DNA from: Paracoccaceae bacterium
GTDB lineage: Bacteria > Pseudomonadota > Alphaproteobacteria > Rhodobacterales > Rhodobacteraceae
Reading direction: 5' to 3'
DNA length: 64,000 nt
Assembly (NCBI GenBank): GCA_030697175.1
Contig: JAUYQR010000017.1
Coordinates: 1 to 64,000 of the forward strand
The stretch's first letter is position 1, and every line of letters begins with the position of its first letter. This document shows positions 1 to 64,000 of this stretch, one piece after another. The position numbers and the translations under genes were made by a program. The notes beneath the pieces are model-generated. The model searched no databases. It saw nothing but the letters and a program-made list of their open reading frames with translations, and had not been told where the DNA came from.

Positions 1-300
1 GTTGGACTGGCCCGAGTTGGACTGGCCCGAGTTGGACTGGCCCGAGTTGGACTGGCCCGAGTTGGACTGGCCCGAGTTGGACTGGCCCGAGTTGGACTGG
101 CCCGAGTTGGACTGGCCCGAGTTGGACTGGCCGAAGTTGGACTGGCCCGAGTTGGACTGGCCGAAGTTGGACTGGCCGAAGGTGGACTGGCCGAAGTTGG
201 ACTGGCCGAAGGTGGACTGCGGCAAGCGGGACTGGCCCAGGCCAGACCGGGCCGAGGTGATCCGGTCCGGGTTGGATCGGCCCGTGGTGTCCTGACCCGC
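1..300. repeat. 15-bp tandem repeat array (20 units, cut by window edge)
   Basis: A 15-bp unit, gttggactggcccga with close variants, is repeated head to tail in exact register. The sixteen copies up to position 240 are identical or nearly so. The four copies at 241-300 are degenerate but keep the spacing. Variation is limited to a few positions (cccga/ccgaa and gtt/ggt). The array continues past the left edge, so its true copy number is unknown. Because 15 is a multiple of 3, both strands stay open: the plus strand reads LDWPE/LDWPK and the minus strand reads S-N/T-F/S-G-Q. Confidence 0.95.
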
Positions 301-375
301 TGGAGGCGGTTGGCGCTGGGCGCGGGCAGGCGGCGCGTCGCCCGCCGCTGGTGGCGCAACGGGGCCGGCACGCAT
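1..375 (-). CDS. Possible repeat protein, Pro-rich N-terminus then S-[NT]-[FS]-G-Q pentapeptides (partial)
   Basis: This frame is open from an ATG at 373-375 to the left edge. The ATG lies two bases after the stop of phnE, and an AAAGG about nine bases upstream could act as ribosome binding site, so it would be the last gene of the phn operon. The predicted protein starts MRAGPVAPPAAG, continues Pro/Ala-rich for about 30 residues, and then becomes a low-complexity five-residue repeat such as STFGQ, SNFGQ and SNSGQ. The minus-strand repeat codons (TCC, AAC, TTC, GGC, CAG) are ones preferred in GC-rich genomes. The competing plus-strand frame, LDWPE repeats ending at 295, would be the C-terminus of a convergent gene and uses TTG for Leu in every copy. 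I cannot decide between them from this window. I do not recognise a family. Confidence 0.35.
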   Translation of the reverse strand, partial: MRAGPVAPPAAGDAPPARAQRQPPPAGQDTTGRSNPDRITSARSGLGQSRLPQSTFGQSNFGQSTFGQSNFGQSNSGQSNFGQSNSGQSNSGQSNSGQSNSGQSNSGQSNSGQSNSGQSNSGQSN

Positions 376-377
376 CG

Positions 378-1703
378 TCAGGGGCCTTTGATCAGTTTGC
401 GGCGCAGCCAGCCGGAGAGGCTGTCCATCGCCATGACCATGAGCACGATGAGGACCATGTAATAGGCGACCTCTTCCCAATCCTTCTGCGTGATGATCGC
501 TTGCGTCAGAAGCAGGCCGATGCCGCCGCCGACGATGGCACCGATCACGGTGGCGCTGCGGGTGTTGGATTCGAGGGTGTAGAGCACCTGGGAGATGAGG
601 ATCGGAGTGATCTGCGGGATGACCCCGAAGCGGGCGCGCAAGGTGGCGTTGGCACCGGTGGAGCGGATGCCCTCGACCTGTTTTTCGTCGATGTTTTCCA
701 GCGCCTCGGAGAAGGTCTTGCCGAAGGTTCCGGCATCGGTGATCGCGATGGCGATGGCGCCGGTCATCGGGCCGGGGCCGAAGGCGCGGCTGAGGATGAT
801 GGTCCAGATCAACCCGTCGACGCCGCGGATGAAATCAAACACGCGGCGGGCGGCAAAGCGCAGGGGGCCGAGCGGCATGAAGTTGCGCGCGGCGAGAAAG
901 CCCAGAGGCAGGGCGACCAGCGCCGCCGTCATGGTGCCGAGGAAGGCCATCAGGATGGTTTCGAAAATCGCCCAGGCGACGTCGCCGTGGCGCCACATCT
1001 TGTTGGTCCAGAATTCGGACGCCATGTAGCCGAGGTTGGAGCGGGCGGGGTCGATCCGGTCGGCGGTGGTGGCGAGGGCTGCGAGCTGGCCGAAGGATTT
1101 GCCGCGGAACGGGCTGTCGAGGGTGAAGAACCACAGTTCCCACCCCGGTTCATACTTGAAGGTTTCGACCTTGGAGCGGGAATAGTTGAACCGGCCGGCA
1201 TCGGTGGTGACGCTGATCTTGTTTTCCGCGACCGAAATCCAGTCGGGGATCGGCTGGGGCGCGGTCAGGACGGGTTTGCCGCCGACGGGGCGGATGTCGA
1301 TGGTGCCGTAGCCGGGCACGACCATGCGGGCGCCGGCGTCGTCGTAGGTGACGCTGTGGCCGGTGCCGAGGTCGATCGTGGTGACGGGGCCGGTGATGGT
1401 GACCCAGTCGGGCAGCATGCCTTCGGGGTAGGTGCCCTTGGCCTCGCCCTCGATCGCGACGGTCAGCTTGCCGGAGCGGTTGTCACGGGTGACGTGGGTC
1501 TTGTGCGACCAGAAGTCGGACAGCAGGATTGCCGCGTTGTCGAGGCGGGCGCGCTGGGCGAGGCCGGCAAGATCGAAGCTGATCGCGGCATAGAGGAGGT
1601 AGGCGAGGATCACGGCGGGCACGGCGAAGGCCATGCGGCGTTTGGCGGCGAAGCGGCGGGTGATGCTGTCGGCCAGTGATGGCGCGGTCATCGTCATCGT
1701 CAT
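378..1703 (-). CDS. phnE: Phosphonate/phosphate-ester ABC transporter permease PhnE (long form)
   Basis: Inner-membrane permease of a PhnCDE-type importer. The 441-residue protein is longer than a typical PhnE (about 260-290). An N-terminal membrane segment near residues 25-45 is followed by a roughly 150-residue polar, probably periplasmic, region rich in beta-prone sequence, and then by the transporter core. The cytoplasmic coupling (EAA-like) loop is visible as EALENIDEKQVEGIRSTGAN followed by VIPQ. The start ATG is three bases after the stop of the preceding permease gene, so the two are translationally close. Together they would form the heterodimeric channel. The start sits in a run of Met-Thr codons (MTMTMT), so the exact first Met is uncertain by two to four residues. 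Confidence 0.93.
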   Translation of the reverse strand: MTMTMTAPSLADSITRRFAAKRRMAFAVPAVILAYLLYAAISFDLAGLAQRARLDNAAILLSDFWSHKTHVTRDNRSGKLTVAIEGEAKGTYPEGMLPDWVTITGPVTTIDLGTGHSVTYDDAGARMVVPGYGTIDIRPVGGKPVLTAPQPIPDWISVAENKISVTTDAGRFNYSRSKVETFKYEPGWELWFFTLDSPFRGKSFGQLAALATTADRIDPARSNLGYMASEFWTNKMWRHGDVAWAIFETILMAFLGTMTAALVALPLGFLAARNFMPLGPLRFAARRVFDFIRGVDGLIWTIILSRAFGPGPMTGAIAIAITDAGTFGKTFSEALENIDEKQVEGIRSTGANATLRARFGVIPQITPILISQVLYTLESNTRSATVIGAIVGGGIGLLLTQAIITQKDWEEVAYYMVLIVLMVMAMDSLSGWLRRKLIKGP

Positions 1704-1706
1704 GGC

Positions 1707-2585
1707 TCAGGTTCCCTTCACCAGCTTGGTGCGGTAGTGGTCGGAAATGCGGTCGATGACGACGATGGCGGCGAAGAGGAGGAGGAAGATCGCCACGACC
1801 TCGTCATAGCGGCCCTGACCCCATTGCATCGCCAGTTTCAGGTCGTGGCCGATGCCGCCTTCGCCGACGAAGCCGAGGATGGCGCTGGCGCGGACGTTGA
1901 TTTCAAACCGCAGGAGGGCATAGCTGAGCCAGTTCGGCGCGACTTGCGGGATCACGCCAAGCCACATGCGCTGCGACCAGGTGGCGCCGACCGAGGCGAG
2001 ACCTTCGACGGGCTTGAGGTCGGCGTTTTCGGCCGCTTCGGAGAAAAGCTTGCCGAGGGCGCCGCCGGTGTGCAGCGCGATGGCGATGACGGCGGGGACC
2101 GGGCCGCCACCGAGGATGTAGATCAGCACCAACGCGATGACGATCTCGGGGATGGCGCGCAGGGCATCCATCGTGCGGCGGAACAGCGGGATCAGGCGGG
2201 GCCAGCGGGCGAGACCACGGGTGGCGAGTAGGGACAGTGTCATGGCGGCAAGTGCGCCGAGGAGGGTGGCGACGGCGGCGATGTTCAGGGTTTCGATCAG
2301 GGCGGGAACGTGGTCCCAGATCAGTGCGGGCAGGTGGGCGCGGTCGGTCCAGGCTTCGGTCAGCACTTCGGAGGGGAAGTCGAGGGTCTGCGGCAGGCCG
2401 TTCCAGAAGCCGCCGGCGTTGCGGGTGTCGGCCAGCATCCAGCCCGAGGCCATCAGCGCCACGAAGATCACGAGAAGGATCCCGCCATACATGCGCTTGC
2501 GGCGGACCATCTCGAGGTAGGCTTCGCGGGTGTTGCTGGTGTCGGGGCGTGTGCCCGGCGTTGGCCCGAAGGCGATGTCGACCAT
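1707..2585 (-). CDS. phnE: Phosphonate ABC transporter permease PhnE
   Basis: Second permease subunit, 292 residues, a normal PhnE length. The first membrane segment is around residues 33-52. The coupling loop reads EAAENADLKPVEGLASVGAT and then VIPQ, matching the EAA motif that contacts the PhnC ATPase. A GGGGGAA sequence lies just upstream of the ATG. It is separated from phnD by a strong hairpin with a T-rich tail (see the terminator at 2595-2628), which probably lowers permease expression relative to the binding protein. Which phosphonate or phosphate ester is carried cannot be told from the permeases. No C-P lyase genes are in the window. Confidence 0.95.
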   Translation of the reverse strand: MVDIAFGPTPGTRPDTSNTREAYLEMVRRKRMYGGILLVIFVALMASGWMLADTRNAGGFWNGLPQTLDFPSEVLTEAWTDRAHLPALIWDHVPALIETLNIAAVATLLGALAAMTLSLLATRGLARWPRLIPLFRRTMDALRAIPEIVIALVLIYILGGGPVPAVIAIALHTGGALGKLFSEAAENADLKPVEGLASVGATWSQRMWLGVIPQVAPNWLSYALLRFEINVRASAILGFVGEGGIGHDLKLAMQWGQGRYDEVVAIFLLLFAAIVVIDRISDHYRTKLVKGT

Positions 2586-2594
2586 GGTTCCCCC

Positions 2595-2628
2595 AAAGAA
2601 AAGGCCGGGTCTTTTGCAAGACCCGGCC
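2595..2628 (-). terminator. Intercistronic hairpin between phnD and phnE
   Basis: Read on the minus strand, an 11-bp perfect stem (ggccgggtctt with aagacccggcc) closes on a GCAA tetraloop of the GNRA type. It is followed directly by TTTTCTTT. This has the form of an intrinsic terminator, yet it sits inside an operon 3' of the binding-protein gene. Partial termination or 3'-end protection there would give more PhnD than PhnE, a common arrangement in ABC importer operons. Confidence 0.85.
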
Positions 2629-2645
2629 GGTCGTCATGAAAAAGG

Positions 2646-3542
2646 TTACATGCCTTCCTGCATCTTGCGGGCGGCGAGAATACCGTCGTAGGCGGCCGGT
2701 TCGACCGGGACGAAATCCTTGGCTTCGCCGCCGGCGAGGTTGTAGGCACACTCCGGATCGGTTTCCCACAGGTCGGCGGTCAGCGCGGTGACCTTGTCCT
2801 TGACGTCCTGCGGCAGCGCCTTGCGCACCACCATCGGGCCTTCGGGGATCAGCGTGGAGCGCCAGATTTCCACCAGGTTCGACATGTCGACGAGGCCCGC
2901 GTCGGCGGCCTTGCGGAAGGCGCCATTGGTATAGCCGTCTTCCCAGTTGCCAAGGCCGTCGGCCCAGGACACGCCGGCGTCGAAATCACCGTTGGCGACG
3001 CCGACGATGGTCTGTTCATGGCCGCCGGACATCTTCACTTCGGAGAAGTAGGCGTCGAGGGTGCCGTATTTGGCCGAAAGCTCGGCACCGGGGACGAGGT
3101 AGCCGGAGGTGGAGTTCGGGTCGGCGAAGGCAAAGGTCTTGCCCTTGGCATCGTCCATCGAGGTGATGCCGGTGTCCTTGCGGGTGAAGCCGATCGAGTA
3201 GTAGCCGGTGGAGCCATCGACGTTCTGCTTGGTCAGCTTGACTTCGACCGCTTCGGGATCGGTCAACTGGGTCTTGGCATAGGCCGAGGCGCCGAGCCAC
3301 GCATAGTCGAGGGTGCCGCCGAGAAGGCCCTGGATCACGCCGTCATAATCGGCGGGGGTGAACACCTTGACCGGCACGCCGAGGGCGGCTTCGACCTTGG
3401 CGCGGAAACATTCGCTCGAGGTCAGGCGGTCCTGCGCGTTTTCGCCGCCGAGGATGCCGATGTTGAATTCGGTGATGTCCTGGGCGGTGGCGCTGGTGGC
3501 GAGGATCGCGGTCAGGGCGGTGGCGGTGAGCAGCTTTTTCAT
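2646..3542 (-). CDS. phnD: Phosphonate ABC transporter periplasmic binding protein PhnD
   Basis: Periplasmic solute-binding protein of the phosphonate importer, 298 residues from the chosen start. That start, MKKLLTATALTAILATSATA, is a classic signal peptide ending in an Ala-rich cleavage region before QDITEFNIGILGG. A GGAG sits five bases before the ATG at 3540-3542. An upstream in-frame start would add eleven charged residues before the signal peptide and is unlikely. The fold is type II periplasmic binding: the ADYDGVIQGLLGGTLDYAWLG stretch and the GKTFAFADPNSTSGYLVPG stretch match the PhnD family regions around the ligand pocket. phnC lies 29 bases upstream. Confidence 0.95.
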   Translation of the reverse strand: MKKLLTATALTAILATSATAQDITEFNIGILGGENAQDRLTSSECFRAKVEAALGVPVKVFTPADYDGVIQGLLGGTLDYAWLGASAYAKTQLTDPEAVEVKLTKQNVDGSTGYYSIGFTRKDTGITSMDDAKGKTFAFADPNSTSGYLVPGAELSAKYGTLDAYFSEVKMSGGHEQTIVGVANGDFDAGVSWADGLGNWEDGYTNGAFRKAADAGLVDMSNLVEIWRSTLIPEGPMVVRKALPQDVKDKVTALTADLWETDPECAYNLAGGEAKDFVPVEPAAYDGILAARKMQEGM

Positions 3543-3571
3543 GGGTTCTCCGTGGGTTGGACGTTCGGTGG

Positions 3572-4390
3572 TCACGACAGCATGAGGTCGGCGTAGGACC
3601 GGTCGGCTGCGGTGTCGGTGGGGATGGAGGTCGAGGTCGCGGCCTCGTTGAACGTGTCGTCGGCGCCGTAGATGTCGCGGGCGACGCCGGTGGATAGCTG
3701 GTCTGGCGTGCCGTCGAACACGATGCGGCCATCGCGCATTCCGATCACGCGGTCGCAGTAGCGGCGCGCGGTGTCGAGGGTGTGGAGATTGGCGATGACC
3801 ATGCGTCCGTCTTCGAGGTTGATGCGGCGCAGCGTGTCCATCACCACCTGCGCGTTCATCGGGTCGAGTGAGGCGATCGGTTCATCGGCAAGGATGATCT
3901 TGGGGTCTTGCATCAGCGCGCGGGCAATGGCGACGCGCTGCTGCTGGCCACCGGACAGCGCCTCGGCGCGTTTCGGGGCCTGTTCGGCGATACCGAGGCG
4001 GTCGAGGATGTCGAGGGCGCGCAGGATGTCGGCCTGCGGCCAGAGGTTGAACATGGTTTGCAAGGTGGAGCGGCGGTTCAGGATGCCGTGCAGGACGTTG
4101 GAGGCCACGTCCATCCGGGGCACCAGGTTGAACTGCTGGAAGATCATCGCGCATTGGCTTTGCCAGGCGCGGGCGTCGCCGTTTTTCAGGGCCAGCACGT
4201 TTTGGCCGTTGACGAGGATTTCGCCTGCGGAGGCGTCTATCAGGCGGTTCATCAGGCGCAGGAAGGTGGATTTGCCAGCGCCGGAGCGACCGATGATGCC
4301 GACAAAGGCCGGGCGGTCGACGGTGAAGCTGACCCGGTCGACGGCAGCCTTTGCGCCAAACATCCGCGTAACGCCTCTGACTTCGAGCAT
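3572..4390 (-). CDS. phnC: Phosphonate ABC transporter ATP-binding protein PhnC
   Basis: ATPase that powers the PhnDE importer. The Walker A motif GRSGAGKST is at residues 34-42, the ABC signature [15 protein letters not shown] near 143-157, and Walker B reads [15 protein letters not shown] His switch lies in IANLHTLD. Length 272 is normal for PhnC. The start has a clear AGAGGTG ribosome binding site four bases upstream. It is the first transporter gene, transcribed leftward ahead of phnD and both phnE. The 83 bases between it and the upstream acyltransferase gene could hold a promoter (see the Pho-box-like repeat at 4456-4473). Confidence 0.95.
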
Positions 4391-4455
4391 CGGTCACCTC
4401 TTGTGGTCGCTGAGCCTGTGTCTAGGGGCGGCGTGTGACACTGCGCCGAAAGCGG

Positions 4456-4473
4456 TGTGAAAGTTCTGTAACG
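4456..4473 (+). promoter_or_regulatory. Pho-box-like 11-bp direct repeat upstream of phnC
   Basis: TGTGAAA and TGTAAC begin exactly 11 bases apart (4456 and 4467). PhoB boxes are TGTCA-type half-sites repeated every 11 bases, and phosphonate uptake is typically PhoB-controlled. The match to the consensus is only partial, and the repeat lies on the strand opposite to phnC. I treat this as a weak candidate. Confidence 0.25.
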
Positions 4474-5382
4474 TCAGGCGCGGATGTGGCGCGGCCAGAT
4501 GTAGGCTTCCTCGGGGTCGGGAAGCGACGGGCTGGCCAGTGCCATGCAGTGGCGGCGCAGGGCGGCGGCAACGCCGTCGCGGTCCAGATGGCGCAGGGCA
4601 AGGGCGGGGATCGGCGAGCCGACGGTGATCTGCACGGGCTGTGCGATCCGGCGGCGGGTTTCGTGGAAGATGAGCGCCACCCGCAAGGCATAGCTGGTGT
4701 GGCTGGCAATCTGGAACAGCCGCGAGTTCTGTCCGGCAAAGTGGACGGGCAGGGTGGTGACGCCGGGGATCGTGGCCAGCCGCCCGACGAAGGGATGCCA
4801 TGCCGCATCAACGGCGCGGCCGGCGATGGGTTTGTTGGCCGTGGCGACGCCGCCGGCGGGAAAGATCGCCACGACCTTGCCCGCCGCAAGCAGTGCCGAG
4901 GCCTGGCGCCGGGTTTCGGCTGTCAGGCGGCGGGCTTGCGCCGTGCCGGAGAAATCGACGGGCATCAGGTAGGGGTCCACTTCGGGGACGCGGCAGAGGA
5001 GGCTGTTGGTCAGGATGCGGACATTGCCGCGCAGATGCAGGCCGAGGTGGCCAAGGCAAAGGCCGTCGACCACGCCGAACGGATGGTTTGCCACGATCAG
5101 GAGGCCGCCGTGCTGTGGCAGCCGGTCAAGCGGGGTGCGCGAGGTGATCCGGGGCGTGATCGCAAGTTTGCGCAGGGCCGCGGCGAACACCGCCTCGCCG
5201 GGGCGTTTGTCGCAAAGCGCCCAGTCAAGGTAGAGGCGGCGCAGGTGCGGCTGGCCACTGGCCAGTTCCAGCGTGCGGATCAGTGCGCGGCGAAGCGGGG
5301 ATTGGCCGGGGTGGGCGTAGGTGAACGTCACATCGGGCGAGATCGGTGCCTGATCGAAGGACAGCGTGTCGGTCAGCATCAT
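4474..5382 (-). CDS. Lysophospholipid acyltransferase family protein (OlsA/hemolysin-like)
   Basis: Membrane-associated acyltransferase of the PlsC superfamily, 302 residues. The acceptor/catalytic block reads VANHPFGVVDGL near residue 98; HPFG-x2-D is the form seen in the OlsA/hemolysin-like branch rather than classical PlsC. The second block IFPAGGVAT replaces the usual FPEGT. Members of this branch acylate lyso-ornithine lipid or related lysolipids. It lies 83 bases upstream of phnC on the same strand, so it may share phosphate-starvation control with phosphonate uptake; ornithine lipids often replace phospholipids when phosphate is scarce. The substrate is inferred from family and context only. 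The start MMLTDTL is the only plausible one. Confidence 0.8.
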   Translation of the reverse strand: MMLTDTLSFDQAPISPDVTFTYAHPGQSPLRRALIRTLELASGQPHLRRLYLDWALCDKRPGEAVFAAALRKLAITPRITSRTPLDRLPQHGGLLIVANHPFGVVDGLCLGHLGLHLRGNVRILTNSLLCRVPEVDPYLMPVDFSGTAQARRLTAETRRQASALLAAGKVVAIFPAGGVATANKPIAGRAVDAAWHPFVGRLATIPGVTTLPVHFAGQNSRLFQIASHTSYALRVALIFHETRRRIAQPVQITVGSPIPALALRHLDRDGVAAALRRHCMALASPSLPDPEEAYIWPRHIRA

Positions 5383-5716
5383 GGCCTCGCGGGTTTTAGG
5401 GATGATCAGGGCAATCGGCGGGGGTGGCGGGTTTCATCTGACAGCGCCGGAATAGCGGATTTGTGTGACGCCGCGACGACGGCGGGATCAAGGCTGGATG
5501 ACAGGCGACGGGAACCAATCGCGGCAATCTGCGTTCGCGATGGGGTGGCGTGCGGTCTGCCGACCGGCGGGGAGCCTTGGCCGGAAGTTTTGGCGGGGCG
5601 TCGGGCGCGGGACCGGACGCGATGCGAAGGGGAATGCGGATGCGGGCAGATGGCCGGTGCGGGGCTGTGGCGGCGATGGTGCGACTGGCCGTTGCGGCAG
5701 GCTGTCGGTCGCGCTG
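5383..5716. other. Divergent intergenic region, no gene seen
   Basis: This gap separates the leftward acyltransferase gene from the rightward sensor kinase gene and must hold both promoters. The kinase frame is open back to about 5465, but the extra sequence is Arg/Gly-rich and looks non-coding. I could not identify a convincing -35/-10 pair. A CATCTGACAG motif at about 5433-5442 and GTGTGAC at about 5463-5469 resemble single Pho half-sites but do not form a box. Confidence 0.5.
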
Positions 5717-8700
5717 ATGCAGCGGAAATTCTGGTGGTCAGCGCTGGCGCTTTTTTCGGTGGCGACGGTGTCGGCGTGGGGGGTGGGGATCTACCGCGAC
5801 CGCGATGCGACGATCGACCTTGCCGAGCGGCAATTGCAAGCGACGGCGCTGTTGCTGGAGCAGCATGCCGGGCGTGTCTTCGAGGCGGGCGAAGCGGTGT
5901 TGCAGGGCAGCGTCGCCGTGGCCGAGGGCGTGGACCGCGACGATCCGGCAGCGCTTGAGGCGCTGTTTCGCCAGATCGCGCGGCTGCGCGGCGACAGTGA
6001 CCAGATCACCTCGATCTGGGTGCTGGACGAGGCGGGAGTGACGCTGGTGGAAAGCTGGGGCCACCCGCCGACATTGACCGCGTCCTACGCGGACCGCGAA
6101 TATTTTCAGGCGCATCGGAACGGCATGGCCGGGCTTTACACTGGCCCTCTGGCAACGGGGGCGCGCAGCGGCGAGCAGCGCTTTACCCTGAGCCGCGGCC
6201 TCTATGCCGAGGACGGCACGTTCGAGGGTGTCGTGGCGGCAGGGGTGCGCAGCGCGTATTTCTCGGGCCTTTATGCGCAGGCAGGGCCTGGCGAGGGTGC
6301 GCGGATGGTCCTGTCGCGGCTGGATGGCGTGCGGCTGGCCGAGTGGCCGCAGACCGAGCCCGGCCGGGCCACGCTGGACGCGGTGGCCGCGGTGGCGGCC
6401 GAGGCGGGGCGGCAGTTGCAGGTGGTGCGCGACCTTGGCAAGTATCCGGTGCGGATCAGCGTGTCGCGCCCGTTGGACATGGTGCTGGCGCCGTGGCGGC
6501 TGAGGGCGCTGGTGACCGGGTTGATCGCGCTGGTGGCGCTGGCGGCGTTTGGCGTTCTGACGGCGCTTGGGTTGCGCACCACCGGGCGCGAGCGGCGGTC
6601 GCGGCTGGACCTGATGGCAGCCAAGGCGCATCTGGAGGAACGGGTGCTGGAGCGGACCGAGGCGCTGCAGATCGCGCACACCCGGCTGCAAAGCCTGCTG
6701 ACCACGGCGGGGGCCGGCACCTTCATCTGGCAGATGCCGAACGGCAAGATCCGCTCGGACGCAGGGATCGCGATGCTGTTCGGGCTTGATCCGGGGGTGG
6801 ACAGCAGCGAGGCCGACTATCTGGAGCGCGTGCATCCCGACGACCGCGAGGCGGTGATGGCGAAGATGGCGGCGCTGCAGACGGGAGAGACGCGCTACGA
6901 GGACGAATACCGCGTGGTGCTGCCGGACGGGACGATCCGGTGGTGTCTGGCGCGCGGCACGGTGGATGCGAACCGGGTGTTCAGCGGCGCGGTCTTTGAC
7001 GTGACCGAGTTGAAGCGCGCCGAGGCGGTTGCGGCCGAAAACCAGCGGCGGCTGCAACTGGTGGCCGATGCGGCGCCAGCGCTGATTTCGCATGTCGGGA
7101 AGGATGGGCGCTACCGGTTCGTGAACCGGGCGTATGAAGAGTGGTTCGGGCTGCCGCGTGCCGAGATCGTGGGCAAGCACGTCGGTGACGTTCTGGGCGA
7201 TGCGGCGCTGCGAACGGTGGGGCCGATGATGGAGCGGGTGGCGGCGGGCGAGCTTGTGCGGTTTGACGCGGTGATCCCCTACCGGGACGGAGCCCACCGG
7301 CATGTCGAAGCGGAATACATTCCGAACATCACGGCAGGCGGCAAGGTGGACGGGTTTTTCGGGTTTGTCGTGGACGTGACCCGTCGCAAGCGCGACGAGG
7401 CGGCGCTGCTGGAGGCATCGCGCAGGACACAGGCGCTGGCGGCAGAGCGGACGGCCATCCTGGGCCAACTGACCGAGGGTGTGATCGTCACTGACGACAC
7501 CGGCCGGATCACCTTTGTCAACGAGGCGGCGGCGCGCATCCACGGGGTCAAGGCGGTTGACGTTTCGCCGGCCGAATTCTCGAAGGTCTACAACCTGTTC
7601 ACGCTGGAGGGCGCGCCATACCCGGTTGAGGCGCTGCCATTGGCGCGGGCGGTGGTGCGCAAGGAGACCGTGATCGACGAGCATTGGCTGATCCGGCGGC
7701 CCGATGGCAAGGATGTGGTGGCCATTGGCAGCGCGCGTCCGGTCTATACCGACGACGGGCGATTCATGGGCGCCGTGCTGACGCTGCGCGACGATACCGC
7801 GCGGCGCGCGGCACTGGACGAGTTGGCGCGCAGCGAACGGCGGCTGAACGCGGTTCTGGACAACACGCGGATGGCGGTCTTCATGATGGATGGTCGGCAA
7901 CATTGCGTTTACATGAACGCCGCTGCCGAGGCGCTGACGGGATACCGGTTCGAGGAGACCACCGGCCGCCCCTTGCATGAGGTGATCCACCATTCGCGCC
8001 CGGACGGAAGCCGCTTCGCGCTGGAAGATTGCGCCATCGACCGGGCCTTTCCCGACAACCGGCAGACCGCGGGCGAGGAAACCTTTGTCCACAAGGACGG
8101 GCATTTCTACCCGGTGGCCTATACCGCAAGCCCGATCCGCAACGCCGAGGCGCAGTCCATCGGCACCATCATCGAGGCGCGCGACATCCGCGCCGAAAAG
8201 GAAAACGCCGACCGGTTGCAGATGCTGATCGGCGAGTTGAACCACCGGGTGAAGAACACGCTGGCCACGGTGCAGTCGATCGTGTCGCAGGCGTTGCGCG
8301 GCGAGGATGTGCCGGTGCGGGTGCGCGAAGCGATCGAGACGCGGGTGATGGCGCTGTCGCGGTCGCATGACCTGCTGACGCGGCAGGCGTGGGGCTCGGC
8401 GGAGCTGACCGACGTGCTGCGCGAGGCGCTGCGGCCCTTTGCGATCGACGGGGACCGGTCGGGCCGCTTTGTGCTGGCGGGGCCAAGCGTCAGGATGCGC
8501 CCGAAAGCGGCGCTGTCGCTGGCAATGGCGTTTCACGAACTGGCGACGAATGCGGTGAAATACGGGGCGCTGTCGAACGATGCGGGGCGGGTGGAGATTG
8601 GCTGGCACGTTGCAGGCGGCAGGCTGCGCCTGTCGTGGGAAGAGCGGGACGGACCGCCGGTCACGCTGCCGACGCAGAAGGGCTTCGGGTCGCGGTTGAT

Positions 8701-8818
8701 CGAGCGGGGGCTTGCGCATGAGCTGGGCGGCGAGGCGGCGCTGGAGTTTCGTCCCGAAGGATTGCGCTGGCGCATCGACGTTCCGCTGGCCGGTATCTTC
8801 GGCGAGGAGGGCGAGTGA
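5717..8818 (+). CDS. HWE-family sensor histidine kinase with periplasmic sensor and multiple PAS domains
   Basis: Membrane sensor kinase of about 1033 residues. Order: a first transmembrane segment (residues 5-24), a periplasmic dCache-like sensor to about 255, a second transmembrane segment (about 262-285), a coiled linker, and four PAS/PAC segments (approximately 315-430, 440-560, 570-690, 700-820, the PAC ends recognisable as FDVTELKRAE, VVDVTRRKRDE, TLRDDTARR and EARDIRAEK). Then comes an HWE kinase core: phospho-acceptor ELNHRVKNTLATVQS, the N-box HELATNAVKYGAL, the family Trp-Glu in LSWEERDGPP, and GFGSRLIERGL. HWE kinases usually signal to single receivers, and one follows directly (8907-9347). 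Start chosen at ATG 5717 because the membrane segment follows at once, although no strong ribosome binding site is visible. The ligand is unknown. Confidence 0.9.
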   Translation: MQRKFWWSALALFSVATVSAWGVGIYRDRDATIDLAERQLQATALLLEQHAGRVFEAGEAVLQGSVAVAEGVDRDDPAALEALFRQIARLRGDSDQITSIWVLDEAGVTLVESWGHPPTLTASYADREYFQAHRNGMAGLYTGPLATGARSGEQRFTLSRGLYAEDGTFEGVVAAGVRSAYFSGLYAQAGPGEGARMVLSRLDGVRLAEWPQTEPGRATLDAVAAVAAEAGRQLQVVRDLGKYPVRISVSRPLDMVLAPWRLRALVTGLIALVALAAFGVLTALGLRTTGRERRSRLDLMAAKAHLEERVLERTEALQIAHTRLQSLLTTAGAGTFIWQMPNGKIRSDAGIAMLFGLDPGVDSSEADYLERVHPDDREAVMAKMAALQTGETRYEDEYRVVLPDGTIRWCLARGTVDANRVFSGAVFDVTELKRAEAVAAENQRRLQLVADAAPALISHVGKDGRYRFVNRAYEEWFGLPRAEIVGKHVGDVLGDAALRTVGPMMERVAAGELVRFDAVIPYRDGAHRHVEAEYIPNITAGGKVDGFFGFVVDVTRRKRDEAALLEASRRTQALAAERTAILGQLTEGVIVTDDTGRITFVNEAAARIHGVKAVDVSPAEFSKVYNLFTLEGAPYPVEALPLARAVVRKETVIDEHWLIRRPDGKDVVAIGSARPVYTDDGRFMGAVLTLRDDTARRAALDELARSERRLNAVLDNTRMAVFMMDGRQHCVYMNAAAEALTGYRFEETTGRPLHEVIHHSRPDGSRFALEDCAIDRAFPDNRQTAGEETFVHKDGHFYPVAYTASPIRNAEAQSIGTIIEARDIRAEKENADRLQMLIGELNHRVKNTLATVQSIVSQALRGEDVPVRVREAIETRVMALSRSHDLLTRQAWGSAELTDVLREALRPFAIDGDRSGRFVLAGPSVRMRPKAALSLAMAFHELATNAVKYGALSNDAGRVEIGWHVAGGRLRLSWEERDGPPVTLPTQKGFGSRLIERGLAHELGGEAALEFRPEGLRWRIDVPLAGIFGEEGE

Positions 8819-8906
8819 CTGCGCGGCGTGTTGCCCGGTGCCGCAACGTCGATGGAACCGACCGCGGGATCGCGCGTTTCCCCATGGGAGCATTGCAGGA
8901 TCAATC

Positions 8907-9347
8907 ATGGCGCGCATTCTGATCGTGGAGGACGAGTTCCTTATCGCCCTGGTGGCAAGTGACGCACTGGCCGATGCAGGCCACACCATCGTTGGCATGG
9001 CAAGCACCTATGACAGCGGCATCGCGCTGGCACGCAAGGAGCACCCGGATATGGCGGTGCTGGATGTGCGGATCGCCTCGGCGCAAGACGGGATCGACCT
9101 TGCGCTGGCGTTGCGGGCAGAGCTTGGCATCCCGGCGGTGTTTACCACCGGCAGCCGGGACGACGCGAACGTGGTGCGGGCAAGCCCGGCGCACCCGGCG
9201 GGATGGTTGCTGAAGCCTTACACCGAGGCTGATCTTCTGGCCGTGGTGGCAGAAGCGCTGGACGGGGTGGCCGCGCCGCCCGAGGCCGAGGCGCTGCCGG
9301 GCGCAGCAATGGCTGCACCCGCAGGGCGGCGTGATCGGGCAGTGTGA
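8907..9347 (+). CDS. Single-domain response regulator (receiver only)
   Basis: A receiver domain of 146 residues with no output domain. The acidic pair is in ILIVEDEF (residues 4-11), the phospho-acceptor Asp in MAVLDVRIAS (about residue 54), the Thr in VFTTGSRDD and the conserved Lys in GWLLKPYTE. It is preceded by AGGA seven bases before the ATG. It lies 88 bases after the HWE kinase gene, the usual partner arrangement. With no DNA-binding domain it must act through another protein or as a phosphate sink. Its Ala/Pro-rich C-terminal tail runs straight into a 13-bp tandem repeat that supplies the stop codon, so its end may vary between strains. Confidence 0.88.
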   Translation: MARILIVEDEFLIALVASDALADAGHTIVGMASTYDSGIALARKEHPDMAVLDVRIASAQDGIDLALALRAELGIPAVFTTGSRDDANVVRASPAHPAGWLLKPYTEADLLAVVAEALDGVAAPPEAEALPGAAMAAPAGRRDRAV

Positions 9348-9408
9348 TCGGGCGGCGTGATCGGGCAGTGTGATCGGGCGGTGTGATCGGGCAGTGTGAT
9401 CGGGTGAC
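9331..9408. repeat. 13-bp tandem repeat (6 units)
   Basis: Six units of the form gtgatcgggc(a/g)g(t/c) follow one another from 9331. The first units code for the C-terminus of the receiver protein and contain its stop codon. The rest fill the gap to the convergent tctE gene. Thirteen is not a multiple of three, so copy-number change alters the receiver's last residues. No terminator-like hairpin is evident here. Confidence 0.9.
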
Positions 9409-9411
9409 GGC

Positions 9412-10851
9412 TCAGGGCGGAAAGCTGATCCGCACCAGAAGGCCTGAACCGCTGCGGCCCTGATCAAAGCTGATCGTGGCGCCGAACAGTGCCGAAATTT
9501 CCGCAGCGATGGCAAGGCCCAGCCCCATGCCGGTTGCGGTGCCCTTGTGCAGCGACGGCAATGGGCGCGGCGCATCTGCGCGGGTCTGGCGCGCGTGGTC
9601 CAGTTGGGCAGGCGAAAGGCCGGGGCCGTTGTCTTCAACCTCGATGGTGACGGGCGCGGTGGTGTGGGGCGCGGCGGTGTGGGAGGCGGTGGTGTGGGGG
9701 GCGGCGGTGTGGGGGGCGGTGGTGACGCGCACGGTGACGATGGCGCCGCGCCCGGCATAGGTGATGGCGTTGGTCACAAGGTTGTTCAGAAGTTCCGCAA
9801 GCAGCACCTTGTCGGCCGTGGCAATCGCGGTTGCGGTGCCTTCAAAGCCAAGGTCGATGTCGTATTGCAAGGCGGTGGGGACCAGTTCGGCGGTAACGCC
9901 CTTGGCGACCGCCACCACATCGACCGGGGCAAGGACGGCGGCGCCGCTGCTGGCATCGACCCTGGCCAGGACCAGAAGTTGCGCCAGCACCCGCTCGGCC
10001 CGTTCGAGGGCGGTGCGGGCCTTGGCGCTGGCGTCGGTCACCGGACCGGGGGCGGCGTTGCGGTCGACGAGGGCAAGCTGGGTGCGCACCACGGCAAGCG
10101 GGGTGCGCAACTGGTGGCTGGCGTTGCCGGTGAAGTTGCGCAGACCGTCAAGCGCGGTGCCAAGCCGGGCCATGAAGGAGTTGATGGCGTTGACCAGCGC
10201 CTCGACCTCTTCGGGGGTGTCGGCGGTGACGGGGCGCAGATCGCCGGGCGAGCGTTCGGCGATGGCCTCGCCCAGACGTTCAAGCGGGCGCAGGGCGACG
10301 GTGACGGCGACCCAGACGATGACCGCCACGCCGAGGATCAAGAGGCCGAGGCGCAGGGCGGAGCGGACGAGGATGGCGCGGGCGAGGGCGGCGCGGGCGC
10401 GGGTGGATTCGGCGACCGTGACGCTGAACGCGATGGAGCGGGCGCCGGTCGACACCTCGCGCAGGAGGGTGGCGCTGCGGATGCCGACCGAGCGGTAGGT
10501 GCCATCGGTGAAGGCGATGCCGCCCTGCGGGGCCGGGGCGACGGCAAGATCGGGATAGCCGGTCAGAAAGCTGCCGACCGGGCCATCGACGCGGTAGAAT
10601 ACCTTGTCCTGTGCCGTCGAGGCCAGCATTTCCAGCGAGGAAAAGGGGATGTCGACCTCGAGCCCGCCGGACTGGTCGACCGTCACCCGTTCGGCGATGG
10701 CGAGGGCCGACCCGACAAGCACGCGGTCGGACACGCTTTGTGCGGTGCGCAGCGCCTCGCGCCAGGTGTCGAGGAGGGCGGCAAGACCAAGGAGGGCGGT
10801 GGCGAGGAGAAGCCACAGAAGCAGGCGGCGGCGGAGTGAATAGGGTTTCAT
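9412..10851 (-). CDS. tctE: TctE-type sensor histidine kinase
   Basis: Inner-membrane sensor of the OmpR/EnvZ class, 479 residues. A first transmembrane segment (residues 9-27) is followed by a periplasmic 2CSK_N-type region, a second transmembrane segment (about 168-190), a HAMP-like linker and the HisKA block NASHQLRTPLAVVRTQ with the phospho-His. The HATPase_c domain follows, with LLNNLVTNAITYA, VEDNGPGLS and MGLGLAIAAEISALFG. Its partner tctD overlaps by four bases and the controlled transporter genes are adjacent. The oddity is an Ala-Pro-His-Thr-rich stretch made by five 15-bp repeats, inserted inside the ATPase domain between VRVTTA and IEVEDNG. Role: sensing citrate or other C4-C6 carboxylates, inferred from context. 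Confidence 0.9.
   Translation of the reverse strand: MKPYSLRRRLLLWLLLATALLGLAALLDTWREALRTAQSVSDRVLVGSALAIAERVTVDQSGGLEVDIPFSSLEMLASTAQDKVFYRVDGPVGSFLTGYPDLAVAPAPQGGIAFTDGTYRSVGIRSATLLREVSTGARSIAFSVTVAESTRARAALARAILVRSALRLGLLILGVAVIVWVAVTVALRPLERLGEAIAERSPGDLRPVTADTPEEVEALVNAINSFMARLGTALDGLRNFTGNASHQLRTPLAVVRTQLALVDRNAAPGPVTDASAKARTALERAERVLAQLLVLARVDASSGAAVLAPVDVVAVAKGVTAELVPTALQYDIDLGFEGTATAIATADKVLLAELLNNLVTNAITYAGRGAIVTVRVTTAPHTAAPHTTASHTAAPHTTAPVTIEVEDNGPGLSPAQLDHARQTRADAPRPLPSLHKGTATGMGLGLAIAAEISALFGATISFDQGRSGSGLLVRISFPP
9656..9730. repeat. 15-bp tandem repeat inside tctE (5 units)
   Basis: Five 15-bp units (gcggtggtgtggggc and variants, the last one degenerate) lie in frame within the ATPase domain of tctE. 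They code for alternating A-P-H-T-T and A-P/S-H-T-A pentapeptides. Confidence 0.9.
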
Positions 10852-11525
10852 GCCGGGTCGGACGGCTTTTCAAGAAGGTAGCCGATGCCGCGCACGGTGC
10901 GCAGCGACAGCCCGAAGGGCGCAAGCCGGCGGCGCAGGCGCGAGATGTATTGTTCGATCGCGTTGTCGGAAAGCATGTCCTCCAGTGACGTGAGCGACTG
11001 GACGATCGCCTCTTTGCCGACGACACGCCCGGCGCGGGTCAGGAGGAGTTCCAGAAGCGCGCGTTCGCGGGGTGGCAGGTCAAGCTCTTGTCCGAAGGCG
11101 GAAAACTGGCGGGTGGTCAGGTCGAGCGTGACCGGGCCAAGCGCCACGGTGGCCGAGCGCAGCCCCGCCTGACGGCGCAGGAGCGAGCGGACGCGGGCTT
11201 CGAATTCGCGGATGTCGAAGGGTTTGGCCATGTAGTCGTCGGCGCCAAGGTCAAGCCCGCGCACCCGGTCTTCGGCCGCGCCGCGCGCGGTGAGGATCAT
11301 CACCGCGGCCTGGTTGCCGATCGTGCGCATGGCGCGCAGGACGGCCAGCCCGTCAAGCTGCGGCAGGTTCAGATCGAGGATCACGAGGTCGAACTGTTCG
11401 GCGGCGGCGAGGGTTCGGGCACCTTCGCCATCATGCACGCAATCGACCGCATAGCCTGACGAGACCAGAAGCGACACCAGCGCCTCGGCCAGGGGAAGAT
11501 CGTCTTCTACCAGCAATATCCGCAT
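10848..11525 (-). CDS. tctD: TctD-type response regulator, OmpR family
   Basis: Transcription factor of 225 residues with a receiver domain (residues 1-115: LLVEDDLPLAEAL, LVILDLNLPQLDG with the phospho-Asp, ILTARG, MAKPFDIREFE). A C-terminal winged-helix domain follows (RERALLELLLTRAGRVVGKEAI to SRLRRRLAPFGLSLRTVRGIGYLL). It is transcribed leftward and its stop overlaps the ATG of tctE. Divergent to it, only about 75 bases away, starts the solute-binding protein gene and then tctCBA, which are its likely targets. Confidence 0.93.
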   Translation of the reverse strand: MRILLVEDDLPLAEALVSLLVSSGYAVDCVHDGEGARTLAAAEQFDLVILDLNLPQLDGLAVLRAMRTIGNQAAVMILTARGAAEDRVRGLDLGADDYMAKPFDIREFEARVRSLLRRQAGLRSATVALGPVTLDLTTRQFSAFGQELDLPPRERALLELLLTRAGRVVGKEAIVQSLTSLEDMLSDNAIEQYISRLRRRLAPFGLSLRTVRGIGYLLEKPSDPA

Positions 11526-11600
11526 CGGCCCCTCCCCGAGGGCAGGTTAGGGGCAATGCGGAGCGTTGTGAACGGTGTTCTCCTGAGGCAGAGTTGGGCG

Positions 11601-12677
11601 ATGCTGCTACGGTCGATCCTTCTGTGCGCGGCTTTGGCGGGACCGGCCGGTGCCGAGGTGGTGGAGTTTGCCGCACCGGGCATCGAGGCGCAGCGGCTGG
11701 TGATCTATTCCACGCTGGACAGCCGGTTGGCGGCGCCGCTGATCGAGGCATTTCAGGCGCAGCGCCCGGAGGTGGCGGTGCGCTATGAAGACCTTCTGGG
11801 CGGCGAGATTGCCGCGCGGGTGATCGCCGAGACGGACGCGGGGGCGGCCACGGCGGATTTCGTGTTTTCCGCCGCGATGGACCTGCAACTGAAGCTGGCC
11901 AATGACGGTTTCGCGCAGCCGGTGGTGGTGCCGGGTGCGCTGACGTGGCCTGCCTGGGCCAAGTGGCAGGACACCGCCTTTGCAATGACGTTCGAGCCGG
12001 CGGTGCTGGTCTATCACAAGCCCGCCTTTCCAGACGGGCCACCACACTCACGGCTGGAGCTGGCCCGCTGGCTGGAAAGCGCGCCCGAGGGCAAGATCGG
12101 CACCTATGACATCGAGCAGTCGGCGGTGGGGTATCTGTTTCTGGCGCGCGACGCCGAACATTTTCCCGACATCTGGTCGGTGCTGGGTCGGATGGCGGAT
12201 GCGGGGTTGCAGACCTTTCCGACCAGTCAGGACATCATCGACCGGGTGGCCGACGGGCGGCTGCTGATCGGTTACAACATCCTTGGGTCTTATGCCGCCG
12301 AGCAGGCCCGGCTGGCGCCCGAGTTGGGGATGGTGCTGCTGCGCGACTATACGGTGGTGATTTCGCGCGTTGCGCTGGTGCCGAGGGCGGCTGCCACGCC
12401 CGAGAGCGGCACGGCGTTTCTGGCGTTCCTGATGAGTGCCGAGGGGCAGACGCTGCTGTCGGAAAAGCTGCGCCTGCCTTCGGTCAGCCTTGAGGTGTCG
12501 GGCGACAACAGCGGCGTGGCGATGCAGGCGGCGCTGGGCGATCAGTTGCGCCCGGTTCCGGTCAGCCCCGGTGTGCTGGTCTATCTGGATCAGGCCAAGC
12601 GGGCGCAGCTTTTGCGGCTGTGGCGCGAGGCTGTGGAGCGAGGCTGCGGAGCGGAATCAGACCTGTCAGGTTGTTGA
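11601..12677 (+). CDS. Periplasmic solute-binding protein (ABC iron/spermidine-type fold) linked to TctDE
   Basis: Exported type II binding protein of about 358 residues. From the ATG at 11601 it begins MLLRSILLCAALAGPAGA, a clean signal peptide. An in-frame ATG at 11556 with an AGGGG upstream would add fifteen residues and cannot be excluded. The start of the mature part, RLVIYSTLDSRLAAPLIEAF followed by VAVRYEDLLGGEIAARV, is typical of Fe3+/spermidine-type binding proteins. No ABC permease or ATPase lies nearby. Together with its place between tctD and tctC, this suggests a sensing partner for the TctE periplasmic domain rather than a transport role. That function is inference. Confidence 0.82.
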   Translation: MLLRSILLCAALAGPAGAEVVEFAAPGIEAQRLVIYSTLDSRLAAPLIEAFQAQRPEVAVRYEDLLGGEIAARVIAETDAGAATADFVFSAAMDLQLKLANDGFAQPVVVPGALTWPAWAKWQDTAFAMTFEPAVLVYHKPAFPDGPPHSRLELARWLESAPEGKIGTYDIEQSAVGYLFLARDAEHFPDIWSVLGRMADAGLQTFPTSQDIIDRVADGRLLIGYNILGSYAAEQARLAPELGMVLLRDYTVVISRVALVPRAAATPESGTAFLAFLMSAEGQTLLSEKLRLPSVSLEVSGDNSGVAMQAALGDQLRPVPVSPGVLVYLDQAKRAQLLRLWREAVERGCGAESDLSGC

Positions 12678-12774
12678 CAGGTTAGTGTGGTGAACTTTTC
12701 GGCAGGGACGGCACGAGGAGGTGCCGCCTGACGCAAATCGGCGCGGGTTTCCGTGCCTTGGGAGGAGAATCAAG

Positions 12775-13719
12775 ATGAAACACACGCTTTTGAGCGCGGT
12801 TTTCGCCACGGCACTGGCGCTGCCAGCCGTTGCGGCCGACTATACGATCATTGCCCCCGCTGCCCCCGGCGGCGGTTGGGACAGCACCGCGCGCGCGATG
12901 CAGGAGGTCATGCAGGCCGAGGGCATCTCGGGCTCGGTTCAGGTGCAGAACGTGCCGGGCGCGGGCGGCACGGTTGGCCTTGCGCAGTTCGTGTCGAGCG
13001 CTGCGGGCGATCCGAACCAGTTGATCGTCGGCGGCTATGTGATGGTGGGCGCGATCCTGACCAATGAATCTCCGGTCAGTCTGGCCGATGTGACGCCGAT
13101 CGCGCGCCTGACCGGCGAAGCGGTGGGCATTGCGGTGTCGGCATCAAGCCCGATCCAGAACATCAACGAACTGGTCGAGATGATGAAGGCCGATCCGGGG
13201 TCTGTCTCGTGGGCGGGCGGTTCGGCGGGTGGTGTCGACCACATCACCGTGGGCCTGCTGGCCAAGGCCGCCGGGATTGACCCGACCAAGATCAACTATG
13301 TCGCGTTTTCCGGCGGCGGCGAGGCGCTGGCGGCCATTCTGGGCAATCAGGTGACGGTCGGTATCTCGGGTGTGGGCGAGTTCCTGCCGCAGGTCGAGGC
13401 CGGCACGATGCGGATGCTGGCGGTATCGACCGCCGAAAAGTGGCCGGGAACCGATGCGCCGACGCTGATGGAGGCGGGCTATGACGTGAACGTGCAGAAC
13501 TGGCGCATGGTCGCCGCTGCACCGGGCCTGACGGACGAGCAGAAGGCGGCAGTCACGGCGGATATCGACACGCTGGTGAACTCGGCCGGATGGAAGGCGA
13601 CGCTGGACGCGAAGGGCTGGGCCAACACCTATCTTTCGGGTGCCGAGTTCGACGCGCAACTGGCCAGGGAGATCGACGCGACGACGACGATCCTGAAGGA
13701 TATCGGTCTGGTCAAATGA
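12775..13719 (+). CDS. tctC: Tripartite tricarboxylate transporter substrate-binding protein TctC
   Basis: Periplasmic binding protein of the TTT (tripartite tricarboxylate transporter) family, 314 residues. The signal peptide is MKHTLLSAVFATALALPAVA, and the mature protein begins ADYTIIAPAAPGGGWDSTARA; the PGGG-x-D motif is the Bug/TctC carboxylate-binding loop. A perfect GGAGGAG lies seven bases before this ATG, which decides the start over an upstream in-frame one. tctB overlaps its stop by four bases (ATGA). It would deliver a di- or tricarboxylate to the TctAB membrane complex. Confidence 0.95.
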   Translation: MKHTLLSAVFATALALPAVAADYTIIAPAAPGGGWDSTARAMQEVMQAEGISGSVQVQNVPGAGGTVGLAQFVSSAAGDPNQLIVGGYVMVGAILTNESPVSLADVTPIARLTGEAVGIAVSASSPIQNINELVEMMKADPGSVSWAGGSAGGVDHITVGLLAKAAGIDPTKINYVAFSGGGEALAAILGNQVTVGISGVGEFLPQVEAGTMRMLAVSTAEKWPGTDAPTLMEAGYDVNVQNWRMVAAAPGLTDEQKAAVTADIDTLVNSAGWKATLDAKGWANTYLSGAEFDAQLAREIDATTTILKDIGLVK

Positions 13720-14207
13720 CCAAGATCCTGTACGCAACCGGACGTCGCCCCGATGGGGCGGCGTTCATCATCGCGGCGGTTCTGGCGGCGCTGGGCGGGC
13801 TGCTGATCTGGCAGGGCCGCGCCATTCCCGACAAGGGCGGCTATGCCGGCATCGGGTCGGGCGACTTGCCGGTGTTCATCGGCGCGGGGCTGGTGCTGCT
13901 GGCGGCGGGGCATGTGGTCAAGGGCCTGCGCCATGCCGCACCCCCGCTGCCGCGCCAGCAACCGGTGCCGATACTGCTGATCGTGGGCGGGTTGTTGTTG
14001 CAGTTGATCCTGCTGAAGCCGTTGGGCTTTTCGATTGCCTCGGGGCTGTTGTTCGCCTGCACGGCGGCCGCCTTCGGCAAGACGCGCGTGGTGCTGACGC
14101 TGCCCGTCGGGATCGTGTTTGCCTTGATCGTCTACGGTGTGTTCGACCGGCTGTTGCAGTTGAACCTGCCGGCGGGGCTGCCTGAAACCCTGATCTTCGG
14201 AGGCTGA
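13716..14207 (+). CDS. tctB: Tripartite tricarboxylate transporter small membrane subunit TctB
   Basis: Small membrane protein of 163 residues with four hydrophobic segments (approximately residues 13-33, 47-63, 83-103 and 128-150). Low sequence conservation but correct size and membrane layout, together with its place between tctC and tctA, identify it as the small TctB subunit. Its ATG overlaps the tctC stop and its own stop is one base before the GTG of tctA, so the three are likely translationally coupled. Confidence 0.92.
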
Positions 14208-14208
14208 G

Positions 14209-15726
14209 GTGACCACCTTCGATTTCCTGCTGCAGGGTCTTGCGACGGCGATGGAGCCGATGATCCTGTTTTACGCGCTGGTTGGCGTCACGCTTGGCAC
14301 GGCAGTGGGCGTGTTGCCCGGCATCGGACCGGCGCTGACGGTGGCGCTGCTTTTGCCGGTGACCTACGGGCTTGATCCGGCGGGCTCGCTGATCATGTTC
14401 GCGGGCATCTATTACGGCGGGATGTATGGTGGATCGACCACGTCGATCCTGCTCAACACGCCGGGGGAAAGCGCGTCGATCGTCACCGCGCTGGAAGGCA
14501 ACAAGATGGCCCGTGCGGGGCGCGGCGGGCCTGCGCTGGCGACAGCGGCGATCGGGTCGTTCGTGGCGGGGCTGCTGGCGACGCTGGCGCTGGCGTTTCT
14601 GGCGCCGCAGATCGTGAAGCTGGCCTTCGTGTTCGGGCCGCGGGAGTATTTCGCGCTGATGGTGCTGGCCTTTGTCACGGTGTCGGCGGCGTTCGGCGAC
14701 AGCACGCTGAAGGGGCTGACCTCGCTGTTCGTGGGGCTTGCGCTGGCGCTGGTCGGGATTGACGGGCTGACCGGGCAGGCGCGGTTGTCATTCGGGGTGC
14801 CGCAACTGCTGGACGGGATCGAGGTGACGACGCTGGCCGTGGCGATGTTCGCGGTGGGCGAGGCGTTGTTCGTGGCGGCGCAGGGCGCGGCCAATCAGGA
14901 CAAGATCCATGCGATCAAGGGATCGGTCGCAATGACGCGCGAGGATTGGCGACGGTCATGGAAGCCCTGGCTGCGCGGCACGGCAATCGGGTTTCCGATT
15001 GGCGCGATGCCGGCGGGGGGCGCGGATATCGCAAGTTTCCTGTCCTATGGTGCGGAAAAGCGGTTCACCAAGCACCCGGAGCAGTTTGGCCACGGGGCCA
15101 TCGAAGGCGTTGCGGGGCCGGAGGCTGCCAACAACGCGGCCGCTGCCGGGACGCTGGTGCCGCTGTTGACGCTGGGTCTGCCGACGACGGCCACGGCGGC
15201 GATCATGCTGGCGGGGTTCCAGCAGTTCGGCTTGCAGCCGGGGCCGCTGTTGTTCGCCACCTCGCCGCAACTGGTGTGGGGGCTGATCGCCAGCCTGCTG
15301 ATTGCCAACGTGATGCTTCTGGTGTTGAACCTGCCGCTCATTCGGCTGTGGGTGAAGCTGCTGATGATCCCGCGACCGTGGCTTTATGCGGGGATCTTGC
15401 TGTTTGCGACGCTTGGCACGATCGGGGTGAACCCGTCGCCGGTGGAGCTGTCGATGCTGCTGATCTTCGGGGTGATGGGCTATCTGATGCGGCTTTACGG
15501 GTATCCGATTGCGCCGGTTGTGGTCGGGCTGATCCTGGGGCCGATGGCCGAACAGCAGTTGCGCCGCGCCTTGTCGATCTCGCAGGGGGATTGGACGACG
15601 CTGGTCAGCACTCCGGTGGCGGCGGGGCTGCTGGCGGTTGCGGTGGCGGCGTTGGTGGTGCCGTTCCTGCTGCGGTTGCGCGGGCGGGGGGCGGTGCTGG
15701 CGCAGATCGGCAAGGACGAGGATTGA
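14209..15726 (+). CDS. tctA: Tripartite tricarboxylate transporter large membrane subunit TctA
   Basis: Twelve-helix large permease of the sodium- or proton-coupled TTT system, 505 residues, the standard length. Recognisable family blocks are [38 protein letters not shown] and the second-half repeat [22 protein letters not shown]. The start is GTG at 14209 with GGAGG five bases upstream (the tctB stop lies within it). It closes the tctCBA transcription unit. The Hint-domain gene converges on it from eight bases away. Confidence 0.95.
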
Positions 15727-15733
15727 GGCGGGG

Positions 15734-16222
15734 TCAGGTGGGCGCGCTGGTGACCGCGACGCTGGAGCAGGCGATTTCGAGGCCTTCGGCGAAGATCACT
15801 TCCTCGGCAGCGAAATGCAGGGTGAAGACGCGGGCGAGGTCGGTGATTTCGTGCCGCACCTGAGCGCCGTCGGCGAGGCGGGCTGCGGGCACCGCGGCAA
15901 CTGCGGAGCCGTAAAGCGAGGCGGCGCGCCAGTCGCGGATCATCACGCGCTGGCCGGGTGAAAGCAGCAGGTCAACCTCGGGGCGGTGGTGGCCGATGGT
16001 CGAGGCGGGCAGCCGCACGACAGGCGCAAACCGGCGCAGCGATGTGGTGATTGACACCACGCGAACAGCGCCGCTGCGGCAGATGATGCGGTCACCGGGT
16101 TCAAGGTATTCGACCGGCAGGTCGCCATCGAGGGTGCGAACCCGCGTGCCGGCAAGGATGCCTTCGGTGCCGTGCAGGTTTTCCGGCTGGGCGGACTGCG
16201 ACAGAAGGGGCGGACGATCCAT
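15734..16222 (-). CDS. Hint (hedgehog/intein) domain protein, reduced
   Basis: A 162-residue protein made almost entirely of one Hint_2-type domain. ILAGTRVRTLDGDLPVEYLEPGDRI starts the fold, and LLLSPGQRVMIRDWRA gives the internal SPxHR-like block with His replaced by Gln. Hint domains normally begin with a Cys nucleophile just before the GT; here that position is Ile (GILAGT), so self-processing is not expected. Many Rhodobacteraceae carry such proteins, often as calcium-binding or secreted proteins, but this one lacks other domains and a signal peptide. Function unknown. It is transcribed towards tctA. Confidence 0.75.
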   Translation of the reverse strand: MDRPPLLSQSAQPENLHGTEGILAGTRVRTLDGDLPVEYLEPGDRIICRSGAVRVVSITTSLRRFAPVVRLPASTIGHHRPEVDLLLSPGQRVMIRDWRAASLYGSAVAAVPAARLADGAQVRHEITDLARVFTLHFAAEEVIFAEGLEIACSSVAVTSAPT

Positions 16223-16416
16223 GCGAGTGGTCCTTGGGGTGCATGGGCAGGGTCACACGGGTTTGTGACCGGTATGGGAACGGCCGGCGTTGATTTCGGG
16301 GCAGTTGCGGCAGGAATGGGGCCATGCAATTGACCCCTCGCCCCCGGGTTCGGTTCTTGCTAAAGACGGCGCTGCCGGATGCGGCTGGCGCTCTTGCGCG
16401 GGCATGCTGGCAGGAT
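16223..16416. other. Intergenic region between Hint gene and tRNA-Leu
   Basis: Divergent promoter region with no gene. A 6-bp inverted repeat (ggtcac at 16251-16256 with gtgacc at 16265-16270) could be an operator. No convincing tRNA promoter was identified. Confidence 0.4.
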
Positions 16417-16501
16417 GCGGGTGTGGCGAAATTGGCAGACGCACCAGATTTAGGTTCTGGCGCCGCAAGGCGTGGGGGTTCAAGTCCCTCCACCCGCACC
16501 A
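16417..16501 (+). tRNA. tRNA-Leu (anticodon UAG)
   Basis: Cloverleaf with acceptor arms gcgggtg (16417-16423) and cacccgc (16491-16497). The anticodon stem ccaga/tctgg encloses the loop tttaggt, giving anticodon TAG at 16451-16453. A class II long variable arm (gcgccgcaaggcgt) and the T-arm ggggttcaagtccctc follow. The CCA end is encoded in the genome. It lies upstream of the trigger factor gene. No integrase or attachment-site duplication is seen next to it. Confidence 0.97.
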
Positions 16502-16684
16502 TCGAAACGCGAATTCCGGGTGATTGCGACCGAGTTTCGCACCCGGCTTGCGAGCGACCGAATTACCCCTTACGTCGCCGTGAAAGCTTTGCTAGAAGGC
16601 CCGCAAAGTTGCGCCAGGTTCCGGCTTGGCGTCGTATCTCTATTGCGCGAAAGCGCCCTGAAGGTTGAGGAAGGATATCCCCGA

Positions 16685-18019
16685 ATGCTGGTCACCGAGA
16701 CCCTGAAAGACGGCCTTAAGCGCGGCTACACCATCACGGTGACGGCTGCCGAACTGGACGCCAAGGTGCATGAAAAGCTTCTCGAAGCGCAGCCTGACGT
16801 CGAGATCAAGGGGTTCCGCAAGGGCAAGGTGCCGCTGGCGATCCTGAAAAAGCAGTTCGGCACGCGCCTGATGGGCGATGCGATGCAGGACGCGATCGAC
16901 GGCGCGATGAAGGGCCATTTCGACGCGACGGGTGACCGTCCGGCGATGCAGCCGGACGTGAAGATGGTCGGCGGCGATGCGTGGAAAGAGGGGCAGGATG
17001 TCGTGGTCGAGATGACCTATGACGCGCTGCCGCCGATCCCCGAAATCGACGCCGGCAAGATCAAGCTGGACCGTCTGGTGGTGAAGGCCGACGACAAGTC
17101 GGTCGACGAAGCACTGGCGAACCTGGCGGCAACCGCGCAGTCGTTCGAGGACCGCAAGAAGGGCGCCAAGGCCAAGGACGGCGATCAGGTCGTGATCGAC
17201 TTCAAGGGCTCGGTCGATGGTGAGCTGTTCGAGGGCGGCTCGGGCGAGGATTATCCGCTGGTGCTGGGATCGAACTCGTTCATTCCGGGGTTCGAGGCGC
17301 AACTGGTTGGTGCCAAGGTCGGCGACGAGATTTCGGTGAACGTGACGTTCCCGGAGACGTATGGTGCCAAGCATCTGGCCGGCAAGGCTGCGGTCTTTGC
17401 CTGCACGGTGAAGGCCGTGAAGGAACCGAAGCCCGCCGAGGTGAACGACGAATTGGCCAAGAAATACGGTGCCGAGGATCTGGCCGCATTGAAAGGCCAG
17501 ATCGCCGAGCGGCTTGAGGCGGAATACAAGGGCGCGGCCCGGTCGGTGATGAAGCGTGCGCTGCTGGACCAGTTGGACGCCATGGTGAAGTTCGACCTGC
17601 CGGCGAACCTGGTAGAGGCGGAAGCCGGGCAGATCGCGCACCAGCTTTACCACGAAGAGCATCCGGAGGATCACGGCCACAACCATGGCGCCATCGAGGC
17701 GACGGACGAGCACAAGTCGCTGGCCGAGCGCCGGGTGCGTCTGGGCCTCTTGCTGGCCGAGATCGGTCGCAAGGCGGAGGTCACCGTGACCGACGCCGAG
17801 ATGACGCAGGCCGTGCTGGCCGCCGCGCGCCAGTATCCGGGGCAGGAGCGTCAGTTCTTCGAATTCGTGCAGAAGAACCCGCAGATGCAGCAGCAACTGC
17901 GCGCGCCCTTGTTCGAGGACAAGGTTGTTGATCACATCGTCGGGCTGGCGAAGGTGAGCGAGAAGACGATTTCGAAGGAAGAGCTGCAGAAGGCCATCGA
18001 GGCGCTGGACGAGATCTGA
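16685..18019 (+). CDS. tig: Trigger factor
   Basis: Ribosome-bound chaperone and peptidyl-prolyl isomerase, 444 residues, normal length. The N-terminal ribosome-binding domain includes the signature GFRKGKVP (about residues 44-51; GFRxGKxP). The FKBP-type PPIase domain follows (about 150-240: [38 protein letters not shown]). The C-terminal chaperone arms include a His-rich insert, [13 protein letters not shown]. The start [15 protein letters not shown] matches the family and has AAGGA eight bases upstream. An open frame back through the tRNA gene is incidental. An intrinsic terminator follows. Confidence 0.97.
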
Positions 18020-18044
18020 TTTCGTCCCGAGCTGAACAGGAAAG

Positions 18045-18071
18045 GGCCGCATCGCTGGGTGCGGCCTTTTT
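18045..18071 (+). terminator. Intrinsic terminator of tig
   Basis: A 7-bp stem, ggccgca with tgcggcc, closes an 8-base loop and is followed by five T residues. It starts 25 bases after the tig stop. Confidence 0.9.
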
Positions 18072-18207
18072 CATTTGACAGTGGTCCTGCATCTTTCGAT
18101 GATGCGACCGAAGGCAATGCCTTCATTTCCCTGAAAATCATTGGTCGACCGAAGCCGCAGATCGCGGGTTTCGCGTGGTGCGACGGCGTCGGCCGCTTGG
18201 AGGACGT

Positions 18208-18744
18208 ATGTCCAATGTCGATATGGCCCGGCAGCTTGCCGAAGTGGCCCATGCCGGGCAGACGCGCAAGGGCGCGGCTAAGGAGCCCTACATCCGCCAT
18301 GTCGCCGAAGTGGCGGCTCTGGTCGCCGGGTTCGGTGGCAGCAGGGGCCAAGTGATGGCCGCGTGGCTGCACGATACGGTGGAGGATTGCGGCGTCTTGC
18401 CGGAGGAGATTGCCGAGCTTTTCGGGGCCGAAGTGGCGGCGCTGGTCGCGGAGATGACGGATGACAAAGCCCTGCCAAAGGCGGAGAGGAAGCAATTGCA
18501 GGTGGATCATGCGGCGCACAAATCGGACGCGGCGGCGTTGATCAAGATCTGCGACAAGCTGTCGAACATCCGGGCGGTCGGGACTGCGCCGCCGGTGCAT
18601 TGGCCGGTGGCGCGGCAGGCGGCCTATCTGGACTGGGCGGAGGCGGTGGTGGTTCGGTTGCCGTCAGGCGCCGATCCGGCGCGCGCGGCCTTTGCCGAGG
18701 CGCTGGCGGGGTCGCGCGGGGCGGTTGCGGCGCGAGGCGCCTGA
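18208..18744 (+). CDS. HD-domain phosphohydrolase (MESH1/SpoT-hydrolase-like)
   Basis: A 178-residue HD-superfamily protein. The metal-binding pattern is visible: H in YIRHVAEVAAL, the HD pair in AAWLHDTVEDCG and a downstream Asp in KICDKLSNIRA. HDTVEDC and DKLSNIRA are the forms found in the (p)ppGpp hydrolase domain, so a small alarmone hydrolase (ppGpp 3'-pyrophosphohydrolase) is likely, without a synthetase or regulatory domain. Start MSNVDMARQLAEVAHAG has GGAGG five bases upstream. Gene stands alone, convergent with rplI. NADPH or other nucleotide hydrolysis is an alternative. Confidence 0.82.
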   Translation: MSNVDMARQLAEVAHAGQTRKGAAKEPYIRHVAEVAALVAGFGGSRGQVMAAWLHDTVEDCGVLPEEIAELFGAEVAALVAEMTDDKALPKAERKQLQVDHAAHKSDAAALIKICDKLSNIRAVGTAPPVHWPVARQAAYLDWAEAVVVRLPSGADPARAAFAEALAGSRGAVAARGA

Positions 18745-18779
18745 CCAAAGAAGAACCGCGCGAGTTGCCCCGCGCGGTC
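18745..18779 (-). terminator. Terminator of the rpsF-rpsR-rplI operon
   Basis: An 8-bp GC stem (accgcgcg 18755-18762 with cgcgcggt 18771-18778) lies between the convergent HD-protein and rplI genes. On the minus strand it is followed by TTCTTCTTT, which fits a terminator for rplI. Confidence 0.75.
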
Positions 18780-18801
18780 TGGAGGGTCTGACTGATCTTG
18801 A

Positions 18802-19386
18802 TCAGTCGCGGGTCAGGTCTTCGCCGTCCTGGGCTGCGCCCATTTCGTCGAACAGTTCCGCAATCTCGAATTCCGCGGCGGCTTCGGCCTCGGCGGCGAG
18901 TTCCTGGATCGACTTGCCCGAGGCTTGCAGCTCGGACTCTTCGATCGAGCGGGCGACGTTCAGCTTGATCTTGACCACGACTTCGGGGTGCAGGACGGCC
19001 GACACGGTGTGGATGCCGAGGTCCTTGATCGGGCGGTCAAGCACGATCTGGCCACGGTTCACGGTGAAGCCGGCAGCGGTTGCAGCCTCGGCGGCGTCAC
19101 GGGTGGTGACGGAGCCGTAAAGCGCGCCCGCGTCGGAGGCCGAACGGATCACGACGAACATCTGACCGTCGAGCTTTTCGCCAACGGCGGCTGCTTCCTT
19201 GCGGGTCTCGAGGTTCGTTGCTTCAAGCTGGGCTTTCTTGGCTTCGAACGACTTGATGTTGCCGTCGTTGGCGCGGAGAGCCTTGCCCTGCGGCAGGAGG
19301 TAGTTGCGCGCGTAGCCGTCCTTGACGTTGACGACTTCGCCCATCTGGCCAAGCTTGGCCACGCGTTCCAGAAGGATCACTTGCAT
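18802..19386 (-). CDS. rplI: 50S ribosomal protein L9
   Basis: Large-subunit protein L9. The N-terminal domain [21 protein letters not shown] with the signature [13 protein letters not shown] is unmistakable, followed by the long connecting helix and a C-terminal domain. The 194-residue length exceeds the usual 150 because of an acidic tail rich in Glu, Ala and Asp ([22 protein letters not shown]), as in other Rhodobacteraceae. It is the last gene of rpsF-rpsR-rplI. Confidence 0.98.
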
Positions 19387-19398
19387 GTCATGTGCTCC

Positions 19399-19626
19399 TT
19401 ATTTCACGGCGTAGGGCAGCAGGGCGAGGAAGCGGGCGCGCTTGATGGCCTGGGCCAGTTCGCGCTGCTTCTTTGCCGAGACGGCGGTGATCCGGGACGG
19501 AACGATCTTGCCGCGCTCGGAGATGTAGCGCTGCAGCAGACGGGTGTCCTTGTAGTCGATTGCCGGTGCATTGTCGCCCGAGAAGGGGCAAACCTTGCGG
19601 CGGCGGAAAAACGGTTTGTTCGCCAT
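19399..19626 (-). CDS. rpsR: 30S ribosomal protein S18
   Basis: Small-subunit protein of 75 residues that pairs with S6 on the platform. Family blocks [31 protein letters not shown] and [14 protein letters not shown]-like (here [13 protein letters not shown]) are complete. It sits 29 bases after rpsF and 12 bases before rplI in one leftward unit. Confidence 0.98.
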
Positions 19627-19655
19627 GGTTTATGGACCTTTCTTCAAGCTATGGA

Positions 19656-20141
19656 TCAACGACGCGGTGCGCCGAACGACGGACGTTCGCCGCCGCCGAA
19701 GGACGGACGTTCGCCACGGTCGCCGCCACGATCGGGACGGTCACCGAACGACGGGCGTTCACGGCGTTCGCCGCCAAAGCCGCCGCGGTCACCCCGGTCG
19801 CCATCGCGCTCGCGCTCGTCACGCTTCTGCATCTGGACCGACGGGCCTTCGTTGTGCTTGTCGACCTTGATGGTCAGGACGCGCATGACGTCGTCGTGCA
19901 GACGCATCAGGCGCTCCATCTCCTGCACGGCAGCGGCGGGCGCGTCCGATTTCAGGAGGGCGTAGTGGCCCTTGCGGTTCTTGTTGATCTTGTAGGCCAT
20001 CGTCTTGACGCCCCAGTATTCGTTTTCAACGACTTTGCCGCCGTTGTCCGCGAGGACGGTCGAGAAGTGTTCGATAAGGCCTTCGGCTTGCGCGTTGGAC
20101 AGGTCCTGACGCGAAATGAAAACATGCTCGTAAAGCGGCAT
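19656..20141 (-). CDS. rpsF: 30S ribosomal protein S6 with disordered Arg/Gly-rich tail
   Basis: Residues 1-100 are a normal S6: MPLYEHVFISRQDLSNAQ, then TGASRR-region equivalent WGVKTMAYKINKNRKGHYALL. The remaining 60 residues form a low-complexity tail with repeats such as GDRGERPSFGGGERPSFG, so the protein is 161 residues instead of about 100-130. The start has GGAG seven bases upstream; the frame is open further 5' but lacks any S6 similarity there. First gene of the operon, preceded by a long leader hairpin and a promoter. Confidence 0.97.
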   Translation of the reverse strand: MPLYEHVFISRQDLSNAQAEGLIEHFSTVLADNGGKVVENEYWGVKTMAYKINKNRKGHYALLKSDAPAAAVQEMERLMRLHDDVMRVLTIKVDKHNEGPSVQMQKRDERERDGDRGDRGGFGGERRERPSFGDRPDRGGDRGERPSFGGGERPSFGAPRR

Positions 20142-20186
20142 GCGGTCTCCGTTCCGTTTCGGGCGCGCTTCACAGGACGGGCTTTG

Positions 20187-20243
20187 CCTTGCAGGCGGCC
20201 AGTCCACGAGGGGCAGCGCCGGATAAAGGGACTGCCTGCAAGG
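20187..20243 (-). promoter_or_regulatory. rpsF leader hairpin (candidate S6:S18 autoregulatory RNA)
   Basis: On the minus strand the leader opens with ccttgcaggc, which pairs perfectly with gcctgcaagg 47 bases later. An inner agtcc/ggact helix is offset by a GGCC bulge, and the apical loop contains a CCG. Leader RNAs bound by the S6:S18 complex are widespread upstream of rpsF in bacteria and share a bulged long helix with a CCG element. The match here is structural and was judged by eye. Confidence 0.55.
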
Positions 20244-20250
20244 ATGGGGC

Positions 20251-20278
20251 CTTATACAGAGTGGGCCGCGCGATGCAA
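20251..20278 (-). promoter_or_regulatory. Predicted sigma70 promoter of rpsF operon
   Basis: On the minus strand, TTGCAT (20278-20273) and TATAAG (20256-20251) are separated by 16 bases. Transcription would begin at about 20244, exactly where the leader hairpin starts. Confidence 0.6.
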
Positions 20279-20371
20279 GGGGAAGGCGACGATGAGGGAC
20301 GGCGGCGGCAACACGCGTGATTGCGAAGCGTGGCGTGTCGGGCTATCCCGGAGAAAACAGGGGAGAATGGC

Positions 20372-21301
20372 ATGAGCCGCGCATTCGTATTTCCAGGCCA
20401 GGGGGCGCAGACCATCGGGATGGGCCGGGCGCTGGCCGAGGCATATCCGGCGGCGAAGGCGGTGTTCGACGAGGTCGATGCGGCTTTGGGCGAGACCCTG
20501 TCGCGGCTGATCTGGGAGGGCGACATTGCGGAGTTGACCCTGACGAGGAATGCGCAGCCGGCGCTGATGGCGACCTCGATCGCGGCGCTGAGGGCGCTGG
20601 AGAGCGAGGGGATCGGGCTGGAGCATGTGGCCTTTGTGGCGGGTCATTCGCTGGGCGAATATTCGGCGCTGTGTGCGGCGGGCAGTCTGAGCCTGTCGGA
20701 TACCGCGCGGCTGTTGCGCATCCGCGGGCAGGCGATGCAGGAGGCGGTGCCGGTCGGCGTTGGGGCGATGGCGGTGCTGCTGGGCCTTGATTTCGAGGCG
20801 GCGGTCGCGGTGGCGGCAGAGGCCGCGCAGGGCGAGGTGTGTCAGGCGGCGAACGACAACGATCCCGCACAGGTGGTGGTGTCGGGTCACAAGGCGGCGG
20901 TCGAACGCGCTCTGGAGATTGCCAAGGCCAGGGGCGCCAAGCGCGCGATGCTGCTGCCGGTGAGCGCGCCGTTCCATTGCGCGCTGATGCAGCCCGCGGC
21001 ACATGTGATGGCCGAGGCACTGGCGGCGGCGGTGATCAACGCGCCAAGGGTGCCGATCGTGGTCAACGTGCGGGCCGAGGCGGTGACGGAGCCGGACCGC
21101 ATCCATGACCTGTTGATCGCGCAGGTGACCGGATCGGTGCGCTGGCGCGAAAGCGTGCTGTGGATGGAGCGGGCCGGGGTCACCGAGTTCTGGGAGATCG
21201 GCGCGGGCAAGGCCCTGTCGGGGATGATCAAGCGCACGGCGGAGGGCGCGGTGACGCGGGCCGTGGGCACGCCTGAGGACGTCTTGGCGGCGAAGGGTTG
21301 A
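20372..21301 (+). CDS. fabD: Malonyl-CoA-ACP transacylase FabD
   Basis: Loads malonyl groups on acyl carrier protein in fatty-acid synthesis. 309 residues starting MSRAFVFPGQGAQTIGMG, the family hallmark. The nucleophile Ser is in VAGHSLGEYSAL (GHSLG), with the acyl-binding Arg and His in RIRGQAMQEA and SAPFHCALM. GGGGAG lies seven bases before this ATG; the upstream extension of the frame is non-coding. Followed by fabG, acpP and, after one unrelated gene, fabF. Confidence 0.97.
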   Translation: MSRAFVFPGQGAQTIGMGRALAEAYPAAKAVFDEVDAALGETLSRLIWEGDIAELTLTRNAQPALMATSIAALRALESEGIGLEHVAFVAGHSLGEYSALCAAGSLSLSDTARLLRIRGQAMQEAVPVGVGAMAVLLGLDFEAAVAVAAEAAQGEVCQAANDNDPAQVVVSGHKAAVERALEIAKARGAKRAMLLPVSAPFHCALMQPAAHVMAEALAAAVINAPRVPIVVNVRAEAVTEPDRIHDLLIAQVTGSVRWRESVLWMERAGVTEFWEIGAGKALSGMIKRTAEGAVTRAVGTPEDVLAAKG

Positions 21302-21327
21302 CGGGCGCGCGGCGGGACGCGGCGGGA

Positions 21328-21385
21328 CGCGGCGGGGGCTTCGCGCCCCCGCACCCCCGCGGGATATTTGCGAACAGAAGAAACG
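21328..21385 (+). repeat. Intergenic 3' element, copy a (after fabD)
   Basis: A GC hairpin (gcgggggc/gcccccgc around a ttcgc loop) is followed by cacccccgcGGGATATTTgcgaacagaagaa. The same layout recurs at six other places in the window, always downstream of a gene and in its orientation. Confidence 0.75.
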
Positions 21386-21398
21386 GGAAGGTGTGGCG

Positions 21399-22136
21399 AT
21401 GTTCGATCTGACGGGGAAATGCGCGCTGGTGACTGGCGCTTCGGGCGGGATCGGCGCGGAGATCGCGCGGGTGCTGCATGGGGCGGGGGCCACGGTCGCG
21501 CTGTCTGGGACGCGGGTCGAGCCTTTGGCGGTGCTGGCGGCGGACTTGGGCGGGCGGGTGCATGTGGTGCCGTGCAACCTTTCGGTGCCGGCAGAAGTTG
21601 AGGGGCTGGTGAAGCGCGCGGCTGAGGCGATGGGGGCGGTGGACATCCTGGTCAACAATGCCGGGATCACGCGCGACGGGCTGGCGATGCGGATGTCGGA
21701 CGAGGATTGGGCATCGGTGATCGACGTGAACCTGACGGCGACCTTCCGGCTGTGCCGGGCGGCGATCCGGGGGATGATGAAGGCGCGCTGGGGGCGGATC
21801 GTCAACATCTCGTCCGTGGTCGGGACCACCGGAAATGCGGGGCAGGTGAACTATGCCGCGTCGAAGGCCGGGATGGTCGGGCTGTCGAAATCGCTGGCCG
21901 CCGAGGTGGCGAGCCGGGGGATCACGGTGAATGCGGTGGCGCCAGGTTTCATCGAGACGGCGATGACCGACAAGCTGAACGAGGCGCAGAAGGCCGCGAT
22001 CCTGGGGGTGGTGCCAGCGGGGCGGATGGGCCGGCCGGAAGAGATTGCTGCGGCGGTGCTGTATCTTTCGTCGCCGGAAGCGGCCTATGTCACCGGGGCC
22101 ACCTTGCATGTGAACGGCGGGATGGACATGGTGTGA
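21399..22136 (+). CDS. fabG: 3-oxoacyl-ACP reductase FabG
   Basis: NADPH-dependent short-chain dehydrogenase of fatty-acid elongation, 245 residues. Cofactor motif TGASGGIGAEIA (residues 13-24), NNAG in ILVNNAGITRDG, catalytic Ser in VNISSVVGTTGNAGQ and Tyr-x3-Lys in NYAASKAG. Start chosen at ATG 21399 (GGAAGG seven bases upstream), which gives the usual MFDLTGK; a GTG two codons earlier is possible. Confidence 0.97.
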   Translation: MFDLTGKCALVTGASGGIGAEIARVLHGAGATVALSGTRVEPLAVLAADLGGRVHVVPCNLSVPAEVEGLVKRAAEAMGAVDILVNNAGITRDGLAMRMSDEDWASVIDVNLTATFRLCRAAIRGMMKARWGRIVNISSVVGTTGNAGQVNYAASKAGMVGLSKSLAAEVASRGITVNAVAPGFIETAMTDKLNEAQKAAILGVVPAGRMGRPEEIAAAVLYLSSPEAAYVTGATLHVNGGMDMV

Positions 22137-22142
22137 TGGCGC

Positions 22143-22165
22143 GTTTCCAGACCGTGTCTGGAAAC
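22143..22165. promoter_or_regulatory. Inverted repeat at the fabG-acpP junction
   Basis: A perfect 9-bp inverted repeat (gtttccaga, five-base spacer, tctggaaac) lies seven bases after fabG and three bases before the -35 of the predicted acpP promoter. It lacks a T tract, so operator is as likely as terminator. Confidence 0.6.
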
Positions 22166-22168
22166 AGT

Positions 22169-22197
22169 TTGCCATGCGGCGCGGCCCTTGCTATAGG
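22169..22197 (+). promoter_or_regulatory. Predicted sigma70 promoter of acpP
   Basis: TTGCCA (22169-22174) and TATAGG (22192-22197) with a 17-base spacer. Transcription would start near 22204, giving acpP its own 68-base leader, which contains two short GC hairpins. Confidence 0.6.
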
Positions 22198-22271
22198 CGC
22201 GCAGGAAATCGCCCGGAGACGGGCACATCGAGACAAGGCGGGCGTTGCCCGCACCACAAAGAGGAACGGAC

Positions 22272-22505
22272 ATGAGCGACATCGCGGACCGCGTTAAGAA
22301 GATCGTCGTCGAGCATCTGGGCGTCGAAGAGGACAAGGTCACCGAGACGGCCTCGTTCATCGACGATCTGGGCGCTGACAGCCTTGATACGGTCGAACTG
22401 GTGATGGCGTTCGAGGAAGAGTTCGGGATCGAGATCCCGGATGACGCCGCCGAGACCATCCAGACCTTCGGCGACGCGGTGAAGTTCATCTCGGAAGCTG
22501 CCTGA
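22272..22505 (+). CDS. acpP: Acyl carrier protein
   Basis: Carrier of growing acyl chains, 77 residues. The phosphopantetheine attachment Ser lies in [15 protein letters not shown]. Acidic throughout, start [17 protein letters not shown] with GAGG upstream. It has a predicted separate promoter and its own terminator, consistent with the high level ACP needs relative to FabD and FabG. Confidence 0.98.
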
Positions 22506-22530
22506 ATTCAAACCGCCTTGGCGGGTAGTG

Positions 22531-22557
22531 AAAGGCGTCCCTTGCGGGGCGCCTTTT
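22531..22557 (+). terminator. Intrinsic terminator of acpP
   Basis: Stem aaaggcg/cgccttt extended by tccc/gggg around a ttgc loop, ending in a short T run. It begins 26 bases after the stop. Confidence 0.85.
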
Positions 22558-22611
22558 GCGTTTCGGGCCTTGGTTTTCGTCTCTGGCATCGCGTTGGACC
22601 ACGGTCGAAGC

Positions 22612-22668
22612 GGGAGGGTGTCACACCCCCCCGCGCCCTCCCGTGGGATATTTGTTCAAAGCGGAAGG
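22612..22668 (+). repeat. Intergenic 3' element, copy b (after acpP)
   Basis: Hairpin arms gggagggtgt and acacccccc are followed by cgccctcccgtGGGATATTTgttcaaagcggaag. Same orientation as acpP. Confidence 0.75.
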
Positions 22669-22803
22669 GTGCAGGCAGGCCGGGATCGGCGGGTGGCGGG
22701 CGGGTGGCGGAGAATGGCCGTCGTGCGGGGGGGCGGCGCATCGCTTGCCTTGCCACCGTACGGGCGGCGCGGGCAAGGTGGCCGCGATTGCAAGGAGGCG
22801 GCG

Positions 22804-23742
22804 ATGGCAAATCTGGGAGCGATGTTCGGGGGCGGCGACGGGGAGACGTTCCTTGGCCTGCCACGCTGCCGGGACCTGAGCCGGGTGCAGGCGGGAGCCG
22901 TGCTGATCGGGGCGGATGGCTGCACGCCGTATCCGAGCGTGGGGTTTTACTGCGCGGGCGGGCCGCAGGCGATACGGGTGGCGGGGGCGGCCCATGCGGC
23001 GACCCTTGGACACATGAACTTCGATCTTGGCGGGCCGGTGTTTCCGGGGCGGGTGACGGCGGTGGATGCGGGCGATCTGCCGCAGGACGAGGCCGATCCG
23101 GTGGGCAACCGGGCACGCATCTTTGGCGCGGTGAACCTGATCCTCGACCGGGGGGCGGTGCCGGTGCTGATCGGCGGCGACGATTCGCTGCCGATCCCGA
23201 TGCTGGAAGCCTATGGCGCGCGCGGCAAGACCTTTACCATCCTGCAGATCGACGCCCATATCGACTGGCGCGACGAGGTCGGGGGCGAGCGGCTGGGCCT
23301 GTCGTCGACGATGCGGCGCGCCAGCGAGATGGGGCATGTCGAGCGGATCGTGCAGGTGGGCAGCCGTGGCATCGGGTCGGCACGGGTGTCGGATGTGCAG
23401 GACGCGCTGGACTGGGGCGTGAGTTTCGTGCCTGCGGGCGAGGTGGCGCGGTCGGGTGTCGGGCGGGCGGTGGACCTGATCCCGGCAGGCGCCGAGGTGA
23501 TCATCTGCCTTGATGTCGATGCGCTGGACCCCAGCGTGATGCCGGCGGTGATCGGGCGCACGGCGGGAGGCCTGAGCTACTGGCAGGTGCTGGAGCTGAT
23601 CGCGGGGGTGTCGGAGAAGGCGCGGATCGCGGGGGTGGACATGGTGGAATTCATGCCGTCGCGTGATGTGGATGGGCTTGGTGCCGGGCTTGCGGCGCAA
23701 CTGCTGGCGGCGGTGCTGGGCGTGCTGGCGCGGCAGGGCTGA
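22804..23742 (+). CDS. Ureohydrolase (agmatinase/arginase family) with altered metal motif
   Basis: Manganese-dependent ureohydrolase fold, 312 residues. Motif 2 is intact (LQIDAHIDWRDE), as is motif 3 (ICLDVDALDPSVMP, DxDxxDP), but motif 1, usually GGDHS, reads GGDDSLPIP, with Asp for the first His ligand. The substrate may be agmatine, guanidinobutyrate or another guanidino compound; the family alone cannot settle it. The start at ATG 22804 has AGGAGG six bases upstream. The gene interrupts the otherwise usual acpP-fabF order and is bordered on both sides by the intergenic GGGATATTT element. Confidence 0.85.
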   Translation: MANLGAMFGGGDGETFLGLPRCRDLSRVQAGAVLIGADGCTPYPSVGFYCAGGPQAIRVAGAAHAATLGHMNFDLGGPVFPGRVTAVDAGDLPQDEADPVGNRARIFGAVNLILDRGAVPVLIGGDDSLPIPMLEAYGARGKTFTILQIDAHIDWRDEVGGERLGLSSTMRRASEMGHVERIVQVGSRGIGSARVSDVQDALDWGVSFVPAGEVARSGVGRAVDLIPAGAEVIICLDVDALDPSVMPAVIGRTAGGLSYWQVLELIAGVSEKARIAGVDMVEFMPSRDVDGLGAGLAAQLLAAVLGVLARQG

Positions 23743-23764
23743 GGGCGCGTCCTGCAAGAAGGGC

Positions 23765-23823
23765 GGGTTCGGAGGGTTTCACACCCTCCGAACCTCCCGT
23801 GGGATATTCTCGCAAAGCGGAAG
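23765..23823 (+). repeat. Intergenic 3' element, copy c (after agmatinase-like gene)
   Basis: The clearest copy: a 12-bp perfect stem (ggttcggagggt with accctccgaacc) around a ttcac loop, then tcccgtGGGATATTctcgcaaagcggaag. Oriented with the upstream gene. Confidence 0.8.
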
Positions 23824-23928
23824 GCGGAGCGCTGGCGCGCACCGTACCGCCGGTGCGGGCCGGGTTTGGTTGCACGCCAAAGACGGGGCGTGTATCACCG
23901 CTTTCAGCCTAAGGATGGGGGTTTTCTG

Positions 23929-25191
23929 ATGCGTCGTGTCGTGGTCACAGGTCTGGGAATGGTGACGCCGCTGGCCTGCGGTGTCGAGGCGACCTGGGAG
24001 CGATTGATTGCCGGGCAATCGGGCGCGGGGCCGATCACCAGGTTCGACGCATCGAACGTGGTGACGCAGTATGCCTGCGAGATCCCGCGCGGCGATGGCA
24101 GCGGCGGCACCTTCAATCCGGACGACTGGATGGAGCCGAAGGACCAGCGCAAGGTCGATGATTTCATCCTTTACGGCATGGCGGCGGCGGTTCAGGCGGT
24201 GCGGGATGCGGGCTGGGACGATATTCCGGAAGCCGAAAAGCTGCGCACCGGGGTGATGATCGGATCGGGGATCGGGGGGCTGACCTCGATTGCCGAGACG
24301 GCGGTGCTGATCAAGGAAAAGGGACCGAAGCGGGTATCGCCGTTCTTCATTCCGGGCGCGTTGATCAACCTGGTGTCGGGGCAGGTTTCGATCCGCTTTG
24401 GCTTCAAGGGGCCGAACCATGCGGTGGTGACGGCCTGTTCGACCGGCGCGCATGCCATTGGCGATGCGGCGCGGCTGATCCAGTGGGGCGATGCGGATGT
24501 GATGGTGGCGGGCGGGGCGGAAAGCCCGATTTCGGAAATCGGGATCGCGGGGTTCAACGCCTGCAAGGCCTTGTCGACCAAGCGGGCTGATGAGCCGACG
24601 AAGGCGAGCCGCCCCTATGACGCGGACCGCGACGGGTTCGTGATGGGCGAGGGGGCGGGCGTGGTGGTGCTGGAGGAATACGAGCACGCGAAGGCGCGCG
24701 GGGCGAAGATCTATGCCGAGGTGCTGGGCTACGGCATGTCGGGTGACGCCTACCACATCACCGCGCCGAGCGAGGACGGGGACGGGGGCTATCGCAGCAT
24801 GGAGGCGGCGCTGAAGCGGGCGGGGCTGACGCCTGCGGATGTGGATTACATCAACGCGCATGGCACTTCGACGATGGCAGATACCATCGAGCTGGGGGCG
24901 GTTGAGCGCCTGCTGGGCGATGCGGCGGCGGGGGCGGTGATGAGTTCGACGAAATCGTCGATCGGGCATTTGCTGGGGGCTGCGGGGGCGGTGGAGGCGA
25001 TCTTCTGCATCCTTGCGATCAGGGATGGGGTGGCGCCGCCGACGATCAACCTTGATAACCCGGCGGTGACGCCGACGCTGAACCTTGCGGCGAATGTCGC
25101 GGTGCGCCGGAAGATCGACGTGGCGCTGTCGAATTCGTTCGGGTTTGGCGGCACCAATGCGAGCCTCGTGCTGGGCAAGGTGGCGGGCTGA
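23929..25191 (+). CDS. fabF: 3-oxoacyl-ACP synthase II FabF
   Basis: Elongating condensing enzyme (KAS II) of 420 residues. Catalytic Cys in VVTACSTGAHAIGDA, first His in INAHGTSTMADTIE and second His in KSSIGHLLGAAGAVE. Start MRRVVVTGLGMVTPLACG is the family start, with a G-rich stretch seven bases upstream. The stop overlaps the mltG start by one base (TGATG). Confidence 0.97.
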   Translation: MRRVVVTGLGMVTPLACGVEATWERLIAGQSGAGPITRFDASNVVTQYACEIPRGDGSGGTFNPDDWMEPKDQRKVDDFILYGMAAAVQAVRDAGWDDIPEAEKLRTGVMIGSGIGGLTSIAETAVLIKEKGPKRVSPFFIPGALINLVSGQVSIRFGFKGPNHAVVTACSTGAHAIGDAARLIQWGDADVMVAGGAESPISEIGIAGFNACKALSTKRADEPTKASRPYDADRDGFVMGEGAGVVVLEEYEHAKARGAKIYAEVLGYGMSGDAYHITAPSEDGDGGYRSMEAALKRAGLTPADVDYINAHGTSTMADTIELGAVERLLGDAAAGAVMSSTKSSIGHLLGAAGAVEAIFCILAIRDGVAPPTINLDNPAVTPTLNLAANVAVRRKIDVALSNSFGFGGTNASLVLGKVAG

Positions 25192-26369
25192 TGTGGCGGT
25201 CGGTCGCCTCGAACGCGCTGACGCTGTTCATCGTGATCCTGATCGCGGCGGCGGCGCTGGTGGCATGGGCGCGCAACGAGTTTTCCAAGGTGGGCCCGCT
25301 GGCCGCGCCGATCTGCCTGCAGGTGGAGCGGGGGGCCAGCCTGAGTGCGGTCAGCCGCACTCTGGAAGAGCGGGGCGCGGTGACGGATGCGCGGATCTTC
25401 CGGATCGGGGCGGATTATTCGGACAAGGCGGATGACCTGAAGTTCGGGTCCTATATGGTGCCTGCCGGGGCGTCGATGGCGGAGGTGCTGGAGGCGATCA
25501 CGGTGGGGGGCGCGTCGACCTGTGGGCGGGATGTCAACTTTCGCATCGGGGTGGCGGCGTTTGATGTGGTGTTGAGCGAGCTGGATCTTGAGACGAACAG
25601 TTTCGTCGAGGTGGTGAAGTTCGATCCGGCGGCGGGCACGGTGCCTGAGCCCTATGTGCAGGCGAGCGAAGACCCCGATCTGCGCTTTCGGGTGACGGTG
25701 GCGGAGGGGGTGACGAGCTGGCAGGTGGCCGAGGGGCTGAAGCGGGCGGATTTCCTGGCGGGCACGATTGAAGCGGTGCCGCCGGAAGGCGCGCTTGCGC
25801 CGGGGAGCTATGAGGTGGCGAAGGGGTCTGACCGGGCGGCGCTGATCGCGGCGATGAGCGAGGCGCAGGCGGAGGTGCTGGCGGCTGCCTGGGAGGCGCG
25901 GGCCGAGGGGCTGCCGTATGAGACGCCGGAAGAGGCGTTGATCATGGCGTCGATCGTGGAGAAGGAAACCTCGGTTCCGGAGGAGCGGCGGCAGGTTGCG
26001 AGCGTGTTCGTCAACCGGCTGGAGCAGGGGATGCGGTTGCAGACCGACCCGACGGTGATCTACGGGGTCACCAAGGGCGAGGGTGTGCTGGGGCGGGGGC
26101 TGCGGCAGAGCGAGCTGCGCCGCGAGACGCCGTGGAATACCTATGTGATCGACGGGCTGCCGCCGACGCCGATCGCGAACCCCGGGCGGTTGTCGATCGA
26201 GGCGGCGTTGAACCCGGACGCGACCGACTATCTGTTCTTTGTGGCCGATGGCACGGGCGGGCATGCCTTTGCAAGGACGCTGGCCGAGCACAATGAAAAC
26301 GTGGTCCGGTGGCGGGCGATCGAGGCGGCGCAGGGGGCCGAGGGCGAGGGCGGGGTTCAGGGCGAGTGA
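25191..26369 (+). CDS. mltG: Endolytic murein transglycosylase MltG
   Basis: YceG-like enzyme that cleaves nascent peptidoglycan glycan strands at the inner membrane, 392 residues. A single N-terminal transmembrane helix (residues 9-27) anchors a periplasmic domain, with a LysM-like region first. The catalytic Glu is in MASIVEKETSVPEERRQVASVFVNRL, followed by QTDPTVIYG and YVIDGLPPTPIANPG. Coupled to fabF by a TGATG overlap; this fab-mltG neighbourhood is common in proteobacteria. Confidence 0.96.
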   Translation: MWRSVASNALTLFIVILIAAAALVAWARNEFSKVGPLAAPICLQVERGASLSAVSRTLEERGAVTDARIFRIGADYSDKADDLKFGSYMVPAGASMAEVLEAITVGGASTCGRDVNFRIGVAAFDVVLSELDLETNSFVEVVKFDPAAGTVPEPYVQASEDPDLRFRVTVAEGVTSWQVAEGLKRADFLAGTIEAVPPEGALAPGSYEVAKGSDRAALIAAMSEAQAEVLAAAWEARAEGLPYETPEEALIMASIVEKETSVPEERRQVASVFVNRLEQGMRLQTDPTVIYGVTKGEGVLGRGLRQSELRRETPWNTYVIDGLPPTPIANPGRLSIEAALNPDATDYLFFVADGTGGHAFARTLAEHNENVVRWRAIEAAQGAEGEGGVQGE

Positions 26370-26534
26370 CGCCCGTCCCATCGTGGGACACTGGTGCCGC
26401 CTGTGGGAAATCAACGGCTTGGCGGGTGCGTCAGGGGTTTGTTAACCAACATCGTGCTGCGTGGGTGACGGGCCCTGGTTGATCGAGCGCCTGCGGCGCA
26501 TTGCCTTTGCTCGCCTCTGAGCCTGCGGCTCAAC

Positions 26535-26580
26535 CGGCTTGGTGCGAGCCTCCGGCGGGGATATTTGTCAAAGGGGAAGC
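26535..26580 (+). repeat. Intergenic 3' element, copy d (after mltG)
   Basis: gcctccggcGGGGATATTTgtcaaaggggaagc, preceded by short GC hairpins such as gagcctgcggctc. Same orientation as mltG. Confidence 0.7.
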
Positions 26581-26627
26581 GGTGGCCGGTGGAGCGGCGT
26601 TCAGGTCGTGCGCCGATTGCCGCAGGG

Positions 26628-26642
26628 TTAAGGAAAGGTTAA
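26628..26642 (+). promoter_or_regulatory. CtrA-type binding site TTAA-N7-TTAA
   Basis: TTAA at 26628-26631 and TTAA at 26639-26642 are separated by exactly seven bases, the canonical CtrA recognition spacing. The site ends 41 bases before the -35 of the predicted GTA promoter, a position suited to activation. CtrA is known to be required for GTA expression in Rhodobacter. Confidence 0.65.
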
Positions 26643-26683
26643 GGTGGCGTTCGGTAACCCATTGTTGCCATTGGATTTTTTGC

Positions 26684-26712
26684 TTGACTTGGCGAACGGT
26701 CCAAGGTAGATA
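26684..26712 (+). promoter_or_regulatory. Predicted promoter upstream of GTA g1
   Basis: TTGACT (26684-26689) and TAGATA (26707-26712) with a 17-base spacer match a sigma70-type promoter at 10 of 12 positions. Transcription would start near 26719, about 95 bases before the g1 ATG. Confidence 0.65.
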
Positions 26713-26738
26713 TCATGGCATGCTGAAAGAAATGTGAG

Positions 26739-26771
26739 AGCGGCCCGGGGCAACCCGTTGGCCGCTTTTTT
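26739..26771 (+). terminator. Intrinsic terminator between promoter and GTA g1
   Basis: Stem agcggcc (26739-26745) pairs with ggccgct (26760-26766); an inner cggg/cccg helix closes a GCAA tetraloop; six T residues follow. It would end a transcript of about 50 bases started at the predicted GTA promoter. Alternatively it terminates read-through from mltG. Confidence 0.85.
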
Positions 26772-26813
26772 CATTTCGCTCGTGCGGGGCTGCATGAGGG
26801 GTGGCGAAGGTAG

Positions 26814-27143
26814 ATGACAATCAGGCTCTCCGACGGAGACGCCGTGCCGGACGATGTGCTGGCAGTGGCGGATGGTTTGTACCGGATGGCGGCGGAAGAG
26901 TTGTATCGCACGATCCAGGCGATCCGCACCGGGCAAATGAGTGAAGTGAAGGCTGCGCAGACAGCGGTGCGCGATCTGCGCACCACAGCGCTGCAAGTGC
27001 TGGAAGAAAGGACCAAAGTTGACAAACTCCGCAAGCAGATTGCCGGGCAGGTTGGAGCCGGGGGTGCCCTCGACTTTGACGCAGCGCGGGCTGAAATCGG
27101 GCGCCGCCTGGCTTGCCTCCGCGACGCCGGAGGAGGTGACTGA
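26814..27143 (+). CDS. g1: GTA g1: small terminase subunit TerS
   Basis: First gene of the GTA cluster, 109 residues, matching RcGTA orfg1, which was shown to be the small terminase that recruits DNA for headful packaging. Mostly helical: an N-terminal helix pair (ADGLYRMAAEELYRTIQAIRTG), then the long coiled segment LQVLEERTKVDKLRKQI typical of TerS oligomerisation. No helix-turn-helix is evident, consistent with the non-specific DNA packaging of GTAs. Its 3' end overlaps the start of g2 in another frame. Confidence 0.9.
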   Translation: MTIRLSDGDAVPDDVLAVADGLYRMAAEELYRTIQAIRTGQMSEVKAAQTAVRDLRTTALQVLEERTKVDKLRKQIAGQVGAGGALDFDAARAEIGRRLACLRDAGGGD

Positions 27144-28434
27144 GTTCCTCGGCTCGCTGGACGAGAACGCGCTGTTGTCGTTGCCGTGGATCTTCGAGTT
27201 CTGGGCGTTGCCGCACCAGATTCCACCAAGGGGCGCGTGGAAGACCTGGGTGATCATGGGCGGGCGCGGGGCGGGCAAGACCCGGGCCGGGGCGGAATGG
27301 GTGCGGGCGGAGGTCGAAGGCGCAGGGCCGAACGATCCGGGCCGGTCGCGGCGGGTGGCGCTGGTGGGCGAGACCGTCGATCAGGTGCGCGAGGTGATGA
27401 TCCTGGGCGAAAGTGGCATCCTTGCCTGTTCGCCGCCTGACCGCCGCCCGGAGTGGCACGCGAGCCGCAAGATGCTGGAATGGCCGAACGGGGCGGTGGC
27501 GCAGGTGTTTTCGGCGCATGACCCGGAAAGTTTGCGCGGGCCGCAGTTCGATGCGGCCTGGGCGGACGAATTGGGCAAGTGGAAGAAGGGTGGCGAGACC
27601 TGGGACCAGTTGCAGTTCGCGCTGCGCTTGGGAAAGACGCCGCGCCAGGTGGTGACGACGACGCCGCGCAATGTGGGGGTGTTGAAGGCGATCCTGAAGA
27701 ACCCCTCGACGGTGATCACCCATGCGCCGACCGAGGCGAACCGGGCCTATCTGGCGGAATCGTTCCTGACCGAGGTGCAGGCGCGGTTTGGCGGGACGAG
27801 CCTGGGGCGGCAGGAGTTGGAGGGCGTGCTGGTCGAGGAGGTGGCGGGCGCGCTGTGGTCGATGCCGCAACTGGACGGGGCGCGGCTGGACGTGGTGCCG
27901 GAGCTGACGCGGATCGTGGTGGCGGTGGACCCGCCGGTGACATCGCACAAGTCGAGCGATGAATGCGGGATCATCGTTGTCGGTGCCGATACGCGGGGCG
28001 ATCCGCGGCAGTGGCGGGCGGTTGTGCTGGAGGATGCGTCGGTGCGGGGTGCCTCGCCCGAGGGATGGGCGCGGGCGGCGCTGGCGGCGATGGACCGGCA
28101 CAAGGCGGACCGGCTGGTGGCGGAGGTGAACCAGGGCGGTGATCTGGTGGAGCGGGTGGTGCGGATGATCGATCCGTTGGTGCCCTACCGGGCGGTCCAT
28201 GCCACGCGGTCGAAGATGCTGCGCGCCGAGCCGGTGGCGGCGCTTTACGAGCAGGGCCGGGTGGCGCATGTGCGCGGTCTGGCCAAGCTGGAAGCGCAGA
28301 TGTGCCAGATGACGGTGACGGGCTGGACCGGGGGCGGGTCGCCGGACCGGCTGGATGCGCTGGTCTGGGCGCTGACCGAGTTGATGGTTGATCCGGCAGG
28401 GCAGGTGGGGCGGCCGATGGTGCGGTCGCTGTAA
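27064..28434 (+). CDS. g2: GTA g2: large terminase subunit TerL
   Basis: ATPase-nuclease that pumps about 4 kb of host DNA into the capsid. Walker A is GGRGAGKT (about residues 65-72), Walker B in QFDAAWADELGKW, the coupling motif in VVTTTPR and the first nuclease Asp in IVVAVDPPV, with later acidic residues in LVAEVNQGGD and DRLDALVWAL. Start uncertain: GTG 27064 (GGAG six bases upstream) is chosen; TTG 27019 (AAAGGA upstream) would add fifteen residues, and either overlaps g1. The Walker motifs are intact. Confidence 0.93.
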   Translation: MPSTLTQRGLKSGAAWLASATPEEVTEFLGSLDENALLSLPWIFEFWALPHQIPPRGAWKTWVIMGGRGAGKTRAGAEWVRAEVEGAGPNDPGRSRRVALVGETVDQVREVMILGESGILACSPPDRRPEWHASRKMLEWPNGAVAQVFSAHDPESLRGPQFDAAWADELGKWKKGGETWDQLQFALRLGKTPRQVVTTTPRNVGVLKAILKNPSTVITHAPTEANRAYLAESFLTEVQARFGGTSLGRQELEGVLVEEVAGALWSMPQLDGARLDVVPELTRIVVAVDPPVTSHKSSDECGIIVVGADTRGDPRQWRAVVLEDASVRGASPEGWARAALAAMDRHKADRLVAEVNQGGDLVERVVRMIDPLVPYRAVHATRSKMLRAEPVAALYEQGRVAHVRGLAKLEAQMCQMTVTGWTGGGSPDRLDALVWALTELMVDPAGQVGRPMVRSL

Positions 28435-28436
28435 GG

Positions 28437-28480
28437 GGCGGAGCCTCCGACGGGGATATTCTTGGACAGATGAAGGCCCT
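28437..28480 (+). repeat. Intergenic 3' element, copy e (inside GTA, after g2)
   Basis: gagcctccgacGGGGATATTcttggacagatgaagg follows the g2 stop. It lacks the long hairpin of the other copies. It is the only copy within the GTA cluster. Confidence 0.65.
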
Positions 28481-28567
28481 TCGGGGTGTGAGTTCCAGCC
28501 TTTGCGGGCCGGGGCGCGGCGGGGCTTTGCCCATGGAACAGCGATCAGGGATCAGGGAGCGGCGGCG

Positions 28568-29779
28568 ATGGTGTTCGATTTCTTGCGGAAAACGGCGGCG
28601 CCGGTGGCGGAGGTGAAATCCTCGGCCACGGGGCGGGTGGTGGCGTGGGGGTCTTCGGGGCGGGTGGCGTGGAGCCCGCGCGATGCGGTTTCCCTGGCGC
28701 GGACCGGGTTTCAGGGCAACCCGATCGGGTTTCGTGCGGTGCGGCTGATCGCCGAGGCCGCGGCGGCCTTGCCCCTGGTGTGCCAGGACGCCGAGCGGCG
28801 GTTCGAGACGCATCCGGTGCTGGCGCTGCTGGGCCGGCCCAATGCGGGGCAGGGGCGGGCGGAGTTTCTGGAGGCGGTCTATGGCTATCTGCTGTTGGCC
28901 GGGAACGCCTATGTCGAGGCGGTGCCGGGGGCAGGGGTCTTGCCGGGGGCGGGGGTCTTGCCGGGGGCGGGGGCCTTGCCGGGCGAGTTGCATGTGCTGC
29001 GCGCCGACCGGATGAGCCTGGTGCCGGGGGCGGATGGCTGGCCGGTGGCCTATGACTACACGGTCAGCGGGCGGTCGCACCGGTTTGACGTGACGGGGGC
29101 GGTGAGCCCGATCTGCCATGTGCGCAGTTTCCATCCGCAGGACGACCATTACGGGTTTTCGCCGATGCAGGCGGCGGCGGTGGCGGTGGATGTGCACAAC
29201 TCGGCCAGTGCGTGGTCGAAATCGCTGTTGGACAATGCGGCGCGGCCGTCGGGGGCGATCATCTACAAGGGGGCGGATGGGCAGTCGAGCCTGTCGGCGG
29301 ACCAGTATGACCGGCTGGTGAGCGAGATGGAGAGCCACCATCAGGGCGCGCGCAATGCCGGGCGGCCGATGCTGCTGGAAGGGGGCCTGGACTGGAAGCC
29401 GATGGGGTTCAGCCCGTCGGACATGGAGTTCCAGAAGACCAAGGAGGCGGCGGCGCGGGAGATCGCGATCGCCTTTGGCGTGCCGCCGATGCTGATGGGG
29501 ATACCGGGGGATGCGACCTACGCCAATTATCAGGAGGCGAACCGGGCGTTCTACCGGCTGACGGTGCTGCCGTTGGTCGGGCGGGTGATGGGGTCGATGT
29601 CGCACTGGCTGTCGGGGTTCACCGGCGAGCTGGTGGAGCTGCGCGCGGATCTGGACCAGATCCCGGCGCTGGCGGTGGAGCGGGACCAGCAATGGGCGCG
29701 GGTCGGCGCGGCCGAGTTCCTGACCGAGGCCGAGAAGCGGATGATCCTGGGGCTGCCGAAGATTGCGGAGGGCGCATGA
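28568..29779 (+). CDS. g3: GTA g3: portal protein
   Basis: HK97-type portal (403 residues) forming the dodecameric channel at the capsid vertex. Family blocks: GNPIGFRAVRLIAEAAAALP, LLLAGNAYVEAVPG, DDHYGFSPMQAAAVAVD, and the C-terminal wing/crown region AREIAIAFGVPPMLMGIPGDATYANYQEANRAFY. Start MVFDFLRK with GGGAG five bases upstream. A Pro-Gly-Ala-Gly-Val-Leu tandem repeat (three units, 18 bp each) is inserted after the NAYVEAV block. Stop overlaps g3.5. Confidence 0.95.
   Translation: MVFDFLRKTAAPVAEVKSSATGRVVAWGSSGRVAWSPRDAVSLARTGFQGNPIGFRAVRLIAEAAAALPLVCQDAERRFETHPVLALLGRPNAGQGRAEFLEAVYGYLLLAGNAYVEAVPGAGVLPGAGVLPGAGALPGELHVLRADRMSLVPGADGWPVAYDYTVSGRSHRFDVTGAVSPICHVRSFHPQDDHYGFSPMQAAAVAVDVHNSASAWSKSLLDNAARPSGAIIYKGADGQSSLSADQYDRLVSEMESHHQGARNAGRPMLLEGGLDWKPMGFSPSDMEFQKTKEAAAREIAIAFGVPPMLMGIPGDATYANYQEANRAFYRLTVLPLVGRVMGSMSHWLSGFTGELVELRADLDQIPALAVERDQQWARVGAAEFLTEAEKRMILGLPKIAEGA
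28925..28978 (+). repeat. 18-bp tandem repeat inside the portal gene (3 units)
   Basis: ccgggggcaggggtcttg and two near copies in frame, coding PGAGVL three times, with a partial fourth unit after. Confidence 0.92.
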
Positions 29780-30027
29780 CGGCGCCGGGTCGCAAGACCG
29801 AGGGCGGGTCACGGTTCGTCTATGACAGTTTCGATGCGGCGGCGGCACGGATCGAGGCCAACGAGCGGGTGGCCGAGGAGCGCTGGGCGGCGCTGGATTT
29901 CCGGCTGGGGCTGATCGACGCAAGCCTGGAGCGGCTGGAAAAGCGCATCTGGCTGGGGGTCTACGGGGTGGCGGCGTTTCTTTTGTCGCAAATGGCGGAG
30001 GCGGTGATCAATGCGGCAACGAGGTGA
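29776..30027 (+). CDS. g3.5: GTA g3.5: small GTA head-formation protein
   Basis: An 83-residue protein in the position of RcGTA orfg3.5. A charged helical region (DAAAARIEANERVAEERWAAL...LERLEKRIW) is followed by one C-terminal hydrophobic helix (LGVYGVAAFLLSQMAEAVINA). ATGA overlap with g3 and a four-base gap to g4 show tight coupling. Its RcGTA counterpart is needed for head formation; the mechanism is not known to me. Confidence 0.85.
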   Translation: MTAPGRKTEGGSRFVYDSFDAAAARIEANERVAEERWAALDFRLGLIDASLERLEKRIWLGVYGVAAFLLSQMAEAVINAATR

Positions 30028-30031
30028 GGCG

Positions 30032-30586
30032 ATGACAAGCGAGTGGGGCGCGCCGGAGCGGAAGTTCGTCCGCCCGGAGGCCGGGCTGACGGTCACGGAC
30101 GGGCATGTGGTGGCGGGCTATGCGTCGCTGTTCGGGGTTAAGGATCAGGGCGGCGATGTGGTGCGGAAAGGGGCCTATGCGGCCTCGCTGAAGCGCCTGG
30201 CTGCCGGCGGGGGCCGGGTCAAGATGCTGTGGCAGCATGACCCGGCCCAGCCGATCGGGGTGTGGGACGAGGTGCGTGAGGACGCCACGGGCCTCTGGGT
30301 CAAGGGGCGCATCCTGACCGATGTGGCGAAGGGCCGCGAGGCGGTGGCGCTGCTGGCGGCGGGGGCGATCGACGGGCTGTCGATCGGCTACCGCACGGTG
30401 AAGGCCGAGCGCGACGCCAAGGGCGTGCGGCAACTGTCGGAACTGGAATTGTGGGAAGTGTCGCTGGTGACGTTTCCGATGCTGCCCGAGGCGCGGGTGT
30501 CGGCCAAGGCCGACACCTTCAGCGAGGACTGGCGCGACGTGGCGGCGGCGTTCGAGGCCGCGCGGCGAGATCTGGCCGGGACCTAG
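30032..30586 (+). CDS. g4: GTA g4: prohead protease
   Basis: HK97-family (S78) serine protease that matures the capsid, 184 residues. Catalytic His in VKMLWQHDPAQPIG and Ser in AIDGLSIGYRTV, with the acidic third member in LSELELWEVSLVTFPM. An upstream in-frame start adds seven residues; ATG 30032 has GAGG upstream and gives the better fit. It is followed by the C-rich hairpin leader of the capsid gene. Confidence 0.95.
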   Translation: MTSEWGAPERKFVRPEAGLTVTDGHVVAGYASLFGVKDQGGDVVRKGAYAASLKRLAAGGGRVKMLWQHDPAQPIGVWDEVREDATGLWVKGRILTDVAKGREAVALLAAGAIDGLSIGYRTVKAERDAKGVRQLSELELWEVSLVTFPMLPEARVSAKADTFSEDWRDVAAAFEAARRDLAGT

Positions 30587-30604
30587 GGACGGGGGGCGTC
30601 TGAG

Positions 30605-30662
30605 GCATCCCCCCGCCCCCCCCCCCACCCCCGTTTCCACGAGGGTGAGGGGAGGCACCCAA
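30605..30662 (+). other. C-rich hairpin element upstream of capsid gene g5
   Basis: A poly-C tract is followed by a hairpin (arms within 30623-30632 and 30643-30652, ending gagggtgagggg) and then aggcaccca. The hairpin ends 50 bases before the g5 ATG. A sister element stands before g9 (33346-33394). Confidence 0.8.
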
Positions 30663-30702
30663 CGATGCTTCGCTTCTGAGTGCAACCAAAAGGGACGCGA
30701 CG

Positions 30703-31896
30703 ATGACCGAGAGAGAGACTCGAGCCGGGGAAGATTTGCCCCAGGCCCGGACGGCTGCGGAAGTGAAGGCAGCCGTCTCCGGGTTCTTGAAGGAATTCAA
30801 GGGCTTTCAGGACGAAGTGAAATCGACGTTGAAACAACAGGAAGAGCGACTGACCATGTTGAACGCAAAGACCATGACTTACGGGCGCCCGGCACTGTCG
30901 GCGCAAACCGATGCCGGCGCGCCGCACCAGAAGGCGTTCGACGCCTATCTGCGGTCGGGCGATGACGATGGCCTGCGCGGCTTGGTGCTGGAGGGCAAGG
31001 CGATGTCCAGCGCGGTGGCGGCGGATGGTGGCTATCTGGTCGATCCGCAGACGGCGGACCGGATCCGGTCGATGCTGTTCGCGACCTCGAGCTTGCGGTC
31101 GATCGCCAATGTCGTGCAGGTCGAGGCGACCTCGTTCGATGTGATCGTCGACCGTTCGGAAGTGGGTTCGGGCTGGGCCACCGAAGCCGCCTCGACCACC
31201 GAGACCGCGACCCCGGTGATCGAGCGCATCTCGATCAAGCTGCACGAACTGGCGGCGATGCCCAAGGCCAGCCAGCGCCTGCTGGACGACAGCGCCTTTG
31301 ACGTGGAAGGCTGGCTGGCCGAGAAGATCGCGACCCGCTTCATCCGTGCCGAGGCTGCCGCCTTTATCAACGGCGACGGTGTGGACAAGCCGAAGGGCAT
31401 CCTGCTGCCGGCCAAGGTGGCGAACGCGTCCTGGACCTGGGGCAGCCTTGGCTACATCCCCACCGGTGCTGCGGCGGATTTTGCCGCGACCAACGCCGTC
31501 GATTGCATCGTCAATCTGGTCTATGCGCTGGGCGCCGATTACCGCGCCAACGCGGCTTTCGTGATGAATTCGAAGACCGTGGGTGCGGTGCGCAAGATGA
31601 AGGACGCGGACGGCCGCTTCATGTGGTCGGATGGCCTGGCGGCGAACGAGCCGGCGCGTCTGATGGGCTATCCGGTGCTGGTTTCGGAAGACATGCCGGA
31701 TGTGGGGGCGAACACCTATCCGATCGCCTTTGGGGATTTCCGCGCTGCCTATACGATTGCGGAACGCCCGGACCTGCGCATCCTGCGCGACCCGTTCTCG
31801 GCCAAGCCCAATGTCCTCTTTTACGCCAACAAGCGCGTGGGCGGCGACATCACCGACTATTCGGCGATCAAGCTTTTGAAGGTCGCGGTGTCCTGA
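30703..31896 (+). CDS. g5: GTA g5: major capsid protein
   Basis: HK97-fold capsid protein, 397 residues. The N-terminal 65 or so residues are a charged coiled delta/scaffold region (VKAAVSGFLKEFKGFQDEVKSTLKQQEERL) expected to be cut by g4. The mature domain follows, with DGGYLVDPQTADRIRSML, VEATSFDVIVDRSEVGSGWATEAAST, the KLHELAAMPKASQRLLDDS E-loop/P-domain block and FGDFRAAYTIAERPDLRILRDP. AAGGGA lies seven bases upstream of the ATG. It stands between a C-rich hairpin and a terminator-like hairpin, so its mRNA segment is bounded on both sides. Confidence 0.96.
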   Translation: MTERETRAGEDLPQARTAAEVKAAVSGFLKEFKGFQDEVKSTLKQQEERLTMLNAKTMTYGRPALSAQTDAGAPHQKAFDAYLRSGDDDGLRGLVLEGKAMSSAVAADGGYLVDPQTADRIRSMLFATSSLRSIANVVQVEATSFDVIVDRSEVGSGWATEAASTTETATPVIERISIKLHELAAMPKASQRLLDDSAFDVEGWLAEKIATRFIRAEAAAFINGDGVDKPKGILLPAKVANASWTWGSLGYIPTGAAADFAATNAVDCIVNLVYALGADYRANAAFVMNSKTVGAVRKMKDADGRFMWSDGLAANEPARLMGYPVLVSEDMPDVGANTYPIAFGDFRAAYTIAERPDLRILRDPFSAKPNVLFYANKRVGGDITDYSAIKLLKVAVS

Positions 31897-31933
31897 CCGC
31901 GTCCCGGCCCCCCGCAAGCGGGGCCGGGGATTT

Positions 31934-31966
31934 GGACGCGCGCCGGGTGCGCGCGTCCGGCTTTTC
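31934..31966 (+). terminator. Terminator-like hairpin after capsid gene g5
   Basis: A 10-bp GC stem (ggacgcgcgc with gcgcgcgtcc) around cgggt is followed by ggcttttcc. Another GC hairpin (cggccccccgcaagcggggccg) precedes it. Partial termination here would lower expression of g6-g15 relative to g5. Confidence 0.7.
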
Positions 31967-31993
31967 CATAGTCTGGCGACCGGAGTGCATGAC

Positions 31994-32593
31994 ATGATGT
32001 TGACCGAAGAAACCACGGTGCCGGGGGCGGCGCTGCCGGTTCAGGACTTGAAGGACCATTTGCGCCTGGGCTCGGGGTTTTCCGACGGCAGCATCCAGGA
32101 TGCGCTGTTGGAAAGCTACCTGCGGGCGGCGCTGGCGGCGATCGAGGCGCGGATCGGCAAGATGCTGTATCAGCGGCGGTTCCGCTGGGTGCTGGACTGC
32201 TGGCGCGATGGCGACGAGCAGGCGCTGCCGGTAGCACCGGTCAGCGGGATCGTGAGCGTGACGCTGGTGGATGTGGCGGCGGCGGAAACGCTGGTGCCGG
32301 CGGCGGCGTATCGGTTGATCCCGGATCTGCACCGCCCGCGGCTGGCCGGGAAGGGCACGGCGCTGCCGACGATCCCCTCGTCGGGGATGGTGAAGGTGGT
32401 GTTTGACGCAGGCTTTGGCGCAGGCTGGGCCGATGTGCCGGCAGATCTGCGCCAGGCGGTGCTGCTGCTGGCGGCGGAGTTTTACGAGCATCGGCATGAC
32501 GACAACACGCAGGCGGCGGGGCTGCCGTTCGGGGTGGTGACGCTGATCGAGCGCTGGCGGACGGTGCGGATATTGGGCGGGGGCCGGGCATGA
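31994..32593 (+). CDS. g6: GTA g6: head-tail adaptor
   Basis: Connector protein of 199 residues that binds below the portal, gp6/gp8-like. Typical blocks are LKDHLRLGSGF, LLESYLRAALAAIEARIGKML and ADVPADLRQAVLLLAAEFYEHRHD. Start at ATG 31994 (GGAG eight bases upstream); the next codon is also ATG and an upstream GTG is possible. Stop overlaps g7 (ATGA). Confidence 0.92.
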   Translation: MMLTEETTVPGAALPVQDLKDHLRLGSGFSDGSIQDALLESYLRAALAAIEARIGKMLYQRRFRWVLDCWRDGDEQALPVAPVSGIVSVTLVDVAAAETLVPAAAYRLIPDLHRPRLAGKGTALPTIPSSGMVKVVFDAGFGAGWADVPADLRQAVLLLAAEFYEHRHDDNTQAAGLPFGVVTLIERWRTVRILGGGRA

Positions 32594-32943
32594 GCGGGTT
32601 GGGCATGAAGGCGCCCGATCTGAACCGGGCGCTGGTGCTGGAGGGCGCGGTGCGCGTCAGCGACGGCGCGGGCGGCTACGCGGAAAGCTGGGCGGCGCTC
32701 GGGACGCTATGGGCGGCGGTGCTGCCCGGATCGGGGCGGGATGTGCCGGGCGAGGAGGTGACGCTTGCCTCGGTGCCCTACCGGATCGTGGTCAGGGGCG
32801 CGCCTCATGGGGCGGTGTCGCGGCCAAAGCCCGAGCAGCGGTTCCGCGAAGGCGCGCGGCTGTTCACCATTCTGGCGGTGACGGAGCGTGACCCGGTCGG
32901 GCGCTACCTGACCTGCTTTGCACGCGAGGAGGTGCCGACATGA
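32590..32943 (+). CDS. g7: GTA g7: head-tail stopper (head closure protein)
   Basis: Small 117-residue head-closure protein at the RcGTA orfg7 position. The beta-rich sequence VRVSDGAGGYAESWAALGTLWAAVLPGSGRDV is typical of SPP1 gp16-like stoppers. It overlaps the stop of g6 and the start of g8 by four bases each. Confidence 0.9.
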   Translation: MSGLGMKAPDLNRALVLEGAVRVSDGAGGYAESWAALGTLWAAVLPGSGRDVPGEEVTLASVPYRIVVRGAPHGAVSRPKPEQRFREGARLFTILAVTERDPVGRYLTCFAREEVPT

Positions 32944-33335
32944 GTTACGGTGGAGCGGCCGCGCTGCAGGGTGCGGTCTATCAGGCGCTGACGGTGTTTC
33001 CCGCACTGGCGGGGGTGGCGATCTTTGACGCCGTGCCGCCGGGGGTGACGGGGACGTTCGTCCTGATCGGGCCGGAGGAGGCGCGGGACCAGTCCGACAA
33101 ATCGGGCGCGGGGGCCGAGCACCTGATGGTGATCAGCGTGATCAGCGATGCCACCGGGTTTCTGGCGCTGAAGACGGTGGCGGCGGCGATTTCGGACGCG
33201 CTGATCGGGGCGCCCCTGGGGCTGACGCGGGGGCAGTTGGTGAGCCTTTACTTCGTGCGCGCCAGTGCCCGGCGAATTTCCGAGGGCGAGACGCGGCGGA
33301 TCGACCTGACCTTCCGGGCGCGGGTGCAGGTCTAG
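32940..33335 (+). CDS. g8: GTA g8: tail terminator protein
   Basis: 131-residue DUF3168-type tail completion protein that joins tail tube to head. Recognisable start LQGAVYQALTVFPALAGVAIFDAVP and C-terminal YFVRASARRISEGETRRIDLTFRARVQV. Followed by a C-rich hairpin rather than an overlapping gene, marking the boundary of the connector block. Confidence 0.92.
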   Translation: MSYGGAAALQGAVYQALTVFPALAGVAIFDAVPPGVTGTFVLIGPEEARDQSDKSGAGAEHLMVISVISDATGFLALKTVAAAISDALIGAPLGLTRGQLVSLYFVRASARRISEGETRRIDLTFRARVQV

Positions 33336-33345
33336 GGCGGGAAAT

Positions 33346-33394
33346 GCCCCCCCCACCCCCAGCCCCACCCCCCGAGGGGGAGGGGAGGCGCCCA
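33346..33394 (+). other. C-rich hairpin element upstream of tail-tube gene g9
   Basis: Poly-C tract followed by a near-perfect hairpin: CCCC-A-CCCCC (33363-33372), loop CGA, GGGGG-A-GGGG (33376-33385), then aggcgccca. The hairpin ends 46 bases before the g9 ATG. Sequence and layout match the element before g5. Confidence 0.85.
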
Positions 33395-33431
33395 GTGGCG
33401 AACAATCAACTTTCTCAGACGGAGAACGGAC

Positions 33432-33845
33432 ATGGCTGTGCAAAGCGGCAAGGATCTGCTGATCAAGATCGACCAGACCGGGGATGGGCAGTTTGTCACC
33501 ATCGCCGGCTTGCGGGCGACGCGGATCAGTTTCAACACGGAATCGGTCGACGTGACGAGCCTCGAAAGCCAGGGCGGGTGGCGTGAGCTGTTGGCCGGGG
33601 CGGGGGTGAAGTCGGCGGCGATCTCGGGCTCGGGGGTGTTTCGCGACGCCAACACCGACGAGCGCGCGCGGCAGATCTTCTTTGACGGAGAAATCCCGCG
33701 CTTTCAGGTGGTTATCCCGAGTTTCGGGGTGATCGAGGGGCTCTTTCAACTGACCTCGATCGACTATGCGGGCAGCCATAATGACGAGGCGAGTTACGAG
33801 ATGTCGATGGCCTCGGCGGGGCCGCTGACGTTCACGGCGCTTTGA
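33432..33845 (+). CDS. g9: GTA g9: major tail tube protein
   Basis: TP901-1-type major tail protein, 137 residues, the hexameric building block of the tail tube. Start MAVQSGKDLLIKIDQTGDGQFVTIAGLRATRISFNT is characteristic, with the C-terminal YEMSMASAGPLTFTAL. Ribosome binding site GGAG upstream. The g10 ATG overlaps its stop. Confidence 0.95.
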   Translation: MAVQSGKDLLIKIDQTGDGQFVTIAGLRATRISFNTESVDVTSLESQGGWRELLAGAGVKSAAISGSGVFRDANTDERARQIFFDGEIPRFQVVIPSFGVIEGLFQLTSIDYAGSHNDEASYEMSMASAGPLTFTAL

Positions 33846-34165
33846 TGGCGAACCCTTGGACAGGGGAGGTGGCGATCTGGCTGGATGGCCAGCGCCATGT
33901 CGCCAAGCTGACCCTTGGGGCGCTGGCCGAGCTGGAGACGGCGCTGGAGACCGGCACGCTGATCGATCTGGTGGAGCGGTTCGAGGGCGGGCGGTTTTCG
34001 ACGCGCGACGTGCTGGCGCTGATCGTCGCCGGTTTGAGGGGTGGCGGCTGGCAGGGGACGGCGGCGGATCTGCGCACGGTCGAGATCGGCGGCGGTCCGG
34101 TCGAGGCCTCGCGCGCGGCGGCGGAGTTGCTGGCGCGGGCGTTTTCGGTGCCGGGCGAGGGATGA
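33845..34165 (+). CDS. g10: GTA g10: tail assembly chaperone-type protein
   Basis: 106-residue GTA-family protein between tail tube and tape measure, the place of tail assembly chaperones. It begins MANPWTGEVAIWLDGQRHVAKLTLGALAELETAL. Start is the ATG that shares one base with the g9 stop. Its 3' end overlaps g10.1 by ATGA, so the pair is made as two proteins rather than by the frameshift used in many phages. Confidence 0.88.
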   Translation: MANPWTGEVAIWLDGQRHVAKLTLGALAELETALETGTLIDLVERFEGGRFSTRDVLALIVAGLRGGGWQGTAADLRTVEIGGGPVEASRAAAELLARAFSVPGEG

Positions 34166-34416
34166 GCGGCATCGGCGGCACCATGATCGACTGGCGCGGT
34201 CTGATGACCGCCGGGCTGCACGGCCTTGGGTTGGAGCCGGCGGTCTTCTGGCGGCTGACCCCGGTGGAACTGCGGATCATGCTGGGGGCGGGCGAGGCTG
34301 GCCCGCCCCTGACGCGTGCGCGGCTGGCCGAACTGGCGGCGGCGTTTCCCGATGTGAGGAAGGGTGAAAGCGATGGCGGATATCAACGCGATGCAGGACC
34401 AGTTGACAGCGCTTGA
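34162..34416 (+). CDS. g10.1: GTA g10.1: small tail assembly protein (rcc01693 family)
   Basis: 84-residue protein matching the RcGTA gene between g10 and g11: MIDWRGLMTAGLHGLGLEPAVFWRLTPVELRIML is the family signature. Its last 44 bases overlap g11 in another frame. Likely second member of the tail chaperone pair. Confidence 0.88.
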   Translation: MSGIGGTMIDWRGLMTAGLHGLGLEPAVFWRLTPVELRIMLGAGEAGPPLTRARLAELAAAFPDVRKGESDGGYQRDAGPVDSA

Positions 34417-35023
34417 GGCGCAACTGGGATCGTCGGCCACGATGGTGGCTGCGTTTGACGGCGAGTTGGCGCGGATGCGGGAGACGATGATCTTTACCGG
34501 GCGCGAGGTGAACACGCTGTCCAGCGGGATTTCCGGCGGCCTGAGCAAGGCATTCAACGGGCTGGTGTTCGACGGAATGAAGCTGAACGACGCGCTGAAA
34601 TCGGTCGCGAATACGATCGTCGACTCGGTCTATTCGATCGCGATGAAGCCGGTCACGGGCGCGCTGGGCGGGCTTTTGGCACAAGGCGTTTCGGGGGCGA
34701 TGGGGTCGCTGATGCCGTTCGCCAATGGCGGGGCGTTCACCCAGGGCAAGGTGATGCCGTTTGCCAAGGGCGGGGTGGTGTCGCAGCCGTCCAGTTTTCC
34801 GATGCGGGGCGGGCGCGGGCTGATGGGCGAGGCGGGGCCGGAGGCGATCATGCCGCTGGCGCGCGGGCCGGATGGGAAATTGGGTGTGCAGGCCGGGGGC
34901 GGGCGGGCGGTGAGCGTGGTGATGAACATCACGACGCCCGATGTGCAGGGCTTTCAGCGCAGCCAGAGCCAGGTGGCGGCGCAGGTCAGCCGGGCGCTGG
35001 CGCGTGGGCAACGGAACCGGTGA
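34373..35023 (+). CDS. g11: GTA g11: tape measure protein
   Basis: Sets tail length; at 216 residues it is very short, matching the short GTA tail. Regions: an N-terminal helix (MQDQLTALEAQLGSSATM), a hydrophobic Gly/Ala segment (ALGGLLAQGVSGAMGSLMPFANGGA) and the conserved FAKGGVVSQPSSFPM...GLMGEAGPEAIMPL block seen in lambda-family tape measures. Start ATG 34373 has AGGAAGG upstream; a GTG three codons earlier is less likely. Confidence 0.92.
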   Translation: MADINAMQDQLTALEAQLGSSATMVAAFDGELARMRETMIFTGREVNTLSSGISGGLSKAFNGLVFDGMKLNDALKSVANTIVDSVYSIAMKPVTGALGGLLAQGVSGAMGSLMPFANGGAFTQGKVMPFAKGGVVSQPSSFPMRGGRGLMGEAGPEAIMPLARGPDGKLGVQAGGGRAVSVVMNITTPDVQGFQRSQSQVAAQVSRALARGQRNR

Positions 35024-35032
35024 GGGAAGATC

Positions 35033-35665
35033 ATGGCATTTCACGAAATACGCTTTCCCGCAAACCTGAGCTTCGGGTCGGTTGGCGGGCCGGAGCGGCG
35101 CACCGAAGTGGTGACGCTGGCCAACGGGTTCGAGGAGCGCAACACGCCCTGGGCCCATTCGCGCAGGCGGTATGACGCGGGTGTGGGGCTGCGGTCGCTG
35201 GACGATGTGGAAACGCTGATCGCGTTTTTCGAGGCGCGGGCCGGGCAGTTGCACGGGTTTCGCTGGAAGGACTGGTCGGATTACAAATCCTGCCCGGCAT
35301 CGCGCAGCCTGTCGCCGCTGGACCAGTTGATCGGAACCGGGGATGGGGTGGCGACGGTCTTTGCGCTGCAAAAGACCTATGCTTCGGGCCTGGAAAGCTA
35401 TGTGCGCCCGATCCTGAAGCCGGTGGTGGGGTCGGTTCTGGTGGCGGTGTCGGACGATCAGAAGATCGAAAGCCTTGAGTTCGCGGTGAATTACCAGACG
35501 GGTGCGATCACGTTTGTGGTTGCGCCGGAGGTTGGCACGCGGATCACGGCGGGGTTCGAGTTCGACGTGCCGGTGCGGTTTGACACCGACGGCATCCAGA
35601 CCTCGGTCGCGTCGTTTCAGGCGGGCGACGTGCCGACGGTGCCGGTGGTGGAGATCCGGCTGTGA
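35033..35665 (+). CDS. g12: GTA g12: distal tail protein (DUF2460)
   Basis: 210-residue distal tail protein at the tube end. DUF2460 hallmarks: MAFHEIRFPANLSFGSVGGPERRTEVVTLANG, then RRRYDAGVGLRSLDDVETLIAFFEARAGQLHGFRWKDWSDYKS. GTG of g13 overlaps its stop. Confidence 0.95.
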   Translation: MAFHEIRFPANLSFGSVGGPERRTEVVTLANGFEERNTPWAHSRRRYDAGVGLRSLDDVETLIAFFEARAGQLHGFRWKDWSDYKSCPASRSLSPLDQLIGTGDGVATVFALQKTYASGLESYVRPILKPVVGSVLVAVSDDQKIESLEFAVNYQTGAITFVVAPEVGTRITAGFEFDVPVRFDTDGIQTSVASFQAGDVPTVPVVEIRL

Positions 35666-36567
35666 GCGCGGCAGCGCTTTACGCGCATCTGGGCAGCGGG
35701 GCGACCACGGTTTGCCGGGCGTGGACCGTGGTGCGCGCGGACGGAACGGTGCTTGGGTTCACCGACCATGACCGCGATCTGGTGATCGAAGGCGTGGTGT
35801 GCCGCGCCGACACAGGCATGACGGCGCGGGCGTTGCAGCAGACCACGGGCCTGTCGGTTGACAACAGCGAGGCGGTTGGCGCGCTGAGCGACGCGTCGGT
35901 GACGGAAGCGGACCTGCTGGCCGGGCGCTATGACGGGGCCGAGGTGCGGGCCTGGCTGGTGAACTGGGCCAGTCCTGACGAGCGGGTGGAGCAGTTTCGC
36001 GGCGCGCTGGGCGAAATCGTGCGGGCGGGCGGAAGTTTCCGGGCCGAGTTGCGGGGATTGAGCGATGCATTGAACCGGCCGCAGGGCTTTGCCTACCAGT
36101 CGGGCTGTTCGGCTGTTCTGGGTGATGGCCGCTGCCGGTTCGACACGGCGCAACCTGGATATTTTTCACAGCGCATCGTTGAGGCGGTCGAGGACGCGCG
36201 CAGTTTCCGCTTTGACAGCTTTGCCGGGTTTGATGACCGGTGGTTCGAGTATGGCCGCTTCGAGGTGCTGAGCGGGCCCGCCGCAGGCCTTGTCGGCGTG
36301 GTGCGGGTGGACCGGCAAGAGGGGGCGGGCAGGCGGATCGAATTGTGGCAGTCGATCCCGGCAAAGATTGCGGCGGGTGACAGCGTTCGCATCGTTGCCG
36401 GCTGCAACAAGGCAGCAGAGATCTGCCGCACAAAGTTCGCAAATTTCATGAACTTCCGAGGATTTCCTCATATTCCGGGTGAAGATTGGCTGGCATCCTA
36501 CCCGGTGTCCGGCAGCGCCAAGACCGGTGGAAGCCTGGTGCGGCAGACCTTCGGATCGACCCCATGA
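35662..36567 (+). CDS. g13: GTA g13: tail hub protein (DUF2163)
   Basis: 301-residue baseplate hub. Start GTG (overlap GTGA with g12). DUF2163 signature LGFTDHDRDLVIEGVVCRADTGM. Four Cys in two pairs near the C-terminal third (SGCSAVLGDGRC and AGCNKAAEICRTKF) fit the iron-sulfur site described for the RcGTA hub. It ends FRGFPHIPGEDW and a short tail; ATGA overlap with g14. Confidence 0.94.
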   Translation: MSAAALYAHLGSGATTVCRAWTVVRADGTVLGFTDHDRDLVIEGVVCRADTGMTARALQQTTGLSVDNSEAVGALSDASVTEADLLAGRYDGAEVRAWLVNWASPDERVEQFRGALGEIVRAGGSFRAELRGLSDALNRPQGFAYQSGCSAVLGDGRCRFDTAQPGYFSQRIVEAVEDARSFRFDSFAGFDDRWFEYGRFEVLSGPAAGLVGVVRVDRQEGAGRRIELWQSIPAKIAAGDSVRIVAGCNKAAEICRTKFANFMNFRGFPHIPGEDWLASYPVSGSAKTGGSLVRQTFGSTP

Positions 36568-37004
36568 CGGGGCCTGATCGCGTGGTGGCCGAGGCACGGA
36601 GCTGGATCGGCACGCCCTACCTGCACCAGGCCAGCACCAAGGGGGCTGGCACCGATTGCCTTGGCCTTTTGCGCGGCATCTGGCGGGCGTTGCAGGGGGT
36701 CGAGCCTGAACCGGTGCCGCCCTACACCGCTGACTGGGCCGAGCCTGACCACCGCGAGGTGTTGCTGGAGGCCGCGGCTCGGTTGCTGCTGCGCAAGCCG
36801 GATGGCGCGGCGGACCGGGGTGACGTGCTGGTGTTCCGGATGCGGACGGGCAGCATTGCCAAACATCTGGGAATACAATCGCAAACCGGGGCAGAACCCC
36901 GTTTCATCCATGCCTACACCGACCACGGTGTCGTCGAAAGCCCGCTGTCCCAGCCTTGGGAACGGCGGATCGCGGCACGTTTCGCCTTTCCCAAAGGAGC
37001 CTGA
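36564..37004 (+). CDS. g14: GTA g14: NlpC/P60 cell-wall peptidase
   Basis: 146-residue peptidase at the tail tip that helps DNA cross the recipient's periplasm. Catalytic Cys in GAGTDCLGLLRGIW, His in IAKHLGIQ, with a downstream His in FIHAYTDHGVVES. No signal peptide. It lies three bases before g15. Confidence 0.94.
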   Translation: MTGPDRVVAEARSWIGTPYLHQASTKGAGTDCLGLLRGIWRALQGVEPEPVPPYTADWAEPDHREVLLEAAARLLLRKPDGAADRGDVLVFRMRTGSIAKHLGIQSQTGAEPRFIHAYTDHGVVESPLSQPWERRIAARFAFPKGA

Positions 37005-37007
37005 TCT

Positions 37008-40000
37008 ATGGCCACTCTTCTTTTGTCTGCGGCCGGTGCGGCCATCGGGTCCGGCTTTGGCGGTGCGGTTCTTGGCCTGTCTGGTGCGGTGATCGGCCGG
37101 GCGGTCGGGGCGACGCTGGGCCGGGTGATCGACCAGCGGATCCTTGGGGCGGGCTCGGACCCGGTGGATGTCGGACGGTTGGACAGGTTGCGGCTGACCG
37201 GGGCGGGCGAAGGCGCGGCCATCGGCCAGGTGTGGGGCCGGATGCGGCTGCCGGGGCAGGTGATCTGGGCGACGCAGTTCAGCGAATCCGTGCAGCGGCG
37301 GCGCAGCGGAAAAGGCGCGCCAAAGCCGCAAGTGAATGAATACAGCTATTCCGTCAGCCTTGCGATCGCGCTTTGTGAGGGCGAAATCCTGCGGGTCGGG
37401 CGGATCTGGGCGGATGGCAATGAAATCTCGCCCCGCGATCTGAACCTGCGGGTCTATGTGGGCAGCGAGGCGCAGATGCCCGACCCCAAGATCGAGGCGG
37501 TCGAGGGTGCCGGGCAGGCACCCGCCTATCGCGGTCTGGCCTATGTGGTGATCGAGGATCTGGAGTTGGCGGCCTATGGCAACCGTGTGCCGCAGTTCAA
37601 CTTTGAAGTCATGCGCGCCGCTCAGGGACCGTCGGTTGACCCCTCGGCGACGCTGAACGGGGCGGTTCGTGCGGTTGCACTTATTCCGGGGACGGGGGAA
37701 TACGGCCTGGCGACGACGCCGGTGCATTATGCCGAAGCGCCGGGCCGGAACCGGACCGCGAACGTCCATTCGCCGTCCGGGTTGACCGATTTTGCGACCA
37801 GTCTGGAGCAGTTGGGCGAAGAGTTGCCAGGGTGCGGATCGGTTTCGGTGATCGTATCCTGGTTTGGTGACGATCTTCGCTGCGGATCATGCACGGTGCG
37901 GCCAAAGGTTGAGCAGACAATACGGGACGGTGTGGGGATGGCGTGGCGCTCGGGGGGCATTGCGCGGTCGGCTGCGGTCGAGGTGCCGAAGGTCGACGGG
38001 CGGTCGGTCTATGGCGGCACCCCGGCGGATGCCTCGGTGATCGAGGCGATCCGGGCGATCAAGGCCAAGGGTCAGGAGGCGATGATCTATCCCTTCATGT
38101 TGATGGATCAGCTTGGCGGCAACAGTCTGCCCGATCCTTGGAGCGGGTCTGTCGGTCAGCCCGCCCTGCCTTGGCGCGGACGGGTGACGCTGTCGGTGGC
38201 CCCCGGGCAAGCGGGCACGCCAGACCGCACCGCCGCCGCAACAACCGAGGTGGCCGCGTTTTTCGGCACCGCACAGCCCGCGCACTTCAGCGCGGCAGGC
38301 GATGTGATCAGCTATTCCGGGCCGAACGAATGGAGTTATCGGCGGTTCATCCTGCACAACGCGAAACTTTGCGCCGTGGCCGGTGGGGTTGACGCGTTCT
38401 GCATCGGATCGGAAATGCGGTCGCTGACCCAGATCCGGGGCGCGGCGGATGCGTTCCCGGCGGTGCAGGCGCTCAGGTCGCTTGCCGCCGATGTACGCAC
38501 CATCCTCGGGCCGACGGTCAAGATCAGCTATGCGGCCGACTGGTCCGAGTATTTCGGCTATCACACTGGGGCAGATGTGTATTTCCATCTTGATCCCTTG
38601 TGGGCCGATGCCAACATCGACTTCGTTGCGATCGACAACTACATGCCCGCTTCGGATTGGCGTGACGGGGACGACCACGCGGATGCGGCCTGGGGCTCGA
38701 TCTACAACCTTGCCTACCTCAAGGCGAACATCACCGGCGGCGAGGGTGGCGACTGGTTTTACGACAGCCCCGAAGGCGAGGCGGCGCAACGTCGCTTGCC
38801 GATCAGCGATGGCGCGTATGGCGAGCCGTGGGTGTTTCGCTACAAGGATCTGAAATCCTGGTGGTCGAACGCGCATTTCGACCGGCCGGGCGGGGTGCGC
38901 GCAGCGCAACCGACGGCGTGGGTGCCGCAATCAAAGCCGTTCCGGTTCACCGAATATGGCTGTGCAGCAGTAGACAAGGGCACCAACCAGCCGAACCGTT
39001 TCATCGACGCCAAATCTTCGGAATCCGGGTTGCCGAAGTATTCAAGCGGCCGCCGTGATGACCTTGTCCAGATGCAGTATCTGCTGGCGATGGCGGAGTT
39101 CTGGGCGGATCCCGCAAACAACCCGGTCTCGCCGCTTTATGGGGCCGGGATGGTTGACATGGACCGCGCCCATGTCTGGGCGTGGGACGCGCGACCGTTC
39201 CCGGAGTTTCCCGGCCAGACCGAAATCTGGAGCGACGGCGGCAACTATTCGCGCGGACATTGGCTGAACGGGCGGGCGACAAACCAGCCCTTGGCTACGG
39301 TCGTGCGGGAAATCTGCGCCGCTTCGGGCATCACGACGGTGGATGTCGACGCGCTTTACGGGTTGGTCCGCGGTTATCTGCAAAGCGACGTGTCGACGGC
39401 CCGCGCGGCGCTGCAGCCGCTGATGCTGACGCTTGGGTTCGATGTGGTCGAACGCGACGGCGTGCTGCAGTTCCGCAACCGGACCGGCAGGATCAGCGTC
39501 GAGATCACGCCTGACGAGCTTGCCGTGGTCAGCGACCTTGATGGCACGTTCGAGACGGCTCGCGGGTCCGAGGCCGAGACAGCGGGGCAAGTGCGGCTTG
39601 GGTATGTCGATGCGCAGGGCAGCTACGAGGTGCGCAGCGTGGAAGGGCGTTTTCCCGACGAAGACGCCCGCGGCGTTTCGCAGACCGACATCGCGATTGC
39701 ACTGACCAAGGCGGATGGCCGCGCCACCGTGGAACGGTGGTTGGCCGAGGCCCGGGTTGCCCGCGACAGCGCGCGGTTCGCCTTGCCAAAATCGCGGCTG
39801 GCCGTGGGGGCGGGCGACGTGGTCGGCTATCTTGGCCGGCGTTACCGGGTGGACCGGGTGGACCAGGCCGAAGCGCAGGTGATTGATGCGGTCCGCGTCG
39901 AGCCCGGGCTTTATCTGCCGGGTGAAAGCGCCGAGGAAGACTATCGTTTGCGCCCCTTTGTGCCCCCGGTGCCGGTGTTGCCGTACTTTCTGGACCTGCC

Positions 40001-40901
40001 CTTGCTGACCGGTGACGAGGTTGCGCACGCCCCGCATATGGCGGTTGCGGCTTCGCCCTGGCCGGGTTCGGTGGCGGTCTGGTCGGCTGCCGAGGACGCG
40101 GGATACGAGTTGAACCGGCTGGTGGCGGCAGCCGCCGTGACCGGTGTCACCGAGTCGCCCCTGCCTGCCGCATCGCCGGGGCTATGGGATCGCGGCGCGC
40201 CGCTGCGCATCCGGCTTTCGGGCGGCACGCTGGCGTCGGCAAGTGAGCTTTCGGTGCTGAACGGTGCAAATGCGATGGCGATCGGTGACGGAAGCTCGGG
40301 CAACTGGGAGGTCTTTCAGTTCGCTGCGTCCCAGATCGTGGCGCCAGACACCTACGAGGTGAGCATGAGGTTGCGCGGGCAGCAAGGCACCGATGGCGTC
40401 ATGCCGGCCGAATGGCCGGTTGGCAGCACGGTTGTCCTGCTGGATCTTGCGCTGATCCAGATCGACGTGCCGCTGTCGGCGCGCGGGCTTGCCCGGTACT
40501 ACCGTATTGGCGGGGCTGCGCGGGGGGTTGACGATCCGAACGTGACGCTTCGGATCGAGGCATTCGACGGCATCGGTCTGCGGCCCTATCCGGTGTCGCA
40601 TCTGCGGCAACGGACCGATGCAGGGAACGTCACGCTTGACTGGAAACGCAGGACCCGCATCGACGGTGACGGCTGGCAGGTTGTCGAGGTGCCGTTGGGC
40701 GAAGACGCAGAGGCCTATGTGCTGCGCATCCAGCAAGGACCGACGATCCGGGCGGAATACGCCAGTGCCGCACCGGGGTTCGTCTATTCCGCCGCGATGC
40801 AGGCTGCGGATGGGGTCGCGGGGCCATTCGACGTTGCGGTGGCGCAGGTTTCAAGCCGCTTTGGCCCTGGCCCATTTCGCGTCATCGCGGTTTCAGCATG
40901 A
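37008..40901 (+). CDS. g15: GTA g15: megatron (host-contact baseplate protein)
   Basis: Largest GTA protein, 1297 residues, counterpart of RcGTA Rcc01698. The N-terminus has Gly/Ala-rich hydrophobic helices (residues 1-45) thought to penetrate the membrane, followed by the tail-protein domain (GQVWGRMRLPGQVIWATQFSE, YSVSLAIALCEGEI). A TIM-barrel GTA_TIM domain follows (SYAADWSEYF, DFVAIDNYMPASDWRD, FTEYGCAAVDKG), then hub-like and fibre-like C-terminal domains. It is full length and uninterrupted. AAAGGAG precedes the ATG. Confidence 0.95.
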   Translation: MATLLLSAAGAAIGSGFGGAVLGLSGAVIGRAVGATLGRVIDQRILGAGSDPVDVGRLDRLRLTGAGEGAAIGQVWGRMRLPGQVIWATQFSESVQRRRSGKGAPKPQVNEYSYSVSLAIALCEGEILRVGRIWADGNEISPRDLNLRVYVGSEAQMPDPKIEAVEGAGQAPAYRGLAYVVIEDLELAAYGNRVPQFNFEVMRAAQGPSVDPSATLNGAVRAVALIPGTGEYGLATTPVHYAEAPGRNRTANVHSPSGLTDFATSLEQLGEELPGCGSVSVIVSWFGDDLRCGSCTVRPKVEQTIRDGVGMAWRSGGIARSAAVEVPKVDGRSVYGGTPADASVIEAIRAIKAKGQEAMIYPFMLMDQLGGNSLPDPWSGSVGQPALPWRGRVTLSVAPGQAGTPDRTAAATTEVAAFFGTAQPAHFSAAGDVISYSGPNEWSYRRFILHNAKLCAVAGGVDAFCIGSEMRSLTQIRGAADAFPAVQALRSLAADVRTILGPTVKISYAADWSEYFGYHTGADVYFHLDPLWADANIDFVAIDNYMPASDWRDGDDHADAAWGSIYNLAYLKANITGGEGGDWFYDSPEGEAAQRRLPISDGAYGEPWVFRYKDLKSWWSNAHFDRPGGVRAAQPTAWVPQSKPFRFTEYGCAAVDKGTNQPNRFIDAKSSESGLPKYSSGRRDDLVQMQYLLAMAEFWADPANNPVSPLYGAGMVDMDRAHVWAWDARPFPEFPGQTEIWSDGGNYSRGHWLNGRATNQPLATVVREICAASGITTVDVDALYGLVRGYLQSDVSTARAALQPLMLTLGFDVVERDGVLQFRNRTGRISVEITPDELAVVSDLDGTFETARGSEAETAGQVRLGYVDAQGSYEVRSVEGRFPDEDARGVSQTDIAIALTKADGRATVERWLAEARVARDSARFALPKSRLAVGAGDVVGYLGRRYRVDRVDQAEAQVIDAVRVEPGLYLPGESAEEDYRLRPFVPPVPVLPYFLDLPLLTGDEVAHAPHMAVAASPWPGSVAVWSAAEDAGYELNRLVAAAAVTGVTESPLPAASPGLWDRGAPLRIRLSGGTLASASELSVLNGANAMAIGDGSSGNWEVFQFAASQIVAPDTYEVSMRLRGQQGTDGVMPAEWPVGSTVVLLDLALIQIDVPLSARGLARYYRIGGAARGVDDPNVTLRIEAFDGIGLRPYPVSHLRQRTDAGNVTLDWKRRTRIDGDGWQVVEVPLGEDAEAYVLRIQQGPTIRAEYASAAPGFVYSAAMQAADGVAGPFDVAVAQVSSRFGPGPFRVIAVSA

Positions 40902-40902
40902 C

Positions 40903-41208
40903 ATGCGCACACCGCTTGCTGCCGACGTCCTGTTGCTGGCCCGGGCGTTGATGCCGCTTCCCTCGGCCCGGCGCATGCCCTACGCGAGGCGATTGATCCG
41001 CGAGGCGACCGAAGCGCAGATGCATTTCGAGGCGACACGCCGCTGCCACCCGACCTACGGCGATGGCAGCTTGATGGCCCGGGTTCTGTATCTGCGCCCA
41101 GTTGCGGAACCCGTTGCCAGCGACCCCGACTTTCTGGACGCGATATGCATCGCGGCGCAGGCTCTGCGGACACATTACAGGGCGCGATTGCCGACATCAC
41201 AACTTTGA
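40903..41208 (+). CDS. Conserved hypothetical protein immediately downstream of GTA
   Basis: 101-residue protein beginning one base after the g15 stop. Basic and Arg/Leu-rich, with no transmembrane segment: MRTPLAADVLLLARALMPLPSARRMPYARRLIREATEAQMHFEATRRCHPTYGDGSL in its N-terminal half, split here only for description. A gene of this size sits at this place in Rhodobacter GTA clusters, which suggests co-transcription with g15. Function unknown to me. Confidence 0.8.
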   Translation: MRTPLAADVLLLARALMPLPSARRMPYARRLIREATEAQMHFEATRRCHPTYGDGSLMARVLYLRPVAEPVASDPDFLDAICIAAQALRTHYRARLPTSQL

Positions 41209-41263
41209 GGGTCGTCAGCGCCTTTTGATATGGTAAAAGAGGCCTGCAACAGGAGGCTTCAGC

Positions 41264-42070
41264 ATGGCCGAGATCAAACCACGCGTTTCCAGCATTGATC
41301 CCGTCTGGCAGCGCGTCTGCGAAGAAGCCGTCGAGGCTATCCGCGCCGAACCGCTGCTTGGTGGCCTGATCCACTCGGGCCTTTTGCATCATTCGTCGAT
41401 GGAGCGGGCGCTGGCGTACCGCTTTTCGATGAAGCTCGCCTCGGGCGAGATGAGCGAGCAGATCCTGCGCGAAATCGCGGATGAAGCCTATGCCAGCGAC
41501 GCCGATCTGGGCGCCGCCGCACGGTCTGACCTGATGGCCGTCTACGAACGCGATCCGGCCTGCCACCGCTTCCTGCAGCCGATCCTCTTCTTCAAGGGAT
41601 ATCAGGCCATTCAGGCCTACCGTGTCGGGCATTGGCTGTGGCGCACTGGCCGGATCGACCTTGCGTATTTCGTGCAGATGCGCGTGTCCGAGGCGTTCGG
41701 CGTCGACATCCACCCCGCCGCCCGCGTCGGCAAGGGCATCATGATCGACCACGCCCACTCCATCGTCATTGGTGAAACGGCGGTGGTCGGGGACAATGTC
41801 TCGATGCTGCACTCGGTCACGCTTGGCGGCACCGGCAAGGAAGACGGTGACCGGCACCCGAAGATCGGTGATGGCGTGTTGATCGGCGCGGGGGCCAAGG
41901 TGCTGGGCAACATCACCGTCGGCCGCTGCTCGCGCATTGCGGCCGGTTCGGTGGTGCTGGAGGATGTGCCGCACAACACAACGGTCGCGGGCGTTCCGGC
42001 CCGGGTTGTCGGCAAGGCAGGCTGTGCTCAGCCGGCGCTGACCATGGATCAGATCCTGAAGTTGAAGTGA
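41264..42070 (+). CDS. cysE: Serine O-acetyltransferase
   Basis: First enzyme of cysteine synthesis, making O-acetylserine. 268 residues: an N-terminal helical domain (about 1-140), then a left-handed beta-helix with hexapeptide repeats (IHPAARVGKGIMIDHAHSIVIGE, VSMLHSVTLGGTGKEDGDRHPKIGDGV). The catalytic His are in DHAHS and HSVTLGG. AGGAGG lies seven bases before the ATG. Its place beside GTA g15 is conserved in Rhodobacter. Confidence 0.97.
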   Translation: MAEIKPRVSSIDPVWQRVCEEAVEAIRAEPLLGGLIHSGLLHHSSMERALAYRFSMKLASGEMSEQILREIADEAYASDADLGAAARSDLMAVYERDPACHRFLQPILFFKGYQAIQAYRVGHWLWRTGRIDLAYFVQMRVSEAFGVDIHPAARVGKGIMIDHAHSIVIGETAVVGDNVSMLHSVTLGGTGKEDGDRHPKIGDGVLIGAGAKVLGNITVGRCSRIAAGSVVLEDVPHNTTVAGVPARVVGKAGCAQPALTMDQILKLK

Positions 42071-42077
42071 CGCCGCG

Positions 42078-42722
42078 GTGAGCTTCAGCCTTCGCTCCCT
42101 GGCCGCCCGGGCGATGGGCGAGGCGATTTCGCTGTTTGCCCGGTTCATCACCGCGCCTCGCGCCATCTGGCAGGGGATCGCCCCCGAACCCGGCCAGCGC
42201 GTCTATTTTGCCAACCACAGTTCCAACGGCGACTTCGTCCTGATCTGGACAGTGTTGCCCGCCCCGCTGCGCCGCCAAACCCGTCCGGTGGCTGCGCTGG
42301 AGTACTGGCTTGCCTCCCCGTTGCGGGCGTTCATCGGGCGCGACGTCTTCAACGCCGTCCTGATCGACCGCCGCCCCGAGGCGCGCACCACTGACCCGGT
42401 TGATCAGATGGTCGCGGCGCTGGATCAGGGGACGTCACTGATCCTGTTTCCCGAAGGCAAGCGCAACGTCTCTGACGACCCCCTTCTTCCGTTCAAGTCC
42501 GGTTTGTTCCACCTGGCCCGCAGCCGGCCATCCGTTGATCTTGTGCCGGTCTGGATCGCCAACCTGAACAAGGTCATGCCGAAGGGAGAAGTCATTCCGG
42601 TTCCGCTGATCTGCACTCTCACCTTCGGCGCCCCCATCCGGATCCATGCGGGCGAGGCAAAGGATGCCTTCCTCGCCCGTGCCTCCGAGGCGCTGCTTGC
42701 CTTGGGCAGCCCTGCATCATGA
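42078..42722 (+). CDS. PlsC-like 1-acylglycerol-3-phosphate acyltransferase family protein
   Basis: 214-residue membrane acyltransferase. The HX4D motif is in FANHSSNGDFVLIW, the second motif in IDRRPEART and the third in LILFPEGKRNVSDD. GTG start seven bases after cysE. ATGA overlap with the following cdsA-type gene indicates one lipid-making cassette. It is probably a specialised paralogue of the housekeeping PlsC; acceptor unknown. Confidence 0.85.
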   Translation: MSFSLRSLAARAMGEAISLFARFITAPRAIWQGIAPEPGQRVYFANHSSNGDFVLIWTVLPAPLRRQTRPVAALEYWLASPLRAFIGRDVFNAVLIDRRPEARTTDPVDQMVAALDQGTSLILFPEGKRNVSDDPLLPFKSGLFHLARSRPSVDLVPVWIANLNKVMPKGEVIPVPLICTLTFGAPIRIHAGEAKDAFLARASEALLALGSPAS

Positions 42723-43660
42723 CCAGCCCGCACCTGATCTGGCTGCTTTCGGGCGTCGTGGTGATCCTGCTGGTCGCCTCGATCATCGGCACGCTCTTGC
42801 GGCAACGGCTCGGCGATGCGCCCAACCCCATGCTCGACAACCTGATCGCGCGCACCAACGCCTGGTGGGTGATGGTGATCCTGCTCGCCGTGGCGTTCCT
42901 TGCGGGCCGCACCGGCGTGATCCTGCTTTTTGCGCTTTGTTCCTTTGCGGCCCTGCGCGAGTTTCTCACCCTGACCACCCACTCGCGCGAAGATCACTGG
43001 TCACTTGTCGCCTGCTTCTTCCTGGTCCTGCCGCTGCAATATTACCTGGTGCTGATCGACTGGTACGGGCTCTATTCCGTGTTCATCCCGGTCTACGTGT
43101 TCCTCTTGCTGCCGGTCCTGTCGGCGCTGCGCGGCAACCCCAGGGATTTCCTCGTCCGCGTCTCCGAAACGCAGTGGGCGCTGATGGTCTGCGTCTTTTG
43201 CGTCAGCCACGTTCCTGCGATCCTGTCGCTGCAGATCCCGGGTTTCGAGGGTCGGAACGTCATCCTCATCGCCTATCTGATCTTCATCGTGCAACTTTCG
43301 GACGTGATGCAATATGTCTGGGGCAAGCTGATCGGCCGCACCCGAATTGCCCCCACCCTGTCGCCCTCCAAGACGTGGGAGGGGTTGCTCGGCGGCTCGC
43401 TTACCGCCACAGCCGTCGGCACGCTCCTGTGGTGGATGACGCCCTTCACCATGCTGCAGGCCATGGGGATCTGCCTTATCCTGACACTGATGGGTTTCCT
43501 CGGCGGCCTCGTCATGTCGGCAATCAAGCGCGACCGGGGGATCAAGGACTGGGGCCATCTCATCGCCGGGCATGGCGGGTTCATCGACCGGCTCGACAGC
43601 GTGATCTTCGCGGCACCGATCTTCTTTCACATCACCCGGTACGGCTGGTCCGTGACATGA
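42719..43660 (+). CDS. cdsA: Phosphatidate cytidylyltransferase (CdsA family)
   Basis: Makes CDP-diacylglycerol from phosphatidate and CTP in the inner membrane. 313 residues with about eight hydrophobic helices. The CDS signature is complete: SPSKTWEGLLGG and KRDRGIKDWGHLIAGHGGFIDRLDS. Because it sits between an acyltransferase and a CDP-alcohol transferase, it may be a paralogue for a particular lipid and not the sole CdsA. ATGA overlaps on both sides. Confidence 0.93.
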   Translation: MTSPHLIWLLSGVVVILLVASIIGTLLRQRLGDAPNPMLDNLIARTNAWWVMVILLAVAFLAGRTGVILLFALCSFAALREFLTLTTHSREDHWSLVACFFLVLPLQYYLVLIDWYGLYSVFIPVYVFLLLPVLSALRGNPRDFLVRVSETQWALMVCVFCVSHVPAILSLQIPGFEGRNVILIAYLIFIVQLSDVMQYVWGKLIGRTRIAPTLSPSKTWEGLLGGSLTATAVGTLLWWMTPFTMLQAMGICLILTLMGFLGGLVMSAIKRDRGIKDWGHLIAGHGGFIDRLDSVIFAAPIFFHITRYGWSVT

Positions 43661-44295
43661 CAGACCGCGCCGAACCGCCATCCCGCCGCCCCCTGACCTC
43701 GCGCAATTCCCGTTGGGCAAAGGCGCTTGCCGTCAGGGCCGTCGCGCGGGGTCTCACCCCCAACCAGATCTCGCAGCTTTCCATCGCTTTCGCCGCACTT
43801 GGCGCTGCCAGCTATGCCGTGTCGCCCATTGGGCCCGGCGTCCTGCAATGGCTGATGCTGATCCTTGCCGCCGCCGCCTGCCAGGCACGGCTGGTGTACA
43901 ACCTGATCGACGGAATGGTCGCCGTCGAAGGCGGGCAGGGCACCAAGGACGGCCCGTTCTGGAACGAAGCGCCGGACCGGCTCTCCGACCTCCTGCTGCT
44001 CGGCGGGGCCGGCATCGCGGCGGGCAACCCGGCGCTCGGGTTTCTGGCCGCCGCCCTTGCCATCGCCACCGCCTACATCCGTGAACTTGGCCGGGCCGAA
44101 GGCTTGCCACCGGATTTCTCCGGTCCGATGGCCAAGCCGCAGCGCATGGCCGCCTTGACCATCGGCACCGTGATCGCCGCCTTCACCGCGCCAGCCTGGT
44201 CCCTCTCCGCAACCCTCTGGCTGATCATCGCTGGCACCGCAATCACCGCCGCCCTGCGCTCCCGCCGCCTGATCCAGGCGCTCGACGCCAAATGA
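43657..44295 (+). CDS. CDP-alcohol phosphatidyltransferase family protein with divergent motif
   Basis: 212-residue membrane enzyme that would replace CMP of CDP-DAG with an alcohol. The family motif D-G-x2-A-R-x8-G-x3-D-x3-D is only partly kept: here it reads LIDGMVAVEGGQGT, then GPFWNEAPDRLSD, with Val for Arg and Asn for the first of the two later Asp residues; the last Asp pair in PDRLSD remains. Membrane helices follow at about 100-125 and 145-195. Acts with the two preceding genes; product unknown. Confidence 0.82.
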   Translation: MTDRAEPPSRRPLTSRNSRWAKALAVRAVARGLTPNQISQLSIAFAALGAASYAVSPIGPGVLQWLMLILAAAACQARLVYNLIDGMVAVEGGQGTKDGPFWNEAPDRLSDLLLLGGAGIAAGNPALGFLAAALAIATAYIRELGRAEGLPPDFSGPMAKPQRMAALTIGTVIAAFTAPAWSLSATLWLIIAGTAITAALRSRRLIQALDAK

Positions 44296-44298
44296 AAA

Positions 44299-44331
44299 CA
44301 GGGGGCCGACCGACCCCCTGCTTGCTCTTTT
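44299..44331 (+). terminator. Intrinsic terminator of the lipid cassette
   Basis: Stem caggggg/ccccctg with an eight-base loop, followed by cttgctctttt, starting three bases after the last gene. Confidence 0.75.
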
Positions 44332-44375
44332 CCAAAATACTCCAGGGGGGTGCGGGGGTCTGAAACCCCCGCTTC
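44320..44375 (-). repeat. Intergenic 3' element, copy f (after pdhC)
   Basis: On the minus strand: hairpin gcgggggt/acccccgc with a five-base loop, then acccccctGGAGTATTTTggaaaagagcaag. Oriented with pdhC, which ends at 44382. Confidence 0.7.
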
Positions 44376-44381
44376 CGCCGG

Positions 44382-45716
44382 TCAGGCCAACAGCGCCATC
44401 GGGTTTTCCAGCCCCTCGATCACCGCCTTCAGGAACTCCGCCCCCAGGGCGCCGTCGATCACCCGGTGGTCCACCGACAGCGTCATCGACATCACCGTCG
44501 CCACGCCGATCGTGCCATCCGCCAGAACCACCGGCTTCTTCACGCCCGCGCCAACCGCCAGGATCGAGCCATGCGGCGGGTTGATCACCGCGTCAAAGTT
44601 CTCGATCCCCATCATGCCAAGGTTGGAAATCGCAAACGACCCGCCCTGATATTCATGCGGCGCCAGCTTCTTCGACTTTGCCCGCGCCGCCAGATCCTTC
44701 ATCTCGGCCGACAGCGTCGACAGCGACTTCTTCTCGGCGTCGCGCAAGACCGGCGTGAACAGCCCGCCCTCCACCGCCACCGCAACCGCCACATCCGATG
44801 GTTTCAGCCGCAGGATCCGGTCACCCGCCCAGACGGCATTGGCGTTCGGCACCGCCTGCAACGCCGCCGCACAGGCCTTGATGATGAAGTCGTTGACCGA
44901 CAGCTTCACGCCGCGCGCTTCAAGCTGCCTGTTCAAGGTCTCGCGGAACGTCATCAGCGCATCCAGCCGCACCTCGCGCCGCAGGTAGAAATGCGGGATG
45001 GTCTGCTTGGCCTCGGTCAGCCGCGCCGCAATCGTCCGCCGCATCCCGTCGAGCGTGATCTCCTCGAACGGACGGTCGGCATACATCTTCATCACGGTTT
45101 CCGCCGACATGCCGGCTGGCATCCCCGCAGCCGCCGGTTTCGCCGCAACCGGGGCCGCTGCCGCAAGGGCAGCCGCCGCAACCGGGGCCGCCGCAGGCTT
45201 CGCGCCTTCGACATCCGCCTTCACGATGCGCCCATGCGGGCCGGACCCGGCGACCGTCGTCAGGTCCAACCCCTTTTCCGCCGCGATCCGCCGCGCCAGT
45301 GGCGAGGCGAACACCCGCGCGCCGCCAGCCGCCACCGGGGCTGCGGGGGCAGGCGCCGCCGACACCGCCGCCGACACCGCCGCAGCCGCCGCCCCAGCAG
45401 CCGCCCCAGCAGCCACCGGGGCCGCCACCGGTGCCGATGCCTTCGCCGGGGCAGGGGCCGCGCTGAGGCTTTCGCCTTCCTCGACCATCACCGCGATGGG
45501 CGTGTTGACCTTGACGCCCGCCGTGCCTTCGGCGACCAGCAGCTTGCCGACGATCCCTTCGTCGACTGCCTCGAACTCCATCGTCGCCTTGTCGGTCTCG
45601 ATCTCGGCCAGGATCTGGCCGGATTTGACCGCATCCCCCTCCTTGACCAGCCATTTCGCCAGCGTGCCTTCCTCCATCGTGGGGGACAGCGCGGGCATCA
45701 GGATTTCTACAGCCAT
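44382..45716 (-). CDS. pdhC: Pyruvate dehydrogenase E2, dihydrolipoamide acetyltransferase
   Basis: Core of the pyruvate dehydrogenase complex, 444 residues. Lipoyl domain with the lipoylated Lys in [15 protein letters not shown] (about residues 40-55), an Ala/Pro linker with long poly-Ala stretches (about 90-135), a peripheral-subunit binding domain ([19 protein letters not shown]) and the catalytic domain ending in [16 protein letters not shown] (active-site His). GAGGTG lies five bases before the ATG. Last gene of pdhABC; no lpd gene in the window. Confidence 0.97.
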
Positions 45717-45725
45717 TGCTTCACC

Positions 45726-47093
<1,368 letters not shown>

Positions 47094-47105
47094 GTGTCTC
47101 TCCCC

Positions 47106-48092
47106 TCAGGCGTAGATATCGGTCCAGAGTTCCTCCAGCGGAGGCTCCGGGCTGTCTTTGGCAAACTCGGCGCTCTCGTTGACGATCGCCTTGATGTCCT
47201 TGTCGATGGCCTTCAGCTCCTCGTCCGAGGCCAGCCCCGCCTGCAGCAGCAGGTCGCGCACATGTTCGATCGCGTCCTTTTCCGACCGCATCTTCTCCAC
47301 CTCTTCGCGTGTCCGGTATTTCGCCGGGTCCGACATGGAATGGCCGCGGTAGCGGTAGGTCATCATCTCAAGGATATACGGCCCGTTCCCCGCCCGGCAG
47401 TGTGCCACGGCCTTCTCGCCCGCCGCCTTCACCGCCAGCACGTCCATCCCGTCGACCTGCTCGCCCGGGATGCCGTAGGCGATGCCACGCCCGAAGTAGG
47501 TGGTCGATTTGGTCGACCGCTTGACGCTCGTTCCCATCGCATAGCCGTTGTTTTCGATCACGAAGATCACCGGCAGCGCCCAAAGCTCGGCCATGTTGTA
47601 GGTCTCGTAGACCTGGCCCTGGTTGGCCGCGCCATCGCCGAAATAGGTGAAGGTCACGTTGTCATTGCCCAGATACTTGTCGGCAAAGGCCAGGCCTGCG
47701 CCGAGCGGCACCTGAGCGCCGACAATCCCGTGCCCACCGTAGAAATGTTTCTCTTTCGAGAACATGTGCATCGAGCCGCCCTTGCCCTTGGAGTATCCCC
47801 CGATGCGCCCCGTCAATTCCGCCATCACCCCCTTCGGGTCCATCCCGCAGGCCAGCATGTGGCCGTGGTCGCGGTAGCTGGTCACCCGCTTGTCGCCTTC
47901 CTTGGCCGCAGCCTCCAGGCCCACGACCACCGCCTCCTGCCCGATATACAGGTGGCAGAACCCCCCGATCAGGCCCATGCCGTAAAGCTGGCCCGCTTTT
48001 TCTTCAAAGCGGCGGATCAGCAGCATGTCACGGTAATATTGCAAAAGCTCGTCTTTCGAGACGTTCGGCCTTTCGGCTGGCTTCTTGGCCAT
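47106..48092 (-). CDS. pdhA: Pyruvate dehydrogenase E1 alpha subunit
   Basis: Thiamine-diphosphate decarboxylase subunit, 328 residues. The cofactor motif GDGAANQGQVYETYNMAELW and the activation-loop RYRGHSMSDPAKYR are present. Start chosen at ATG 48092 (MAKKPAERPNVSKDELLQYY), because GGAGG lies six bases upstream; the ATG two codons earlier would leave no spacer. First gene of pdhABC, preceded by a predicted promoter overlapped by a palindrome. Confidence 0.96.
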   Translation of the reverse strand: MAKKPAERPNVSKDELLQYYRDMLLIRRFEEKAGQLYGMGLIGGFCHLYIGQEAVVVGLEAAAKEGDKRVTSYRDHGHMLACGMDPKGVMAELTGRIGGYSKGKGGSMHMFSKEKHFYGGHGIVGAQVPLGAGLAFADKYLGNDNVTFTYFGDGAANQGQVYETYNMAELWALPVIFVIENNGYAMGTSVKRSTKSTTYFGRGIAYGIPGEQVDGMDVLAVKAAGEKAVAHCRAGNGPYILEMMTYRYRGHSMSDPAKYRTREEVEKMRSEKDAIEHVRDLLLQAGLASDEELKAIDKDIKAIVNESAEFAKDSPEPPLEELWTDIYA

Positions 48093-48110
48093 CGGCATCC
48101 TCCCGGGCAA

Positions 48111-48132
48111 GATAGTTCAATGCTAAACTATC
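48111..48132. promoter_or_regulatory. Palindromic operator candidate in front of pdhA
   Basis: gatagtt (48111-48117) and aactatc (48126-48132) form a 7-bp inverted repeat with an 8-base centre, 19 bases before the pdhA ATG and over the predicted transcription start. TAGTT-N8-AACTA spacing resembles sites of MarR-type repressors. Confidence 0.6.
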
Positions 48133-48135
48133 TGC

Positions 48136-48164
48136 AGCATAACGGAAAATACAGGGCGAAACAA
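48136..48164 (-). promoter_or_regulatory. Predicted sigma70 promoter of pdhABC
   Basis: Minus-strand TTGTTT (48164-48159) and TATGCT (48141-48136) with a 17-base spacer. The start point, near 48129, falls inside the palindrome. Confidence 0.55.
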
Positions 48165-48218
48165 GCCACAGGGCGCGGTGTTGCCACCCAAGGCCAGCGC
48201 AGCGCGTGGCGCAGGATG

Positions 48219-48533
48219 TCAGCGGATGACGATCTCGTCGGTGCGCAGATAGCCCAGAATGTCGCGGGCCTGCTGGTCCAGCAGGTCAAGATCAAGGAAC
48301 GCATCCGACAAGCGCCGGGTAAGGTTGGTCATTTCCGCCAGATCGGCGGCCAGACGGTCGCGCTCTTCGGTCAGCACCTGCGCTTCGGCGGTAATCTCCA
48401 CCCGGCGGAACAGGCCATAATCGCCCTGCACGGCGGCAAAGGTGAAATAGGCCCCCAGCATGAAGGCGAGGGCGAAATAGATCAACCCGCCCACGCCTTG
48501 CCGTGTCTGCGCCCGCGTCTGCGAAATCGTCAT
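48219..48533 (-). CDS. FtsB/DivIC-like septum formation initiator
   Basis: Bitopic division protein, 104 residues. Single transmembrane helix (about residues 16-35, LIYFALAFMLGAYFTFAAVQ) followed by a periplasmic coiled coil (ITAEAQVLTEERDRLAADLAEMTNLTRRLSD) and LDLLDQQARDILGYLRTDEIVI. It would join FtsL and FtsQ at the septum. Start set at ATG 48533, matching relatives; an upstream ATG at 48569 lacks a ribosome binding site. It lies between aldolase and pdhA, as in other Rhodobacteraceae. Confidence 0.87.
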   Translation of the reverse strand: MTISQTRAQTRQGVGGLIYFALAFMLGAYFTFAAVQGDYGLFRRVEITAEAQVLTEERDRLAADLAEMTNLTRRLSDAFLDLDLLDQQARDILGYLRTDEIVIR

Positions 48534-48645
48534 GCCTGCGGCCCCACCGCCCCTCTTGACCGGGGGCATGGCCGAATCATCGCATAACGTCAGGCCTTTG
48601 TGAATCCCGAAAACGCACCGGACTCAACGTGTTGAACGCCAGCCC

Positions 48646-49536
48646 TCAGGTGATCGAGGCGCGGTGGATGCTGTCGATCGCCGCCCCCAGTGCCGCGTCG
48701 AACTCCGCGTCCGACTGCTGCGCCGAAAGCCCCTCGGTCAGCGCGCGGCTGAAGCTGGCGATGATGCCGTGGTTCTGCGCCAGGATCTCGTTCGCCTTGT
48801 CGCGGCTATGCCCGCCCGACAGCGCCACCACCTTCAACACCTTCGGATGCGTCACCAAGGGCTTGTAGAAATTCGCCACCGTCGGCAACGACAGCTTCAG
48901 CATCACCTGGTCTCCCTCGGGCAGGTGATCCAGCGCCAGCAGGATTTCCTCCTGCAGCATCGCCTCGGCCTTTTCCTTGTCGGCGATGGAGATGGTGACC
49001 TCGGGCTCCAGAATCGGCATCAGCCCATGTGCCGCCACCTGACGACCGACATCGAACTGCTGGGCGACAATCGCCGCAATGCCCTTGCGGTTCGCGGCAT
49101 TGACCACAGACCGTTCCTTGGTGCCGAAAATCCCTGCGTTCACCGCGCGCGCCAACAGCGTGTCCAGCCCCGGCATCGGCTTCATCAGTTGCACGCCGTC
49201 GGCCTCGGCCTCCAGCCCCTTGTCGATCTTCAGGAACGGCACGACATGGCGGTGCTTCCACAGGAATTCCGCCGTCGGGATGCCGTCGATATCGCGGTCC
49301 ATCGTCTGCTCGAACAGGATCGCGCCGACCACCTTGTCGCCGGAAAAGGCCGGCGACCGGATGATCCGGCTCCGCATCGCGTGGATCATGTCATACATCG
49401 CCGCTTCGCCCGAATAGGCGGTCTCCGGCACGCCATACAGCTTCAGCGCCTTCGGGGTCGATCCGCCCGATTGGTCCAGCGCGGCGATGAAGCCCTTGCC
49501 GTTTCGCACCTGTTCGGTCATTTCAGCGTCAGCCAT
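48646..49536 (-). CDS. fda: Fructose-bisphosphate aldolase class I
   Basis: Schiff-base aldolase of glycolysis, 296 residues. FIAALDQSGGSTPKALKLYG is the class I N-terminal block; VVGAILFEQTMDRDI and PFLKIDKGL carry active-site residues, and QVMLKLSLPTVANFY and ALSGGHSRDKAN are conserved. AGGAG lies six bases upstream. It is read in the same direction as pgk, 52 bases downstream of that gene. Confidence 0.95.
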   Translation of the reverse strand: MADAEMTEQVRNGKGFIAALDQSGGSTPKALKLYGVPETAYSGEAAMYDMIHAMRSRIIRSPAFSGDKVVGAILFEQTMDRDIDGIPTAEFLWKHRHVVPFLKIDKGLEAEADGVQLMKPMPGLDTLLARAVNAGIFGTKERSVVNAANRKGIAAIVAQQFDVGRQVAAHGLMPILEPEVTISIADKEKAEAMLQEEILLALDHLPEGDQVMLKLSLPTVANFYKPLVTHPKVLKVVALSGGHSRDKANEILAQNHGIIASFSRALTEGLSAQQSDAEFDAALGAAIDSIHRASIT

Positions 49537-49588
49537 GTCCGTCTCCTGCTTGCTCTCGCGTCAGTGATAGTCCGGCACGGCGCTCGCC

Positions 49589-50779
49589 TCAACCCATCAG
49601 GGCCGCGACACCGGGCAATTCCTTGCCCTCCATCCACTCCAGAAACGCGCCCCCTGCGGTGGAGATAAAGGTGAAATCCTCGGCCGCCCCCGCCTGATTG
49701 AGCGCTGCCACCGTGTCACCGCCACCCGCCACGGAAATCAGCTTTCCCTCCCGCGTCAGCCGCGCGGCCGCCTTCGCCGCCGCATTGGTCGCCGCATCGA
49801 ACGGCTCGATCTCGAAGGCACCCAAAGGCCCGTTCCAGATCAGGGTCTTGGCCCCCGCGAACACCGCCTCGATGGATGCCACCGTCTTTGGCCCCGCATC
49901 CAGGATCATCGCGTCCATCGGGCAATCGCGCACGCCGACCACATGGCTTTCCGCCCCGGCCTTGAAGTCGCGCGCCACCACCACATCGACCGGCAGATGG
50001 ATCGAACACCCGGCCGTCTGCGCCTTGCGGTGAATTTCCCGCGCGGTTTCCGCCATCTCGCGTTCCGCCAGCGATTTGCCGACCTCGATCCCCTCGGCCA
50101 CGAGGAAGGTGTTTGCCATCCCGCCACCGATCACCAGATGATCGACCTTGGTCACAAGGTTCGCCAAAAGCTCGATCTTGGTCGAAACCTTGGCGCCGCC
50201 CACCACCGCCACCACAGGCCGCTCCGGCTTGCCCAACGCCGCCTCCAGCGCGCGCAACTCGGCCTCCATCAACCGCCCCGCCGCCGCCGGCAACAGCCGC
50301 GCCAGCGCTTCGGTCGAGGCATGCGCCCGGTGCGCCGCCGAAAACGCATCGTTCACGTAAACGTCGCCCAAGGCCGCCATTTCCGCCGCAAGGGCCGGAT
50401 CATTCGTCTCCTCGCCAGGCTTGAAGCGGGTGTTTTCCAGCAAGACCACCTCGCCCGCCCCGGCCCCGGCAATCGCCGTCGCCGCCACATCGCCCACACA
50501 ATCGGCGGCAAACACCACCTTGCGCCCCAGCGACGCCGACAGCGCATCCACCAGATGCCCAAGGCTCATCGCCGGCACGACCTTGCCCTTCGGCCGGTCG
50601 AAATGCGCCAGCAGCACCACCTTGCCGCCCTTGGCGATGATCGCCTCGACCGTCGGCCTGATCTTGTCGATCCGGGTCATGTCGCTGACCACGCCCGCCT
50701 CCATCGGCACGTTGATGTCCACGCGGGTCAACACGGTCTTGCCGCTCAGGTCCAAGTCGTCCAGCGTGTTCCAGGCCAT
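49589..50779 (-). CDS. pgk: Phosphoglycerate kinase
   Basis: Glycolytic kinase, 396 residues. [40 protein letters not shown] and the nucleotide-binding [13 protein letters not shown] are family blocks. The start [11 protein letters not shown] at 50779 has GGGGAG seven bases upstream, which favours it over the in-frame start five codons earlier. Divergent from the cyclophilin pair. Confidence 0.97.
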
Positions 50780-50914
50780 CGCAAATCTCCCCATCGGTCC
50801 ACTTCGCTTTTGCCGCGCATATCACGGCCCCGTCAACCGATCACGACGGTTTGCCCTTCCCTTGGCCGGAACCCGCCATTACGGTCCGCGCGCAATGAAA
50901 CCCGGAGGTGCCGC

Positions 50915-51427
50915 ATGGCCGAGATCAAAGACCCCGAAAACACCATCATCCTCACGCTCAAAGACGGCGAAGTGGTGATCGAGCTTCTGGCCGATGTGGC
51001 CCCGAAGCACACCGAACGGATGAAGGCACTGGCCCGCGCCAAGGCCTATGACAACGTCTGCTTCCACCGCGTGATCGACGGATTCATGGCCCAGACCGGC
51101 GATGTGGCGAACGGCAACATGGAACAGAACTTCAACCTGCGCCGCGCTGGCACGGGCGGTTCCGACCATCCCGATCTGCCCGCCGAGTTTTCGAAACTGC
51201 CGCATGACCGTGGCACCATCGGCGCGGCCCGCTCGCAAAACCCGAACTCGGCCAACAGCCAGTTCTTCATCAACTTCTCCAACAACCACTTCCTGAACAA
51301 TCAATACACCGTCTACGGCCGGGTGATTTCCGGGATGGAGCATGTCGACAAGATCACCCGGGGCGAGCCGCCAGCCAACCCCGACCGCATGATCACTGTC
51401 CGGGTGGCCGCCGATGTCCAGGCTTGA
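50915..51427 (+). CDS. Cytoplasmic cyclophilin-type peptidyl-prolyl isomerase
   Basis: 170-residue cyclophilin without a signal peptide: start MAEIKDPENTIILTLKDGEVVIELL with GGAGGTG upstream. The active-site Arg and Phe are in CFHRVIDGFMAQTGD, and the QFFINF motif in NSANSQFFINFSNN. Its 3' end overlaps the start of the exported paralogue by 14 bases. Confidence 0.95.
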   Translation: MAEIKDPENTIILTLKDGEVVIELLADVAPKHTERMKALARAKAYDNVCFHRVIDGFMAQTGDVANGNMEQNFNLRRAGTGGSDHPDLPAEFSKLPHDRGTIGAARSQNPNSANSQFFINFSNNHFLNNQYTVYGRVISGMEHVDKITRGEPPANPDRMITVRVAADVQA

Positions 51428-52010
51428 TCGCATCCTTGCAGGCGGCCTCTTTGCCGCCGGTCTCGCGGTTGTCGTGGGCTACGGCGTGTCGCACTCCGCG
51501 CAGGCGCAAGACGCCACCGACGGCCCCGGCCCGAACCTGGTGATCGAGGTTGCCGGCACCGCCAACGGCACCGTCGTGATCGACCTGCTCCCGGACGTAG
51601 CGCCGCAGCACGTTGCGCAAGTTACCGCGCTCGCCACCGAAGGCGCCTATGACAACGTGGTGTTCCACCGCGTCATCGACGGCTTCATGGCGCAGACCGG
51701 CGATGTCGCGAACGGCAAGGCGGGCGGCGATCTGTCGATGGCCGGCATGGGCGGCTCCGACAAGCCCGACCTCCCGGCCGAGTTTTCGGACATCTCGTTC
51801 CAGCGCGGCATTGTCGGCATGGCCCGCAGCCAGGACCCGAACTCGGCCAACAGCCAGTTCTTCATCATGTTCGCTCCGGGCGATTTCCTTGACGGCCAAT
51901 ACACCGTCGTCGGTCGGGTGATCTCGGGGATGGAGGTGGTCGATGCCATCCAGCGCGGCGAACCGCCCGCAACCCCCGACGTGATGACCAGGGTCACCGT
52001 CCAGCCGTAA
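51414..52010 (+). CDS. Exported cyclophilin-type peptidyl-prolyl isomerase
   Basis: 198-residue paralogue of the preceding gene with an N-terminal signal (LAGGLFAAGLAVVVGYGVSHSAQAQ), so it acts in the periplasm. Active-site FHRVIDGFMAQTGDVANG and SANSQFFIMF are kept. Adjacent duplicated cyclophilins for the two compartments are common in this group. A bidirectional terminator follows. Confidence 0.95.
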   Translation: MSRLDRILAGGLFAAGLAVVVGYGVSHSAQAQDATDGPGPNLVIEVAGTANGTVVIDLLPDVAPQHVAQVTALATEGAYDNVVFHRVIDGFMAQTGDVANGKAGGDLSMAGMGGSDKPDLPAEFSDISFQRGIVGMARSQDPNSANSQFFIMFAPGDFLDGQYTVVGRVISGMEVVDAIQRGEPPATPDVMTRVTVQP

Positions 52011-52012
52011 CA

Positions 52013-52038
52013 AAAGGGGGCCGCGAGGCCCCCTTTTC
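52013..52038. terminator. Bidirectional intrinsic terminator
   Basis: AAAAGGGGGCC pairs perfectly with GGCCCCCTTTT around a GCGA tetraloop. It is placed between the convergent cyclophilin and PNPOx-like genes and serves both; it includes the end of the latter's stop codon region. Confidence 0.92.
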
Positions 52039-52516
52039 ATTCCAGCGTCACTTCCGCCACCTTGTCGGAATAGTCCTGTTGTGGCTTTCGCCCGAACAGC
52101 GACTTGATCCCCGCGATCAAGGACGAGGCGTTTTCCCAGATCTCCGCGCTGTCCAGATCCATCCGCATCAGCGCGATATCGGGGTCGTCCTTGCCGTCAT
52201 ACCAGGCCGCGACAAAGGGGTTCCACAGCCGCTCGATCATCGCCGGATCGGTGTCTTCGCGCAGCACGCCTTCGATCCGCGCGAACAGGTCATGCCCCTT
52301 GGCCACATGCACCGCTGTGGCAGGCCCGCCTCCTGCACGCACCAACTCGCTGTCCTGACTGGTGAAAAACCACAACGGCCCGCGATTTTCGTCACCATCG
52401 ACGATCGCGGTCATCGGCCGGGCAGGGGCGCGGTCACCCTCCGTCCCCAGCATCACCGTCATCTCCGAGCGCAGGCCCGCCCAGAGTTTCGCTTCCAGCT
52501 CATCCGGTGTCGGCAT
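52037..52516 (-). CDS. Pyridoxamine 5'-phosphate oxidase-like general stress protein
   Basis: 159-residue split-barrel flavin-binding-type protein: MTVMLGTEGDRAPARPMTAIVD, GPLWFFTSQDSELV, HDLFARIEGVLREDTDPAMIERLWNPFVAAWYDGKDDPDIALMRMDLDSAEIWE. This is the general-stress-26 type rather than true PdxH. Ligand (FMN, F420 or heme) unknown. GGAGG upstream of the start. Downstream of tyrS, possibly co-transcribed. Confidence 0.88.
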   Translation of the reverse strand: MPTPDELEAKLWAGLRSEMTVMLGTEGDRAPARPMTAIVDGDENRGPLWFFTSQDSELVRAGGGPATAVHVAKGHDLFARIEGVLREDTDPAMIERLWNPFVAAWYDGKDDPDIALMRMDLDSAEIWENASSLIAGIKSLFGRKPQQDYSDKVAEVTLE

Positions 52517-52591
52517 CCGTCGTCCTCCGTTTCGATTGCCGGAAGCAACGGTCTGGCGCGGCGAAGGGTTCCCCCGACGCCGCGCAAAGGC

Positions 52592-53842
52592 TCAGTCCAG
52601 CACCACCAGCGCGTGCCGTTTCTTGCCTGCGGTCAGCTTCACCGGCTCCGCCAGATCACCGGCCCCCAGCCGCATCGCGGCATCCGTCACCAGATCGTCG
52701 TTCAGCCGCGCACCGCCTTCGGAAATCAGCCGCTTGGCGTCCTTGCCGCTGCCGGCAAGCCCCGCCCGCACGAACAGTTGCACGATGCCAACGCCGTCAG
52801 CCAGTTCCGCCGGCGTCACCCGCACCGTCGGCAGGTCGTCCCCGATCCCGCCCCTCTCGAAGACCTCGCGCGCCGTCGCTTCCGCCGCCGCCGCCGCCTC
52901 CGCCCCGTGCAGCAGCGTCGTCACCGCGTTCGCCAGCACGATCTTGCCCGCGTTGATCTCCGACCCGCCAAGCGCCCCCAGCCGGTTGCACTCGTCCAGC
53001 GGCAATTCGCTATACAGCTTCAGAAACCGCCCCACATCCGCATCCGTGGTGTTGCGCCAGAACTGCCAGAACTCGTAAGGGCTGGTCAGATCGCCGTTCA
53101 GCCAGACCGCGCCCTGCGCCGTCTTGCCCATCTTGCGCCCGTCGCTGGTGGTCAGCAGATGCGACGTCAGCCCGAACACCTCGCCCCCGATCACCCGCCG
53201 CGTCAGATCGACACCGTTGATGATGTTGCCCCACTGATCCGACCCGCCCATCTGCAACAGACAGCCATAGCGGCGGTTAAGCTCAAGGAAATCATAGGCT
53301 TGCAGGATCATGTAGTTGAACTCAAGAAAGCTCAACGATTGCTCGCGGTCCAGCCGCGACTTCACGCTTTCGAACGAAAGCATCCGGTTCACGCTGAAAT
53401 GCCGCCCGATGTCACGCAAAAAGCCGATGTAGTTCAGCGCGTCCAGCCATTCCGCGTTGTTCACCATCACCGCGTCGCTTGCCGCTTCGCCAAAGCGCAC
53501 ATAGGGCGAAAACGCCCGCTTGATGCCGTCGATGTTCTGTCCGATCTGCGCATCCGTCAGCAAAGGCCGCTCCTCGGCCCGGAACGACGGATCGCCGATC
53601 TTGGTCGTCCCGCCGCCCATCAGCACGATCGGCTTGCCACCGGTCTTTTGCAGCCAGCGCAGCATCATGATCTGGATCAGGCTGCCCACATGCAAGCTGG
53701 TCGCCGTGGCATCAAACCCGATATACCCCGGCACCACGCCCTTCACCAACGCCTCGTCCAGCGCCTGATAATCCGTGCAATCGGCCACATAGCCGCGTTC
53801 GAACATCACACGCAGGAATTCTGATTTCGGATGGTAGGTCAT
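52592..53842 (-). CDS. tyrS: Tyrosyl-tRNA synthetase
   Basis: Class I synthetase, 416 residues. The HIGH-type motif is SLHVGSL, the tyrosine pocket in [13 protein letters not shown]-like sequence (here [14 protein letters not shown]), and the KMSKS loop reads GRKMGKT. The C-terminal S4-like tRNA-binding domain is [21 protein letters not shown]. Start at ATG 53842 ([10 protein letters not shown]); the frame is open further upstream but without similarity. Confidence 0.97.
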
Positions 53843-53899
53843 ATGGCACCCGTGCTTTAAGGTGGGCAGGGTATAGCTTTGCGCGGGGACCAAGGGAAG

Positions 53900-55093
53900 A
53901 TGCGGAAAGACGGCGCTCTCTGGGCCCTGGGGGCGATGTCCGGCACCTCGCTTGACGGGGTCGATGCCGCGATGCTCCTGACGGACGGGCATGAAATTCT
54001 CGCCTTCGGCCCGCACGCCTACCGCCCCTATACCGACGCCGAGCGCAGCCTGATCCGCGCCGCCCTCGGCCAATGGCCCGAGGGCCCCGCCGTCGCCGCC
54101 GCCGCCGAAGTGGTGGAAACCGCCCATGCCGAACTTCTCTCCCGCTTCGAAGGGGCCGATGTGCTGGGCTTTCACGGCCAGACCCTCGCGCATGATCCCA
54201 CCGGGCGCGGCACCCACCAATGCGGCAACGGCGCGCTCTTGGCCGAAGCCCTCGGCCTCACCACGGTCTGGGATTTCCGCTCCTCCGACGTGGCCCTGGG
54301 CGGGCAGGGCGCGCCCTTGGCCCCGTTCTTCCACTTCGCCTGCGCCCGCCACATCGGTGCCACCGCCCCCATCGCCTTCCTCAACCTCGGCGGCGTCGGC
54401 AACCTCACATGGGTCGATCCTACCGCCCCCGGCCCCGATACCCCCGGTGCGCTTCTGGCCTTCGACACCGGCCCCGCCAACGCGCCGATCAATGACCTGA
54501 TGCATACCCGCCTCGGCCTTGCCCATGACGAGGCCGGTGCGCTCGCCAACAAAGGCATGGCCAGCGAGGCGATCATCACCGCCTTCCTCGCCTCACCCTA
54601 TTTCTCAAGAACACCGCCGAAGTCACTGGATCGAAACGATTTTGACAGCCTCTCCGCCGCCGCCGCAACTCTCAACGATGCTGACGCCGCAGCCACCCTT
54701 ACCGCCGCCGCCGCCGCCGCTGTCGCCGAAGGCGCGCGCCATTTCCCGGCTCCCATCAGCCGCCTCCTCGTCACCGGCGGCGGCCGCCACAACCCCACCC
54801 TGATGACCGAACTTGCCCTGCGCTTCGACTGCCCGGTTCAGCCCGTGGAGGTCGTCGGCCTCAACGGCGATATGCTGGAGGCGCAGGCCTTCGCCTACCT
54901 CGCCGTCCGCGTGCTGGCAAAACTGCCAACCTCGGCCCCCGGCACCACCGGCGTTCCCGCCTTCGTTGGCGGCGGGCAGGTCTCCCGCCCCCCGGTCACG
55001 CAAACCTCGCTCACGCCTGCCGGCGGCCCTGCAACATTGACAGCGTATAAATCACCAGAGCCGCCCAGATCAGCGCAAACGCCGCCATCTTGA
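53900..55093 (+). CDS. anmK: Anhydro-N-acetylmuramic acid kinase
   Basis: Recycles anhydro-MurNAc from cell-wall turnover to MurNAc-6-phosphate, 397 residues. ATP-binding start [15 protein letters not shown], substrate region [40 protein letters not shown] and [13 protein letters not shown] are all present. Divergent from tyrS by 57 bases. Its last 28 codons overlap the convergent rarD by 83 bases; the usual family end lies close to PAFVGGG, so the tail is extra. Confidence 0.94.
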
Positions 55094-55934
55094 CCGCGCT
55101 GAACGGCTCGTCGAACAGAAACACCGCCGTCAGGAAGATCATCGTCGGCGCGATGTATTGCATGATCGCGATGGTCGACAGCCGCAGCCGCTTGGCCCCG
55201 TTGGCATAGATCATCAAAGGCCCAGCCGTCACCAGCCCGCAGCCGAACAAAAGCGCCGTATCCCACCCGACGCCCGCCATGAAATGCCCGCCCCCGACCA
55301 GCCCGCGCCAGCCGATATAGGCCAACGCCAGCGGCAACAGGATCAGCACTTCCAACGTGAAGCCCTGGTTCGGCCCGATCGGCAGCCACTTTTTCAAGAA
55401 CGCATAGAACCCCCAGGACAGCGTCAGCCCCAGCGCCACCACCGGCAACCGCCCCGCGTCCCAGGTCAAGACCGCCACCGCCACCGCCGCCAGCGCAATC
55501 GCCACGCCCTGCGCCGGCCTGATCCGCTCGCGCAGCAGCACCGCTCCAAGGAAGATCGAAAACAGCGGGTTGATGTAATACCCCAGCGCCGCATCCAGCG
55601 CATGCCCCGACCCGATCGCCCAGACATAGATGCCCCAGTTCACCGAAATCAGCGCCGCCGTCAGCGCACCCATCGCCAGCATCCGCGGGCTGCGCAATGC
55701 CGCCCGCAATTCCGCCGTCCGCCCCAGAACCGCGATCACCGCCAGCGCGATCGGCACCGACCACACCACCCGATGCGCAATCACCTCGACCGGCGGAATA
55801 TGCGCCATCGCCTTCATGTAAAGCGGCAGGAACCCCCACAACAGATACGCGGTCAACGCAAAGAAGAACCCCGACATCGAGTCTTCGTTCTTCGGGGCCA
55901 TCTGGGGGGCCAATGGGGCAGGGGTCTCGCTCAT
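55011..55934 (-). CDS. rarD: EamA family transporter RarD
   Basis: Ten-helix inner-membrane exporter of the drug/metabolite superfamily, 307 residues. RarD blocks: [15 protein letters not shown] near residue 30, [26 protein letters not shown] and [21 protein letters not shown]. Substrate unknown (chloramphenicol-sensitive family name only). Tail-to-tail overlap with anmK. Confidence 0.93.
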
Positions 55935-56004
55935 GCGGCCTGACTACCCCGCGCCTCGCGTCCGAGGCCACCCGAAACTTGTGCCCCGCACAATCGCCCC
56001 AAGC

Positions 56005-56050
56005 CGCGCGACCCCGCCCTTGCTCTTTTCAAAAATACTCAAGAACAGCC
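56005..56050 (-). repeat. Intergenic 3' element, copy g (after desaturase)
   Basis: On the minus strand ctGAGTATTTTTgaaaagagcaagggcggggtc. The core matches copy f almost base for base (ttgctcttttc-aaaatactc on the plus strand). Oriented with the desaturase gene, which ends at 56112. Confidence 0.65.
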
Positions 56051-56111
56051 GGAGCCAAGCGGGCCTGCCCGCGCCGGCGACGCAAAAGGCGTGCGGCGCA
56101 GCCGCTCCGCG

Positions 56112-56996
56112 TCACAACCGCCGTTGCAGGTAGTCCCGCGTATAGGCCGCATACCCCTCCGCCGTCACCCGCAGCTCTGCCCGCATCAGCGCATGCAGCG
56201 CGGGCAGGCGGTGAAACGGCACCGCAGGATAGACGTGGTGCTCCACATGATACGGCATGTTCCACGCCAGAAACCGCACCAGTGCCGTGGTGAACACCGT
56301 CCGGGTGTTTTCGAACATGTTGGCGACGCGCGGGCAATCGCCATGCTCGGCCAGCAGATACAGGCGCAGCACCGGCTGGCCCAGCAACACCGGCACGATC
56401 CACACCCACACCACCACCGGCGTCCAGAAAAGTGACGCCAGAACAACCGCATACCCCACCGCCATCCAGCGCGCCTCGGCCACGATCCGGCGCTTGGCGC
56501 CGTCCGGGAGATAGTCCGCCTCGGCCCGCCCCCGCACCAAGGCTGCCATCAGCCGCAGCTCCGCAACCCAGTAGGGAACGCCCGACACATGCCACGCCCA
56601 GGCCCGCCACCCCTCGGGCTTGCCGCCCGCCAGTTCCGGGTCGCGCCCCTCGATGTTGGTCCAGCGGTGGTGCGCCAGGTGAAAGTAGCGAAACCACTCG
56701 AACGGCAGCAGCAACAGAAATCCCGCCAGCCGCCCCGCCTGTTCGTTGATCCACAGCGACCGGAACGGCGTCTTGTGCGTCGCTTCATGTTCCAGCGTGA
56801 ACAGGAACACCACCAGCATGCCCTGCACCGGGGTCAGCGCCCACCACCCCGGCACCCGCACCGCGATCAGCCCGCCAACCACCGCAATCGCCCCCAGATG
56901 TCCGGCCAGATGCCAAAGCCCTGCCGCATCGGTTCGCGCCGTCAACGCCGCCCGCACCTCCGGTGCCAGCCCTGCAACAAAGGCGCGATGGTCCAT
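56112..56996 (-). CDS. Fatty acid desaturase family protein
   Basis: Membrane di-iron enzyme, 294 residues, with the three His boxes: LEHEATHKTPF, HLAHHRWTN and MPYHVEHHVYPAVPFH. Hydrophobic segments flank the boxes (about 30-75 and 190-225). The family includes acyl-lipid desaturases and carotenoid or choline-related hydroxylases; the compact spacing fits a beta-carotene-ketolase-like/FA desaturase fold, and the substrate is not certain. Its start overlaps the stop of the upstream cupin gene (TGATG), indicating coupling. Confidence 0.88.
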   Translation of the reverse strand: MDHRAFVAGLAPEVRAALTARTDAAGLWHLAGHLGAIAVVGGLIAVRVPGWWALTPVQGMLVVFLFTLEHEATHKTPFRSLWINEQAGRLAGFLLLLPFEWFRYFHLAHHRWTNIEGRDPELAGGKPEGWRAWAWHVSGVPYWVAELRLMAALVRGRAEADYLPDGAKRRIVAEARWMAVGYAVVLASLFWTPVVVWVWIVPVLLGQPVLRLYLLAEHGDCPRVANMFENTRTVFTTALVRFLAWNMPYHVEHHVYPAVPFHRLPALHALMRAELRVTAEGYAAYTRDYLQRRL

Positions 56997-57430
56997 CACG
57001 GGATCTCGAAGCCTTCGGGCGCCAACTCGAACCCCTCGAACCGAAAGCCGGGGCTGACCGTGCAACTGACCAGCGACCATGCCCCCGTGGTCCGCGCCGC
57101 CTGCCACCAGCCCGCTGGAACCACCGCCTGCACCGCTTGCCCCTCCAGAACCGCCGCCCCCATCACCATCTCGCGCGCGGGCCCCGCCGCCGTTTCGGCC
57201 AGCCGCAGGACCAAAGGCGCGCCCGCGTGCCACAGCCAGATCTCGTCCGCATCCACCCGGTGCCAATGGCTCCGCTCTTCCGCCGCCAGCAAGAACAGGA
57301 TCGCTGTCCCCGACGCACGGCCCCCATTCTCCGGCTCGATCTGCGGCCCGACCCAGGTCTGCCGATACCAGCCGCCCTCCGGGTGGCGCTCCAGCGCCAG
57401 ATGCGCGATGATCGTCTCGGCCTCGGTCAT
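56996..57430 (-). CDS. Cupin domain protein (DUF985 type)
   Basis: 144-residue cupin_5 protein: LERHPEGGWYRQTW, GTAILFLLAAEERSHWHRVDADEIWLWHAG and PAGWWQAARTTGAWSLVSCTVSPGFRFEGFEL are signature blocks, with the metal His and Glu in the second. AAGGG lies eight bases before the ATG. Function of the family is poorly defined (sugar epimerase-like fold). Translated just ahead of the desaturase. Confidence 0.9.
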   Translation of the reverse strand: MTEAETIIAHLALERHPEGGWYRQTWVGPQIEPENGGRASGTAILFLLAAEERSHWHRVDADEIWLWHAGAPLVLRLAETAAGPAREMVMGAAVLEGQAVQAVVPAGWWQAARTTGAWSLVSCTVSPGFRFEGFELAPEGFEIP

Positions 57431-57536
57431 GACGTTGCCCTTTCGCATCGCGGCAGAATGGCAGGATGCGATTTGGTGACAAGCATCCTCTGCGTCAGCG
57501 CGGGCCACGCGCCCGGTTTCGCCGCATCCGCAAAGG

Positions 57537-57562
57537 AAAACGGGCGCCCCAAGGGACGCCCG
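57537..57562 (-). terminator. Intrinsic terminator of eno
   Basis: Minus-strand stem cgggcg/cgcccg extended by tccc/gggg, followed by TTTTCC, 57 bases after the eno stop. Confidence 0.8.
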
Positions 57563-57618
57563 CCGAGTTCTTTTCACGCCTTCGGTCGGCAGGGCTGACG
57601 CTCTGCGACCGCACCGCC

Positions 57619-58947
<1,329 letters not shown>

Positions 58948-59844
58948 TCACCCCGCATGGGAAGCGCGTTTCCGCGCCCGTTCGCGGGCAAAGGAATAAA
59001 GCCCCGACCCGATGATCAGCGCCGCGCCCGCGTAGGTCCAGCCGTCCGGCCATTCGCCAAAGACCAGCGCGCCGATGGCCATCGCGAACACCAGCCGGGT
59101 ATAGCGGAACGGTGCCACCACCGACACCTCGCCGGTCCGCGTCGCCGCCGTGATCGCCCAATACCCCGCCGTGCCGAACGCCACCGCGCCCAGCAGCACC
59201 AGCCCCTGACCCGCTGACACCGCCCGCACCTCGCCCGAAGCCAGCATCATTCCCGCCCCCAGCACGGCCACCGCCATCAGCCCCCAGGCCGAGACCTGCG
59301 CCGTCGTCACCACCGCCGGTATCCGGCGCGACGCCAGATCGCGCAGCGTCAGCCCCGCGACCGTGACCAGCACATAAAGCGCCTCGGGGCGAAACCCGTC
59401 GATCCCCGGCCGGATCACCAGCAAGACCCCCGCGAACCCGACCGCAATCGCTGTCCAGCGCCGCCATCCGACCTGCTCCTGCATGAACAGCGCCGCCGCC
59501 ATCGTCACCGCCAGGGGCATCGCCTGCAGCACCGCCGACACCGTCGACAGCGGCACCGTGGCCAGCGCCGCAACATAACCGGCCGATCCGATCATCTCGC
59601 CGATATTGCGGGCGATGACCGCTGGTTGCAGCGCCTCGCGCACCAGAACCCGCTGCCCCTGCGCCCAGGCCATCAGCACGAACACCGGCAGCCCGAAGGC
59701 GCCCGACACGAAGATGATCTGCCCGATCGGCAACCCTTCGGCGGCCCATTTCAGGAACATGTCCTCAACCCCGAACAGCGCCATCGACGCGACCATCAAC
59801 AGGATGCCGCGCAGATTCTGGCTGCTTGCGTGGGATGCGATCAT
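58948..59844 (-). CDS. EamA/DMT family transporter
   Basis: 298-residue drug/metabolite transporter with ten predicted helices in two EamA repeats; the first repeat contains LFGVEDMFLKWAAEG and AVGFAGVLLVIRPG, the second PFRYTRLVFAMAIGALVFGEWPDGWTYAGAALIIGSG. AGGAGG precedes the start. Solute unknown. Divergent from a second EamA gene, with a 14-bp direct repeat between them. Confidence 0.9.
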   Translation of the reverse strand: MIASHASSQNLRGILLMVASMALFGVEDMFLKWAAEGLPIGQIIFVSGAFGLPVFVLMAWAQGQRVLVREALQPAVIARNIGEMIGSAGYVAALATVPLSTVSAVLQAMPLAVTMAAALFMQEQVGWRRWTAIAVGFAGVLLVIRPGIDGFRPEALYVLVTVAGLTLRDLASRRIPAVVTTAQVSAWGLMAVAVLGAGMMLASGEVRAVSAGQGLVLLGAVAFGTAGYWAITAATRTGEVSVVAPFRYTRLVFAMAIGALVFGEWPDGWTYAGAALIIGSGLYSFARERARKRASHAG

Positions 59845-59960
59845 CCGCGCCTCCTACCGCGCCGCCGCGCCAAACGAAAGCCGCTCGGCTTGCCCTTCGT
59901 CGCCCGCACAGGCAGAAGGGCGCGGCAGTCAGTTGGGCGCGGCAGTCAAAGGGGCAGGCG

Positions 59961-60845
59961 ATGAACCGCAAGGACAGGCTCGATGCGTTCGGCGGCGCGA
60001 TGGTGGTGGGCGTGATGCTTCTGCTCGCGTTCAACCAGATCATCGTCAAGGTGGTGAACGCGGGCCTGCAACCGGTGTTCTTCGCGGGCCTGCGCTCGCT
60101 TCTTGCGATCTTCTTCGTCTGGGCCTGGCTTGTCTGGCGCAAGCGTCCGCCGCGCCTGACCCGCGCCACCTTGCCCACCGGCATCCTGATGGGCTGCGTC
60201 TTTGCGCTCGAATTCCTCTGCCTCTTCGTCGCGCTCGATCTCACCACGGTCGGGCGAACCTCGGTGATCTTCTATTCGATGCCGGTCTGGTTCGCGCTGA
60301 TGGCCCACTTCGGCCTTGGCGACCGCATCACCGCGGTGCGCGCCGCGGGCCTCCTTCTCGCCTTTGCGGGGGCGGCCTGGGCGATCCTGTCCGGCCCCTC
60401 CACCGGGCAAGGCTCCCTTGCCGGCGATCTTTTCGCCCTTACCGGCGCGGTCTGCTGGGCTGGCACCGCCTACATCGCCCGCCGCCCCGTGATGCGTGCC
60501 GAAGGGCCCGAGATGCAGCTTTTCTGGATGGTCCTCGTTTCCGCCCCGATCCTGCTTCTCGCCGCGCCGTTCTTCGGCCCGCTGATCCGTGATCTGCAAC
60601 CGATTCACCTTTTCTGGCTGGTGTTCCAAGCCTCGGTCGTGGTCGCGGGCGGCTTCATCTCGTGGCTCTGGCTGATGTCGGTCTACCCGGCCTCCACCGT
60701 GGCCTCGTTTTCCTTCCTGACCCCGATCTTCGCGCTCACGCTCGGCGCCCTTGTTTTCGGCGAAACCGTCACCTGGGCGATTCTGGGCGCGGCGGTCCTT
60801 GTGGCCGCCGGGATCGTGCTCATCAACCGCCCGACCCGCGCCTGA
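59961..60845 (+). CDS. EamA/DMT family transporter
   Basis: 294-residue ten-helix DMT exporter. Blocks: AFNQIIVKVVNAGLQPVFFAGLRS, TTVGRTSVIFYSMPVWFALMAHF, LLLAFAGAAWAI and SFLTPIFALTLGALVFGETVTWAILGAAVLVAAGI. Start ATG 59961 with AAGGGG upstream. Only modest likeness to the divergent neighbour, so probably not a recent duplicate. Substrate unknown. Confidence 0.9.
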   Translation: MNRKDRLDAFGGAMVVGVMLLLAFNQIIVKVVNAGLQPVFFAGLRSLLAIFFVWAWLVWRKRPPRLTRATLPTGILMGCVFALEFLCLFVALDLTTVGRTSVIFYSMPVWFALMAHFGLGDRITAVRAAGLLLAFAGAAWAILSGPSTGQGSLAGDLFALTGAVCWAGTAYIARRPVMRAEGPEMQLFWMVLVSAPILLLAAPFFGPLIRDLQPIHLFWLVFQASVVVAGGFISWLWLMSVYPASTVASFSFLTPIFALTLGALVFGETVTWAILGAAVLVAAGIVLINRPTRA

Positions 60846-61103
60846 CTGGCAGAATCGCTCCCGAAGCTGTCGTCCACAGGCAGGGCAGGGCGCCAGCCTG
60901 TCTCAAGCCGTCTGCACAACCGGGCGCGTTTCTTCACAAATCCCGCTCTCCTCAGAGATCGGGTGAAGATTGTCCCCACGGCTGTCCACAACCACACGCA
61001 GAACTTGATGACGTTTGCGTGACTGTGACATCGGCGCGTCAAGGTTAAAAATCCGCTGGCATCGCAAATAAATCCGTTGAACGGCGTCCGCTAATACGAC
61101 AGT

Positions 61104-61133
61104 TTGACATCGCGGCCGGGGTCAACACCATAT
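61104..61133 (+). promoter_or_regulatory. Predicted sigma70 promoter of nrdJ
   Basis: A perfect TTGACA at 61104-61109; the best -10 (CCATAT, 61128-61133) lies 18 bases downstream and is weak, as expected for a regulated promoter. Confidence 0.5.
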
Positions 61134-61140
61134 CTAGTGC
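61125..61140. promoter_or_regulatory. NrdR-box-like palindrome
   Basis: acaccatatctagtgc matches the 16-base NrdR box consensus (acaC-w-AtATaT-w-Gtgt) at 13 positions and covers the -10 region of the nrdJ promoter. NrdR boxes usually come in pairs; no clear second copy is seen one to three helical turns away. Confidence 0.6.
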
Positions 61141-61170
61141 CGTGCGAGGTTGAAGCAGTCAGTCAGTCAA

Positions 61171-61197
61171 CGCCAACCCCGGATCAACCGGGTGGCG
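61171..61197 (+). other. Leader hairpin upstream of nrdJ
   Basis: cgcc/ggcg and ccccgg-type/ccggg arms form a two-part helix with a five-base atcaa loop, about 68 bases before the nrdJ ATG. It may belong to a conserved nrdJ leader structure. Confidence 0.4.
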
Positions 61198-61265
61198 CCT
61201 GCAAGACGGGTTTTCCTCGTTTCAATCAAAATCGGCCAGCGCGCCGCAAAAACGGGATCAGGGGC

Positions 61266-64000
61266 ATGAAGATCGAGCGGAAGTTCACCACCGAGGCCAC
61301 GGGCGCTTATGGCGCGATGGCGTTCAACACCACCGTTTCCGAAATCCGCAACCCGGATGGCACCGTTGTGTTCCGCAACGATGCCGTCGAGGTGCCCGAA
61401 GGCTGGAGCCAGGTCGCCTCCGACGTGCTCGCCCAGAAGTATTTCCGCAAGGCCGGCATCCCGGCACGGCTGAAGCGCGTCAAGGAAAAGGGCGTGCCCG
61501 AATTCCTCTGGCGCTCGGTCCCCGATGAGGCCGCCCTCGCCGACCTGCCCGCCGATCAGCGCAACACCGGCGAAACCTCGTCCAAGCAGGTTTTCGACCG
61601 TCTCGCCGGGGCATGGGCCTATTGGGGCTGGAAGGGTGGCTATTTCACCACCGAAGCCGACGCCCGCGCCTACTATGACGAGATGCGCTTCATGCTGGCC
61701 CGCCAGATGGCCGCCCCGAACAGCCCACAGTGGTTCAACACCGGTCTGCATTGGGCCTACGGCATCGACGGCCCGTCGCAGGGCCACTTCTACGTCGACC
61801 ACAAGACCGGCACGCTGACCAAGTCGACCAGCGCCTACGAACACCCGCAGCCACACGCCTGCTTCATCCAGTCGGTCAAGGATGACCTCGTCGGCGACGG
61901 CGGCATCATGGACCTCTGGGTGCGTGAGGCCCGCCTCTTCAAATACGGCTCCGGCACCGGCACCAACTTCTCCAGCTTGCGCGGCGAGGGCGAGAAACTC
62001 TCGGGCGGCGGCAAGTCCTCGGGCCTGATGGGCTTTCTCAAGATCGGCGACCGCGCCGCCGGGGCGATCAAGTCCGGCGGCACCACCCGCCGCGCGGCCA
62101 AGATGGTCATCATCGACATGGACCACCCGGACGTTGAGGACTTCATCAACTGGAAGGTGATCGAGGAACAGAAGGTCGCGAGCCTCGTCGCCGGCTCCAA
62201 GGTCCACTCCGCCCGCCTGAACGACATCTTCGCCGCGATCAAATCCTTCGACGGCTCGATGGACGGCGCCACCGATCCGGTCCTGAACCCGGCCCTGAAA
62301 GCCGCGATAAGGGCCGCGAAGAAGGCGATGATCCCGGACACCTACACCAACCGCATCCTGCAATACGCGCGGCAGGGCTTCACCAGCATCGAATTCCCGA
62401 CCTACGACACCGACTGGGACAGCGAGGCCTACATCTCGGTCTCCGGCCAGAACTCGAACAACTCGGTCCGCGTCACCGACGCCTTCCTCAAGGCCGTCAA
62501 GAACGACGCCCCCTGGGAACTGATCCGCCGCACCGATGGCAAGGTTGCGAAAACCGTCTCCGCGCGCGAGCTTTGGGACCAGATCGGCCACGCCGCCTGG
62601 GCCTGTGCCGACCCCGGCATCCAGTTCCACGACACCGTCAACGCCTGGCACACCTGCCCCGAAGACGGCGCGATCCGCGGCTCCAACCCCTGCTCGGAAT
62701 ACATGTTCCTCGACGACACCGCCTGCAATCTGGCGTCGATGAACCTGCTCACCTTCTTCCACGATGGCAAGTTCGACGCCGAGGCCTATGTCCACGCCTC
62801 GCGCCTCTGGACCGTCACGCTGGAAATCTCGGTGATGATGGCGCAGTTCCCCAGCCAGGAAATCGCCAAACTCAGCTACGACTTCCGCACCCTCGGCCTC
62901 GGCTACGCCAACATCGGCGGGCTCCTGATGAACATGGGCCTTGGCTATGACAGCAAGGAAGGCCGCGCCCTCTGCGGTGCCCTGACCGCCGTGATGACCG
63001 GCATCTCCTACGCCACCAGCGCGGAAATCGCCAAGGAACTCGGCCCCTTCGCAGGCTACCAGCGCAACCGCGACCACATGCTGCGCGTCATCCGCAACCA
63101 CCGCGCCGCCGCCCATGCGACCGGCGTCTACGAAGGCCTGAACGTCCCCGCCGTGGCGCTTGACCACGCGAACTGCCCGGACCAAAGCCTCGTCGCCCTC
63201 GCCAGATCCGCCTGGGACGAAGCCCTGCGCCTTGGGGAACAGCACGGCTACCGCAACGCCCAGACCACCGTGATCGCCCCCACCGGCACCATCGGCCTCG
63301 TCATGGACTGCGACACCACCGGGATCGAGCCTGACTTCGCCCTCGTCAAGTTCAAGAAACTCGCCGGCGGCGGTTACTTCAAGATCATCAACCAGTCGGT
63401 CCCCGCAGCGCTTGAAAAGCTCGGCTACACCAGCGCCCAATCGGCCGAAATCGTCGCCCACGCTGTCGGCCACGCCTCGCTCGGCCAGGCCCCCGGCATC
63501 AACCACACCTCGCTGATCGGCCACGGCTTCGGCCCGCGCGAGATCGAAAAGCTGGAGGCCGCCCTTCCCTCGGCCTTCGACATCAAGTTCGTCTTCAACC
63601 AGTGGACCCTGGGCGCCGATTTCTGCAAGGGCACCCTTGGCATCCCCGAAGAAAAGCTGAACGACCCGACCTTCGACCTTCTGCGCCACCTCGGCTTCAC
63701 CAAGGCGCAGATCGACGCTGCCAATGACCATGTCTGCGGCACCATGACCCTGGAGAACGCACCCCACCTTCGCGAAGAACACTACTCGGTCTTCGACTGC
63801 GCCAACCCCTGCGGCAAGACCGGCAAGCGCTTCCTCTCGGTCAACAGCCACATCACCATGATGGCGGCGGCCCAGTCCTTCATCTCGGGCGCGATCTCGA
63901 AGACGATCAACATGCCGAACAACGCCACCATCGCCGAAACGCTGGCGGCCTATGAACTCAGCCACTCGCTCGGCATCAAGGCCAACGCGCTCTACCGCGA
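61266..64000 (+). CDS. nrdJ: Vitamin B12-dependent (class II) ribonucleotide reductase, partial
   Basis: Reduces ribonucleotides to deoxyribonucleotides using adenosylcobalamin. The 911 codons present are uninterrupted and continue past the right edge; the family is about 1200 residues, so the C-terminal quarter with its redox Cys is missing. Visible blocks: [41 protein letters not shown], the active-site [49 protein letters not shown] and [20 protein letters not shown]. Start [10 protein letters not shown] with an AGGGG upstream. Oxygen-independent, consistent with a facultative lifestyle. Confidence 0.97.

Follow-up and report, generated by a model that had tools for sequence, protein, structure and literature searches.

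The PR'/tR' unit of lambda consists of a promoter, a short leader and a terminator, with Q acting as an antiterminator that is loaded at the promoter. At the GTA promoter of Caulobacter crescentus, the protein GafZ binds the spacer between the -35 and -10 elements and antiterminates, an ability that GafA may share in the view of the authors of that work (PMC11150451). As noted by Tran and Le in the same text, the sites of GafA are unmapped at nucleotide resolution, and an unrecognised antitermination activity is possible (PMC11150451). The published view is that GafA is an activator which operates through the omega subunit of RNA polymerase. No description of a terminator in the leader of a Rhodobacterales GTA was found in the open-licence literature, nor, within the same literature, of wide conservation of such a terminator or of a shared GafA word; the string "terminator" or "terminat" occurs 0 times in the accessible text of PMC6363796, PMC9638019 and PMC6854486.

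The region upstream of the GTA structural cluster in the present window (that is, the entire 64,000-nt stretch of DNA analysed) suggests a comparable organization (Table 1). We propose that the cluster is served by a compound, terminator-gated promoter at which GafA would bring about read-through and to which a CtrA-type site would be accessory, a reading that we hold to be evenly balanced between right and wrong. This proposed promoter is considered a better finding than the upstream TTAA pair, to which the preliminary description of the locus was devoted.

Table 1. Features at the head of the GTA structural cluster, in window coordinates
Feature	Position	Strand	Remarks
TTAA-N7-TTAA pair (TTAAGGAAAGGTTAA)	26628-26642	+	probable CtrA-type accessory site; sole copy in the window; placement kept in relatives
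GCGTTCGGT, upstream copy of the CGNNCG word	26647-26655	+	position in sequence; recurrence in the genus set
IHF-like site, degenerate	26655-26667	-	two mismatches to YAANNNNTTGATW; relatives often better
-35 element, TTGACT	26684-26689	+	anchored on it: 181 of the 209 relatives
GCGAACGGTC in the -35/-10 spacer	26692-26701	+	predicted box of the GafA C-domain
-10 element, TAGATA	26707-26712	+	sequence and genus alignment
Predicted start region with the conserved initial bases of the transcript	26720-26735	+	alignment of 87 leaders; relatives have ATGCTRGAAGAAGTGGGC or AAGCT...
GC-rich hairpin and T tract (GAGAGCGGCCCGGGGCAACCCGTTGGCCGCTTTTTT)	26736-26771	+	predicted promoter-proximal intrinsic terminator
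g1	26814-27143	+	ORF; taken as g1 because it precedes the large terminase ORF

Comparative set of upstream regions

Matches to the N-terminal part of the large terminase were obtained in 175 of 199 evenly drawn genomes of the family, and upstream DNA was read for 110 of these (30 loci, including that of the genome under study, and 80 stretches). The best 80 of 307 named relatives were added, as were 19 genomes of the genus Rhodobacter and one more genus, to give a comparative set of 209 upstream regions. A promoter and leader profile, built from pattern-selected sequences (144 matched), produced hits in 195 of the 209 regions at E ≤ 1, and 181 of these were anchored on the -35 element at more than 30 bits. 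Since some of the named loci have the same sequence as G loci, counts over the whole set are not independent, and a set with one region per genus (87 anchored) is safer for counts.

Core promoter and spacer word

The -35 and -10 elements had been placed in the preliminary description as TTGACT-N17-TAGATA, and this placement is supported by the comparison of 87 genera, in which the first -10 bases are T at a frequency of 0.95 and A at 1.00, while TTGAC is present in the -35 element at 1.00, a value that is partly built in, as the profile by which the sequences were chosen contains it. A generic scanner listed an overlapping TTGGCG-N16-TATCAT instead of TTGACT/TAGATA, which went unlisted because TAGATA is without the final T.

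A CGNNCG word occupies the spacer position in 71 of the 87 genera (column frequencies of C 0.87, G 0.98, C 1.00 and G 0.92), with CGNNCGGTC as its near-invariant form and a core that is common to gafA promoters. An upstream CGNNCG lies 35, 36 or 37 bases before the -35 element in 20, 12 and 7 cases, respectively, across the same genera. Within gafA promoters, the word precedes the CtrA site by 60 or 61 bases in 23 of 27 cases.

The positions of this word in R. capsulatus can be set beside published binding data. There, g1 is preceded by the spacer word at a distance of 120 bases, within the 76-125 fragment, the one GTA fragment to which GafA binds (PMC6363796). The R. capsulatus gafA promoter carries the word 145 bases before the chosen gafA start; Sherlock and Fogg tiled 150 bases of that promoter with three fragments, of which GafA-C bound fragment 3 (PMC9638019), and we infer from its containing the -35 element that fragment 3 is the farthest of the three. 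Closer to g1 in R. capsulatus, at distances of 40 and 36 bases upstream, CGNNCG words are also present in fragments that were unbound by GafA, and the CGNNCG core alone is therefore insufficient. It is proposed that the CGNNCGGTC spacer word represents the box of the GafA C-domain, placed like the GafZ element of Caulobacter. The genome itself encodes gafA (a DUF6456 protein, E 1.3e-62).

Several further observations concern these promoters. The gafA promoters (the genome's own, L232 1381-1650, together with L230 and L249-L277) present the succession GTGTTGCG, CGNNCG, a GTTTATCTTTTGGAAACAAT-like word and the CtrA site, and, by eye, TTGCGCAAC-like words are found upstream of the -35 element in some GTA promoters without the TTAA pair. 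A leader peptide beginning with the ATG at 26720 was considered and rejected, many relatives having AAGCT, not ATGCT, at this place.

A predicted terminator in the leader

Between the predicted start and g1, ending 42 bases before the latter, lies a GC-rich hairpin followed by a T tract. Folding of the leader gave -30.8 kcal/mol (z of -4.06), with 0 of 200 shuffles as good; the generic scanner did not list this hairpin, nor is it mentioned in the preliminary description. A hairpin of -10 kcal/mol or better with a T tract is present in 180 of the 181 anchored leaders, as opposed to 16 and 22 of 87 in shuffles of the genus set. As the profile seeds had partly been picked for their T run, the test was repeated without the profile, upon which a hairpin of -14 kcal/mol or better with a T tract was found in 186 of 208 regions, the remaining 22 failing; among shuffles the figure was 7 of 104, and among coding stretches of mltG it was 10 of 192.

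The stem shows covariation. Among the 87 aligned leaders, 85.9% of outer-stem cells are paired, as compared with 78.4% for shuffled alignments (0 of 500), and doubly changed cells number 46 against 16.5 (0 of 500), the count of pairs with a double change in the same alignment not exceeding that of the shuffles (5 against 4.5). When a consensus fold of the leader alignment was computed automatically, the outcome was weak, with just 3 pairs at -1.52 kcal/mol, because loops of differing length were misaligned, and the stem was thus counted as named. A covariance model of the leader found one copy in this genome, at the place of the hairpin. Under strict filters, it matched 16 of 241 Alphaproteobacteria genomes at E ≤ 0.01; two stood below 1e-10, namely this genome and another member of its family, G050, and the rest, including two more of the family, stood at 5e-4 or above. 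Rfam, searched at a relaxed threshold, gave sub-threshold matches only, e.g., RcsR1 at 19.5 bits against 60.

The corresponding hairpin of R. capsulatus extends from 76 to 45 bases upstream of g1, and the predicted start is located approximately 94 bases upstream of the same gene. The published start of the R. capsulatus GTA falls within the 76-125 fragment (PMC6363796); the hairpin is thus downstream of the predicted start in a manner that fits the published one. Judged on such sequence evidence, the hairpin with its T tract has the attributes of an intrinsic terminator under selection. Because it lies between start and g1, transcripts from the predicted start must cross it to reach g1. Directly 3' of the hairpin, TTTCGCTCGTGCGG (26776-26790), which contains CGNNCG words, is kept in many relatives.

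The upstream TTAA pair

The preliminary description reported a TTAA-N7-TTAA pair 41 bases upstream of the promoter and about 170 bases before g1. The pair is an exact match at its assigned position, the gap to the -35 element is indeed 41 bases, and that to the ATG of g1 is 171 bases, placing the beginning of the pair some 92 bases upstream of the predicted transcription start. On the plus strand both half-sites read TTAAG, the minus strand reading TTAAC-N6-TTAAC. When the window was shuffled 100 times by dinucleotides, a TTAA-N7-TTAA was present in 1 shuffle; the genome (3.67 Mb) contains 17, as against 6 copies of the reversed control pattern. Both the pair and the promoter are confirmed as observations, and the pair is not due to chance.

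Comparison with other Rhodobacteraceae GTA upstream regions, which had been suggested as a check, showed that the pair is kept in place. Within the 150 bases before the -35 element, 107 of the 181 aligned relatives have an N7 pair matching in at least 7 of 8 positions (3.9 in shuffles) and 35 have a perfect one (0 in shuffles), other spacings from 3 to 13 giving 0 to 5 perfect pairs and 8 to 31 near-matches; 81 of the 107 begin 54 to 57 bases before the -35 element. The one-per-genus set yielded perfect N7 pairs in 18 of 87 regions and pairs of at least 7/8 in 45 (29 of them beginning 50 to 60 bases before the -35 element), with 0 to 1 and 4 to 12, respectively, for N5, N6, N8 and N9. Elsewhere, the 80 named loci (507 kb in total) contain just 1 other perfect pair. 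No TTAA is found within 1,043 bases before g1 of R. capsulatus, and the genomes of its genus that were fetched, 16 in number, include a single one with a 7/8 pair at the usual place and another with a 6/8 pair. In these alignments the element is conserved, yet lineage-specific.

Next to the pair lies an IHF-like site, the IHF consensus being WATCAANNNNTTR. A site with at most one mismatch is present in 88 of 181 relatives, mostly 25 to 29 bases before the -35 element (3.9 in shuffles), and in 34 of the 87 genus-set regions (3.4 in shuffles). By eye, genera of the L200, L204 and L212 type have a ATACCGNNCGGTTA-like near-palindrome in place of the IHF-like site, just 3' of the TTAA region. The comparison suggests that upstream elements turn over above a constant core promoter and leader.

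The genome also contains an extragenic repeat with the palindrome GTCCCANNNTGGGAC, present in 76 copies (1 for the reversed control), which resembles the BIME/RIB repeats of E. coli. In 12 of 15 copies read, an IHF-like site follows 18 to 19 bases after the palindrome, and these 12 have a TTAA-N7-TTAA-like pair at 22 to 23, scoring at least 6/8 in 11. One copy is situated after mltG, at 26375-26445, 200 bases from the pair upstream of g1. In the 507 kb of related DNA that make up the 80 named loci, the palindrome does not occur. Of the 17 TTAA-N7-TTAA pairs in the genome, 15 were fetched and 8 of these belong to the repeat.

Candidate regulators and alternative explanations

The genome encodes a CtrA orthologue with 74% identity to that of Caulobacter, and CtrA is the likeliest binder of the pair. 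The genome's own gafA promoter retains a CtrA-type site, TTAAC-N6-GTAAC, as in R. capsulatus, and the known indirect route from CtrA to gafA looks intact. The gafA family was found in 111 of 120 genomes, and of 31 gafA loci (30 of those, plus R. capsulatus) 27 show this form at 9/10 or better. As for the structural cluster, it is absent from the list of in silico CtrA sites for D. shibae in the available text of PMC6473078, which includes gafA and other GTA-related genes. In vitro, CtrA at up to 4 uM gave no binding to 633 bp of R. capsulatus GTA promoter DNA (PMC6363796); because that promoter is without the TTAA pair, the result is not transferable, and should not be extended to pair-carrying relatives. 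A matrix derived from the gafA CtrA sites, applied outside the TTAAs, gave a mean of -6.4 for the GTA sites, -12.7 for the window, -13.8 for random sequence and 12.5 for gafA; the scores did not decide, and the matrix was dropped as arbiter of the binder.

The preliminary description had read the pair as a sign of direct control of the structural cluster by CtrA, an interpretation that the sequence data partly support: the pair is perfect, conserved in place and rare elsewhere, ctrA is present, and R. capsulatus, where the negative binding result was obtained, lacks the pair. Published work also finds that GTA production in R. capsulatus requires CtrA. The stronger version, in which CtrA bound to the pair would directly activate the sigma70 promoter as a classical activator, nevertheless appears rather unlikely. 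Full sites through which Caulobacter CtrA activates begin near -35 from the start (PMC4287350), whereas the window pair, at about -92 from the predicted start, does not have this geometry and is too far upstream for classical activation, for which reason plain direct activation is disfavoured; the near-random score of the window pair outside the TTAAs, the intact gafA route, the many genera without the pair and the fact that half of the fetched pairs lie in the repeat also weigh against it. A serious rival, albeit an improbable one on balance, is that the pair is an element of some other upstream factor, such as the N-terminal domain of GafA, positioned upstream of the IHF-like site like the GafY element of Caulobacter. 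Such an arrangement is indeed seen in Caulobacter (PMC11150451), and the TTAA-IHF geometry recurs in the 76-copy repeats, which have no evident CtrA promoters, but R. capsulatus GafA functions without any TTAA upstream of g1, and the Caulobacter GafY element is given as ACTATG (PMC11150451). Descent of the pair and its IHF-like neighbour from a copy of the genome's own repeat that landed here and then decayed might be imagined from the proximity of the copy after mltG and from the share of fetched pairs found inside the repeat; the retention of the pair's place in other genera and the lack of the palindrome in all 80 named loci make this a very improbable origin. We accordingly retain a probable CtrA-type accessory site as our preferred reading of the pair.

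The role of the hairpin also admits another explanation, namely that, without being a target of antitermination by GafA, it ends or insulates transcription that comes out of mltG or stems from leaky starts, or else gives rise to a small RNA. It would block read-through from mltG as well, and small RNA genes are built in this way, as a promoter followed by some 50 nt and a terminator. This explanation is countered by R. capsulatus, in which the mapped start is upstream of the hairpin, so that g1 transcripts must cross it, and in which a separate hairpin, detected by eye, directly follows mltG. Taken together, this explanation is regarded as unlikely. The terminator-gated promoter has adverse points of its own: activation by GafA through the omega subunit, as published, needs no terminator, the CGNNCG core does not suffice, the consensus fold is weak, 22 of 208 regions fail the hairpin search, the IHF-like site of the window is degenerate, and the binder of the pair might be a factor other than CtrA.

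Proposed mechanism and comparison with known systems

According to the terminator-gated reading, sigma70 polymerase would start near 26720 and, by default, stop approximately 50 nt later at the leader hairpin. GafA, the C-terminal DUF6456 of which is related to Caulobacter GafZ, would recognise CGNNCGGTC in the -35/-10 spacer and load onto polymerase, leading to read-through of the hairpin. This override is read from Caulobacter, where GafZ, bound to the promoter spacer, allows polymerase to run past terminators. The TTAA pair would be accessory and confined to certain lineages, its most probable binder being CtrA and its neighbour an IHF-like bend site, with CtrA input at the pair adding to the known CtrA-to-gafA route. 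By extension, the archetypal GTA across the Rhodobacteraceae may be Q-like, with a leader stop at about 50 nt, GafA on CGNNCGGTC, perhaps assisted by pausing at the conserved bases transcribed first (GCTRGAAGAAGTGGGC), making polymerase processive and, in some lineages, CtrA and IHF providing a second check of cell state; this generalization is tentative, its chances being a little short of even. Q-like gating, if true, would help explain all-or-none GTA production. The predicted leader terminator, present in most of the family, and the CGNNCGGTC core in gafA promoters make both the GafA site and the switch precisely and quickly testable in R. capsulatus.

The CtrA site of gafA resembles the GTA pair in possessing two TTAA-type halves at equal spacing (TTAAC-N6-GTAAC), but it is near the start and is then followed by GTAACCAAT, whereas the GTA pair, with TTAAG on the plus strand, stands far upstream. 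The GTA promoter of R. capsulatus (locus L131) has the same gene order, spacer word and leader hairpin, and differs in having no TTAA pair. With the gtaT promoter of C. crescentus, which is served by GafY, IHF and GafZ, the present locus shares a GTA promoter with an upstream element (that of an activator in Caulobacter, a probable one here) and an IHF site that is here IHF-like, an element between -35 and -10 (that of GafZ in Caulobacter), a terminator, here predicted, to be bypassed and a homologous DUF6456 activator (PMC11150451). In Caulobacter, however, the terminator comes after the first gene, in three 150-bp repeats, whereas here a short leader hairpin precedes g1; the spacer and upstream words also differ, and the -35 element is degenerate there and near consensus here (PMC11150451). 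The lambda PR'/tR' unit displays the promoter-leader-terminator anatomy and logic proposed here, although no Q homologue is present here and read-through is, for this locus, a prediction. The proposed promoter is akin in its anatomy and logic to the Caulobacter GTA promoter and to lambda PR'/tR'.
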